A stretch of 64,000 bases of DNA from Antrodiella citrinella (lineage: Eukaryota > Basidiomycota > Agaricomycetes > Polyporales > Steccherinaceae): contig SGPM01000082.1 in assembly GCA_004802725.1 (NCBI GenBank), forward strand, positions 1 to 64,000. Reading direction: 5' to 3'. The translations under genes were made by a program, and so were the position numbers. The notes under the pieces are model-generated. The model was given only the letters and a program-made list of their open reading frames with translations. It was not told the origin of the DNA and ran no database searches. Positions 1 to 64,000 of the stretch are shown here, piece after piece. Within the stretch, counting starts at the first letter, position 1. The number at the start of each line of letters is the position of its first letter.

Positions 1-3000
1 ACGACCACCCCTGCATGCGCCGCCGAGTACAAGAGAATTAATTCTCTGATGCCTGGGATTCTTGCTGACGGCGAAGGAGTCAATGATGAAGAGGAAGAAG
101 AGGAAGAGGAAGAGGAAGAAGAGGATGATGTACCGGAGGTGGTATTTGGCGGGTCACTCCTCGACAATGGCGAAGGTGATGATGAGATGGAGATTGATTT
201 GGAGGATGCAGCAGATGGACCACCCCCTTCGGACGACGAGGGTGACGAAGGCAATGGATTTCAAGACGAGGACGAAGACGCGGACGAGGACGACCCTATC
301 GAATACGAAGATCAGCAGCCTTGGGAGCCTGCACCTGCGCCTGCNCCGNCNGTNCANCCTGCGGAGCCCGTAGAATTGGGTGAACAACCCATTCCGCCTC
401 CTCCTGGACGTGACCACGTCGAGGACGCCTTGCGTCAGGAAGTCCACGTCCAGCACTTTGGGGGTTCTGCAGGTGCGCCAGTCAATCAGAGTGCCGGCTT
501 GTTCACGTCCTACCACACCGGTACCGGTGTTCCTCAGGACAACAATCCGTATGCGCCGTTCCTTTCGCGGCGCGAATGGCTTGTTGCTCGATGGGCAAAG
601 CTTCGTGGTCCTGGCTCAACATCCTTCGATGAGTTACTGGGCATTGATGGGGTATGATGTTCTACGCACTTTGTGTTGTGTTTGGTGGTTGTGTACTTAT
701 TTCATTTCGTTTTAGGTTGCAGAGGATCTTGGTCTCTCGTTTGACAACTCGCGCGAGCTCAACAAGATCATCGACAATCAACTGCCTGTGGGACGGCCCC
801 GCTTTCGCTGCAAGGAGGTCGTCGTCGATGGTGAGGCCTTCGATGTGTATTATCGCGACGCACTTGATTGTGTGAAGGCTCTCTTTGGTGACCCAAACTT
901 CGCGGCGGACCTTGTATTCAAGCCCGAACATCACTACCTCGACGCCGACCAGACGGATCGTGTATATCACGAGATGCACACTGGTCGATGGTGGTGGGAC
1001 ACGCAGGTACGTCGAATGCATGTTCTTGACATACGTTCGGTGTTCCTAATGGATGATTGTACAGAAAGAGCTAGAGGCGAAGAAGACGGGTGCAACGGTC
1101 GTGCCCGTCATCATTTCGTCCGACAAGACGCGCCTCACCAAGTTCAAAGGCAAGAGCGCGTACCCCGTGTACCTCACAATTGGCAACATCCCCAAGGAGA
1201 TTCGACGCAAGCCCTCCATGCAGTCTCAAATTCTCCTCGCATACCTACCCACCACCCGCCTCGAGCATATCACGGTCAAGGCAGCTCGTCGTCGTGCTGT
1301 GGCGAATCTTTTCCATACGTGCATGGGTCGAATACTTGAGCCTCTGCGGACTGCTGGCCTTGATGGTGTTGAAATGGCCAGCGGTGACGGTGTTGTGCGT
1401 CGCTGCCATCCCATATTCGCCGCTCATGTTGGTGACTACCCCGAGCAAGTTCTCATTACGGGGGTCAAGACGGGGCAGTGTCCTTGCTGTACCGTGCCGG
1501 CAAAGGAGCTCGGAGATCACGGCCCAAGTGGCCTCAAGCATCCCTTTCGCGATCTCGAAGCCGTCTTGAATGCTCTGACGACCGTTGACCATGCTGCACG
1601 TATGCGAGCATGCAAGGCTGTCGGCATCAAGCCCATCCTCCCCCGTCCGTATTGGCAGGATTTGCCTTACGCCGATGTCTTCCTCTCGATCACACCAGAC
1701 ATTCTGCATCAGCTGTACCAGGGGGTCATCAAACATCTCGTTGACTGGATCAAGACCGCGTATAGCGTGAATGAGATCGACGCTCGTGCTCGTCGGCTTC
1801 CTCCTGGCCACCATGTTCGCGTTTTCACCAAAGGAATCAGTTCGTTGTACCAGCTGACTGGACGTGAGCATGCGGACATCGCTCGCATCATCCTCGGACT
1901 CATTCTCGACATGCCACTCCCTGACGGTGCATCTCCTCTTCGCCTCGTCCGCGCCGTACGTGGTATCTTGGACTTCCTATATCTTGCGCAATACCCGGTG
2001 CATACCACCGCGACCCTCAAACTCCTCAATGAAGCTCTTGATCGCTTTCACGACAACAAGGAGATCTTCATTGACCTCGGGATACGCACCTCATGGACCA
2101 TCCCCAAGCTCCACTTCCTCCGTCACTATGCCTACCTCATTCAGCGCCTCGGCACTACTGACAACTTCAACACGGAGTATACTGAACGTCTACATATTGA
2201 CCTTGCGAAGGACGCCTATGAGGCAACAAACTCGAAGGACGAATTTCCACAGATGACGCGGTGGCTCGAGCGCCGTGAAAAGATCTTTCGGCATGAACGT
2301 TACATTGTTTGGCGTCTCGCTGGCTCTCCCCCCATGCTTGGCTCTCATGTGGCGGAAGCTGATGCAGCACATCCGGCCGATCATCTGAAGATGACGAAGA
2401 ATCCTAGCAAGAAGACAGTCCATATAGAAGCACTCGTGGTGGACTATGGTGCGATGTTCTTCGAGGACGCCCTTGCTCGATATGCAGTCCAGCACTGCAA
2501 TCCTGGGTATTCTCGCGCACAGATTGAAAATGCAGCTGGTGACATCACTGTTCCATGCAGGTGTGTCACTTCTCTTCTACATGGCTATTGTACTCACCGC
2601 AACTTGCTCAGGTCTTTCCCGGTCTATCACAAGGCCAAGTTTTGGCTCGGAGATGCAAATAACCACCGTCTGTCGTCTAACGAGTGGGATCTTGTACATG
2701 CCACTCCGTCACGACAAGACACTCGTGGACGTCCAGTGGATGGTCAGTTCGACACCGTCATCATCAATGATGGCCATGGACAGTATAGTGGTGTGGCAGG
2801 TATGTTCTCAGATGTATCTGTCATTGTGTCTTATTGATCCTGTCATTAGGTTATTGTATTGCACAAGTTCGTGTCATATTCTCACTACCACCCCGAGCAG
2901 CACCCCTCTTTGTGACAGCGAATCAAGCACCACCCAAGTTCTTGGCATATGTTGAATGGTTTACTGCATTTACAGTGGCTGATCCTCATCATCGTTTGTA

Positions 3001-3202
3001 CAAGCTCAAACGGGTTATTCGGGATGGTGACCGCCAAGCTTCTATTATCCCTCTTCGCAGTTTTCGTCGTAGTGCTTATCTTTTCCCTATGTTCGGGCCT
3101 GTGGCGCCTCGGGATTGGACGAGTGGCAATGTACTAGAAAAATGCTCTACATTTTATGTAGATTCATTCTCGGATAGACATGCTTTCCATACAATACATT
3201 AA
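1..3202 (+). mobile_element. Plavaka-family (CACTA/EnSpm-like) transposase gene, 5' partial
   Basis: This is the transposase gene of a Plavaka-type DNA transposon, an element group common in Agaricomycetes. The reading frame is already open at base 1, so the N-terminal part lies outside the window. An acidic Glu/Asp-rich stretch (about 90-300) precedes the core. GT-AG introns are seen at 652-715, about 1005-1063, about 2560-2610 (in frame, 51 nt) and 2800-2849. Recognisable Plavaka blocks are VVVDGEAFDVYYRDA (near 825), MHTGRWWWDTQ (near 975), DYPEQVLITG followed by CPCC (near 1430-1490), and the C-terminal VAPRDWTSGNVL ahead of SFSDRH, ending at TAG/TAA near 3202. All exons stay in frame and I see no internal stop, so it could be recent. 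Terminal inverted repeats were not identified; the left end is missing. A few N bases occur at 345-357 in a Pro/Ala-rich linker. Confidence 0.88.
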
Positions 3203-3631
3203 TATTCTGTGATCATATGTCTGCAGTGTGATCATCCTGAATTATAAGTAGAACTAAAGCTACATTATAATACACATAGTACCATGAGTAATATGCAACA
3301 CCTCTTTTTGATTATATCAAATCACAATGAATCCACTAAGTCTCAGAAGCATTACAAGGCTTTATCAAAATTATAGACCATTACACTGATCCTTTGTAAA
3401 TTCTGGTGGAGCTACAGTAAATTACAAAAGTAGGTTTTTCCTGATGAACACAGATAACTGAGCCACTGAACCCAGCTTATGCTTGTAGAGCGTATCTTAC
3501 AAGGAAGCTAGAGAACACGTACGTAGAGCGAATCGTACTATACTTAGAATGGCGTAGTGATCGAACTGGTTCACGCAGAGTGCGAGAGTGCTGGTGGGTA
3601 GGTACAAGTGAGGTGCTGAATGCAGTAGCTA
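3203..3631. other. AT-rich non-coding stretch after the transposase
   Basis: This interval is visibly richer in A and T than its surroundings and holds no convincing coding frame. It may include the 3' end of the Plavaka element, but I could not recognise a terminal repeat. Confidence 0.4.
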
Positions 3632-5213
3632 CTACAGCTGTATATATACAAGTAGAGAGGCTCGGCCATGCGCTGCGCGCCATGGCCGAATGCGAGTCAT
3701 CGAGACAAAGGACAAAGAGAGGAGAGGAGGAGTCATCGGAATGTGAAAGGTGAAAGTACGAGTGTGATTAGATGAAGGAATATGGTTACATAACAGGAAC
3801 CGAATTTCCTGCAGCAGAAGACGCCTCAGTTTTGGCATAATGGGTTTCTCCTTCTGACTATCTGCCGCCTCAATATGGGTCTGAAGTAGACTGATGATAT
3901 CACTGGTGCAGGGGGGATCCGACGCAATGGAGAGAGAAACAATGTTGGGCATGGCTTTGAACAACGCCAACCATGCTGGCCTGGCCACCTTGAGGTACGG
4001 AACCTCTCGGAGTGTCAAGAGAGCGACGTCACGGATCGGTAGATTACACAGCCCTGCTAACATGGATCCGTTGTGGACGAGTGGAGACTTCGTCGAAATG
4101 GAGAGATGAGGACGAGAGCGATCAGGGGGGTTGAGTCCTCTTTTGAAGAACGCGACCGATCCGCCCTTGATATATAACGTCTCGACGGGCTCCTTGTCGT
4201 CATGTGCAATCTGTGTACTGAGTTTGTTCGAAATGGCATGATCAAAGGGATGTCATCTGGAGTGCACGTATTTTAGAAGGTCAAAGAGATCCTAGCTGAC
4301 GCCGGGATGGTACAGTGGTTCAAGAAGTGGGCACAAACAGGCGCAGATCCACCTAAAATCATGGTCCTCAAGTTCGGCAATGACACCGATACTGATATCG
4401 GGGGAAGTCGTGTGATCGGGGTTGGAAGAGGGGTAAGAACACGATTGAGCTCGAGATGCTGCAAAGAGGACAAACCGCGTATGACGGCCACGACCTTCGA
4501 ACATGGTGATGAATCTCCTTGCGAAGAGCTAGAAAATTTGACGGCCAAATGCGTAAGAGATCCCGGGAGGATGCTATCAGACCAGCTGAAATGATAATCG
4601 TCCATCTTCAGTCCCTTTAAACGTGGGGTAGAGCATGCCGTTGTGAGGAATGCCGGTAAGATCTGAGGAGGGGAACCATAACGCGTACTTGCAGAACCAG
4701 CGACCGCGATTGACCTGAGGAGCGGCGCGGACGAAGGAATGCTGTCGGCTCGAGTTTTTATTGTCTCTTGTGGCACAGTCAGGTTCAATGTCTCTACATG
4801 TCCAAACTCCGAGGCCACCAGTTGGAAAGCAGGAAGCCATGTGATCCCCGAGAAGTCTATTGACGCGTGTATCTGGAGCGGAGCGTGTTTGGCTCGTGAT
4901 ATGAACGCGATAACGCGGTCCACGCTTCCTAGACCAATGCGTATGTCGGTCCATAGATTGGGCGTGCGTAGCCCCACCTCCCGCCAATGATGGCATACAT
5001 GAGTTACTGTCAACCACTGGTGATGACGCTCGCGATAGCCAGGATCTCGATGCTTGACCATGACCAGGATGTACCAGAGGAAAATATGGCCCAGGATCTC
5101 CGGAGGAAGGCGAACAACGGGGATGAGCGCGTTCATGCGGTGTTTCACGCCCGAAAATGTGCCTCTAATTCATTCGCGAGCTTCTTGCGAGCTTCCTCGA
5201 CGAATGCAGACAT
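3632..5213 (-). pseudogene. F-box protein gene, broken by frameshifts and a stop
   Basis: This matches the basidiomycete F-box family, whose members act as substrate adaptors of SCF ubiquitin ligases. A start at 5213 opens with MSAFVEEARKKLANELEAHF, the usual family N-terminus, but that frame ends in TGA near 5147. The F-box itself (LPPEILGHIFLWYI, then THVCHHWREV) is in another frame from about 5148 to a TAA at 4273. The C-terminal leucine-rich half (for example LRRLLLQEIRFLL) resumes in a third frame from about 4245 to 3632. Thus at least two frame changes and one stop separate parts that align as one protein. No GT-AG intron of plausible length repairs the breaks. Sequencing errors could explain one of them, less easily all three. 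Confidence 0.68.
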
Positions 5214-5743
5214 TGTAATCTCAGATGACGCGCTGCAAAGATATGGTATCAGCCTGTGGGGAGGCCGCCGAATCACAAACCTGTGAAAGAGCGTTGCACT
5301 CAGCTGGTGACGGAAAGGTTACTCGTACTCGTAGTACTAGTGACTGATGTGGCGATGGCTTGTACATGGGACTCTTCCACTCGTCCGCTAGCGGCACCGA
5401 GCCCAGCGGGTCCTGTAGAAGAGACAGGCTTGTTTCCTAGTTCTGCCATGTCTGTACGGTCTTCTGCACGAATTTCGCTAAGATGATGTTGGTGGGGGGG
5501 GGGGCAAGCTGCGATTTAGCCACTGGGACGACGCACGTCTTCAAGACGTCGTCAAATTCCTTCATGAAGGGTTTAGGACAAATTTACTTACTTGGAATAC
5601 AACACAACAATGCATTACATGTCTACAGCACGAAGATCTCTACATACAAAACGACTAATAACGATACTCTAAAACCACTTTATGGAAAATACTACTCTAC
5701 AGATCGGACATCGCCAGTGTCTGTTAGCTTCACAAGAACCCAA
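5214..5743. other. Intergenic, no gene seen
   Basis: No frame with family resemblance was found. A run of ten or so G bases lies near 5491-5503. The right half is AT-rich and probably contains the 3' UTR of the gene that ends at 5744. Confidence 0.4.
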
Positions 5744-8700
5744 TTACTCTTTCGCATTCACATTCGGAGGTCCACTACGTCCTTTGCGCCGCTGAGCACC
5801 GCCGCTCTTGCCAGAAGGTGAATCGGTAGGTGGAACGGACCGGCTCGCACTCACACCCTCCTGAAGCTGCGGTCCAGCCTTCTGAGCAGCCTGCACTTTC
5901 CCCTTCCCCTTCCCCCTCTCCCGCTTCGGGCGTTGCTCGGTGGACGCAGATTCGGTCCCAGCCATAGCAGCCTCCTCGAGCCTAGCCCGCTCTTCCTCTG
6001 CGGCCCACCACTTGAGAAAGTCCTCCTCAACCTGCTTGGCTTGCTCCTCCTCCTGAATCTGCTTCAGCGAACGCTTGTCCTTCGCAGGTGGTGCGTCTTG
6101 TTCGCGCTGCAGTTGCTGAATAGCAGCGAACGACATCGGAGCACCTTCTGTGATGGAAGGCTGCACGATAGGTTGCACGGGAGGGAGCGTCCACGCAGAT
6201 CCACTGATGCCACTCCTGTGGAGAGATCAAGAAATTAGCATGGCGTTCACCCCAGGACAAGAGGAAAAGACATACGAAACACGTCGGAAACCAGGGGAAG
6301 GCGTGTTCTTCGATGGTGAACTCGTCGTCTTCTTGGGGATGAAGACGGGACCCATGCTGGGGGGTATACGTGGTGAAGCGGGAGGTTCCTGACGAGTATC
6401 GGCCTGGGACAGCCTGAGAGCATGTGTCACGTCTTCTTTCGACCGCACAGGACGCATGACAGGCGTAGTCGGCGGCGTCTTCAAGGTGAAGGCGGGTGAA
6501 GTCACGGAGGGAACCTTCCACGGCGACCCGCCCGACGGAGTGCGCAGTATGGCAGAAGCGTCTGGTCGCTGGGGTGTCCTCCAGTTGGTAACATCGGCCG
6601 GTTTGGCAGAGTCTTGACGAGGCGTACCAAGGGCGGGTTTCTTGCTGGTCTCCGCCTCAGCAATAATGGTCTTCATATCCACCCTATGTAGCGGGAAATG
6701 AATGATTCATCAACGCCAGACAACGACATAAAACGTACTTGTAAGTTGTCGAAACTTTCCATCCTGAACTACTCTTCGCCTGAGTCGAAGGCGAAGGAGG
6801 TGCTTGAGTCTGATCTAATGCAAAACTCGGAACTGTGTCGTCCATCATGAACACCTCGCCATCACCGGCCCCCATAGCAGCAGAGGGCTGAGGAGCTCTA
6901 GCCTCAAACTGAGGTCGGACCGCAGGACTTGGTGGTGGAGAGGTCATCGATCCCGCGCCAGATTTGACCCTCTTACGTCCCGGACCAGGAGGCGACAGCT
7001 TCGCCAAGTTCTTGCCTTCAATGCGAGACGATCGCAGGATCAAGCCCGGAATGTCCTGGAGTGCTAACCAGTCCTTGTTCGCTTCCAGAGCCTTCTTCGT
7101 GAGCTGCCCAGACCGACTGATCGGTGATTTGACTTCTTGCTCGCTCCGGATGTACGCGGAGAGCTGCTTGATGAGGTCAAAGGGAAGGTCGTCCAGCATG
7201 TGCGTCTCGAGTAGAGTTTCCAAGTTGACTGCGATGTAACGCTGGATCTGACCAGTCAGGGCTTCTGCGTGGAAGTGAGTGGCCTCAGCAAGGATGGAGC
7301 AGACGTTCGCAACCGTGACTCTCTTCAAGATGACCGAGGAGCAGATAAGGACTAGACGATCGAGAAGCAGCTCGGTCTGGGGTTGATAAATATTAGCTGT
7401 AGCATGACATATAATCTGAGCGGCAGACTTACCGCGGCAGCCATAATGTCAAACATGAACTCGACCAGGTCGTCCACGGACCTCACGAAGTCCAGCCTCT
7501 CGAACATCTCCACGTCCCCTCCGTACAAGTACCACAACACGAATCGACCCACTTTCCACCCTAGATGCTTCAGGTCAACGTTGATCACTCCCTCATCTGT
7601 CCAGCGCTCCCGAGTCCAATCCTCATCATCAAAGAACGCACGGAAGAACGGCGAGCGCGAGCGTAAAATGGTGGAATGGCAGGGAACCTGAATGTCTGAG
7701 AGCACGAGCACGACATCCGGAGACAGGGATTTCGCCACGACAGACGGTGTCTGCACCGCATCGGAAAGTGCAAGCAACTCCTTGGCAAGGGAAGGCTCCA
7801 AAACCCTCTTGCTGCTCCCTTCCAGCGCTCTGATAAGCGCGTCATTCAGGCCTAGCAGACTCGCCAACCTCTGCAACTCGCGCTGGATCTGCATCGGCCT
7901 CACGCTCATGTTGATCATTGAAAGACGTCGGAAGATGTGAGGTGCAACCCGTGGGTCCCAGTAAGTCAACAACTCGTCGGTGTAGATGTAGGTGAGGAGA
8001 ACGAGTATCGTCAGCGGATGCACTCCGGAGATGGATAGGTGAGTCTGGGTATGCCATGGTGCTCGCGAAGACGACGCATGGTGCGCTTTAGATGAGGATT
8101 GCGCAGGGCCAAGATAAACCTTGATCTTGCCCTCCTTTGTAGAACTCTCGACAATACGGCCGTCTTCCATCACGGAAAGCAGGACATCTGACCGTGTGGC
8201 TAGCATCAATCGGTGAGCAGAGAAGTGGAACGCCTTGACATGGACTACCAGGTCGGCCCCAAAAGCAGACGAGCTTGAGATGGGTAAGGAGGCCGGGTCG
8301 AACCATTTGCTCGCCGAAGAGTCCAGTCTAAAGAGCATCACGGAAGCCGATGTGACTGACGACGGGTCCATCTGCGACAGCCTCTGACGCTCAAGGACTT
8401 CAGTGAGTTTATTGAACTCGTTGATGTCACGAGCGATGGCATCGTCCTGGTCAGCTTCATCGTCTTCCCTATCCGTCGCCGTCATTGCACCAGGATGGAC
8501 GCTTGGGATGTCACCAGTGCCAAGAAACATACGCCTCCGAGAATCCTCGCCAAAGGCCAACCAGCTCCGAACACCCTTCAGACTCTCTTGGATCATCGCA
8601 CCGGTGACTTCGAGACCATGTCCAGGACCAAGAGCAGTGGGGTCCGCATCCACCCTCAAAGCGCCGTAAGCTCCAAGACTGTTCGCACATACCCGGACCA

Positions 8701-10682
8701 CCCGCTGGATGAAAGAGATTCGCTGGAACTTGAACGTCTTGGCGTTGGAACCGGAGTTCGGATTCGTGGAAGATAATAGGGATCCGCTTGACGAAGACGG
8801 CGCACTCAGGTTCGGGTTCCTAGAACGTATGAAGACGTGGCCAGACTCGGTACAGATAATGATAGAACCGTCCACGCTGAGTTCAACGTCCTGGAGATGA
8901 ACCATTTCGTAAGCCACACCTAGTATGCCGTAAAGTGACCCACCTTGACAGCGCTGAATTGCTTCCTCAGGGCCCAAACCCGCTGGACTTTCACCTGCGA
9001 GTCCCGACCGGACTGCTGATGACTAACGTCCCTAGTACTCATCGTGCAGAGGAACAGCTCGCCATTCTCTGACAGCGCCGCAAAACCGTCACCGCTGGGA
9101 GATGCAGTGACTTTCTTGATACTGGCGTTACGAACAGCCTGGGGTGGCCTGTATGTTGGCATGCTGGATGGGAACGTCTGCGTCGGAAAGCTGCGCGGCA
9201 ATTGAGATGCACGGTCAGCAGTAGAAGCGGAAAAGTACCCACTTGATCTTGAAGGTGGCGTCGTTGTAGATGCAAATCACGTCGTGAGATTCTAAAAGAC
9301 AAGCCATTGCGGTTTCCTGAGAATCTTTAGGCGACCTGAATGCAAGCCACACAAACGAACGTCACATACCATAATGCTAATCTGGAGGACCGGTAGCACA
9401 ACCTTGGTAACTTTTCGCGGAAGGATCTGCGTTGGATGTGCCGACTTGTCGTACCCCAACTGCCCGCCATTCGTGCCCCAAGTCCATACTTCATCTCTAC
9501 TCCAGCAAACGCTTGCCGTCCGACAAGCAGCGATACCGGTTACGTGCTTGCCCTTGAGGCTAGGAGCGGTGATCTTTCGCGGCGCACTTTGTACCATAGA
9601 CACATCTTCCTGTTGATGACGAGGCACACCCGGAGTAGATAGTGGGTCAATAGGATATCCTAACTGACTGAACCGATTCATGCCCCATGAATAAACATCT
9701 CCTGTCGAGGTGAGCGCAAGTGTATGGTCTTGTCCGAGCGCCAGTGACGCAATCACAATGGCGGTACTCGAGGTAGATCCAGATGATGCGTTCGACGCAG
9801 ACTGCGGAAGGAGAGGCAGCGGAAGGAGAGTATACTGTGTATGATTGGCTTGCCCTAGTCTGCCGCTACGTGTCAGTGTGACACGGTACGGTCAAGACAA
9901 CTTAGAAGACTTACCGTCCACCACTGCCAAAGCCACACGCCCGCACGTTCGCCCTCGTTTCATGGGTGACCACAGCTGCACAGGGCTGATCAACGAGAAT
10001 AATGGGAACGCGGAGAATCGAGCTCACCCGTGTGTAGCTTGCTCATCACAACCTGATCTACCCGAACCGGCTCAAATCTCGTATCCAACGTATCTTGCTC
10101 CGACACCTTTGGTAGTCTTTCGATTACGACCTGGTCCGGGTGTACTCTGTCATCTCCATCTCCCAGCCCCAATGCGGCGTTGCGATTTGCACCCCAGGTG
10201 AAGAGATCCATGCGTGAGCTTGCCTCCGGCTTGGTACCGTGTACAGTGGAGTTGTACAAGTCGAACGCGCGATAGCCCTCCAGATCCTTCAGATTGCAGT
10301 CTATGTCCGAGCGCTGCAGTAACAACAAGGCAGACGCGACGTTACCGCAGTACAGTGCACGGTGGAGAGCCGTCCAATGGGACTCGTAATCCTGCAAGTT
10401 CGGGTTGATCGTCGAATGTGCGAGGAGCATCCGGACATACTCCGTGGCTGAAGCGTCCGAAGACGACGCGGCGAGGTGCAAGACGGTGCGACCTAGCGAA
10501 TCCCGAGCGTTCACGTCGACAGATTCGAGACGGCCTGCGGTGGACAGTGGGCTGGGCTTGTTCAGGGAACGACCGCCGCTGGAGGGTTGTCCGTGGCTGG
10601 AATGCGATACCTCGAGAAGTTTGTGAAATGCATGCTGGCTCCGGAGGTAGAAGTAAGCATGCAGTTGAGTTCCGCCGGTCAT
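5744..10682 (-). CDS. Ankyrin-RCC1-BTB-BTB protein, IBtk-like
   Basis: The domain order is that of inhibitor of Bruton tyrosine kinase (IBtk) proteins, which in animals are cullin-3 adaptors. The N-terminal exon has two ankyrin repeats (DSLGRTVLHLAA and HWTALHRALYCGN). RCC1-type repeats follow (DLFTWGANRNAALGLGDG; GDVYSWGMNRFSQLGYP; EVWTWGTNGGQLGYD). Two BTB/POZ domains come next: one around 8290-7950 (VHVKAFHFSAHRLMLATRS) and one around 7730-7440 (PDVVLVLSDIQVPCHSTIL). The C-terminal third is Ser/Pro-rich with a Glu/Lys-rich coiled segment and a basic end (KRERGKGKGKVQ). ATG 10682 gives an N-terminus that runs straight into the ankyrin region. At least six introns join the frames. A role as a substrate adaptor of Cul3 is inferred from the family only; fungi lack BTK. 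Confidence 0.82.
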
Positions 10683-12596
10683 GCACAGAGGGGATGGAGC
10701 GACCCAAGCGCAGAGGAGACACGAAAAAGTGTTCCTCTGGGCTTATGGGACACTTCCGGTATCGCTGCAGTCCAGATAAGACTGGAAGCTGCAAATACGA
10801 AATAAGGAGCAACGAATAAAGATCAATCAAGATTATGAAGATCCAAGGATACGTTTCTGAGAACGCAAATGAGAAGGTGGTGGTGAAAGTACGGAGTTAA
10901 GTTGCTTTCGGGCGCAACGAGTCAATGACAGAGGCTTCGGCTTTTGCCGTAGCCGCCAACGTTCGCTCAACAGGCGCTTGCTGCACTGGCAGTCGCTACA
11001 CGTTCTTCGTCGACACTCGATTACTAGCCATTTGCTCCGAGACGATGAGCAAATGGAAAGCTCAAATAAGGGTTTTGAACAGTGTTGAACCGAATTCACA
11101 ACGCTTACATAACGAGGCCAAAACTAAACCTCGCGAGAGTGTCTGGTCAATCAACAAAATTGATCGGGCTGAGAGTATGGACAAGACGGATCTGCACGCA
11201 TATGAACTTTGTGACAATCCTCTGTATTATGATTGTAACAGTCTCCACGGCTGCGCAGGCGTAGTTGAGAGTCGGTACTTACGTCTCGCGTGAGAGCAAA
11301 GACCACAGCCATGTTATCATACATATTTTGAAACGACGATCATGCATGCATCCCGGGTGTAGACGTCAGATGATATCACAAGATTCTGAAGAGAATAGCT
11401 ACCCAGGGCCCGGAACGTGGTTCATGGTATATGAGAAGATCCAAAACGGGCTTCAAAGTCCGAAGACGGTTAGTGGTTAAGGCCAATGGTCAATAGACAC
11501 AAACAACTCTTGATCGATCTTCTTATCTCGACATCTTTGCCACATCATCCTGTTCCGTGTTCTTATGTACAGACCCTCGATGGTATAGGTCACGACGGAT
11601 CATTGACTGAACGTTCATGCTGTTTTAGATAGGTACGCATATAGGCCGCTCGTCTGAAACTAGACCCGTCCCTTTAACGCTTCTGGTTCCTGCTGCCGCG
11701 CCACAGTCGTGGCAATTTTGCCAAGTTCAACATTATGACGACATCCTCTCTTCCTGGATCGTCGCTGGTCATGTGCGTCATGATCGGCTTCAAATGGCTT
11801 GTGTGCACCCTGATTTTGGACCAATGTGGATTTCGGAGCGTCGTTTGCACCTCTTTGAGAAAACCACCTAGCCAGACGGCAGTATCTCTGGTGAGTTGAT
11901 GTACCATTCTATCGGCGAGAGTAATAGCCGCGCTCAATCGTTGTAGCGGAAGGTGACGATCGCTTCTGAAATTCGGGGGTTATGGTGTTCAATTGCAAGG
12001 TTGGAGAGGTTGTTAGTATTGCGAAGTATCTACGCTCACTAATGTGTTTGCAGTTTATTTTTTCAGATGATGCCTCGCTCCTATGCCGTGAGCATCTCAC
12101 GACGTGATGTGATGTGCTGAAACTTCGCCGGATACCTCATAAACGACTTCAGCGCACGCATGGCGCTACTCGGGAATCGCACTCGACGTGGTTGAATCAA
12201 AGGGCATCTCCACCATGTGGCGTCACTTCATATTAGTGCCTTGAAACGGCTGCTCTCTGGTTCCATCGCGCATCTTTTATAATATAGAGAGGGAGGAGTC
12301 CAAGCGCCGACGCCTGGCGGTCAGAACAAGGTCCAGCTGCCAGCCAGCTGCAACCGGCCACTTATCGGACTGTGAACTATCTGTATAGCGCCTTGATTCT
12401 GCGGCTGCCTACCGCCTGGTACTCGTCTGCCACGTATCTAGACCCAGGTCTGTCGTGCATCACGCTTTTCTAGCTGCCGGTCGACTGAAGACAAGTTTTA
12501 TTTTTTTTTAATCTACCGGATCCCCGTCAATGGGGCCGGGCATTTCTATCCCGCATACTACATGTACATGACGCGGCGTTATAAAATGAAACCCAA
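10683..12596. other. Long intergenic region with one weak ORF
   Basis: About 1.9 kb without a recognisable gene. The only frame that looks mildly coding is on the minus strand, open from about 11990 to TAA at 11674, possibly starting after an acceptor (TTTCAG) near 11970. Its product begins near LPLQRLSAAITLADRM and matches no family I know. A TATA-like stretch (TTTATAATATAG) lies at about 12276-12287 on the plus strand, with no gene downstream that I can support. A run of T bases occurs near 12498-12511. Confidence 0.35.
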
Positions 12597-13259
12597 TTAC
12601 TGTTGCGACGTCCTAGACCACCGCGGACCCCTCTCTGCATTCGGGTCGATGAGGTAGTTTGGACTAACCCAAAACCAAGGGCCAGACCAACCTCCTTCTA
12701 TCTTATGTGGATTCAATTTCTTCCACTCCCGGTCAATGTCCACCCGATCAGGGTGTCCGAGATCCATCTCAAAGAGCGTCCTTCCTCTTTCATCGTCATC
12801 TAACTCACGTGTCCCAAATTCTGCCGCTTCTTGCAAAATTTGATCTAACGTGAGCCGATCATCCAGTGGAACGTCCGCCTGCTTCCTCATCAAAGAAGTG
12901 ACGAACGCTTTCCTTCCCAGGAGCATGTGGTAAAATACCGCTCCTGGATGAGGTTCAGCCGAATCAGCCGATTGCTGCCGATCCGCTATCTCCTCGTCCG
13001 TTTCGCTCATCAAGGCATGATGCCTCTCCGCGCACTCAAACATGTACGCGAGCGGATTCAGTCTCATCCAGTCGGTAACGGTCGCAAAACCGTACCGATC
13101 CGTAGAGAAGGGGTCCAGCTCGTCCAGATACTGTGGACGCTGGCGGTATCTATCCCCATTGGTCACATTGTGCCAATCATGGAAGAACAGATCTGGGAAT
13201 TGAATCCACAGATGACAATCATAGAGAACGTGATCGCGCGTCTGCGGCTGGAACACCAC
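12597..13259 (-). CDS. Hypothetical protein, possibly retroelement-derived
   Basis: An uninterrupted frame of about 220 codons with protein-like composition. It lacks an ATG at its 5' end (the first codon there is GTG), so it must begin in an upstream exon or be a fragment. The first residues include QTRDHVLYDCHLW, preceded in neighbouring frames by Cys codons. That phrase resembles the Cys/His tail found after the reverse transcriptase and RNase H regions of fungal non-LTR elements. The rest, including WMRLNPLAYMFECAERHHALM and a conserved-looking Trp-rich end (GGWSGPWFWVSPNYL), matches nothing I recognise. No RT or RNase H catalytic motifs are seen nearby. It may be a domesticated or decayed retroelement fragment, or a lineage-specific gene. 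Confidence 0.45.
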   Translation of the reverse strand: MVFQPQTRDHVLYDCHLWIQFPDLFFHDWHNVTNGDRYRQRPQYLDELDPFSTDRYGFATVTDWMRLNPLAYMFECAERHHALMSETDEEIADRQQSADSAEPHPGAVFYHMLLGRKAFVTSLMRKQADVPLDDRLTLDQILQEAAEFGTRELDDDERGRTLFEMDLGHPDRVDIDREWKKLNPHKIEGGWSGPWFWVSPNYLIDPNAERGPRWSRTSQQ

Positions 13260-13494
13260 ACCTCAAACGACAGGCAGCGCCGATCGATGATCCCGCTATC
13301 ACTGGCATGGCATAATATTCCTTTTAGAATCAAAGGTAAGATATCTCGGCAAAGATACGTAAAACGATATTGGATGCCATTCCGTGGAATGTTTTGAGGC
13401 TGCAGACGGATAGTATGAAGGGCAGTTGTCGATGCAGATAAACAATCGTTATGTGTTAGGTGCGTAAGAAGCAAGCCTAGGCATGCAATGCCAA

Positions 13495-14727
13495 CTAGAG
13501 CTTTGGTCCTACACGACTGCCCAGCTTCTTGTTGACATCCATTGGCAGAAGCAGAGCCATCTGTGTAGACACCGCTAGACAGCGCTGCGTCTCCTTCCAA
13601 TCATCCTTCACGACACCCTCTCCGATGTCAGAAGGGGCCGTCCAAACTTCTACGTAAACATCGTGCCGACCCTGAGGGTCGTTCATGAACTTTCCGGACG
13701 AGAAAACGGCCACAGTCCTTGATGAATAGTCCGTGCTGGATGGTTTGGGAACAGGAAATTTGAACTCTAGGGTCATCACCATCGTAGGTGCCCAGCTAGT
13801 AATTGCAATCCCACCAGAAACCGGTTGTCTGCAGTCAGCATAAAATCCTTAGCTCCAATTATCATGATTGAGTACGTACCTTTTGGCACGTAACTGCTGG
13901 TGTGCACCTGGTATATGCTCGTCTAACGCTTCATAGGTGTCCGCCATAAACGCAAGCATAGGTGTAGTCAATTGCTCCTGCCTATCATTGAGTGACAGCC
14001 ATAGCCCGTACTCTAGGCCTTGTTGGGGTGTCTCCGCGTTCTTAGCATGTACGGGGTCATTGGCCAACGTGATATTGTCCTTGTATGTCCATTTAGCCCT
14101 CGCCGGGGTCGTCTGGCATTGAGACGGATGGTTATGCATGGGTATTCGCCTCGCATAGGGAGACGGGGGCGCGACGGTCAACTTCGTCACCGGTGTATCT
14201 TCTGAACTCGGCTCCAGAACGCCATGAATGATATGTGTCATGACTCTACATTGGCCCTACAGCCTTCCAAGTTAGAAAAAGAGGGAAATTTCAAGATCAC
14301 AACCGCACCTGCTGCACAAACTGTACGCTCAAGTTCGTAAACCCCCTGCCCGATTTCAGGACACTGATGTGTACCTCAAATTGGCCGACCGCGGCGGAGC
14401 GAAGGAAATGGGCAGTAACGTGGATTGGGTCTGGATGGCGAGTTTTTGATTGATGCTGCATCGAGGCCTCGATTGTGAGGGCCAGAACATAGCCTAGTCA
14501 GAACGCAACTGTGAGCGCGACGATTTCGTACGAATGCCGAACTGCGCAAAGTCAGAACGTACCACCGTTTGGAACGCTATAGAGTTGTCAATACAAAGGT
14601 GGGTAGATGAAACAAAAACTCACGCCATTACAGTCCAGTCTTTGTCAGTCTGACCCTGGTATACGGAGATGTCTCCTCGTAATTTCCGTGCATATTCAAC
14701 ACGAATCGCTTGGCTAAGGGGTGCCAT
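13495..14727 (-). CDS. Thioesterase-like superfamily protein (double hotdog, 4HBT_3/TesB-like)
   Basis: Fungal thioesterase-like proteins of this type are predicted acyl-CoA thioesterases built of two hotdog folds. ATG 14727 gives MAPLSQAIRVEY, a usual family start. It is followed by DWTVM, the PNGGYVLAL motif that opens the first hotdog helix, and DPIHVTAHFLRSAAVG, matching the strand after it. The second half has PMLAFMADTYEAL and SWAPTMVMTLEFKF, the equivalent elements of the second hotdog, then the Val/Trp region of the last strands. Several short introns are needed, one of them flanking a 14-nt exon at 14563-14576 that carries most of the PNGG motif. The gene diverges from UTP25 with about 300 bp between the start codons. 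Substrate is unknown. Confidence 0.78.
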
Positions 14728-15029
14728 GGTTGTAGATTGTGCGCTCGTTGGGACGACAGAACACCTAGATATACAACCCAGATGAGTACGCTAATAGCGG
14801 AGGGGGACTGTGTAACGTGTAGAAAGAGTGTGGTGGGAGGTTTGAGAGATGTTTGCGTCACGGTTTCTCTCAGTTGTCTGGGGTTGTCCGGGGTCCGTGT
14901 CCGGCAGAGCGGTCCGTGATGAATACCGCTCAACTGGCGCCCATGATCGGTTCACAAAATTTCCCTTTTGGCGGTGGCCACCAGTCGGAAATCTTTGTTT
15001 CGAATCGTAAACTGGCCCTACTCTCCACA

Positions 15030-17518
15030 ATGGCGGGAAACAAAGGAACGGACATCACTACTCAGCTGATGACACTGTTGAACGTCTCTGCCACCAAACC
15101 ACCCAAGCGGAAGAGGGATGATGAAGACTCAAACTTTCGCCAGAAATTGAACAAGCGTAAATCCATACAATTCGAGGACTCGACACCATCCATGGATGCT
15201 GTAGCAATCTCCTTGAATACTGTGGACGCGGAGATAGTCACAGCTAACGGAGTTGGAGAGGAGGAAGATGCCAAAGAGGAATTGGCGGAGGTTGAGGATG
15301 CTGTTTCCGGTATGTAGCTTGAAATGTGTCTTCGACTTTGTTCAATGACAGCGACTAGATGATCCATATGAGCTACACTTTGGTGTCAAAACGGAACTTC
15401 TCTCTGAATCTCGACGGAAAGCCGCAGAAGACAAGTCATGGAACGCATCCAAGTCAAAGCTCGGGAGGATCGGCAACGTTGTTGAGTATACTGCGTCCGA
15501 CCCATCTGCCGCTGGGGCCAAAACGAAAGCACACAAACTCACAGTGAGTGTTCAAAGCTTCAAATTGCTTCGTTTCCTTAGACCCTGCTCAGATTATAGA
15601 TAAGTTGAAGACAACGTTTGAGGAGCGACAAGCTAAAATACCGAAAGGTATGTTCTCAGTGGTACATTCCTAGAAACAAGGATTGAGCCTCCTTTTCAGA
15701 GTTGGCAGAACTTCAAAACGATCTACTTGCGATGCTCTCTTCACATAGAGACCTCTATGTCACGCGCACCTCTCCAGAGAACCAGCGATACCAGCGAGAA
15801 GCTATAATGCTGCATGCAATCAATCATGTTACAAAGTGGATTCCTCAGTCATTGCATACGTGTATCTCATCTCACAATATGTACAGAAAGCGTCGCAGTG
15901 TCCTGAAGAGCAACGAACGGATAGCTCGTGCCGCAAAAACTGAAACCGCAACCCCCGAAGACGTCCAGGATCAGGGTTTCACCCGACCCTCAGTGCTGGT
16001 CCTCCTTCCCTTCCGCTCCTACGCACTCCACTGGCTTTCTGCTCTCACCGCCAACACACCGAGCCCGTCATATCAAATTGAGAATCACTCCCGTTTCCAG
16101 TCAGAATACGGGCTGCCACCAGGGGCTGTTGACAAGCTCGCGACCGCTGAACCGGGATTGTATCCCAAAGACCATGTTGAGATACTTGGAGGGAATGTCG
16201 ACGACAGCTTCAGGGTTGGCATCAAGATGACTAGGAAAAGTGTGAAGCTCTTCGCTGAATTCTATGGTTGTGATATCATCTTCGCCAGTCCCCTCGGCCT
16301 GCGTATGTCAATCCAAAAGGAGAAGTGAGTTTTGAGTGACTGTGTAGCTTTTCGTGACCTGACAATGGATTCAGGAGTGCAGATTTCCTGTCCTCGATTG
16401 AAATGCTCATCGTGGACCAAATGGATGCGCTCACGATGCAGAATTGGGATCATGTACAGGTATGTCGCTTTTTTCGTTAGTGACATCAACTGATCATTCG
16501 CATTGCAGTTTGTCATGTCGCACATGAACCAGTTGCCGAAGGAATCTCATAACGCTGACTTCTCACGTATCAAACCGTGGTATCTGGATGGACAGTAAGT
16601 CGATAATTACAACCTGCAAGTAACATCGGCTGAAGTATGTTGGCAGTGCTGCTTTCCTTCGACAGTCCATCTTCATGACTGCATACGAGACTCCGGAGAC
16701 GCGAAGCTTATTCAGTTCATTGAAAAATGTCGCGGGTAAGGTGCGAGCAGAGCATCGCTGGTCACCCATATATGTACCGGACGGTATCGACCAGGCATGT
16801 GATACTCTCGAACCGTTGGGGCGATCTAATTTGCATATACACAGGAGTTTTCCCGGTTTGATTGCTCAAGCCCACAAGACGAAGCAGACAAGCGTTTCAG
16901 TCACTTTACCACGCAGGTGAATATACCCTGTGTTTAACTCTCTGCGTCTTTTGACATCGGTATCCTCCAGACAATGCCTGCTGTTCTCAAATCCGCCGTG
17001 AAAAGTGTCAACACCGTTATATTTGTGCCGTCATCTTTCGATTTCATCAGAGTACACAATTATTTCCGTCGTGCCAATTTGCAGTTCACTGTCTTATCCG
17101 AGTAAGTATAGCACGCCTTTACAACTGTCTAAGGCTCTGAGTTGTTTTCGCAGGTATTCATCGAATCAAGATATATCACGGGCACGCCAGTCGTTCTTCA
17201 ACGGTAAAAAAGCATTTCTACTCGTTAGCGAGAGATTTCACTTCTTCAGAAGGTGTGTCCAGGAGCTTATGATCCTTTCACTCGCTGATGATATTGTGCA
17301 GGTATAAACTTCGAGGTATCCGCAATCTCATTTTCTACGGTCCGCCAGATCACGCACAGTTTTATGCGGAATTCATCTCATACCCCTTCCTGGATGACGG
17401 TGTCGAACCTTCCGATGTATCGTGTCGTGTTCTGTACTCCAAGTATGACTGGATGAGGCTGGAGAGGATCGCAGGGACGGATGGCGCCGCGGCGTTGACC
17501 AAGCAGGGTGTTCAGTAA
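15030..17518 (+). CDS. UTP25: U3 snoRNP-associated protein Utp25 (digestive organ expansion factor family)
   Basis: Utp25 is a nucleolar component of the small-subunit processome needed for 18S rRNA processing. It has a helicase-like fold without the active-site residues. The N-terminal exon is acidic and Lys-rich ([11 protein letters not shown]). The conserved core begins at [10 protein letters not shown] and runs through [17 protein letters not shown], the shared motif [31 protein letters not shown] and [14 protein letters not shown]. It ends with [17 protein letters not shown] and the terminal Trp/Arg motif [15 protein letters not shown]. An in-frame 51-nt intron at 15836-15886 is inferred, because its removal restores the expected [18 protein letters not shown] chose ATG 15030; an in-frame ATG at 14919 would add a non-conserved leader. 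TOP3 follows on the same strand 296 bp later. Confidence 0.9.
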
Positions 17519-17813
17519 TCACGTATGGTGTTGTGACTGTACATTTTCTGCTGGCATTGTACAGCACTTATGTAGACGAGACGAATAGGACATGCGTCCG
17601 CGCTGTGAGTTTCAGACAACGAAAAGAGACTCGAGAGTGAACGGGACACGCGTGACTTCTGAAGGTGATGAACCACGTGATTGTGACGTGTCGTGTAGAT
17701 GCGAATTTCATCATCTTCTTTTGACCTTCGCACAACCACCGTTGGGTCTGATACCGTATTCAGACCTGATATTTCACAGTTATACGGATCACCTCACCGC
17801 GGCTAGAAGACTG

Positions 17814-20800
17814 ATGCATGTTCTATGCGTAGCTGAGAAACCATCCATATCAAAGTCGATCACTCAGATCCTTTCCGGTGGACAGTTTACTACGGTGAGC
17901 ATATCCTAAACTCATCTGCGGTGTGTTCTCTGAACATCCATAGCGTCCAAGCCCAGCCAACTTTATAAAGAACTATGACTTCAACTATCCTCAGACCAAC
18001 TCAACCTTCACGGTGACAGCCGTTGCTGGTCATATGTTGGTTCACGACTTCGGGCCAGCCTACAGCAAATGGACAAGCTGCGATCCTTTCACACTCTTTG
18101 ACGCGCCAATCCTAGTAGAGACCGCAAAGGACAAGCTGCCAATCAAGAGAAACCTTGTGTCAGAAGCGAGAAAAGCTCAAATGCTGATGATCTGGACGGA
18201 TTGTGACAGGGAGGGCGAGCACATCGGCGCTGAGGTTGTTAAGATATGCAGAGAAGGCCGTCGCAACATCACGGTGAAGAGAGCACGGTTCAGCGCTATC
18301 ATCGCACAGTACGTGACTGGCTTTTGCTTGATAAACGCACCTCTAATCGCAATACGTGCCGCAGACAGATCCACCATGCAGCCCAGCATCCTGTTGAGCT
18401 GGACATGAATCAATCAAATGCGGTGGAGGCCCGTATTCAGCTTGATCTGCGTATTGGCGCGAGTTTGACTAGACTGCAAAGTCTGAAGTTGCAGCAACGT
18501 TTTCCGCAACAACTGACTAGTGTGATCTCATATGGTAAGTTGTCCGCAGTCATACGGTCAATCTCGTTGAACATCAAACAGCCACTTCCTTTCGATAGGA
18601 CCATGTCAGTTTCCCACGCTGGGTTTCGTTGTCGCGCGATACAACCGTGTCAAGGCCTTCCGACCAGAACCATTTTGGTACATATATTTGGCTATGGCCG
18701 CCCGTGGTTCTGATGACGAAGAGATACCCTTCACATGGCGTCGAGGCCATCTATTTGATCATGATATCGCGGCGACGATTTATCGGGAAGTGATGAATGC
18801 AGATCGAGCCCTGATTACTCGTGTGACGCAGAAGGAAACCAAGAAGTGGTAAGCTATAGAGGTGTTCCATCAGGGTCACAAATGTTTGACAGTGGCTCAG
18901 GAAGCCATATCCGCTAACCACTGTAGAGTTGCAAAAAGCGGGATCCAGGATACTCAAGATATCACCCAAGAGGATACTAGATGTAGGCCGCTTTCCAAAG
19001 TCTTGACTCGCTAAACTAACTCTACCTAGATCGCGGAATCTTTATACCAGCAAGGCTTCCTTTCATACCCACGCACAGAGACCGACCAATATGATCCTGC
19101 ATTTGACTTCGGGAGTCTCATCGAGAAGCAGAAGAACGATGGTGCTTGGGGTGCTTTCGCGGACTCGTCAGTGATGATGTCCCATTTGTGGGAACATATA
19201 GCTGATTTGCTTGTCATAGTTTACAAAACGGCGGCTTTCAGGCCCCCAGGCGAGGCAAGAAGAACGATAAGGCCCATCCGCCCATCCACCCGACCGCATA
19301 TGCTGGTAATCTCGCCAATGACGACAAGAGAGTATATGAATACATCACACGTCGTTTCTTGGCTTCGTGCTCTAAGGATGCTCTAGGTTCGGAGACCACC
19401 ATCGAAGTCACTTTTGGTAGAGAAGAGTTCTACACTACCGGCCTCATTGTTCTGGAGCGTAACTATCTGGAAGTGTTTCCCTACGACAAGTGGGCCAGCA
19501 AGGAGTTGCCTGATGTGCAGCAAGGTCAAACATTCGTTCCTTCTGCTTGCGAACTAAGACAAGGTCAGACGTCAAGACCTACCCTCCTCACCGAAGCGGA
19601 CCTCGTATCTGAGATGGACAAGAACGGCATAGGTATGTTTGTAATCCTGTTTCCCTTCGTCGATGTTCACACTCACCTCTCACCTCTCCGTAGGCACCGA
19701 CGCGACTATTGCGCAACACATACAGACTATCATTGATCGTAAATACGTGATGGAGCATAAACCTGGTGCTACGAAGTATCTCGTCCCGTCTACATTGGGT
19801 ATAGCGCTCGTTGATGGCTACAACGCTATCGAGTATGACAAAAGTCTATCTAAACCTGATCTACGGCGCGACGTGAGTGCTGTCCCTTGACTGTTTGAAT
19901 GCAACAAGCTCAACATCAGGATCAGACTGAACGGGACATGGTGAAAATATGTGACGGGGTAAAGACACAGGGGCAAGTGCTCGCGGAGAATATCGAACGA
20001 TACAAAGAGGTATATGCGAAAGCAAAACGCGACTTCATGCGCATTATCAATGTAAGTCGTCTTGCCATGCAGGCTTTGCTCACGTCAAGGTCCTAACTTG
20101 CGAATAAAGAGTGTCAACGACCGTCTGCAAGGTAACCAGATCTCTTACGATCTAGACTTTGGAGACGACGATGGCGACGAAGGTGGAAACGGGGGAGATG
20201 GTGGTGGTGCCGGGGGTGGAGGTGCCGGGGGTGGTGGAGGTGGTAGAGGCAGCCGCGGAGGAAGAGGCGGGAGGGGCTCTCGGTCTGCACCGACATCCAG
20301 AAGAGGGCGTGGGGGGAACACCGGCGGTGCTGCTGCGCGACGGCGAGATGACGACGGTGAGTGTCTTGTCAGCTGTTCCTTCGTGGTCTCACACCGCTCT
20401 CTTCTTGAAGACGACCGGCCCGCCCCTCCAGCTCCAGCTCCAGCGCGTAGACGACCGCCAAACTCGACGAACACGCACAACCGTAACCTCTCTGCTGGCG
20501 TGAATTGTAATTGCGGTGTGCCCGCTTCAGACCGACAGACCGGCGACGGACGACGGCATTGGAGCTGCGGCAAAAGCGACACATGTCAGTTCTTCCAGTT
20601 CATAGACGGTCCGTCTCGTCAAGGTACCGCACAAGGTCGTCCAGGGCCATCCGTTCGCGGGGTTGGTGGAGGTGTCGCGAAGCAATGTGACTGCAACAAG
20701 CCCGCTATATTGCTAGTGACGAAGCAAGGCGAGAACGCGGGGCGAAAGTTTTGGAAGTGTAGCGGTCCGACAGACGCGAAGTGTAAATACTGGGAATGGG

Positions 20801-21845
20801 CTATCGATGCGGAGATCGAGGGAGTCCCAGTCCTGAACGAAGGAGTTGGCGGGGGTGCTAGTGCTCGAACTGGGAGTTTTGGGAACGACGGTGGCAGTGG
20901 TGCTTCTGGTTCTCGTCCAAGCGGTGTTGGTGGCACAACCGGTGAATGTTACAAGGTACGCTTCACTCAGAATCATTGTTCTTGTTGGTACTGATGCATC
21001 TTTTAGTGTGGTCAGGAAGGTCATTGGGCAAGTTGTAAGTCAATAGTACTACTTCACCGCATCCCACAAATTGACTTCTGTTCGTATCCAAGCGTGTCGT
21101 GATACTGGAAGCGGAGGTGGTAGTGGAGCTGCGCCGCGCTCGAGAAGCTTCGGAACTGGGGCCGGTGCTAGCTCAGGCTCGTCTGGGGTTTGCTACAAGT
21201 GCGGAGAGGAAGGACATTATGCCAATGGTAAGTAATCATCCTGTCTGCGTGATTCTAACGGTCCGCCCAGCTGACATCCATCACGCCCTAGATTGTCCAC
21301 AGGCCGGAGGTGGAGGCGCAAGTGGAAGTGGCGGTGGTAGAGGCGGCGGAGGAGGCGGGGGTTCCTCCATGGCGTGTTACAAATGTGGCGAAGACGGACA
21401 TTATGCTAAGGGTATGTCGTATCATTACGATCAATTTGCGGTCTATGTGATCATTCATGATCGCGTGTGTAGATTGCCCGGGTGTAGGTGGTGATGGCAG
21501 CGGTAGCGGGGGTCTCAGACCACCTCGAGCTACTTCTGACATTGTTTGCTACAAGTGCAAGCAATCAGGTCACTACAGCAACGGTACGCTTGTTTCAACT
21601 CTCCCCTATGTTATTCTACTTACATATTCACAGCTTGTACGAATACCTCGTCTGGAGCCAAACGCTCGTCTTCTTCAGCGTCGAACCCAAGGGTAGCAAA
21701 GCGAGGACGAGGGCGTGGGCGGGGCCGATCCACGAGCTCAACAAGAGGTCGAGGAAGGAAGAAGGCGGGATCGAGGACGCCTGCTGCTCAGGACGAGGAA
21801 GAGGACTATTTCAGCGACGGGGATATTGAGTTTGCAGCGTTCTAG
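17814..21845 (+). CDS. TOP3: DNA topoisomerase III with GRF and CCHC zinc fingers
   Basis: Type IA topoisomerase that, with a RecQ helicase and Rmi1, dissolves recombination intermediates in the nucleus. ATG 17814 gives MHVLCVAEKPSISKSI, the TOPRIM glutamate/lysine motif; the second TOPRIM motif is DCDREGEHIG. The active-site tyrosine lies in FLSYPRTETDQYD (near 19060), followed by HPPIHPTAY and the conserved EMDKNGIGTDATIAQHI, which crosses an intron. After the catalytic core comes a Gly/Arg-rich linker (about 20160-20340) and two GRF-type fingers (CNCGVPASD... WSCGKSDTCQFF and CDCNKPAILL... KCKYWEW). Then four CCHC zinc knuckles follow: CYKCGQEGHWASC, CYKCGEEGHYANDC, CYKCGEDGHYAKDC and CYKCKQSGHYSNAC. 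A basic RG-rich tail ends in EEEDYFSDGD. The metazoan TOP3A class also has GRF fingers; the run of four knuckles is unusual. Confidence 0.93.
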
Positions 21846-22052
21846 CTGCGTGTGGGCGTATTGCGTTGTTACCATTTCTTGCGGGAGCACCTCCTATATT
21901 CAGTTCGAACCACAACAACTGTTTCTTTTATCTTGGGATTCCGGTTCTTTTCCCTGTTACCATGAACCTATTGTCCACACAAAAACTAAACACTAGTAGT
22001 ACCCGAAACACAATGTATCACAAGAAATGGTTATGTCCCTGCCACTAACGTA

Positions 22053-24889
22053 TCACGCATGCTCTACTAGCACAGTCACCTGCATAGCCTTGATAGCATA
22101 TTGCCCTGTGATGGGCTCAATCGTGAGACTAATCATACCCTCACAGGAGGGTCTGTCGGGACGTGCGGTGCACATGCACGTATATGTCGCGGTATGAGTC
22201 TCATGGTCGGTATTCGAAGATACTGTATCCCGAAGACTACAAAGCAAAGTTCCCAGTCAGTCTTTCGAAGAACGACATCGAGACTATTCGAGAACTTACT
22301 TGGACACCAACTTCCCATGTGTCACCAACTCCGTCGCGACCGCTTTCATCGCCTCCATCGACACCGGGAAGCTCGACACAACCGTCGGGTCGATGATCTG
22401 TGTGTACCGCCCGTGAAAACGCATGTTCTTCCCAGAGATGCTTGTGTCGTTTTTCCATTGCGCAACATGTTTGCGGATGTCGTCCCACATGAGCGATGCG
22501 CGCATGTACTCCTTCGCCACCGGGCCCGCAATTTCCTCTTTGTCTTCTTCGTGCGTGGTCCCGTCAGTCATGGCAATATCAGCGGCAGTGGAGGTGGAGG
22601 AGGCATCGAGGTCTGAGGAGACTTCGGCCAGTTCGTGCGCCGATGTTGACGGAGCTGCTGCTGTGACCGTGGCCGTAGAAGTCGATAGAGTCTCGACAGT
22701 GCCATTCACCTGATCTTGTAGTAATGCCGACGCCAATGACAGTACAGGTGCCAATCCTGGTTCTGGTGCCGGCTCTGATGCCAGTTCTGGTGCTGGTTCC
22801 TGTGCTACTTCCGGTGCAACCTCTAGTACTGGTTCAGAAACTGGTGCGAGCGCAGGTGCCGGATCTGCTAGTGTCAACGCTGGCTCTGTTGCCAATTCTG
22901 GTACATCAACATGACCTTCGGGTGATACAGATGCAACAACCTCTTCTGGTTCTGACGCCGGTGCAGCAACTTCTGGTGTTGCCGTGGGCACATGTGCCCC
23001 TGGTGAGAGTGCAGATGCAGGTGCTAGTAACGGCAACTTATCCAGTTGGGGTGCATCCTGACTGCTTGAACCAAAGACATCCTCTTTCGTGGGACCGACA
23101 CTAGCGCGAGGAGAAGAGGAGGGGGATTTCGGTGTATGAGCCGCTAGAATCGCGTTTGCGAGACTGCCGACGAAGTGATCCGCGTCAGCGGCGGTGTTAG
23201 ATACGGACGGAGGTGTACGTGGCTTTCGCGTGGATGGGCCTGACGTTGTAGAAATGCCATTCCGGTCTAGACCCGCCGGAACATATGGTATGTGTTTAGA
23301 TGACGAGGCAGTGGGCGCGATTGATGTAGGAGGTGACCTGAGCGGACGCACTGGCGAAGGCGTACGCTCATCGATCTCCTGCTTCACTTCAGGACTAGAC
23401 ATAGCTGAGCCCGTACCCTTCTGGACCCAACTCGTACCATCGTAGTCATAATGGCGTCCTGAAAATACAACAGGAGTAAATGGTTTTGAATTGGAACCAG
23501 CAGTACTGCTAGTCGGAGCCGGCTGTGGAACAAATGGACCAACCACAGGGGATGTAGGAGACGGCGGTGGTGGACGTCGTGCTACGGGAGCAGGAGTGCT
23601 AGTCCTCCTCGCACGTTTATGAGTCCCTTGCTTGGCAGGTCGAGGCGGCGGGGCTTCAGAGGGATCTCGGATAGGTACCAACACATCGACGTAGGTGAAC
23701 GTTGATGGACCCGGGCTATGCCCATCCGAGTTCGAGTTTCGCTTCCGTTTGCGGGATTCGAGCTCACGGGCGAGTTCCTTCCGGCAGCTGTCACAGAATG
23801 CACTATGAACTCTGGGAGTGAGAGTGTTTGTGCAATCGTCTGTGCTACATGCCTTGGGATTCGGTATGGTAGCTCGAGAGATTTTGGGTGTGGACGCTCG
23901 GGATACTTTGGGTGTAGGTGCTCGAGAGGCAATTTTGCGTGTTGGTACTCGAGATACGACTTGAGGCGGAGGCGCTGGAGAGGCGACCGAGCGCGAAATC
24001 GGTGTCGTCCTCGCGGATTCGACGCGCTTTCCTTTGGACTTTGCAGATAGTCCGCTGCCAGACGGAGGAGCGGAAGACGGAGACACGCATGGATCGTCGC
24101 GTCGCTTGGGTGGGTGAGATCCAACGTAGTAGGCTGTACCGTTACGGAGACTGAAGCCATTATCCAGTCGAGGATACCAATCGACATCTAGCGTAGCTAC
24201 AATTCGTGGCTTATGTCGCAGTTTGCTAGACGAAGCCTTTGGTTGCGGTTGCTCTGTCAAACGTGCTCAATGAGCCTAAGATCACCCTACACGAGGCTAT
24301 GAACAGTGGACTTACCGCGCCTTTGGAAACTCTCTATGTCATGCGATGGGGATATGGGAGTTCGTTGTGAAGTTAGCGAAGGTGACGCAGCTGCCTTACT
24401 GAAGGCAGAGAAGAGGGGTTGTTGGGGTTCCGCGGGTGCGAGATCATCGCTTCCATCATTGTCAAAGTCGTCAGCAGGCCAACTCGATTGCGAGGTCTCT
24501 GGGAGAGGATGAACAGACTTTGACGGAGTTGGGTGAACGTACGTCGATACGGACGCTTTAGCCTTCTTCTTGCCCTTCGTGAAGTGTTTCGGATGTCGTC
24601 CGATATATGCTGGAACTACACGATTTGTTTGGGTAGGGTCTATGATGATGACATGCGATCAGCTCGATTCTCGTAATAAGCGATTCGCCACAACATCCAA
24701 GCTGAACATACTAGAGTCATGCAAAGGATCTCGTTCATCTTCCTCCACATCCATGTCATCATTGAACGCGTCGGAAGTGTTGTTTTCAGGAGGCGGAGGA
24801 CGCGAAGAAGAGGCAGCGGCATTGCGGTATGTGTTCGACGACTTTTTTTTCGGAGTGGGAGCGGATGTTCTGAAGTTGATTGGTGCCAT
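22053..24889 (-). CDS. Hypothetical low-complexity protein, probably nuclear
   Basis: I do not recognise this family. ATG 24889 (MAPINFRTSAPTPKKK) starts a short exon, followed by two linker exons and a large exon beginning near EQPQPKASSSKLRHKPRIV. That exon contains a short conserved-looking block (LDVDWYPRLDNGFSLRNGTAYYV). It also has a possible zinc-binding cluster, CSTDDCTNTL with AFCDSCRKEL, next to the basic run ESRKRKRN. The middle is dominated by Pro/Ala/Glu/Val repeats of the type APEPA (about 22720-23000). The C-terminus is compact and conserved-looking: MWDDIRKHVAQWK, MRFHGRYTQIID, then, across an intron at about 22250-22290, a final exon ending LVEHA. The arrangement suggests a chromatin- or transcription-associated scaffold, but no function can be assigned. 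Confidence 0.7.
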
Positions 24890-25348
24890 CACAAATAGAG
24901 TCGTAGAGAGCGTCGCCGTTATGTTGAACGTTCAAGTCAAGCAGACAATCATCGAGAACAACGAGGTCGCACTAGTAGCGTAAGCTCGGTGGCAGCCATG
25001 AGAAATGAGATGAGAGGTTCGCGTAAAATGCCAGTGGACGCGATCGCGCATCCGAATCCGGAAATGGCCTCGGGCGCGCCGTTCCATATGTTCCTTCTCT
25101 TTCTCCTCCTCCCTCTTCATGGACGCACAATGTCCCAAAAAGCTGCCATTCTCACTACGTCGCCGTCATCGACGACGACGAGCTTGTACTCGACTCTTAG
25201 GCATCCTCGCACGGGCCCAGTCTGGGTCTCCCCACCGCTGTCAACTTATCAATGGACGACCCACTACTCCACGAGCCACTGACCCTCACCATTCACATGA
25301 ATGAGCTCATATCCCGAACCTTGCTCTATGGATGACCCGCAACCGTTG

Positions 25349-25355
25349 TATAAAT
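25349..25355 (+). promoter_or_regulatory. TATA box of the opsin-related gene
   Basis: TATAAAT lies 87 bp before the ATG at 25436 and is followed by a C/T-rich leader, the usual layout of a strongly expressed fungal promoter. Confidence 0.6.
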
Positions 25356-25435
25356 GGCTACCATCCATCTAGAGTCTCTTCATTTGCCTTGCTAAACGTC
25401 CTTCCTCACGACCCACACGACTCACAAACCTCACG

Positions 25436-26477
25436 ATGTCTGACCTCACAGGCGGATCTCTCTCTCAGAACCCTCCCAATGCTGACCGTCATATCACGAC
25501 CGGAGGCTCCGACTGGCTGTGGGCTGTGTTCGCCGTCATGGCCCTCAGTACCCTCTTCATGGTCGCATGGTCGTATACCGTGAGTACATCTTTGTCCGTA
25601 GACCAACTATCGCTTATGAGTGCACGTAGCTGCCAAGAGGCACACGCTTCTTCCATAATATTGCCACTCTCATTCTGGCAACCGCGACCATATCCTATTT
25701 CTCTATGGCCTCTGACCTTGGAGCAACTCCCGTACTGGCAGAGTTTTCGCGTGGTAATACTAGCACTCGTCAAATTTGGGTAAGTTCTGATTAGTGACGT
25801 GCGCATGTACGCTCCGTGAGAGGTTTCTAACCATTCTTGGTCTTATAGTTCGTCCGCTACATCCAGTGGTTCATCAACTTCCCTTTGCTCCTCATCCTGC
25901 TGCTCTTCGCCACCGGCCTATCCCTGTCCGACATCTTGACTACCGCGTTCTTCTCTTGGATTGTCGTGGTGTGCGGTCTCGTCGGCGCGTTGACACCCAG
26001 TACCTACAAGTGGGGGTACTTCGTCTTCGGTGTCCTGGCCCTCTTCTACGTTTGGTATGCGCCACCTTAATCTTCAGCTCACGTGCACACACTCATTCGT
26101 GACACAGGTCTTCCCTACTTGGTCATGGTCCTCGTACCACATTCAACGCCGGCACCAGTGTCCGCACAGGATACGTCCGCGGCGCCGGTTTCGTCGCCTT
26201 CATCACCATGCTCTACCCCATCGCATGGGGCTGCGGTGAAGGCGGGAACGTCATCTCACCCACGGGCGAGATGATCTGGTACGGTATCCTCGACTTGATC
26301 CTTGGTCCCATGTTCCTCTTCTTCTTTGTCTTTGGGTTGAGGAACGTGGACTATGGCGCGTTTGGCTTCCATTCGGGGAAGTACAGTGATGGGGCATATG
26401 GAAGTGGTGGTTATGGCCCAGGCGTGGGCCCAAATGCTGGACGATCGGTTGGTACTGGTACGAAGGCTAATGTGTAA
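25436..26477 (+). CDS. Opsin-related seven-helix membrane protein (Hsp30/Mrh1 type)
   Basis: A microbial-rhodopsin-fold protein. ATG 25436 opens with a short polar N-terminus and helix A (WLWAVFAVMALSTLFMVAW). Helix C carries RYIQWFINFPLLLILLL, aligning with the RYADW...LLLLDL region of bacteriorhodopsin. There the arginine is kept, while the proton acceptor aspartate is Gln and the donor aspartate is Ile. Helix F/G are GAGFVAFITMLYPIAWGC and WYGILDLILGPMFLFF. In the latter, the retinal-binding lysine position of LDLLAKP-type opsins is Gly. It should therefore bind no retinal by Schiff base and pump no protons, like the Hsp30/Yro2/Mrh1 stress proteins of fungi. Three short introns join the exons; the last joins YVW to SSLLGHGPRTTFNAGTSV. 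The tail is Gly/Ser/Tyr-rich. Function in this family is unclear; plasma-membrane stress roles are known in yeast. Confidence 0.85.
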
Positions 26478-26903
26478 GAAGCGTGAAGCCCGACTCATCT
26501 TGTAAAGTATCCCATTCTCGGTTCCGTCGTTGAGTATACCTTAGATACCTGTAATTTGGCTCAGGATCATGGATGTATTGTACTACTAGTTCTGTTCGTG
26601 TGATTCTCATATTCAATCGTTTGTGTATCTTTTAGTTTGAAGAGTCCCCCTTGAAGTTCTGTGTGCCACTGAACTGTCGTCTCCCGAGATTCAGGGTCTC
26701 ACAAGCAGCAAAGCTTTTGTGTGCGCCTCATAAGCCCTTCATTCAATGAATGTCGACTACAAACAACTGACGGCAATCTCGTATCCAAGGACCTGCAGCA
26801 TCTGCTTAGTCGAGCTCGTACAAGCTCCGGGGGTGCGGAGATTCACTGTGGGATCGTCAGCTCGGAAATAACGAATCTGCAAGTATACTGTCATTGACAG
26901 CAC

Positions 26904-27787
26904 TTACGAAGGAAGGAGATGAGCTCCGTTCCAGGGATGAGGATGGAGTTCATCGCTGTCTCGAATGATAGGGCCCGTCTCTCGAATGTAGAAGATAGTG
27001 CGGGGACGCGTCATGATCCGTCTATTGAATATAGCATGGGGTCGCGTCATGAAGCGTTTCGAGACGGGGTCGGCTGAAGGTGCGCCGACACTGGACAATA
27101 CGAATCGGTAAGCAGTTGGGAAAACCTCTGATCAAGTTGTGCGACTTACGGCGGGTCGGCGAGAGGTGCATTGACACTGAACGGGACGAATCGGTCAGCG
27201 GCCGGAGAAAATTTAGGCAAGTTACGCGACTTACGACGGGTCTGCGGATGGGGCGGTCGTCCCGCCGTGAGGGGGTGCCTCGGAAAGGACGTGATGGTGA
27301 GAGCCTCTGTGGCGACCAGTATGGTGCGACCTAGGCTCTGGACTGAAAGGCAGTAAGCATCATGATAGTAGCGGTACAGGATAGTGGACACTCACACAGC
27401 GCGCGCAAGCAACTGTTCTTCAAGTTCTCGTTTGATATAGCCTATCATCTGACCAAAGGCCAAAGCAACTTTGGCATCGCCACGAGCCACCAGGTCTTAA
27501 GGTCCTCGCGTTTGAAGTCTATCCCAGAGAGGAACTGGCCGAAGTTGAAGACACCACTCGTGTCGCCGGTGAATCCTTCGCGAGCCAGCGAGTCGAGGTT
27601 TTCGCGCTTGAAATCGCTTCCGGGAATGAACTTCCCCAACTTGAAGTTGAGGGCACTGCTGCTGAGTTCGTCGCGAGGCTCGAGCCAATAGATCGAGGTC
27701 TTCTCGCTTCGACACCCAATCCGAGGGAGAAACGGCGAAAGTGGGAGTGGCAGTAAGAGCAAGAGCGATAATAACAGAAGAATGCAT
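26904..27787 (-). CDS. Putative secreted Kex2-repeat protein with phase-symmetric mini-exons
   Basis: Not a known family. ATG 27787 gives a clear signal peptide (MHSSVIIALALTATPTFAV). Four related units then begin with Lys-Arg-Glu: SKREDLDLLAR, FKRENLDSLAR, FKREDLK and IKRELEEQLLAR. Three units share NFxxGxFxxGxDF-like ends. Lys-Arg is the Kex2 cleavage signal, so several peptides could be released. Exon 1 ends at 27396. Then come exons 27235-27342, 27150-27176 (27 nt) and 26904-27090, separated by 53-59 nt introns that all interrupt codons after the second base. Three exons carry related segments: TAPSADP, VNAPLADP and VGAPSADP; the last exon continues SKRFMTRP. The summed exon length is divisible by three. 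However, units 1-3 of exon 1 can only be read by one extra base near 27680 and one missing base near 27493, so the gene is either slightly mis-assembled or newly dead. Confidence 0.5.
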
Positions 27788-29792
27788 CTTGATAATGTAG
27801 AGTAGGTTGTAAGAGGTTGTAATCGTAAGAGGATGTACGTGAAAGAGAGTCGTAATAATAAGTATATGTGTAGATAAAAGAGCCAGGCTAATAGAGCGAA
27901 GAGTCAGCGAATTGCGACTGCAAAAATGGGTGTCCGACTCACCAGCCAGCACCTGAACTTGGAATGAGCTCGAAAGAAAAAGGTGAGCTGGGGAACCAAC
28001 TGTAGAGGCACTCGCAGTTTAAGTACTAGCCCGATCTCCGATTCCCGTGGATGCCTTGGGAGCACACATACAAGTAGATGGCATCCATGACAGACAGTGG
28101 TTCCTCGTCCACGGTCCATGTATCTTGGCCTGAAACTGCACGACCACCACGCATTGACATGCTCCAGATGTCTGATGGTGCTACGAGAATAGCTCACTGC
28201 TCGCCACAACCTGTGTGTATACCTGAAGGTGTCGCGTGACCCTTCGTTATGAGCCGTACGGCTCTGAATCTTCACCGTGTTTGCTAGTTGAGTGTTGGCT
28301 GCACGGCGATCTCAACTGCCGAAAAAACATAGCGGGTGTCAATCAGGATTCAGAATCAGGAGGGATAATCACACACATCTTTGCACAGCCAATCCTCATC
28401 GCATGCGACATAGAGACCTAACAGTATCAGCAAAATCGTGCTTGAGCGAGATACGACATTACCCTATAACACCACGACATTGTATACAGTACACAGCTGC
28501 GCGGCTTCAAGTTCGAAACCTGTGCAACTGCTTTCAAGTGATTAGATTGCAATTGATCTTGTTACCCCCATTGACAGATGAGAGAAATACCTTATTGTCA
28601 CTAAGTATATAGAATGCCTACGTGGTAGACCTGGCTATGATATGATAGTCCACAGAGTCGTCGGTTGTTGACGTTGAGTATCCTACGTGAATAACCTGTT
28701 TTCTGTTTCACATTCTTGTATGCATTCTGTTACAGATACTGCATTTGTTCCGTAGTTCGCAGAGGCTGATTTCACGCGGCCATACTCGATGCTCCTGATA
28801 CTGGTATTGTTCGATAATCAGCTGAAGTATATGACACGAAGGCGTTGAACGTACTTCAGTTTTTGGGTACTCTGTTCTTGCTCGAGTCGAATGACTGGAA
28901 TGTGAAATCGCATGCCTATGTTTCAGGGATATTCCGGACTGCTGACAGTCGGACGCTGTTGGACGCTAGTCTAAGTGGGGATGATGGATTGACCTGGACC
29001 CACATCCTTGGAAGTTCTTCCGAACATCTACACTCGTGTCTTCTCATAGGGCCTGCTCTCCGGATCAGGGAAGCAAGGCTCCCCGTTGTCAAAGACTATC
29101 GTCGCTCACCGTAGCGACTAGGGATTGGCTTGGTGGGTTTCTGGCCACGAAGAGACCACTAGCTGTAGGAGCTGTATGCTTATGGCATAGGGTGTCGTGG
29201 AAACCGCCCTTTCGGAGTGTCGGCTGGAGGCCTGACCATGATTTGATTACTGGATTCCTGCACACACGTCTCCCAACGACCACGACCATCGCATCCTCGT
29301 CCTCGTCCCCAAATACACTGAGCCTCGGACGGTGGCTCCTCCTTCCGCTCGGTGTGCCGCCTACGGGCAGGATCGGAGACATCCCTCGCCCCCAGAGTCA
29401 GGCGCTTCCCTATTCGTCCCGGTTTGGTAATAGGTCTATGCTGCGAACACTAGTCCGGCCTACTATAAAGTCTCCCGTCTCCCCGTTTTCCTTTCGTCGT
29501 CCTTTTGCTACCTCCGCTCCTCACGTTCTTCGTGCGCATACCCACCCTGACCCACAGCGTGTCCCTTCTTACTTTCAAGTGAGTCTCCAATCAAACAAAT
29601 GCTTGACGGACCTCAGCTCGGACGGTCGACGGACGGAACAGCTCCGAGCCTATTTGTCGCGTGCTTTCCTCATGACGCTCCGCTTCACCACTTTCAATAA
29701 ATTCAACGGGTTCTCGCTTTTCGCTTTTCTGTGCTCACTCTCATCCCTATCTTTTCCAGCTTTTTCCTACCTTTGTCTCCACTCACGACATC
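27788..29792. other. Two-kilobase intergenic region upstream of PEPCK
   Basis: No supported gene. Open frames here (for example 28845-29114 plus and 27904-28275 minus) have no family resemblance. The last 400 bases become C/T-rich, as is usual before strongly expressed fungal genes. Confidence 0.4.
29464..29470 (+). promoter_or_regulatory. Possible TATA box of the PEPCK gene
   Basis: TATAAAG lies 329 bp before the PEPCK start codon and is followed by a pyrimidine-rich leader. The distance is long, so a long or spliced 5' UTR would be required. Confidence 0.35.
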
Positions 29793-31921
29793 ATGGTTTA
29801 CACCCAAGGCGGAACCCCCTACGTGACCCCTCACATCTACCACAAGCACTATGCCCAGGCATTCGATGCGGAAGTGAGCAACTGTACGTCCCACATCATT
29901 TTGTCGTCCTCCGAAGGCGCTCTGTCTCACATCCGAGTTGCACAGTGATCGGTCGCGACCTGGAGTACTTCTCCCAGGCCGGCTTCGACATGGATCGCAT
30001 CCAGCTCAAGCGCAACGCACCCGTTGCTCAGCTTTACGAGGATGCCATCCGCAACGAGGGCGCTATCATATCGTCTTCTGGTGCCCTCATCAACTTCTCG
30101 GGCAAGAAGACGGGTCGTAGCCCCAAAGACAAGCGTATCGTTTACGAAGAGACGTCCAAAGATGATATCTGGTGGGGCTCTGTCAACATCAAGATGGATG
30201 AGCGTCAGTGCTTTCTCTCCACCTCTCCACCCCATCGATGCTGAACGTATTTCGTTTGCAGATACTTTCGAAATTAACCGAGAGCGCGCTATCGATTACC
30301 TGAACACACGTGATAACGTATATGTCTTCGATGGTTACGCCGGCGTACGTTCATATTCGTTATACTCATACGCACGTGTACTGACATGCCGTTACTTCTG
30401 CTAGTGGGATCCCAAGTACCGTATTAAAGTTCGCGTTATCTGTGCTAGGGCTTATCACGCTCTGTTCATGGTGAGCATCTAGATCTCGGACTATATGCGC
30501 GGAGGATTCACGTATCGACCCTTTTCATTAGAACAACATGCTCATTCGGCCGACGGAGGAAGAGCTGCTGGAGTTTGGTGAACCAGACTTCATCATCTAC
30601 AATGCCGGACAGTTCCCGGCGAATCGATTCACCAAGGGCATGTCTTCTAGTACTTCCGTGGAGATCAACTTCAAACGTATGGAGATGGTCATTCTCGGAA
30701 CTGAATACGCGGGAGAGATGAAGAAGGGTGTCTTCTCTGTGATGGTGAATAAATTTTTTTTCTGTCCTAACTTTTTTCCTGTCCTTTTGTTCTGTCCGAC
30801 GCTAACGGTTCACTTTAGCACTACCTTCAACCTGTGAAGTTCGGACAGTTGTCTTTACACTCTTCTGCCAATGTCGGTGTCGATAACGGCGATGTCACTC
30901 TGTTCTTCGGTCTCTCCGGTACTGGAAAGACCACCCTCTCTACCGATCCTCGCCGCAAACTCATCGGAGACGACGAGCACGTCTGGTCCGACGAGGGTGT
31001 CTTCAACATTGAAGGTGGTTGTTACGCCAAAACCATCAACCTCTCTGCGGAGAAGGAACCGGAGATCTTCAGTGCAATCCGGTTTGGCAGTATCCTCGAA
31101 AACGTTGTGTACAACCCTATAACCCGCGTTCCCGACTACGATGACGTGTCTATCACCGAGAACACGCGATGCGCGTACCCAATCGAATACATCCCCGGCG
31201 CTGAGATCCCTTGCATGGTCAACAGGCAACCCAGCAACATCATCATGTTGACTTGCGATGCCTTCGGTGTCCTTCCTCCCGTTGCCAAGCTTACCCCTGA
31301 GCAGGCTAGCTACCACTTCCTCGCTGGTTATACCTCGTACGTGCTCACACTTATGGGATATATATCGTTTGCTGATGTCGATATACAGCAAAACTCCCGG
31401 TACTGAGGATGGTGTTTTGGAGCCCATACCCACCTTCTCGACCTGCTACAGCGCGCCGTTCATTGTTCTTCACGTAAGTTCCTTCTGAGCACTCCGTATG
31501 TTAGCACATCTGACAGCTTCACTCCTTCCCCTCTTTATAGCCTGGCCGCTACGCTGAGATGCTCGCTGAGCGCATGGCCAAGAACGACGTCAACTGCTGG
31601 TTGATCAACACCGGATGGACAGGTGGCAAGTATGGTACGGGCAAGCGCTGCCCCCTCAAGGTCACCCGTCGCATCGTCGACGCCGTGCACTCTGGCGAGC
31701 TCGCCAAGGCGGAGTACGAGAACTTCGGCGTGTTCGGTCTGCAGATCCCCACGGGCCTCGACGGCGTCCCGAGGGAGTTGTTGAACCCGAGGTTGGCGTG
31801 GCAGGACAAGGAGGCGTTCGAGCGCGAGGTGAGGAAGCTCGGAGGCATGTTCAAGAAGGCGTTCGCGCTGTACGAGCAGGATGTAGATGAGAAAGTGAGG
31901 TTGGCGGGACCCCAGTTCTAA
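29793..31921 (+). CDS. PCK1: Phosphoenolpyruvate carboxykinase (ATP)
   Basis: Cytosolic enzyme that converts oxaloacetate and ATP to phosphoenolpyruvate, ADP and CO2, the committed step of gluconeogenesis. ATG 29793 begins [20 protein letters not shown]. Family signatures are present in order: [27 protein letters not shown]-type [18 protein letters not shown], the kinase-1a P-loop [13 protein letters not shown] (near 30915), [21 protein letters not shown] with the metal- and substrate-binding residues, and [15 protein letters not shown] near the nucleotide site. It ends [11 protein letters not shown] at 31921. Six introns of about 50-70 nt are seen. In fungi the gene is repressed by glucose and induced by acetate or ethanol, so the long upstream region is probably regulatory. 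I noticed no damage. Confidence 0.96.
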
Positions 31922-32201
31922 GAGGATATTGCAAGTTTTGGACGGTGCTACTTAGATATTGGTGGTCGTCTTTCCGGCGTTGAAGCTGGGGGCTTGAGCC
32001 TAGTTCTCCTCAGGTTTCGTTTCGGGTCAACACAAGGCGGACATTTCCTATTATAATGTAGCTATCATTTGTATTCACCGGAGACATTGTATAATATAAA
32101 AACACATCTAGAGATGTTCGTCGTATGCCGCGGGATTCGTGCGTCCACAACTACCGCGGACCGTGGGCGCGCTTATAATATTGTCTCTGCCGTTCATCGT
32201 T

Positions 32202-32772
32202 ATGCCTCCAGACTTCAAGACAGCGGTAAAACAAGAGGAAGCCTACCTCGCACAAGTACACCCCACAACGGAGGACATACCAACATGCATGACCCTCTTT
32301 GACGACTTCCTTCTCTGCCACGGTACGCACCACCCCCACCCCTATTCACTTCCTTAACCCATCTTCGTTCACGTTCACGTTCACCTGACCACGCCCCATG
32401 CAGTGATGAACGCGCAAGTCAAATCCCTGTACCGATACGGCAAGATGACGGAATGCAGCCAGAAGGTGGAAGACTTCAAGTTCTGCATGAGCAACAACTG
32501 GATGCACCCGGAGGAGAAGCGGGAGGCGTGGCTCCGCCGCCGCGCGGAGTGGTGGGCGAACAGGCGGTTGGGGAAGAGCAGCGAGGATGTGTGGGACATC
32601 AGGACGTGAGTTCTTTCGTGTTTGGTCATGGGTTCCTCTGTGATGTAAGGGGAGAAGACTGATTCTTTGACGGATGTTGGTTGGGGTGTGTAGGGAGCCT
32701 TTGAAGAATTACCCGCCGCCGGCCCCGAGTGTCTCGCTTGACATGCTCAAGTCGATAAAGACGGTCGACTAG
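32202..32772 (+). CDS. EMI1: DUF3128 / Emi1-like twin-CX9C protein
   Basis: A small protein of the DUF3128 (PANTS-like) family, whose yeast member Emi1 is needed for early meiotic gene induction. Three exons: 32202 to about 32321 (MPPDFKTAVKQEEAYL), about 32403 to 32608, and about 32695 to TAG 32772. The first half holds CMTLFDDFLLC and the second CSQKVEDFKFC, each a CX9C pair. Together they form the twin-CX9C helical hairpin typical of Mia40-imported intermembrane-space proteins. The basic helix EEKREAWLRRRAEWWANRR is the family hallmark. It sits 280 bp downstream of PEPCK on the same strand. Location in mitochondria is inferred from the motif. Confidence 0.85.
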
Positions 32773-33488
32773 ATGAGCNGTATAGNGCGTTTCTGCCTTG
32801 AAGAGAAGAGNGGNNAGGAACCGGCATCCGCTACCCCACTATACCTATCANNTTCAGGAAGTACGTGCATACTTTCATGTCCCGCTGTATACCATAATTN
32901 TACTCTAGAATAAGAGCATCGCTATTCAGGCAGACTGGAGGGACACAAGGACATAGTGTACATTCAGGCCAATACAGGGAGGATATTACAACAAAGCAGC
33001 CTGTTTTGTTGTGGTATGTACNGTTCATGATTTAAAAAAGATGCATGAGATGTCAAATCCTCTGCAGCTCCGACATGGTACAGAATTCAAATTGAATGTA
33101 CAAATTGCCTGGAGTCTTGCGACGAGTCCACAAGACATACCACAGAATGGTTCAAAGGAGACAANNATGGTTCGCAAGACTTGAATATTCATGCATGGGT
33201 ACAAGTCTATAGGGACAATCAGCTAGAGTGTTCCGGGAACGGNCGATACTTATTGCTAGGGTGTCACTCTGCCATTGCGACATGATATCGCCCTTCTGCC
33301 ACATCGCCTGTCGCTCCTTCGCCGTCATCAACGAGACTTCCGCTGGCCGCCCGAGCTCNCCTGGTAGTGACTTTTTCGAACGCTTCTTTGACGGCGGGGA
33401 GTACACCAGTGCCATTCTCCGGACTCATAATGACTATCTCTGNGAGTAGAGCGCACAACACCAGCGAAAGGTGGATAGCACGNAATNA
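32773..33488. other. Poorly resolved stretch with N bases
   Basis: Single and double N bases are scattered from 32779 on, so frames cannot be trusted. A minus-strand frame near 33461-33264 looks mildly coding (EIVIMSPENGTGVLPAVKEA) and could be the last exon of the damaged P-loop gene that lies further right. Confidence 0.3.
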
Positions 33489-35264
33489 TCAGAACGGAAG
33501 GGGAGGCCACAAAGCTAAATAAGAAAGACATGACAGGACAGGGACAGCAGTGACCACGTTACGAGATGACGAAATGGAAGTAACATCCAGGNGAAGTAAG
33601 CAGCTTGAGAGCACGTGGACGAGGCCTCGAAAGGAGTAGGGACAATGCCTCAGTGCGTGATACCCCAAGTTCCCCAACCAACATATCGACATGCTTAGCC
33701 ACAAGAGAGGAGACGGGCAAAAATANACATCCATAGATTGAACAGTACTAGCGAGAGGTGCGGACAGTATTGCTCCTTGCTCGTAGAGGAAACCCAACTC
33801 CGTCATCCGCATCGATCGCCGAGGAACAACTAGATTACCAGTCTGCAGGGGTCGAGCAGAAAAGTGGAACATGCGTCGAGTAGTCGACCATGCAAGATTG
33901 ANGCTTCAGATCCTTTCAAGCGGTCCAGNNATTCTTGCGCGACTTGAATGTCGCTATCGATAAGCACCTTGACAAAGATATCCTGGATTCTCTGAGATGG
34001 AGGGATAATCACGCTGAGCCAACGAGTGCGCAGGCTAGGAATCTGCATGAAGATCCGTGAATGTGATGGATGATTGTCATCCACCATGAGATCTCGCGTA
34101 ACCGCCAGTGCACGTTTGGTTGNCTCGCCGCCTGAATCGACTAACGATCGGATTTNCGCCTCAATGTCTGCACACCAGGCATCGTGAGTCTGTGCTGTGG
34201 CAGAGGCTGCTTCACACAGTCCTACTGACGGCCCTATGGTGTCCACGAAGTCGCGCACACGGTCAAGGTCGCCGGGCCTGGGTGAGCTGCTCTCAACTTG
34301 AATGGTCATCAAACTGAAACCGCACGAAGCAAACACAGACACTCACGTCACAGCGCAGAGTTCTTCCCAGATCCAAGGTTGCNTGTAGAAAGAACTCGCT
34401 GACTTCCGTCTCTCGAGTCTCCTGCAATTGGCAGCCCGCTCACAGGTCGCCATGACAATGTAGTTCTTGTTCGTGTCGACAAGCTGTGAGGGCGGCCTTT
34501 CTCCCGATTCTGGGACGTCACAGAGTAAGATGCAATGGTGGAGTGTCTTATCGAAGGTGATGAAGCTGCTATAGCGAGAGGGCTCAATGATCTCAGCTTT
34601 GCAATCGGCAAAGGCATACAGAGTTCTCCCGTAGTACAGTAGGGCAGGAAGTCCCTCGACGAGCAAACGGGTGAGGACATAGAATAGAAATGTCGTTTTG
34701 CCTGCAGAAAATGTATGTTCAAAACTCAACGATTAAATGTAGTTATCAGGACTTACCAAAGCCAGGCCATCCCATGACAATCAAACCACCTGCGGAGGAG
34801 GCCGGAAATGCTCCAAATTCGTGCGCCGCGTTGTTTCGGTACCGAAAGGCCTTCAGGATGGCGTCGTAGGCGTCGATAAAATCCTTTCGTATGAGCATAA
34901 CACGTCCCTCGGCCTCGGTCGGGATATAGTACTGCAGGTACGTCGCGGTGATTCTGTCCGATTACAAGTGCAAATCAGCGTTGTGTGTACAACAGCTTAG
35001 ACTCGGAGAGACTTACTCCTGGCCCCACTTCACAACCGAAGCATCCGTCTTTTCCGTAGTCTCTTGACTGCGAGAAAAGCTAACGGGCTCCTCGCGCGAA
35101 AGGCGTTCTTGTTGCCACCAAGTATCGCCCGGCGGGACCTGTACAACACGAGTGACGAAGAGCTCTTTGCGGTGCTCCTAAGTCCATGATCGCGCCAATT
35201 CTGCAGTGCGCTGAGCAAAGTCTTGGTTCCTTTCTAAGTTTTCAAGTGTCGATTTTGGTAGCAT
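33489..35264 (-). pseudogene. Crinkler-like P-loop NTPase gene with premature stop
   Basis: Resembles the large family of basidiomycete P-loop proteins often related to crinklers. ATG 35264 gives MLPKSTLENLERNQDFAQRT. At codon 29 there is an in-frame TAG (35178-35180), directly followed in the same frame by EHRKELFVTRVVQVPPGDTWWQQERL, the conserved continuation. Further exons hold PTEAEGRVMLIRKDFIDAYDA and a Walker A motif, GWPGFGKTT, split by an intron between Gly and Lys (34702-34755). Then come FLFYVLTRLL and a Trp-ending block (PWIWEEL). The rest is C-terminal helical sequence interrupted by N bases. Without the TAG the gene would look intact, so one sequencing error could explain it, or translation could begin after the stop. 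Confidence 0.55.
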
Positions 35265-35715
35265 CGTTGAGTACTTTGAGTTGTACAGAGCTGGACGGAA
35301 TGTGTCGGCCAGACCAACTAGAGTGATCGACCCCTATTTGAACGAAGTAGGAATTTTACATAATAGACACGTGTTTTGCCAATACGCTCTGTTTATTACT
35401 ACAAGAGGCGCTTCATTGTCCCAAGAGAAGTAAAGGTTGCTTCTGTCACTGCGCTCCGGCCTCTTGGGCAGTACAGTACTGCGAACTGTTCAATTAATGG
35501 TCGATATCAGCAAGCCTACTCGGCACGGTGACACGCGCGCAGGACCGGTCACCAAGCACGATCTCGGCAAGGTAACGCAGCCCTAGGCCTAGCACGACTC
35601 CGAACGAGTGACATGTAAGAGGCCCGGCACTTTTCCTGATGAGCACGACAGCAGTTACAACAAGTTGAATACTCAGTACATTCGACAGCTCACACGCCTC
35701 TAGACACAAACCAGC
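35265..35715. other. Intergenic, no gene seen
   Basis: Spacer between the 5' end of the damaged P-loop gene and the 3' end of MCM2. No frame with family resemblance was found. Confidence 0.4.
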
Positions 35716-38700
35716 TCAGTCTTCGCTTCGTTTGAAGACTTTCTCAATGATCCCATTGGCGTGGCTGTACCCATTCGCTCTGAACAACGCTGAGGACAGG
35801 AACGGCACTGTGTCAAAGATGTCGTGCTCCTTAGCCTGAAGGAAGGACGTCAGTCGAATGCAATGATGGGGAAAGTGTGAAGACGTACCCTTTCATCTAG
35901 TTCTGCCACCTTCAGCGTGATCTTCTCCGGCTGCTGGTATCTCTGGAGCTGGTATATCCTCGCCTTCTCTTTGACGATCTGACCCAAGATGAACGCCAGT
36001 AGTTCTTCGTGGTCCTTTGCTTGAGAGAGGTATTTGCGGAAGCCCTAGAAGGATCCAACCCGGTCAACTACTGTTCACCATAGGGACTACGGCAGACGTA
36101 CACGTTCCAACGTCTTCTTCGTCGACATCTTCTGCGCACTCACGAAGCTGCCAATAGCCACAGAGATCGCCAGGTCAATGTCATCCGCGCGGACGTACTC
36201 GCGCAGAGCCATCCGAGCTGAGGCCTCCGCCATCCGGATCATGCTCTCAAGGTGGCGGACGGTGATAGGCACCGACGCGGTCCGCTGGGACTCTCGTCTG
36301 AGCTCGGCGAAGAGACGAGCGAGTTTCTCTTGGTCGAGGTCGAAGAGTTTCGGCCGGACGCGCTCTCGAGCGTACATGATGTACTTGCGCAGCGTGTCTT
36401 GTGGAATGAGCTATACGACAGTGTCAGTGGGCACAGACTGAGGTGTTGTGAGACAGTGCAGCACGTACATCAGCGTCGACAGTGGTAGCAACTTGTATCT
36501 CGTCCTGCTCAGCGTCGAATTTGGGATGACTTCTCAAATGACTGCCTACGACGAACCGCGCGAGCAGTTCATCTTGTACCGGATCTACTGTGTCCTTCAC
36601 GACACACAGCACATCGAAACGAGACAAGATTGGTTCCGTCAGCTCGACATTCTGCTGGAACGGTATCGTCGGATTGTAGCGTCCACGGATGGGATTGGCT
36701 GCAGCAATGATAGCACATCTCGCCTGCAACGTCGTGATGATACCCGCCTTTGAAATAGAGATGGATTGCTGCTCCATCGCCTCGTGGATAGAGGTCCGGT
36801 CAGAGTCGTTCATCTTGTCGAACTCGTCGATCAGGCAGGTACCCTTATCCGCCAAGACCAACGCGCCGCCTTCAAGAGTCCACTCCTGCGTCACCGGGTC
36901 TTTGCGGACACTGGCCGTGAGACCAACGGCGGAGGCACCTTGACCCGTGGCGAACACCGATCGGTGGGCTGTTTTCTCGACGTATTTGAGGAACTGAGAC
37001 TTAGCTGTTCCGGGGTCACCGAGGAGGAGAATATTGATGTCGCCACGGATACGATGCTTGCGGTTGATATCCTTCATGACACCACCAAATAGCGAGAGAG
37101 CAATAGCAGTCTTGATATCTTCGTGTCCGTAAATCGAGGGGGCAATGGATTTGATGATCCGCTTGCGTATACGATCATCCTGAGCAAGCTTCCGGATTTC
37201 TTTTTCGTCTTCTTCTGTCAATCGGAACGCAGCAAATTGATCTTCCTTCTTGTTGACGTGGTTAGCTTCGATGATGGTAGAGAAGACGGGGAAGCCATTC
37301 TTGCTGTTCAAGGAGGCATCAAAGTTGTTGCGGTAGATACCGGTAATTTCCTGTTGTGTTTCTTAGCGGATGTCAAGAACGATCCTGCGAGCACTTACGA
37401 CTTCCTCTCCTGGTTTGGCGGAATCAATCAGGTCCCACAAGAGAACCACTTCTCGATGTCGGGGAAGACGTCCAGGTGGCACTGAACCTGGGGACTCCTG
37501 CAAGGTCATTTTCTGGTAGTTTCTGTATACAGTCTACACCTTCGGTTCAGCAACAACGTCAGCAAACTTGAAAGGCCGAGCTTACCTGTTCGGAGTTGAC
37601 TGAGAAGGGCCCCTTGCCTTCGCAATTAGGACAGTAACTGATCCTGACTTCTTTCGTCGAATCCTGGTAGAAGGGACCGAGGACTGCTCCACATTTCCGA
37701 CAGTCGAACTTGACGTATTTGAGTTGAGGGAAGACACCGGTTCTCCTGGTTACCACACCAGACACACGAATCAAATTGTTCATGTTCGACCGGCGAAGAT
37801 CACGGAGAGATGAGCTGAGGGGAAGGTCGGTGATTCGCACGTGCACTTCCGAGTGGATTCGTTCGTAATTGGGGTAGAACACCAGGACCACGGATAGCGC
37901 CACTTCGTCAAAGATGGCAAGCATAGCAGACGGTGCGTTGGTGAGGAAATACGCGAGAATGGCTTTTGAGAAAGCCAGGTGCAGATATGACACTTCCAGC
38001 GATTCCGAGTTGTCTGTGATAGGACGGTAGGTCAGGCGCACTTGTCTAATCTACCAAGGAAGAACGCACTTTCTCCGAGATGTTTAACGCGTTCACCGTA
38101 TACGGAGGCACCACGCTCATCCGTATGTCTCGTTAAAAATTGTCTGAAATGACGGACAATGGTGCGGCGAACACGCTCGTTTGCAATCCATTCCACGATG
38201 GATTTAGCCTTGATATCACCTAGCTGTTCAAGGGGTAGCTCCTATAATCCAGTGAGAATCTTTGCACAAGACTTCACGTCCGATATGACGTACATCCTCA
38301 ACGCCGTCCAGGTCATCCAAATCACGCCTCTCGTCATACTGCCTTCGCGTGCGTCTCTTCATACCCGACAGGAGACCAGATCCAGACATGTCTTCGTCCT
38401 CATCTTCTTCGTCGCTGTCCATGAACCCAGGGTAACGACTTCTACGTGCTGCGCGAGAACCACCATTGCGACCATCCGCTCGCTGTCTTTTGGCTATAGC
38501 AGCCTCGGCTGCGCGACGTTGGCCTGCAGTCATATCGTCAAATTCTTCATCGTTGATATCCGCATCTGAGTATCTGTCCAAAGCTTGATTGCCAGAATAG
38601 TCGCTTAAGGAAGGTTTTCAGTGATGTTGACGCGTCGTTGAACACGGAAACACGTACTTGTCCATGCCATCTCCGAACAGGTCCTCGCCATCATCGTCTG

Positions 38701-38978
38701 CCTCATCCACATCATCTGCTTCATCGACTACGTCTCTCACAGCATCCCTCTCGTCCAAGCTATCATCAGTGTCCGAAAAAGGTGCAGGAGGGGATGAAGG
38801 TGGTAGGGAAGACTCTGAGTCGCGTCGTCGGGGTGTGGTGCGTGGGATCGGGGCTGCAGGTGGGGAACTACCTGCGAGAGGAGACTGAGAGCGACGACGT
38901 TTCGTGCGACGGGGTGTAGAAGACTGCAAGTAAGAGTGTTAGCGTAGATTTATTCCAGACATACTTGGAGCTCACCAT
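35716..38978 (-). CDS. MCM2: DNA replication licensing factor Mcm2
   Basis: Subunit of the Mcm2-7 replicative helicase. The acidic N-terminus ([26 protein letters not shown]) is the usual Mcm2 histone-binding and Cdc7-target tail. The zinc finger is CRKCGAVLG with CPNCEGKG. In the AAA+ core are Walker [13 protein letters not shown], Walker [10 protein letters not shown], and the arginine finger SRFD (about 36970-36590). After it come the winged-helix region ([18 protein letters not shown]) and the tail ending FKRSED at TGA 35716. The most likely start codon is ATG 38978-38976, directly followed by a 52-nt intron (38924-38975), so that exon 1 contributes only the ATG and exon 2 opens [17 protein letters not shown]14 diverges 269 bp away. 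Confidence 0.95.
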
Positions 38979-39247
38979 GAATTTCGCGTAAAGTGCTGAG
39001 AACGATGGCGGAAAGACTTTTGTTCAAGGAGAAAGACGCTCGCGAGACGCGACGCGTGCCTCAGAATCATTAGGGTTTTGAAGCGGAGATTGAACACGTG
39101 TGTGGCGAAACTAGCCATTGTCCGCGCAGGCGCCGCATCATTTTGCAAACGGACACCGGTCAACAGCCTTCGCGTTTTACGTTCATGTTCACTTTCTGAC
39201 CTGCTGGCGGGGTGAAACTATACCGTCGGACTCTACACTCTTCTGCT

Positions 39248-42200
39248 ATGGAGCAGATCCCCAATGGCGGCTCGCTCAATGGAAACGGGAACCATGCGGT
39301 CTGGCCAAAGCGTGAGGAGGAGCAGGTCGCATACACCAACGGTTTTCACGAACTGTCTCTGGAGGAACTAGAACGACAGTTACCCGTGGTACATGATGGA
39401 CAGATTCCATTGGGGGAGCTGGTGTCTCGCATGGCACAGACGATCTATGCGGAGCTGACTGAGCTGGCGGAGACGTGAGTTTTGTTTCACACCTAAACTT
39501 GCAAACATTGGACTCTGGGGAAGATGAATGCGGTTTCATGACACTAAATTTGCCTCCATAGTATGCCGAACATGTCGGATATTCAGCGCAAGAGGGTGTT
39601 AGCTGAGTGGGTGGTCAGGACCAAGAAGCAGGTGGTCAAACTCTACGCTGTGGTTAGGTGGTCGCGTGATGCCGACGTCGTTCAGAAAGCGATGGTATGT
39701 CATAGTAAACATGACGATCATTGCTAGCTTTGTGTGTTAACTTTATGCAGAATGTGACAGCATTCCTGATGGACCAGAACCAGCAATTTGTGGATGCCAT
39801 GAATGGACTCATTTATGCCAAGGAGAGCCTGGACCCTGCGAGGTGCGTCGATTGATCTATCATACGTGCGAGGCAGCTAAGCGTGGAGTCTCGTCAAAGG
39901 CTTCGGAACCATGACTTGCTGACTTCTTTGGATGTCTTGACTGCTGGGTCCTACTTGAGGCTGCCCACTGCTATCAAGGTTCGTTGGACAAACTACGACA
40001 ATAGATCTCTCTACTTACCTTCATTGTTTAGAAACTGGTCATTCCTCGGGATCCTTTGACCGACGATGAAGTCGCGAAAACGCTATCGGACATGGAGGGC
40101 GTGATCCGGTACCGTCTGCGAATGTCCGAAGTCATACCACTCGAAATGAGTCGGTACAAGATAGGTAAGATCTTCATCATCAATACAAGTCTTTACTGAC
40201 TGAAGTCCAGCTGACGGACGTGTCTTCTTCACTGCTCCGGACTTATTCATAACCTCCCTCTGTCTGAAGGGTGCACAAAAGGATGATGGGTGGTTCTTCG
40301 CGGATGTAGAGTTCCTATTTACCGTTGGAGGAGACCCTACGGGCATGGAAGGTAACTGAGTCTGTGAGTATAATACTTCGCATTACTCATCGCAAGGCAG
40401 ATTTCCCCCGCAAGCCAAGTGGTATCCTCAAACGGCATATTGCCGACGAAGCCGACGCACGATTGGGTTTCTACCTTGCGCTGCCTACAGATCCGAATCT
40501 TCCGCTTGGCGTTGAAATACCTCCTCCACCTCGACTACCGGAGGGTATGGTAGACACCCCATTAGTGCGACTATTTAACTTCCTGCGTGAGTCGCCGGGT
40601 ATTTGTGTTTCCGTTTCTTTCTGTGTGGCTGAGCATTGGCGTAGAAATGATGTCTTTATCATACCAGCTCGAGATTCTGTGGTATCAGGTTGGTCCGCAT
40701 ACTATTGTTGTCTATGCGGATGCTTACACATATAGGCTGAGCGAATGCGGTCACTTGGTTGGGCAGACTATATGTCTACCGAGATGAGTAATGGGCGGCG
40801 CACTCTAAAGATCTCGTATTGGACGTGCGTGATTCTTTTCACTACTCACTCTCTGTCTGACATAACGCAGACGAAACCCACCTCCACGGATACCTGGGAG
40901 ACCGCCGCCTCCACCACAACGCAATAAATTACCGTTACTAGGAGGAAATCTTATCATTTCTATTGTCAGCGCGAAATCGCCTGTATCAGTACATCCCACC
41001 AAGTCAAACGCCCATCCGCCAATACGAAGTGCTCGACATAATGTTCTCGCAGAGCTTCAAGAGCGAGCGAAGCTAGGCGAGAAGACCCGCCCGTCAGATA
41101 CGGTGGAGGGGATGCGCTTAGAGGTCAAATGGGAACCCCAGAGAGGAGCGTTGGGAATCATGATCCCGCTGGAAGCGACTCAGTTATCTCCCGAACAACT
41201 GAAGATTGTTAGTCTCGCAGTGATTATGTTCATCCTCCTATACTGAACATTTTGTCCAGGATTCGACCGACCTTGATATAGAGAAAATACTTCAACGGGT
41301 GATCCAGCGACACACTGAGGCCATTCTCTTCATGTTCCAACTCCAACTACAGCAAGGACCATATAGGAACATTTTCGCTCAGTCTGGTGCTGTCAAGCTT
41401 CTGTCAGAAGGTACAACCGTGATAGACATAGCTCGTTAACGCTCTGACATTATTAACAGGTTCACCAGCCCTGCAAACCCATCTGTGTGCGGACGAAGTG
41501 GTCATAGTCACGATAGACCCTAGGACTGGTCGATTGGGTCTTCGTGACAGTGGAAATCTTGCAGCAGCAGGGAGAGGCCCGCGTTTCTCGTTGTTCTCGG
41601 AGATGTTGAATGAGAACCCCGCTGTGCTCGCAGACGCTCTTGTGAAGTTACGACTAAACGTAAGGTCCCGCAAGATGTGTTTAGAGTCTGCGCTCACCAT
41701 ATACTCTTCAGGCAATTACGGATATGGCGGAGCAGAGAGCAAATTATCTTGGATTACAGTGTCACCGGTTTCGGAATTTTTCTCGCGAAGGTTGGTCGGG
41801 CTCCTCTTATGATGGCGAGTACATACTCATGTTCTTCCCGATTACAGAGGCACAAAAGCTCGGAGCCGCAGCTCGCGGATCGTTGTACATTCAGCTTGCC
41901 ACATCGCCAAATCATTACCTTGTCCTCGTTATCACTGATGAAGAGTTTCGTTATGCGCTTATCTCAACCAAAACGCTTGGAGATACCATGTACACAAACC
42001 TGATCATGGAGGACATCGCTTGGATAGATATCAACAGGATTCAAGGAGATCGTGCAGCGTTTCGTCAACACGAAGCGGGCGACATGGACGTTGTCATGGG
42101 TTCGCGAAGCCAGAATGTTGCTAGTGAGACATCACTACCATCCAGGTGTGTATCTCATCTTGCGCAATCGGATGATACATATTCATGGTTGAAATAAATC

Positions 42201-43688
42201 AGCTTCCGATTGGAGAGTCAAGTGCTTCGGAAGTTGTACGCATATTGCTGGTGAGCTATACAGTACGTTTCCTTGTGTTTGCATCGCTAACGGCTGTCAC
42301 AGTGCCCGTATAGCTTACACAAGCGTCGAGCGTCAGCTGAAGAATCATGGGATACCCTTCACTCGCGTCACCCCTCCGCAGGGGTCGTCCTTCCCGCCGG
42401 TTTAGACCATCTCCAGTCTACGCTCATGCGGTCCATCCCAGCACTTTGTGTGCAGTCTTCTGATATTCTTGCTGGTGCTCCCGCAGCTGAAGCGGCGATG
42501 CCTAACATTCGCGTGATACCCCTCAACTGGTGGTCTGAGTCACAAGCACAGGTGCGTCCCCTTCACCCTGCAATAAAAGCTGTACTGATTTGTATTTTTG
42601 TCTAGGTGGTGACGTGCGTCAAACTGAAGTATGTGCAGCAGCCTATTGGTAAACGAGCTGGCAGCAGCGCCATTATCCGACCATCCAAACGAATCATATA
42701 TGATACGACGGAAGCTGTGGTATCCTTCCTCTCTGAAGACATCGATAAATGTGTCGACGAGTTCACTGAGGAATGGGCACGAGTGTCCAAGATGGTCGTT
42801 ATCGCTCGAGAAGGTCGGTCCACTTCATTGTATCACCACGAACAGCTGCTCACATCTCTATATCAGTTGGCCAAATGGCTGCCGACAAGCACTGTGCGGA
42901 TGTTCGCTTGCTGTCATTCGACCTTCAAACGGTCGAGTTCGCTTACGCTTTGGACTACTCGGTCTCCATCTCCTGCACTGATCAGCTGTCGCCGACGGGT
43001 GGATCGTATGAACTGAAGTTCTCTCGACCTCGTAACGAACTTAGAACAACAAAGGGACTGGATGATCATCATCGGTACAACCCGCATAGCGAAGTGGAAC
43101 CATTTCTGCGGAACGTCCTACGGCATGGCCGCCTAGCTCCTTCGCTGCACCGCCTGGTCAACCTCCTTCGGGATACGCTTCCCATCGCGCTTGAATTGCA
43201 AGACATCCAAAAGCGTGCATTGGAGGCTGGCGAATTCGTTGATACTTTTGCGAAAGCCGCGGGTTGGTTCCGAGTTCTGCACGGTGATTTAAGGTATGTT
43301 TTGCCATTGGTGTTTCGGAGTACAGACTCTCACTCCGGATTTGACCAGGCATGCCTTGGATTTCCGGTTGTTGTCGAACGCACGTGTCGTCATCCTCGAC
43401 GCATCTCACAGTCTCTTCCAGACTGACGACACAATCCCGCGAGGTTCCTATTATCTCGACTCTCGGTTCTCTACAGTCATCCGAGACAACATGGCAGTGC
43501 TCCAACCTATTCCAAAGTTCAATGCCATCGTGCAAGATATCGTCAAGGAGACCGGCTCTCGACGAGGTAGCAAGGTGTTCTCTGTTGATATAGGCATCAT
43601 CTGTGATACTTCTGCGGTCCAGGCCGTCGGGAGCGCGTTGTATGATCGGATTGCCAAGGAGTTGAGGGAGATGAAGACGAAGACTTGA
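39248..43688 (+). CDS. MED14: Mediator complex subunit 14
   Basis: MED14 (Rgr1) is the backbone that links head, middle and tail of Mediator, the RNA polymerase II coactivator. ATG 39248 opens MEQIPNGGSLNG. The conserved MED14 N-terminal block follows: IPLGELVSRMAQTIYAEL, then KRVLAEWVVRTKKQVVKLYAVVRW, MNGLIYAKESLDPARL and YLRLPTAIK, spread over short exons. Downstream, DEADARLGFYLALP, the Pro-rich PPPPRLPEGMVD and the later HLCADEVVIVTIDPRTGRL-type block are as expected. The C-terminal exon ends MKTKT at 43688. More than ten introns are needed. It is convergent with MED12, with about 390 bp between the stop codons, and divergent from MCM2. I saw no damage. Confidence 0.9.
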
Positions 43689-44078
43689 TGCGAGCTTATT
43701 TTACACATACCCACTGATGTAGCATAGTCACCATGTATGCATGAGAGCTCTACTGGTTAATGTACCTGAAATAATGTTGAGACGGATGCAGGATGATACC
43801 AAAACGTCTGCAACGGACGTCATAGGTGGAACGACGTCGCGTTGTGCATAGGTACTGTATGTCGCTGTCGACGGACAGTCGGACAACAGTTCTGCGTGTA
43901 TACTGAAGACATGAGGATGCATCAATAAATAGCGATAAATATTGCAAGAACTAGTATGAAATCGTGAGGTCGTTACTGCTTGCACCACAACAAGGCAAAT
44001 GGGAAACAAGCTGGACGTCAAAGCATATGAGCAACACGAATGAGATATAACACGAACAAAGGAGCACGTACCATCGGC

Positions 44079-47000
44079 TTAACGCTTCTTGGACTTGGAA
44101 CTTACAGCTGTTGAAGATTTGCCCTTGGTTCGTTTCGAAGCTTGACCGTCCAATCCTGACGGCTCCTTATTTGCCTTGCGCTTGCCGGCACGACTAGACG
44201 AGCCACCCTCGATGCTATCCACGTCGATAGGGTCACCGGCCGTAGAGCCAGAAGGTGGGTAAGGCGGTTGCATCGGACTTTGGCGGAGCGAAGATCCCAC
44301 TGATGGGGCGTTGAGAGCATGAGAGGCCCGAGACCGCACTGAGGAGGCGGGTGAAGGTCTACGAGATCCTCGAGAACTTGCTTGTCTAGAAGAGCCACTT
44401 TGCGTGGGCGCAGGGAACATAGGTAGTGGGCCAACTTGATCTTCATGCTCGGCGCGTTCGGTCGACGATTGTCGTAGTGCATCATCTGGAAGTATCCTGC
44501 CGTCTCTCCAGCCACGTTCAAATACGCTTTCGCCGTACATATGATCTTCAAGAGTTCGGAGGGTATTAACTAGATGAGCATTACTCCTGGGTTCATCCTG
44601 CAAGATGTGCTCGCCCGTCGTTTGCGCATTGAACAGCTCGAGAGAAAGAGATGCTGTGTTCTTGACCAGGCTTCGTTCGCTTCCCTCTTTGTCGTCCAAC
44701 GCACTACTGTCACCCAGATTCTCCGTCCATTCCCATGGTCGATTCTGCATGGGCGACAGACCTGTGATCGCCCCAGACGCATCAACGGAGGCGTATGCCA
44801 GATTGGTGACAGCTTTGTTGGGTTCTGTATATGGAAGCAATGTTCGCATTTGCTTGCGATACCCTGTAGGCATGTCCGACGGCAAACCTTGCAATTCAAA
44901 GTCTGGATAATGTCGGAATGGGTCATAAGTTGGCGCTTTGATATCCGTTGGAATTTCTGGGATCACAAAATGAGCGTCCTTTCGCATTCAGAGTAAGCAA
45001 ACAACCTACCATCAAGTACGTAGTAGATAGTATCCAGTAGCAAAGGGAACATCAATGGATCATTGGTGATTCCTGAGCCAAAAAGCTGCAAGTGATGACC
45101 GTCAGCATCGGCCTAACTCAGCAAGAGTTTTTTACATACAGTTGCCAGTCGGATCAATACAGCGCAGAGCTTGCTGCTCAGTTCGTTCACTTCTACTGTC
45201 CACAATGAGGGGAAACCGAGAACGAAGTGTGTAATTCTGGCAAGAAGCACGGTTGTACGGGCCATTTCTTCGACATGTTTGCCTGCGGACACTGCGTCTG
45301 CAGTGACGTTCATACGTAGACACAGACCTGCGATCAAGTCACCTTGTACCCGGTCCTGGAGTGGAGGCATTGAAGAGCCCTCATCACGATGAGGCTTAAC
45401 GATATTCGTCAGTAACCGAAGCATGTCTCCTGCAGCAGGAATGGCTGCCCCGACAGGATCGTCAGAGTCCATTCCCGTGAGGTCTGTGATAATTTCGGTG
45501 ATGCGTTGCAGGCCAGCATTGACGAACTGCATACATTGTTAATATATATAGGCTGCCATGTTATAATATATATCTTGCCTTACTCGCGATGGAAACCGAC
45601 GCCCCTCTGAGCATCTCAGCGAGAAGATCGCCTTCCTCTGAGGACATGACCTGGTGAAAGGCCGTCTTGGTGAACTTGTCCAGGTATGCATTTGCTCTGT
45701 CACGGGTAGCGTCTCCCGCCAGAGCCGTGTCTAGTTGTTTCATGGAGAAGCGCATCTCAATCGATGTGGCTGCTAGTTTCCAAGGGCTCAAGAACGTCGA
45801 GAGTTGATGCCACCTGACACCGTCTTCGGGAGCTGCAAGAGAATGAGAAGAGATGATGACGAGAGTAAGAACGCGTACCATTGGTTCCGTCGTTGAGCAT
45901 CATACGCAACGCGTTGATCAGAGGTTCATGCAAAGTCTCCGAAACACTTTGATTGTCCAGGAACTTGCCAAACGCCCGATGTACAGCGTCGAGGTCTCTA
46001 TATATACCCTGACGAAATACGTTGATTTGGCATAGAGCTTTGCGCAGACCGTGACACTTCTCCTTCACAGGCAGAGTCAAGCAAGCGTTCAGTTCAGCCA
46101 GAACCAAGGTTGGTATGTTGTCAACCATCGACGCGAAGTGAGGCAGTCGAAACACATCTCTACGGCGCGTTTGCAAACCACGAGCTTCCAGGAGATTGAC
46201 AGGAGGATAGTCGTCACCACATTCTTTCTTCAGAAGAAGGCGAGTGCACAGGTCGCTGACGGAAGTGAGCAATACCTCCGCTGCTGACCCGTCTTGCACA
46301 GTCGCCACAGTGGAAGCCAATTGCCAGGACGGATAGATCAAGCCATGAAGGAGCGTGGTCGCGGAGAGCGCACCGTAAATGGTAAGCTGAAGCAGCACCA
46401 CGATGGCGACATCCCAGGCGTCCGCGTTCAAGGCCGCCATTTCGTTTTTGCCTGCTCCCAGAAACCAGTCAAGGATGTGGCTGTCGATACCAGAAGGAAG
46501 ATGATGATCGATGTGCGAGAGAAAAACAGCATAGCGCAGCGCGCAATCTCGTCTGCCCCGCAAGTCCGGGTTCATCACTGGGATTTGACGAAGGCTGGCC
46601 ACGGTATTGTCCCAGACTTTCCATCCCCAATCCGGAGCTGAACGATATCTATACCATAGACTGTTGGCAAGCATGGATGGCGCATCTGGACTTGCATTCG
46701 TCGCGAGCAGAAGTATCTCGGGGAGAGCGGCTGGTACCACGTCCGGTTGTACAGCAGTGGGCCGGAGTGCCTATGGAATCGAGGATCAACATATCAGAAC
46801 GACGTGTGGTTCAGTAACATACATTGGTATAGGCCGATCTATCATTGAGGAAGCCTTCACGAACTTCTTGATCAAGGTATCGGCCTTGATCCATGTCAAT
46901 CAAGAGGTCCAGGATGCTTGAGTTTTGATTGCCTCGAGCCTTTAGGGCCAGGTGTTTGGTATGCAAGGCAGCGGTGATGGATCTAGTGGCTCCCATACAA

Positions 47001-49807
47001 GCCCAAACTTCGATGTGTTGCTTGAACGTATCGATCACAGCGGTAAGCAGTTGAGTACCAGATGTATGTTCCAGAACAAACATAGTCCACTGTGAAAACG
47101 GCGGTTCAGCATTTTGATCGTACCAAGCAGTGTGAGAGACGAAGTACATCCAACAGTGAGACATAGGCTCTGCAGTGTGCCATGAGAGCGGTTGCAATGC
47201 AATAGATCTTGTCTAGGTTGGGATCGTTACCTCCGTGGCTATCCGACCGAATGAGAATAGAAAATGAGAATAGAAATCAATGAACTCACTTTGTCACAGT
47301 CTGCTTTAGTATAGGCATCAGCCAACCTTTCATGACACGGAGCTGCTCATACAGGGGCGCCGAGTATATGAGGCTGCAGCTTCCTTCAAGACCGTCTGTG
47401 AAAGACGTCAAGGAGATCGGTTCGCCTGTGCAAAATTGAATACGTTAGACACTGTGAAGATAACTGAGGGTAGCGTCATACCACCGAATAACTCAGGAAG
47501 AAGACCACGGATCTCCTTCCTCATCTCACGCTCGTTGACGTCCTCGGGAGTTTCTCGAGCACGGACACCATACAAAGTCACCTTGCGGTGTGTGACCAAT
47601 GCAGCCGAGGAATTTTGCAATGGTATCCAGCGCAAGAAATTACGATGTCGCGAGGCCGGTTCCTATATAGTATGTCAGAATTGCGATATCGATCATACAA
47701 AGCACTCACCTCGGATATACAAAGACCTGGCTCTCCACGAGCAATCAAACGCTGTATGTATTGCTCGTACGAGAATAGGTTGTGCCTCACAAGTTGTGCG
47801 AACAGAGACGCGACACTTGCTAGGCTTTCTGACTGTGCCGCCACTTCGCTTGAATCTAACCAATCAAACAACTGATCCTGGATGAACTCTTCTGGTGAGG
47901 ACCTATCGCGACGAATAGCTCGTTCTTCGGCATGATCCCTCCAACAACGCAATAAACAGGACGCGGCGTAGGTCCTGTGATCTCCGTATTGAAGAGAAGT
48001 GACGCTCCAGGTAAGGAGGACGTCTAGTTTGTGAGTGAATGTTGACGATTCTTCAAAATCCTGGTCGAAGTACGTGATGGACCCCATGTCGGATGTTCCG
48101 GAGAGAGAATTGAGAAGCTGTGAGGAACGAGTCAGCGTTGAGTGAACAAGAGAAAAGAACGCAGCTACCTTGATATCGGATAGCACGGAAGAGAGCGGGC
48201 CGACTAGTCGCGGAGGGAGATTCATGAAAAGCATAGCTTCATTTCTTTCTCGTATGTCGTCAAAACCAGACATGAGTGCTGTTCTGAGAGCATGCGGGTT
48301 AGCGAGTGTCTGCGCTGCCAATGGTCCGTTCTTTGTATAGTCGCTGATGACTTCTCCTAGGAGCGTAGAGTGTTGAATCCAGTTCCTCGGGTTTATAAAT
48401 GCGGAAGGAAGAGCAAGGAAAGCTCTCTGCATCGCATACTTCAGAAGGCCAGTCAGGAAACAGGTTGGGGAACACGCACCAATAAGAGATTGGTCAATAG
48501 TTTTTCCATGTTCGTGAGCTGTTCCTTGCATGGAGTAGCTCGAATCTGCACAACGTGAGCGATGTCCTCAAACGTGCACTGTCAACATACCTCTAGTATT
48601 CTGTTCATACAGGCATCCACAAAAGGTCGCGTCAGAGCACGTGTGACTAGCATGCCGTCAATATATTCATCTGCAAGGTGGGCGATGAAACCTAACTGTG
48701 CCAGATTAGAGACACACATTTGCTGTACCAGCCACGCAAGAAAGGTGCGATTGTCTATCAAGCCTTCGGCGTAGAAGCTGCGAAGGAGGCTCAACCTGGA
48801 TTTTCGTCAGTACCAATGAGCTACCACAAATGAAAGTACGTACGAGTAGGTAAATCGTGCTATCCAACGATTACGAGTATCCGGCTCGGCCAGAACTCCT
48901 TTAAACGTTTGCTTGATGTTGAGTCCTGGACGAGGAGCTATGGGAAGCGCTATGTCTACCAACTGCTTCTTCAAATATCCATTTACGACACTTGCCCAGT
49001 CCACGCTGTACTGCGTTGGATTGTACGAGGGCTTATTCCGCAGACCAGCCTATGACATCTGGTTCAATGATGCACGTACGCCCGACAATATGCAAACATG
49101 TACTCACGGTTTCATTTCCTCCAAATACTCGCATAAACCACACAGCCCGATCGATAGCGACTTTCTTGGTATACATTAGCTCCAGCAAGTCATGACCTTT
49201 AGCTCCGTGAGGCACACTTTTACCGAGCTTGCTTAGAGGCACTTCAGGATTTGCAAGATCAGAAAACCAGGATTCTCTTTTCACATCGTTCAAGGTTACT
49301 CTCGAAGGCAAGCGGAATGCCCATGGCCTGGTGGGTCTTGTAAAGAAGACAGTACACTTCGTCAAAATATAGCACTCACGTTACTGGTGGCACATCCTCT
49401 CTCCGCCTCTGAAAAATCTGGTTCATAACATCCTCCAGATCCGTCACGACATCCCCAAATATAACTTTAGGTGTAATAGTGTCATGGGCACTGAAGTTCT
49501 CTGCCTGTAATAAGAGCACTTAGATAACGCATTCGTTCAGGAATGACCTTCAACTCACCGGTACAGACAATGCAAGAGATATGCCACTTTTTACACTGGC
49601 TTCGGTTAATATCTCCTCTTCTTGGTCAGGACGTGGAGGAAAGTATCCAGTATATCCTACAGTATAGCAGGGTCATTAGTACCTCCGGACGGTCGGAGTT
49701 GCAGCGGCCATGTACATACCCAACTCAGCGGACTGATGAGCCTTGGGTAGCCATGGCGGAGGTTGAGCCTCGTAGATTGCAAGTAAATCCTTTGTCCCTC
49801 CTGCCAT
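44079..49807 (-). CDS. MED12: Mediator complex subunit 12 (Srb8)
   Basis: MED12 belongs to the CDK8 kinase module of Mediator and activates CDK8-cyclin C. ATG 49807 gives MAGGTKDLLAIYEAQPPPWL and continues to the ELGY motif typical of fungal MED12 starts. The Med12 domain proper is clear further in: PWAFRLPSRVTLNDVKRESW, then LSKLGKSVPHGAKGHDLLEL and AVWFMRVFGGNET (about 49330-49090). The rest is helical with many short exons (for example NSLWYRYRSAPDWGWKVW and WDVAIVVLLQLTIYG). The last exon is Ser/Pro-rich with nuclear-localisation-like clusters (GKRKANKE; SKRTKGKS) and ends SKSKKR at 44079. The intron near 45535-45575 is very AT-rich. MED14 lies tail to tail on the other strand. Confidence 0.88.
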
Positions 49808-50402
49808 TCAGCGAGGCGTTATCACCACTTCGGTGTCGGTTTGTGCGTTCAGAGTGTAGACCGGTGTTGGCTATAGTGTACACGTTAGTGATAGCACGAC
49901 GATGGATGTGGTTCGTATACAACGTCAACTAGTATGTCGAGAGAAAGAGAGAGGGAGTGGGGGTGGCACATAAGATGTTCGGGTTAAACGAGTGGTCATT
50001 AGGTGATCCCAGGTTCGCAGTTGGATGACCGTGAGTCCGTGACAGTTTGTCGAGAAGCGGACAATTGGGCGTCTGTCGCGCGTCTCGCGGCGCGTTGTTT
50101 CCTGGAATGAACGTTCAAGTTCGCGATCGGCAACACTGCGACTGTGAACGCGTACTTTCCCTGAAAGTTTACTTTTATTCATTCCTCCTCTTTGATTGTT
50201 GCCGCACACATGGGTGATAGGAATAAAAGTCAGTCAAAAGTGGACTGAACTTTCAGACACGGCAAAAACCAGTGGCAAGATACATGGATTCCAAGTTTGT
50301 TACTGCCCAGCTTGTGTCCAACATTCGCTAGTGGCATACATGACTACCACCATCTGTAGCATACAAAGCAACTGGCTGCATCTACCTCCGAGCAGGGGCC
50401 GA
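49808..50402. other. Promoter side of MED12 and 3' side of the peptide precursor
   Basis: No supported gene. An open minus frame at 49925-50209 has no family resemblance and strongly basic, repetitive composition. Confidence 0.4.
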
Positions 50403-50848
50403 TTACTATTGACATAGGTGAGTTTCTCGTCATTTTGCGCGGTGCGTCGTGTTCGACTCGTGTTCGCTCACCTCGGGTTCCTGAACAGGCTGCGCATAGT
50501 GGCTGTTGCTATAGGAGCTATTGACGAAATCGTCTTCGAGATCTACGCTCTCTTCCGATCGCTATAGACAAATCAGCAGCGGCGAATTAGTCGTGCTGAT
50601 TCCTTTGAATCATACAGTGTGGCGATGCATTTACTGACCTCCCCCACAGGCTGCGCTGAATAATGACTGTTGCTGTAGGAGCTGTTGACGAAGTCGTCTT
50701 CGAGGTCCGTGCCTTCTTCCTCTCGCTACACCAAAACACGCGCAAGTCAGCAGTAGTCGACTTAATCAAGACGTGGCCCTACCTTGTGAGCCGGACGTGC
50801 AACGACACACAAAGCCATGAATACAGATACAAGGAGTGAAGCCTTCAT
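50403..50848 (-). CDS. Candidate RiPP (dikaritin-like) precursor peptide with duplicated exon
   Basis: Small secreted precursor. Exon 1 (50783-50848) encodes exactly a signal peptide plus a short propeptide, MKASLLVSVFMALCVVARPA then HK. Exon 2 (50639-50725, 29 codons) begins with Arg, so a Lys-Arg Kex2 site is formed across the splice. Exon 3 (50472-50561, 30 codons) repeats exon 2: both contain DLEDDFVNSSYSNSHY followed by AQPV, with two Tyr each. The introns at 50726-50782 and 50562-50638 are both phase 0. Exon 3 either reads on to TGA at 50430 or is spliced (50406-50471) to a final exon that is just TAA, giving 94 or 81 residues. The repeat, Tyr content, signal peptide and the neighbouring UstYa gene fit a dikaritin precursor (ustiloxin, phomopsin, asperipin class). 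The identity of the core is inferred. Confidence 0.68.
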
Positions 50849-52005
50849 ACTGCAGTTGCCGATCTCGATTGAGCTGCTTTATGGGAGATGGAAAGAAGAG
50901 TGTTTGAAGCGCAAAAGTTGACTCGATGATCAGCTTTTATACGCCGAATTTTCTACTGACAAGTTGGTTCGCCTGTATAGATCGATATGCTGCTTCCACA
51001 TGTCACTCGCCGTATCTTGCTTTTGCAGACTTCAATTTTCCATTTGGAATTACTCTCGATGCGCAGCATTCAAAGAACAAGCCCCGTCAAGGTTAAGGCA
51101 CGTATCTCGCTCTCAATGTCTCTTTCCAGGCATGTTTGTGATCGTCTCTTCCCACTGGAATACGTGCTCAAAGCAGCTTTTAGTGCAGGCAGGGTGTTTT
51201 CGTGATTCTGGCATCGTTGCTGTCGTGCTCACACCCACAGAATTCGCACCGCTCTCGTTTCATCTATCAAACAGACCGACGCCACAATACCTTGTGACTG
51301 GTTGCGCCGGCAGTAGTGTTGTCAATGTTAAAGTTCTCAATGTTCCAGGTGCAGTTTTGCAAGCGTGTTCAACCGGTGACATTGCATTTGGCGATCACGC
51401 AATCCAACAAGGGACCACGGCTCTTGTGAGCATTACCATCGGCAAACGTCCAATATCTGTGGCTCGGCCGATGCATGTGTCCAGCGATAGCCGACGCGTT
51501 TACCGATGCAGGAGCAACCCCCAACATTGAATTTCTAATGTTGGACGTCGCTCGGGGTGTGCCGGAAAAGTCGATTTTCACATGTGCCACACCTATTGAC
51601 GCGTTTCTCTGATGTCATTCTATGAGGACGTGTGGTCAAATAAATTCGCAGTGTATGCTCCCTGAGGTCAGCTAAGTTTCACTGCTGGAATTGAATACGC
51701 GGTCTGATGGGTCTACCTAGACAGGAGATTGCACAATCGTTCGGTCCTGAGCAATACCACATGATGTGCAGCATTAATCTCTCCACAAGGGATGCGATGT
51801 CAATATGTCAATGTCGGTGTCAATACTGTCAATCGCGCAATCACTTCGCAGTCAATACCACGATGATTTGATATGTTCCCATTCTTCAGGCATGTCTCAG
51901 TCCATGTCCGCCGTGGCCTGCAGACCAAACCAGACTTACCCAGCGCAGATATCGTGTCCTTCGTATATCTGGCCCATTCTGAGAATATGAGGCAGTGAAA
52001 CCCCC
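50849..52005. other. Shared promoter region of the precursor and UstYa genes
   Basis: A 1.16-kb divergent intergenic region. I see no gene in it: the longest open frame (50964-51530, plus) lacks an ATG and family resemblance. It may hold the regulatory sites that co-regulate the two genes. Confidence 0.4.
50934..50941 (-). promoter_or_regulatory. TATA box of the peptide precursor gene
   Basis: On the minus strand TATAAAAG stands about 86 bp before the start codon at 50848, a placement consistent with a strongly and conditionally expressed gene. Confidence 0.6.
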
Positions 52006-53032
52006 ATGGACGACCATCAATACTCACCATTGCTCGGCGAACTGACCTACGAGCACGAGAACTTGAAGGATACGACCTCCCCACCAGTCGCGTATTTTTC
52101 CTCTCGCCGTCGTCAGTTTGCGCTATGGGCTGCTTTAACGGTCGAGACTATTGCCATTATCTGTCTTCTTAGTGTTTTATGGGCTAGGACGCGACCTCAA
52201 TGTCCGACCAACCCAGTATATCCACAAGTGCTCTACTGTACGTCACATAACTTGCATCTATAACTATTGCATGCTTATGAGATTCGGACAGCACCCGCTC
52301 AGGAAGCCCTAGAATACCAGCCCAAAACCTTCGCCATGGGTTTTGGTCGTCATAAAACTATCTACCAAGGCGAGCCCTCTGACGAGGTTGACAGGGCTTG
52401 GGATGATCTTTATAATAGTAAGCAATTATATGCTGATCTTTCAAAGTCACGGACGACTCAACTTTTCTTACAGGCTTTGGGCTGTCGCAGATTCCCAAGG
52501 CGCAAGCTCGTCTGTTGCCCAATAAGACATTACCTATTCCAGGTGACGAAGAAAATTATGCCGTAGGTTTGGCGGTATTCCACCAGCTACACTGTTTGGT
52601 CAGTCCGGGTTCTTCCTATATCACCTTTCAAATCTGACTTTGATATCCAGAACTTGCTGCGGCAAGGCCTCAGTCCTGAATACTACAGGGATCCGGTCAC
52701 AGGTACTATCGGCAACGTGTCTCCCGAGGACTGGCCCGAGCATGCCGGTCACTGCTTGGACAACATCCGACAGAGCTTAATGTGTGCGGCGGATATCAGG
52801 TACGCATACTGTTGCTCCAATCCTCGTATTGCACGTCTAATGGCTTGCACTTTGCAGTCTTGTAGTGTGGCAGTGGGTGGAGCCGGATAATCGAGCGTCC
52901 ATCATGATGGACACTGTTCATTCTTGTAGAAATTACGACAGGATCGTGGATTGGGCTAAGAATCATCGTCGGAAGTTACATTTCGATATGAATGTTCATG
53001 TAGAAGACGATATTGTAATACCAACCTTTTGA
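52006..53032 (+). CDS. UstYa-family (DUF3328) protein
   Basis: UstYa/DUF3328 proteins are membrane-anchored fungal oxidases that cyclise dikaritin RiPP cores, for example in ustiloxin and asperipin pathways. Five exons were read: 52006-52237, 52292-52417, 52474-52598, 52651-52799 and 52858-53032. They sum to 807 nt, 268 residues, with every junction in frame. The N-terminus is short and polar, followed by one membrane helix (FALWAALTVETIAIICLLSV). The family landmarks are SPAQEALEY, YQGEPSDEVDRAWDDLYN, the first motif FHQLHCLN and the second HAGHCLDNIRQSLMC. These give both the HxxHC and the HC...C elements thought to bind metal. It is head to head with a small repeated secreted precursor 1.16 kb away, and the next gene, DAD2, starts 190 bp downstream. 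Confidence 0.9.
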
Positions 53033-53221
53033 CTTGGACGTGAGTTGCGCCCAACTAGGATATATAAGACTGCTTTAGGGTGGCTTGTAGAAGGCGATGG
53101 CAAATAGTCGCAAACATCATCCTGGAAGAGAGAGAAGTTGAGATCTTGATTCTTGAGCACCCTTCCTTGCGCGCAGATCGCACCTGGCGCGATATATGAG
53201 TGATCTGCCTTCAACTTCATC

Positions 53222-53696
53222 ATGAGGCAGTCGGTCGTGCCAGGTCGCCAGTCCCAGCTACCCTCACATCCCGCAAATGCGGCCCTCCAGTCCAAGTTGC
53301 TCGAGAAGAAGAAGGAATTCGAGGCTATCATGGCATTGGAGAAAGCGAGTGGCAAGTTTGTAGAAAGGATGGAGGAACTTGCAAATGACTTCGACGTCGT
53401 TGCTGATGCTGGCAAAGGTGAGTTGTATACAATTTTGCGCGCATTGCCTGTTCTGACGCGCCTCCCAGTCCATGGCGAAGTACTGCAACAATGGCCGAAT
53501 ATGTTCAGAATACTTGGACTTTTCCGTGAGTGAGACATAGTTCATTGTCAGGAGCATCCGCCAATTTTATTGCGTTGTAGTGGCCTCTCGTCACCGACAG
53601 GCCGAGAGCGACGAACTTCCTACCGAGCATGCCGGTGAAAGGCTGGTCCGAGTCCCCATAGAGGAGCTTCAAGCTACTACGAAGGAGGCATCATGA
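53222..53696 (+). CDS. DAD2: DASH complex subunit Dad2
   Basis: Dad2 is a small subunit of the DASH/Dam1 ring that couples kinetochores to microtubules. ATG 53222 opens MRQSVVPGRQSQLPSHP. The coiled coil follows (NAALQSKLLEKKKEFEAIMA; FVERMEELANDFDVVA), then, after an intron near 53417-53467, the family motif VLQQWPNMFRILGLF. A second intron near 53525-53579 leads to a less conserved tail (VRVPIEELQATTKEAS) ending at TGA 53696. The gene is convergent with the SCYL1-like gene, with 113 bp between the stop codons, so the 3' UTRs probably overlap. Confidence 0.82.
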
Positions 53697-53809
53697 CCGC
53701 CAGGATGACTCTCCTCACGACATCCGATAAAGATAGAATGGCATACTCATGACGCAGCATGTATCGGTACAAGAGCCTGTAGCATATACCCAAAGGATCT
53801 CAACGCTCA

Positions 53810-56800
53810 TCACTTCGCGCTCGCGTTCTTCTTCTGCTCCTTCAAGGCCGCTATGCGCTATGATTCCATCAAGGTTAGAGAGGTGGTTTTGGACCTCGTG
53901 TCAAAATCGTGGACGTACTTGCTTCCGCTCTTCCTTCCGTCTCGTCATCTCAGCTGCCTTCTCCTCCTTGGACATGCCGACGGTACTTGTCACTGGAGTC
54001 TGTGCCGGCGAAGCACCCCTACTCGGAACTGGATCTGACCATCCGTCAGATTGTGCGGATGCCGGTCTGTGTATACTAGTAGCAACAGTGCTAAGTGTTG
54101 TCGTTGTTTGCTTTCTGTGCTGCGTGGGTGGAGATTTCGGTGGTGGTGGATCATACGCGTGGGAAAAGCTGCTGCCATTCTGTGGTTCAGCTAAGCCTTC
54201 GCCCCAGTGATCCGCATCTGCTTCTGAGGACAAACACCATTGGTCAATGCCAACAGAGCCAGAGAAAAGTCGGATTCTGACCTGGCTCGTTGCGCACCTG
54301 AGTCGGGTGCAGTCCTATGACAGGTGCAGGTGGGGCAGATTCGAACGCACCTACTCCCGAGCCTCTGAGTAAAACATGAATACTGATAATTATATCACTT
54401 ACTCCAATCATCTTCGTCTGCGTTGACATCCATCAGATCGTCGGTTCCCCAAGGGTTTGATCCACTTGTATCGACTTCGGCTGCGGCTTCTTTTGCCCAG
54501 CCCATCGCCATATCATGCATAGTTGCGCTAGCAGGAGTCTTGTGAGCTCCAAGTTGCATGCCTTTGCTCGTGGACCCAAGAGGCTTTGTTGATGCTCCAG
54601 GCCCGGGAGATGACAGAGTGTGTGCCAAGGGAGACGGTCGGGATGATACTCCTCCTGAGAGTCCGTTTGCTGCTGACACCGGAGCGGAATTTGGAGCTGA
54701 AGACGCAGGAATGCCAGTCGGACTGATTGTGCTCTGCAGATCAGCGGTAGCTAACTATCTCATGAAGCGTCAGGATCAATAATACTTTAGTATGCAGCTC
54801 AGTCATTTTTGAGAGGAACATACCGATCTGCCTAATGAGGTGATCGCCCAACCTGCTAACGCACCCGCTGCACCCGCTGCTGAATTGACCAATGTTGTAG
54901 AGCCATTTTGCTGTGTCGCTAATACAGCGGCAACTCCAGTAACGCCTTCCGTTATGCTCGTCTCCGGCTATGAGAATTGAATGTCAAAGTATCCTGTGGC
55001 AGACGTGAAGGGGTACTCACCATCGTGGCTGCGTGGTCTTCCAGCTTCTTGACGAAGAGCTGCATAGCCTTGAAAGCCTGATCGCGGACCAACCTAATGC
55101 ACATTACTCGTCAGTCTTATCCCCGAATGTCTGTAGGTATGCAACGTACTTCTCTGGGTCTATCATAGTGAAGGACATGTTAGGAATCACCCTTGAAGCG
55201 ATCTCGTCGATGTCGAAGCAATCCACAGTCGCCATCAAGGCCATGAGCCCTGCGACACGACAATGAACGAAGCTGTCTTTGAGAGCTTTCGTGAACGCGG
55301 GAACGAGGACTTTGCGTTTGGTATTGTAACCAAGATTCGGACCCAGACGGCCGAGAAGGATACATGTGTTGGTACGAATTGAAGCTTCTTGGTCTGCCTG
55401 CATTCTGGCGAGGTATCGGAGAAGGTCGTTGTTCAAAATGCGTTCATTGAGCTGAGGATCCTTTTAACCAATGCTTCCATTCGATATATGTTAAAACTGA
55501 CCTTATCCGAGAACAGGATAATCGCTTTCACAGTAGCCTCACGGATAATTGGAACGGTATCAGTGAAGCCGGTTTGCTTGTAGAAGTTGAGCGAATATTC
55601 CAGAGTGTTGATGTTCGGACAGGCACTCACTAGATTCGGCCAGATCTTGTCCACGACCATCCTCTTGTCAAGCTTGTCGGCGTACTCTGACAGATGATCC
55701 AAGAGAGCCATACGTGTCCCTCGGTCCGGGCTAGCAAAAAGTTTGACTAGGTGGACCATAATGACAGACCCATAGTCTTGAGGTGCGACATTCCTACCAA
55801 GTTGGAGTACTAGGGGAAGAATGGCTGCCGCGGAAGCACCACCAAATTCCAAGGCAGATGCAAGAGCAGGTAGAACTCGGTATGAAGCGAACTCTGTAGG
55901 CAGGGATGCTGCAGATTCCTTGAGAGTGCTGTATAGATCCTTTAGCCGAAGATGACTAATTCGGAGCCGGATGCTGCTCACCGCAAAAGTATAGCCTTCT
56001 CTGATTCGCTCGCCAAGTTGAAGTTGTCCAGTCCCGTGCAAACCCTTACCAGTCTGTTCGTGGCAAAGAAACCAGAGCCTTCTCCGGCCGTCTCAGCCAT
56101 ACCTAGCTCGAGGAGACCCTTAGCAGTTAGTCTTGCCTTGGGATTTGGGTTCAGAAGCCGCTTGAAAGACGGAAAGACAGCCACGGGTATGGAAACGCGA
56201 GACTGAGCCGTAGGAGGAGGATGTGGCGGCAGAGCGGTGGCAGGTAGCGGTTGAGCCGGATTGAATGAGAAATGAATGAGAAGGCCTAGCGCGTATGCAT
56301 CGGCCGCTGATGTTGCATGTCTATCTCTCAGCATGAGTTACGGGTCAATGATGTGGGGAACATATACTCCTACTCTTTCAGAATGGACCAACCACCTTTC
56401 TTTACTTCTGGTGACGCGAATGTCATCGCCTCAGGAGTAATTCCACCCATGGTCTAGGCAACACAATGAATGGAAGTTGGCATGAAATATCATTATCCAT
56501 AGCGCACGAGCTACGTACATATAGAACAGCGGCGTCGTCTTTAGGATTGCTTAATACCTCAAAACCACCCAGCTTCCACTCGCCGGAAGGAGAAATGAAA
56601 ACAGAATCGACGCGTACGTTTCCATGTGTCGATGCGCAGTTATCGTTGATGAATGTCAAAGCGACCTGTGGACACTCCTTCATCAGAGCTGACATACGGG
56701 TAACACCATGATAGGTACTAACCGCTATCCTATGCAATCCCCACAACAACCAGTCCTCCCTCTCCTGTGCCGTCTTGGATACGCGTTCTTGTATCGCAGG

Positions 56801-57188
56801 AGCTAACGGACGAACGCGTTCTGTCATTATACATATCGTTGAGTCGGTCTCAACAGCATCCAGGAATTTAAGCACATCCGGATGCCGAATGGTTCGAAGT
56901 TTGCGTAAAGCATTCTTTGCGATAGGCATGCAGTTCCTATTCTTGGGTAAACTAGAGTCGAATTCAAAGACTGATACGGGACTGCCGTCTTCCTAGATGA
57001 ATGGGATTAATCATTGATCGCAGGATAGGGAGACATACACGCACTCGTTTCGTGGCGTCGTAAAGCGTCCATATAGATTTATTCTCAAAGTACACGACCT
57101 TTGGTCCAAGAGAAAAGGGAAGAGTAAGACCAGACTTTTGTACCAGAGAAGATACAGCCGCGGAACCCAGGTTGCGGAGGTAGTCCAT
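53810..57188 (-). CDS. SCYL1-like pseudokinase with HEAT repeats
   Basis: SCYL1/Cex1-type proteins act in COPI traffic and tRNA export. ATG 57188 opens MDYLRNLGSAAVSSLVQKSG, typical of fungal members. The kinase-like domain has PVSVFEFDSS and KLRTIRHPDVLKFLD. The catalytic loop is degenerate (STHGNVRVDSVFISPSGEW) and GGFE replaces DFG, so it should be inactive. HEAT repeats follow (SYRVLPALASALEFGGASAA; IRTNTCILLGRLGPNLGYN; DPEKYVRDQAFKAMQLFV). The C-terminal third is Ser/Pro/Gly-rich, with a Glu/Lys coiled segment (MSKEEKAAEMTRRKEERKQ). After an intron near 53918-53860 it ends KNASAK at 53810. It lacks the terminal RKXX COPI-binding motif of vertebrate SCYL1. Confidence 0.86.
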
Positions 57189-57201
57189 CTTGAGGTATAA
57201 A

Positions 57202-57552
57202 TTATTCGGCAAGGGCTGCTAGAGAGTTCACAGCTCGTCCAGAGTATACAATGTCCACCCGACAACCAGAAGCTGTTATCACCAGTTCGTAGCGAGAGTA
57301 GTAGAAAGAAATGCAGAGACAAGCAGTCACTGGCAGTCTGGCACCCAAGAGTTTGAGCGTCCACGTGGGAGGATAGACGCCTGAGCGCGATATCGGACGC
57401 GGTTTTGGCTTGTCATCTTGAACGCTGACAATGAACAGTGTTGAACTTGCTTTGAATTTACAGAGGACGCATGAAACATGTTCATATGTGCCAACAGTTC
57501 GAGTTTTCAATGGCCAAAACCAATCCGAAGTGGTGATTACATCGAGATGCAT
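57202..57552 (-). CDS. Small ORF directly upstream of the SCYL1-like gene
   Basis: ATG 57552 to stop 57202, 116 codons, with protein-like composition (TVGTYEHVSCVLCKFKASST and DDKPKPRPISRSGVYPP). It ends 13 bases before the SCYL1-like start codon on the same strand, so it either is an upstream ORF in that mRNA, an independent small gene, or chance. I recognise no family. Confidence 0.3.
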   Translation of the reverse strand: MHLDVITTSDWFWPLKTRTVGTYEHVSCVLCKFKASSTLFIVSVQDDKPKPRPISRSGVYPPTWTLKLLGARLPVTACLCISFYYSRYELVITASGCRVDIVYSGRAVNSLAALAE

Positions 57553-57659
57553 ACTAGTCGCGACGAAAGGAAAACGTGACTCGGATAGTAACCCCTAATC
57601 AAAGCCTCAAGAGAGAGCCCACCTGGAACCCACTCGTCTTCCCAGATACTTGTTACACT

Positions 57660-59095
57660 ATGTCCTCCACGACCCCGCGTTTCCAGCTCAACGACGGCGC
57701 CAGAATTCCAGCCATCGGTGTGGGGTCAGTGCAGACGTTCTTCGTTGTTTCTTACTCCTGATACCGTTGTGTAGCTGTTGGATGGGCCAGCCAGGAAGTT
57801 CTGACGATGTTCGTGAAATGGTCGAGTACGCTTTGAAGGTATGTTTTCGATTACCGATGCTATGTCGTAGTTTCTAACGTCCGACAGATAGGATATCGTC
57901 ACATTGACACCGTGCGTCCTCTTCTTGTCGCGGCGTATCTTATACTAAACTATGCCCTCAAAACTCAGGCATTTGCATACGGTTCGTTCCAGTACAGGAT
58001 TATCACAAAAAGATCGAGTCTAAGTACAGCTGATCACAGGTAACGAAGAGGACGTCGGGAAAGCTATTCGCAATTCAGGTGTGCCTCGTGAAGATATATA
58101 TCTTGTAACAAAGCTCGTGTGAGGACCTTCTTCTATATCTCCAGAATCCATGTCTCACTGTCAGCTAAGTGAGCACCATCATGGCGCTGTTCAAGAAGGA
58201 TTCAATCTCAGCCTCAAGAATCTGGGCGTGGAATACATTGATCTATACCTGATGCACTGGCCCCAGGCAAGAGATCCTATCACTAGTGTGTATCACTATC
58301 ATATGGTTACTCAGAAGAATGCTCAACTCGTTCTCAGAGAGAACTTTGCAACCGGAAGAGCATCCAAGTTTCGTGGAGACATGGCAAGAGATGGAGAAGC
58401 TACTCGATACTGGTAGGTCCGATCGTCTGTAACGGAGGGCATCGCGCGATTGATATTACGATTTCGACAGGTAAAGTGAGAAGCATCGGGGTCTCAAACT
58501 TCAGTGTAAAGAATTTCGATATACTTCTTCCCAAGGCTAGGATCATTCCCGCTGTCAATCAGGTATGCTTGTTTTGCTGCGGTCCCCCTGCGCCGTCTGA
58601 CCGTGGCTCCCAGGTCGAGATGCATCCCTTTCTTCCTCAGCTCGACCTGCTGGATTATTGCGCCAGGAAGGGGATTGTGCTCACAGCTTACACGCCCCTG
58701 GGAAAAGGACATCCAGATCTCATAGGGCACCCTGTGCTCAAGGATATAGCGTCTCGCTTAGGATGTACAACCGGTCAAGTCATCATGGGGTGGTTCTTGA
58801 AGAAGGGCGTCGTTGCCATTCCTAAGAGTGCCAATAAGATTCGCCTGGAACAGAATTTGAAGGTACGCCCGTTTGGCAGCGACTTGTATAGGATAGATAC
58901 TAAGCCCATTTGCACTGCACCTATTTCCAGTGTGTTGATATCTCGGCGGAAGACGAAGGCAAGATTGATGATATCCACCACACACCTGGCATGCACCGCA
59001 GTATGTGTAAGTATCACGGTGAAGGAAATGTCGTCTTTGGATGGACGTACGAGCAATTAGGGTGGTCATTCGTTCGGGACGGTATAATTTCATAG
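57660..59095 (+). CDS. Aldo-keto reductase
   Basis: NADPH-dependent carbonyl reductase of the AKR superfamily. ATG 57660 ([20 protein letters not shown]) gives the usual first strand. The catalytic tetrad is visible across short exons: Asp and Tyr in DTAFAYGNEEDVG, Lys in YLVTKL, and His in [10 protein letters not shown]. Further signatures are [47 protein letters not shown], and the cofactor site [18 protein letters not shown]. The last exon ends with [10 protein letters not shown] and a short tail to 59095. About seven introns are present. The substrate cannot be told. It diverges from the SCYL1-like gene. I see nothing linking it to the UstYa locus 4.6 kb away, although reductases do occur in such clusters. 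Confidence 0.88.
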
Positions 59096-59704
59096 ATGTG
59101 AGTGCGGCTTACTGCAAATGATAGCTCCAGTCTAAAGGGAAGCACAGGCTATTGTTTGAAAACTACTATCAATATCATAACCCGCGAAAGATCATTGTCA
59201 GATGCTAAACACGGCCAAGTCATCCTCTTTGTTCTTGGCTACGATCAAGCTCACCCCAAAGCCGAATTCTCTTGTTGCATCAGTGAGATTCTTCTATGAC
59301 CTCGTGTGTCTTACGTGGATGTTGGCGCTATGTTATGCGATTCTCGGGCGAAAGAAGACCTGAGTGTGCAATGTACATCGGGTTCTCTTGTTCAAACTTC
59401 CAGACTAGAAACTTCGCGCATAGAATACGCTCCCCATCTCCCTCAACGTGTCAAACACGAGTGCAAGCGAATTCAGCACACATATGAAATCGCGTCATAT
59501 CGCTTTCATATCGATCTTGCTGCGGGTTCTCGGCGGTGCAGATCCAACAAAATCAGTTCCGGCGTTGGGTGCCCATCTGGATCAGCGCGCTCGAGCTGGG
59601 CATGCAACACGGTATAAATACAGGCCCAGATAGTCTTTGATAATCATAGCGACCACCCCCTGCTATATCGTCTCAGTTCTAGTACTCATACTTAGTCCCT
59701 CACG
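59096..59704. other. Intergenic between AKR and CBM12-DM9 genes
   Basis: No supported coding frame. A well-placed TATA box for the following gene is the only element recognised. Confidence 0.4.
59613..59620 (+). promoter_or_regulatory. TATA box of the CBM12-DM9 gene
   Basis: TATAAATA lies 92 bp before the ATG at 59705. Confidence 0.6.
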
Positions 59705-61226
59705 ATGCCTTACTTTTGGGAACCCGGAACGCAATACAACATCGGGGACGAGGTAGAATTTGAGGGTGGGTTGACAGTATGTTCTATCTCGATAGATGAC
59801 CGGGCTAAATGCATGATTACTCTACAGGCTTTACATATAAGATCATCCAACCCCATCAATCGCAGGTTTGTGACCTCCCTTGGTTGATAGGTCTCAATAT
59901 TCAATCCGCGTAGAGCGATTGGACGCCACCAGCGACACCGGCCCTGTGGGCACGTATACCTGTGGGCGACCACCACTACGATGACTTCAACGAGCATGAA
60001 GAAAGGCGACACGAGGAGCGTCGGGAAGAATACCAGTACGAGAAACGAGAGGGTACGTAGTATTGTATGAATAACGTTCAATTGCGCTTACCCTTCTTTT
60101 GCCGACCTTTAGAGAGGGCATGGGATGACCACCAGAACCAAGCCCAAGAGGTGGCAATTCACAGGGAAGAACAGAAGCAGAACTGGTACGACATCACTGA
60201 CGAACGGAAGAAACAGCTGGAGGTTTGTCATGTTATGCATGGAGTCTGGATGTACAATTGACGAAACGAATCATAGATAGGTGGTGGTCTTCTTGTAGGA
60301 GCGGCGGCCATCGGTGCGGGATACCTCGCATACAGGCACCACCAGAAGAGCAAAGAAGAGGTACGGATCTATGTTTTGCAGGGTTAACAGCGTAACGAAT
60401 TGCTTGAGATTCTAGAAACAAGCTGACGTCTGGAGTCTCCAAGCTTGGCTCAAGGACGCTCAATTCCGTACTCAAAAGTACCACCAAGAAGGTCCAAGGG
60501 GTCCTGCCACATGGTTGCTTGTGCAGGGAAAGAACATACCTCAGCTCGCCATTAGGGGCGGCGAGGAAGTTGGTGAACCTCTGTTCATCGCTAGATTCTT
60601 CATTGACGTGAGTGTGACGGTCAATACTTTTTTGTGATGAGAAACTGATAGTCATTTGTTGCAACACTGCAGGGCAGTATCCGTGAGTAGACCGTTGAAT
60701 TTGTGTCCACCACATTCTCACCTTGTGGTTTCAGAGGTCGGGAAAGCCTCCCATCGTTTCGAATTAGGTGCTCTCGTCGGCTATCGCGGTGAAGAAATAC
60801 CAGTATGTACTCTCACCTGACGTGTGGTGACTAATTAATGAGGCAGTCCCCCGTCACGACAGTCGGCAACCTACGAGATCTTGGTTGGTGATCTTCGCAA
60901 TCTGCGATGGGTGAATTGCTACGGCAGACTGGATATCAACCAATTGGGCGGTCGTCCTGTAGAAGGTGGCAAGGAAGCCGACGGTACACCCTTGTTTATT
61001 ATTCAGACACGCTTCGAGGGCGGTGTGCATCCTGGCAAAGTCAGCACCAAGATGGAGGGTAAGTGATTGGTTGCGTTGAGAAATTCTGTATTGAAACCCT
61101 TGTGAAGGTGCCATCATATCTTATGGCGGTCGCGAGCAGCTAGTTCAGGTATGTCTCAAGTGTCTGGATAGCTCCACAGTCGCTCATAGTCACATTTAGG
61201 AGTATCATGTGCTGTGCTACCAGTAG
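59705..61226 (+). CDS. CBM5/12-like plus DM9 (DUF3421) domain protein
   Basis: A two-domain sugar-binding protein seen in Agaricomycetes. ATG 59705 opens MPYFWEPGTQYNIGDEVEF. With the next two short exons it forms a CBM5/12-like domain: GFTYKIIQPHQSQ then SDWTPPATPALW, the aromatic chitin-binding pattern. A charged His/Glu-rich linker (HHYDDFNEHEERRHEERRE) and a possible Gly/Ala-rich membrane segment (GGGLLVGAAAIGAGYLAY) follow. Two DM9 repeats come next: PQLAIRGGEEVGEPLFIARF with GKASHRFELGALVGYRGEE, and RLDINQLGGRPVEGGKEADG with GGVHPGKVSTKMEGAI. It ends YHVLCYQ at 61226. DM9 proteins bind mannose in animals. There is no signal peptide at the N-terminus, so the cellular location is unclear. 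Confidence 0.8.
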
Positions 61227-62128
61227 ACATTTTCCAGTGCGATGAACTCCCAGGGCATCACCCCGCAGGCATCGCCGTATGGACATGACGCTTCGAATCG
61301 CACGCAAGACATCCATTGTACTACGAGCCCTTGTATTTCTATCATGGTTACGACACACAACGTGAAGCAATACCTGTCTACCGTTCCGAAATGATGGCTG
61401 CATGAGTCTTCAGGATCAGGATATAGTACGCGTGCGCGGCATTGCAATGGCTGCTCTTTTGCGAGATTGCGCCAGACGAACATCTCGACAGAATTCGTGG
61501 TATTAGACTAGACCATCACACAACGTTCGAATTCGGTCAGTCCCTTGCATTGCTATGTTTTCTATGTCGAGCATCGTCTAACTTGCGAGATGTTATACTC
61601 CAATCATAGGTAGGTAGTAGTGCAGCCTGTGAAGCACGTCGTTGAATGTTGCGCACTGCTACCAGAAGTGCTTTGACAGACACACCTTCGTCGGCTGCGT
61701 CATTGCCGGATTGAGGTTCGTATTCTCGAGCCTGATGGGTCGGCGTCATCGTGTCCCAGAACTTCCCCTCATGGAGTCCTCTGAGTGTGCTCTGGTGCTT
61801 CAAAGTAGCACTGGGGCGTACTGTCCTTCTGTTTTCCATTCGCTTTCTCAAAGATGGAACGTTCGTTCGCGATCGCATGGTTACAGAAGCTTTCTGAAGC
61901 ACATGGCTGCACTATGTCACACGGGAATTTTGGGTATTCTCCATCTACAGATATCATTATACCATGCTACATCTCCCAGCGACCTTCAAATAGAACCTCG
62001 CCGTCGCTGGCGTTGCTGGATATATAAAGAGGTGGCGGGTATACTTCAGATCCTTTGCCGTGTCAGCCTCCTCGAGCTCGTTGCGGACCGGTACCTCTCC
62101 GGGTTCAGGCCTCCTACCTATGCCCAGC
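61227..62128. other. Intergenic upstream of the PLC-like gene
   Basis: No gene supported. Open frames such as 61642-62250 (plus) read through the promoter and signal peptide of the next gene and are not credible. Confidence 0.4.
62021..62028 (+). promoter_or_regulatory. TATA box of the PLC-like gene
   Basis: TATATAAA lies 108 bp before the ATG at 62129. Confidence 0.55.
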
Positions 62129-63522
62129 ATGCATCCATTTGCTATTGGCTTATTCCTTGTCGCATTCTTCAGCGGAGGCTGGGCTGCTTTCCTTCCTGTG
62201 AAAAGGTAGCCATGTCTCCCCTCGGACGCATGGAATATGAATTTACCTGATCATCCTAGGGCGACAGTCTGCAACGGCCACCCAGAGCTATGCAACCGTA
62301 GCTATGGAAATGTCACGCATCTGGGAGGTATGCTTGCACTCGTCTGATTGTATCTTGAACCTGTCTGACAGTGAAGTAGCTCATGATTCGTTTGCGTTCA
62401 GCGAGGATCCGCTTGCTTGTATGTTCATGATGCTCGGACCCCTCTGCAGTACTGATCACCACTAAATAGTGGCGAGAGATCAAGAAGTGGATATCCCGTC
62501 GCAATTGGATCTGGGGGTTCGCCTACTGCAAGCCCAGTCTCATATGTAAGTAGACCGACTCATCGAGTTTGCTCGGAGTTCACAATACTCACTACGCATG
62601 GTACCAGGAACGACGGCGTGCTTCATTTCTGCCACACTAGTGAGTAGTAGCACGACCTAGTCTTCATATCCTGACTAAAATATCTGCAGGTTGTGTAAGT
62701 GTACATTTCGTCATGGGCAATCGCAGCTGTTGACCTATATGACAGGCTCTCTTTGACGGTGGATCAGTACAAGACTACCTTTCCACTGTCCTCACCTGGT
62801 TGAACTCAAACCCGAACGAGGTTGTCACGTTCATTTTCACCAATCCCGAGAATGTTTCTCTCCCTGATGTCTGGGCTCCAGCGTTCGAGGATTCTGGTAT
62901 CTCAGACCTGCTGTATATTCCTCCCGTTGTGCCCATGAAGCAAAGCGACGTAGGTGGACTCTGCCGCTATCTCAAGTTTATCGTATTGACGCAATGCAGT
63001 GGCCTACCCTCGGCGACCTGATCGACAGTGGGAAGCGCGTCATCGCGTTCCTGGACTTTGGGGCTGAGACAGACAGTGTACCATTTATTCTGCCAGAGTT
63101 CGAGATGGTAAGACGTTGACGCACCAAAGCCACTGAATTTTGCTGAATGACTTCATAGATATGGGAAGACCCATTCAGCGTTACAGACCCTACCTTCCCT
63201 TGCAGTGTTAATCGCATTCAAGGTCCCCTGGCAACAACTGATCACATGTACATGATCAATCACTCCCTCGACATCGATGTCTTTGACACAGGCATCTTGA
63301 TAAGCGACCCGGAGGATGCGCCCACAACCAACGGCGTAACTTCGTGAGTAACCGTTTTCTGACCATTTTCCTCGTCTTGACATGAACATGTTCAGGATCA
63401 TTGCCAATGCCAACGGATGTGCACCGCTGTCCGCCGGGAGAGCTCCGAACTTCGTTCTGCTGGACTACGTCAATATCGGAGAGGGCTTGCAAGCAGTCAA
63501 TCAGCTAAACGGGCTCTCATAA
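62129..63522 (+). CDS. Secreted PLC-like phosphodiesterase (PI-PLC X-box type)
   Basis: Extracellular member of the PLC-like phosphodiesterase superfamily. ATG 62129 encodes a signal peptide (MHPFAIGLFLVAFFSGGWAA) ending near FLPVKR. It is spliced to ATVCNGHPELCNRSYGNVTH, whose four-Cys-type start is usual. The catalytic His pair of the PI-PLC fold is visible in GAHDSFAFSEDPLA and LHFCHTSC. Between them is DIPSQLDLGVRLLQAQSH. Downstream are NPNEVVTFIFTNPENVSL, GKRVIAFLDFGAE and the final VLLDYVNIGEGLQAVNQLN, ending at TAA 63522. Seven or more short introns occur. Lys-Arg after the signal peptide may be a Kex2 site. The substrate is unknown; the Ca-binding residues of eukaryotic PLC are not evident. 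Confidence 0.87.
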
Positions 63523-64000
63523 ACCTGTCCGCGAATCTTTCTACGATCTTACGACGATAGGACTATACCAATTTCATTTGAACTATGATTGCGTGCGATC
63601 GAAATTCTCTCCTGCAGCTGCACTGGGGATTGGCTCGAAAAATATCATGGCCTTCAGATTCATTGGCACATCAGTCCGATAGCCAGTGTTACAAGCAGGA
63701 GAACAACATTCAAAGTGATAGCTGGATGTTCTGTAAGATGCAGAGTCCGTATTTCGATACAATTTGCGATGAAATCAATGCGAGACTGCATCGACGTATT
63801 GTTCCAGCCCCTTGTGTAAAGCCTGATATTGCACTTGCGTGGCCTGGAGATGCTGGATATACTGGTTGAAATATTTGGGTCAGTGACGCAGCCGTCGACG
63901 CACATCATTTGCGACGTACCTCCTCGGAATACCCGACAGACCAATCCTTGATTGTAGTGACATCGTGAACGAGCTAGTCATGGATCCGTCAGATGATCAT
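63523..64000. other. Window end, no supported gene
   Basis: Short frames on both strands only. A minus-strand ATG near 63979 followed by a possible intron could be the start of a small gene, but the frame closes quickly. Confidence 0.3.

Follow-up and report, generated by a model that had tools for sequence, protein, structure and literature searches.

A candidate two-gene cassette for a secreted, UstYa-modified repeat peptide in the polypore Antrodiella citrinella

The window analysed here is a stretch of 64,000 nucleotides (C584:1-64000) from the 30.0 Mb genome of Antrodiella citrinella (Polyporales, Steccherinaceae), which is assembled in 602 contigs. Two of its genes stand head to head. 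A precursor gene with internal repeats runs on the minus strand (50848-50403) and a UstYa-family gene on the plus strand (52006-53032), and their start codons are 1,157 bp apart (50849..52005). All gene models were built by hand from the sequence, without transcripts, and the coordinates of both genes agree with those of the original prediction. An additional gene within the 1.16 kb that separates the pair was considered and rejected, as an open frame of 202 amino acids there gave zero Pfam matches. A TATA-like box, TATAAAAGC, lies approximately 90 bp ahead of the start codon of the precursor (50933..50941, minus strand), and the precursor of a second pair, on contig C565, has the same upstream box. 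The flanking genes had been described as MED12, DAD2 and SCYL1-like. MED12 was confirmed by a Pfam match over the cut-off (E 3.2e-28). The identity of the other two is less firm: the DAD2 match stays below the cut-off (E 4.3e-4, 21.1 vs 26.9 bits) and covers the first exon only, and in the SCYL1-like gene only HEAT repeats were recognized, in a single exon and also below the cut-off (E 7.4e-5).

In our manual splice model, the precursor has 81 residues encoded by four exons, which read MKASLLVSVFMALCVVARPAHK, REEEGTDLEDDFVNSSYSNSHYSAQPVGE and RSEESVDLEDDFVNSSYSNSHYAQPVQEPE in succession up to the stop codon. Exon 1 (50783..50848, minus strand) encodes the signal-peptide-like segment MKASLLVSVFMALCVVARPAHK. 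Its N-terminus is hydrophobic and ends in VVA-RP, as judged by eye and by likeness to the C565 precursor and to the environmental proteins P0121 and P0124. The last codon of this exon, AAG, supplies the K of a Kex2 site. Exon 2 (50639..50725, minus strand) carries repeat 1, REEEGTDLEDDFVNSSYSNSHYSAQPVGE; its first codon, CGA, supplies the R of the same site, and its donor GTCAGTAAATGCATCGCC occupies the place of GTGAGTAAATGCATCGCC in C565. Repeat 2, RSEESVDLEDDFVNSSYSNSHYAQPVQEPE, is encoded by exon 3 (50472..50561, minus strand). The terminal exon is predicted from the sequence to consist of nothing but a stop codon, TAA, which follows intron 3 immediately (50403..50405, minus strand). If intron 3 were not spliced, the frame would gain 13 residues and end at 50430. 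The public C565 protein likewise stops exactly where its last repeat exon ends. No stop codon or frameshift interrupts the model. A precursor with a repeated Tyr-containing segment had been proposed for this position, and this is what we find: two exon-encoded repeats share the identical core DLEDDFVNSSYSNSHY.

The Kex2 site that had also been proposed is present, but it is a lone one. The dibasic pair K22-R23 ahead of repeat 1 is assembled across intron 1 (AAG + CGA) and is the only dibasic site in the precursor. At the junction of repeats 1 and 2, the last codon is GAG and the residues are E-R, which is not dibasic. Both repeat exons start with CGA (R), and it is therefore the final codon of the preceding exon that decides whether a dibasic site is formed. 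In C565 this codon is AAG at the exon 2/3 junction (K-R) and GAG at the exon 3/4 junction (E-R). Among the environmental relatives, with exon limits set by eye, the final residue of the repeat exons appears to be K in P0122 and P0125 and Q in P0121. No alternative exon 2 donor that would restore K-R was seen in the window gene; the donor used was placed by the like intron in C565. With E-R between the repeats, Kex2 would not be expected to separate the two cores, and the window copy may thus release one peptide of approximately 58 residues with two cores. Of the features used to recognize Kex2-processed repeat proteins (KEPs), the gene has the near-identical repeats (two, with a score of 114 and an identical 16-residue core) and lacks the dibasic sites that separate them. 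In its repeats and its signal-peptide-like start (by eye), it resembles that class.

The two repeats differ at 13 bases over 22 aligned codons. The 16 core codons contain six of these changes, all six synonymous. The six codons that precede the core hold six differing bases in amino-acid-changing codons and one synonymous change. As the core had been delimited by its identity, we ran simulations in which 13 changes were distributed at random over the full 22 codons, and obtained 129,603 stop-free runs. An unchanged run of at least 16 residues holding at least six changes arose in 2 of these 129,603 simulations, and at least seven synonymous base changes in 274. Because the simulations so rarely match synonymous-only changes of this kind, the core is very likely translated and under selection. 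A chance repeat is ruled out by these changes, together with the relatives that carry the core.

The UstYa/DUF3328 gene (52006..53032, plus strand) comprises five exons in the manual model (52006-52237, 52292-52417, 52474-52598, 52651-52799 and 52858-53032) and encodes 268 amino acids with an N-terminal hydrophobic stretch. It had been called a complete UstYa-family gene with both His/Cys motifs, and this description holds. The Pfam UstYa profile is matched over its full length (4-220 of 220, E 3.8e-55), and the copper motif HxxHC(x)nHxxHC is present as HQLHC (156-160) and HAGHC (192-196). Residues H156, H159, C160, H195 and C196 are invariant in an alignment of 40 sequences, which comprises both paralogues and 38 relatives out of the 120 listed; H192 is retained in at least 90% of the aligned sequences. 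The DUF3328 copper enzymes CctR, AprY and ApnU share this motif with the window enzyme, in which it is recognized by sequence. The accessible part of the CctR paper describes the motif as a binuclear copper site, mutation of which abolishes activity (PMC12435403).

The closest named relative among the best 120 of 205 matches is P0001 from Steccherinum ochraceum, which is 69% identical; the other leading named relatives in that list come from Cristinia sonorae, Somion occarium and Panus rudis. An AlphaFold2 model of P0001 (mean pLDDT 78.6, 70 sequences) shows residues 36-65 as an N-terminal helix, and the motifs lie on two further helices, 153-167 and 186-207. This layout of an N-terminal helix and motif-bearing helices is as described for CctR, the comparison being made through the P0001 model. 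The model gave no match to PDB folds at E <= 0.001, and no sequence relative was found in the PDB at E <= 1. The window UstYa, the window precursor and the C565 UstYa are absent among the public proteins listed (the best 120 of 205 matches, and 2 of 2), and they may therefore be unannotated or mis-modelled in the public set.

The second pair, on contig C565, is also a precursor and a UstYa gene head to head, 821 bp apart. Its UstYa is identical to that of the window in 213 of 268 alignment columns and has the same exon pattern. The dS between the two enzymes is 0.89 and the dN is 0.10 (dN/dS 0.117), which indicates that the paralogues have stayed under purifying selection. We considered whether C565 could be an allelic contig rather than a paralogue; the dS of 0.89 and the unlike flanks reject this. 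When positions 40001-64000 of the window were compared with 30 kb of C565 at the nucleotide level, two blocks of likeness were obtained, with outer limits at 50618..53120. One block (50618-50941, 65.5% over 345 columns) extends from the precursor promoter to intron 2, and the other (51954-53120, 76.1% over 1,175 columns) covers the UstYa gene. The interval 50942-51953, precursor exon 3 and everything outside the two blocks were unmatched at the threshold used. When the C565 precursor was used as a protein query against the genome, the window precursor was not among the matches. The evidence that the two precursors are alike thus comes from the DNA block, from exon 1 (15 of 22 residues) and from the start of intron 2. 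Joint copying of the two genes, as a unit, would be the simplest explanation of the second pair.

The core itself differs between the copies. Tyrosine is absent from exon 2 of the C565 precursor, and the core encoded by exons 3 and 4 is a different one, SYIEDGTTMVRY. The FVNSSYS core is thereby lost in this copy, which has SYIEDGTTMVRYxVQ in its stead. The public A. citrinella protein EUX98_g3330 (92 residues) corresponds letter for letter to exons 1-4 of our C565 splice model. A fifth C565 exon (IKP) is absent from the public protein and was dropped. Another repetitive secreted protein begins approximately 2 kb beyond the C565 pair.

Searching the genome with the UstYa profile gave 15 exon-level matches, counted as at least 12 genes, at nine places (the window and eight 10-kb regions, L009-L016). 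We scanned 195,318 bases for repeated exons with a score of at least 72, a procedure that misses non-repeated precursors. Precursor-like repeats lie beside UstYa at four of the nine places (the window, C565, C309 and C168), three of them head to head. In C309, where the UstYa start was set by eye, the two genes are head to head at approximately 1.1 kb and the precursor has KR and KKR sites. In C168 the precursor has KK sites and lies on the same strand as the UstYa gene. The remaining five places (L010, L011, L012, L014 and L015) have no repeat precursor at the scan threshold. Outside the UstYa regions (the rest of the window and L017-L022), in a control set that is small and partly from the same contigs, the only match was a zinc-knuckle repeat near 21 kb of the window. 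The window core was not found elsewhere in the genome, save for one weak match on C8 (E 0.02, 39% identity). The original prediction had counted a peptide gene with no UstYa nearby, taken together with UstYa homologs in close relatives that lack the peptide gene, as evidence against itself. In this genome, the weak C8 match apart, the core was found only beside UstYa.

The sequence FVNSSYSxSxY is common to four environmental proteins. A database search with five candidates returned P0121 (E 4.7e-4) and P0122 (E 7.2e-4), both with FVNSSYSNSHY. Of 2,116 candidates scored with a profile built from both precursor types, five proteins reached E <= 10. Three of these (P0121, P0122 and P0123) were already in the query alignment, and two were new members: P0124 with FVNSSYSNSSY (E 1.7e-11) and P0125 with FVNSSYSGSSY twice (E 0.94). 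With a profile of the window type only, P0125 reaches E 7.5e-4 for a database of equal size, and its composition-bias term is large (18.9 of 36.4 bits). Among 20,000 shuffles, the highest score with this profile was 12.5 bits, and P0123, which is the C565 protein, fell below its report threshold. The environmental relatives resemble open reading frames that were not spliced; their exon limits were set by eye, and they may be non-independent. In the seven repeat units compared, which were chosen for the core, one Phe and two Tyr are held at a fixed spacing (Phe-x4-Tyr-x4-Tyr). No core-bearing protein from a named fungus was returned among the 5 and the 2,116 candidates scored, despite UstYa relatives in named Polyporales that are 65-69% identical. 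Short genes are often unannotated.

In moulds, enzymes of the UstYa family cross-link secreted repeat peptides. We read the locus as a two-gene cassette whose product would be a dikaritin-like ribosomal peptide, secreted and modified by UstYa, and we put the probability of this reading at roughly 0.68. The fungus thus probably makes a modified peptide of the dikaritin-like class. The original prediction was that the pair makes a cyclic or crosslinked peptide. Its first half, a functional pairing of the repeat precursor with the UstYa oxidase, is well supported at the sequence level by the C565 pair, the conserved core and the recurring precursors. Cyclisation or cross-linking of the core, the second half, is what the enzyme family would lead one to expect.

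The predicted signal peptide would take the precursor into the ER. A membrane-anchored UstYa, a binuclear copper oxidase by family, would then oxidise the repeated core DDFVNSSYSNSHY in the secretory lumen, and Kex2 would cleave after the single, splicing-created K-R ahead of repeat 1. The most likely linkage would be between the side chains of the regularly spaced Phe-x4-Tyr-x4-Tyr residues. We infer the expression of the genes, the processing by signal peptidase and Kex2, the action of the enzyme on the adjacent peptide, and the chemistry. In asperipin-2a, as stated in the available text of two papers, a DUF3328 enzyme joins the phenol oxygen of Tyr to the beta carbon of Phe (PMC12186524), and the two linkages start at internal tyrosines (PMC9233826). 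A side-chain linkage of this type would be the chemistry that best fits the conserved residues.

The locus shares with the ascomycete dikaritins (ustiloxin, phomopsin and asperipin-2a) a repeat precursor, here predicted to be secreted, beside a UstYa/DUF3328 oxidase, a Tyr/Phe core and at least one Kex2 site. The clustering that characterizes dikaritins, a repeat precursor next to a UstYa gene, occurs in the window and again in the second pair of this genome. In contrast to the known systems, the host is a basidiomycete, there are two genes only, each repeat has its own exon, the core is FVNSSYSxSxY, and the system is known here from its genes. With the dibasic site between the repeats missing, the precursor is no textbook dikaritin precursor.

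On a different reading of the same pair, the precursor would be a KEP of the usual basidiomycete kind, yielding a linear secreted peptide (a signal, a pheromone-like or a surface peptide), with UstYa acting on something else or only on other peptides. Precedents exist: the peptides detected in four agaricomycetes are linear or minimally modified according to the text available to us (Vogt 2022, PMC9769878). Their repeats are shared by the window gene, as are the signal peptide and Kex2 processing if the predictions for it hold, and the main text of that paper has no UstYa partner (0 occurrences of UstY and of DUF3328). Furthermore, in the accessible portion of Umemura 2020 (PMC7329392), 103 of 1,680 basidiomycete KEPs are near DUF3328 genes, vs 1,647 of 5,372 in ascomycetes, and two explanations are offered: the two phyla might have different cyclisation factors, or cyclisation "might hardly occur" in Basidiomycota. 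However, the window pair exists twice with a likeness confined to the two genes, repeat precursors adjoin UstYa at four of the nine places examined, three times head to head, and the conserved core is centred on two Tyr and one Phe. We consider a purely linear product quite unlikely. It also seems unlikely, if slightly less so, that UstYa modifies the peptide without cyclising it, by hydroxylation, dehydrogenation or halogenation of the core. The DUF3328 enzymes include the hydroxylase CctR and a halogenase, as described in part of one source (PMC12435403), and the title of another paper has UstYa family proteins installing dehydroamino acids in phomopsins. The fixed Phe/Tyr spacing in the seven units suits a side-chain linkage instead, with the qualification that these units were selected for the core and that the C565 units are without it.

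The window precursor could also be decaying, with its internal Kex2 site lost, two repeats left and the active copy elsewhere. The E-R junction is what would suggest this, when set against the terminal K of the repeat exons in P0122 and P0125 (by eye) and the K-R at exon 2/3 of C565. We regard decay as improbable. The precursor model is free of stops and frameshifts, the core has changed only synonymously, the frame of the linked UstYa gene is undisturbed, and the dN/dS of the paralogues is 0.12. Non-dibasic ends are also found in C565 (E-R) and P0121 (Q), so the missing K is not peculiar to the window copy.

Beyond the two-gene cassette for a modified peptide that we favour, a broader scheme can be put forward tentatively, and we would not yet bet on it. 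FVNSSYSxSxY may mark a conserved basidiomycete family of UstYa-cross-linked peptides from a two-gene cassette copied as a unit, with one core per exon and a protease site assembled by splicing. K-to-E changes at exon ends would fuse cores, the window copy would secrete one peptide of approximately 58 residues with two modified cores, and C565 would have exchanged its core under a conserved enzyme.

The pairing of repeat precursors with DUF3328 genes in basidiomycetes is already known in silico from the accessible part of Umemura 2020, which predicted such pairs in the same phylum (PMC7329392). As described there, that survey required Kex2-separated repeats in annotated proteins, and the window gene, with two repeats joined by E-R, may thus have escaped it. 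In part of an eLife paper, the UstYa-like genes of Pleurotus are put at 16 and described as "probably involved in dikaritin production" (PMC8893723), and a review, in its available sections, places dikaritins under ascomycete RiPPs (PMC9233826). No characterised UstYa-modified peptide from a basidiomycete was found by title and start of abstract, and the string VNSSYS had 0 occurrences in a full-text literature search; subscription papers lie mostly outside both searches. Within the literature searched, no published account was found of the core family, of the exon-modular Kex2 site or of the second cassette.

The UstYa-modified peptides named in the cited literature, as far as its accessible text goes, are from ascomycetes. 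A polypore cassette that is complete with two genes and has a core under selection would be a small case, open to direct testing. Genes with the FVNSSYSxSxY motif and this exon-modular architecture may be overlooked in surveys of annotated proteins. The C565 cassette, with its exchanged core, would be a natural experiment on the tolerance of UstYa for new substrates.

The second head-to-head precursor and UstYa pair in this genome is the C565 cassette. In its precursor, exon 2 (L016:6420-6491, in the 10-kb region around the UstYa match) resembles a decayed FVNSSYSNSHY repeat from which the tyrosines have been lost. Exons 3 and 4 carry a new core as a near-identical pair. A second repetitive secreted protein (L016:8865-9682, plus strand), with abundant RR motifs in ARRLNSTGSTHSP units, begins approximately 2 kb past the last repeat exon of the cassette precursor.

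The UstYa proteins of the window and of C565 are absent among the public proteins listed (best 120 of 205 UstYa relatives), as is the window precursor (two of two precursor matches). These absences suggest that all three are either missing from the public annotation or wrongly modelled there. The window also encodes a Gly-rich protein in which CCHC zinc knuckles recur (20200-21500, plus strand).

Repeat precursors are also observed near UstYa genes on two other contigs. C309 carries two UstYa genes, and its precursor (L013:5373-4211, minus strand) lies head to head with one of them at approximately 1.1 kb (UstYa start placed by eye). It comprises about nine exon-encoded units, AADxLxxEAxxxVVLAA(K)R, in which aromatic residues are nearly absent. 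The C168 precursor (L009:7133-7529, plus strand; the L009 sequence includes 418 N) has about four copies of the unit RIDATSFGNLQKK. A UstYa match lies approximately 0.7 kb upstream of it, in the same orientation. With its KK sites and XA dipeptides, it resembles the STE13-signature Kex2-processed repeat proteins described in basidiomycetes in PMC6339444.
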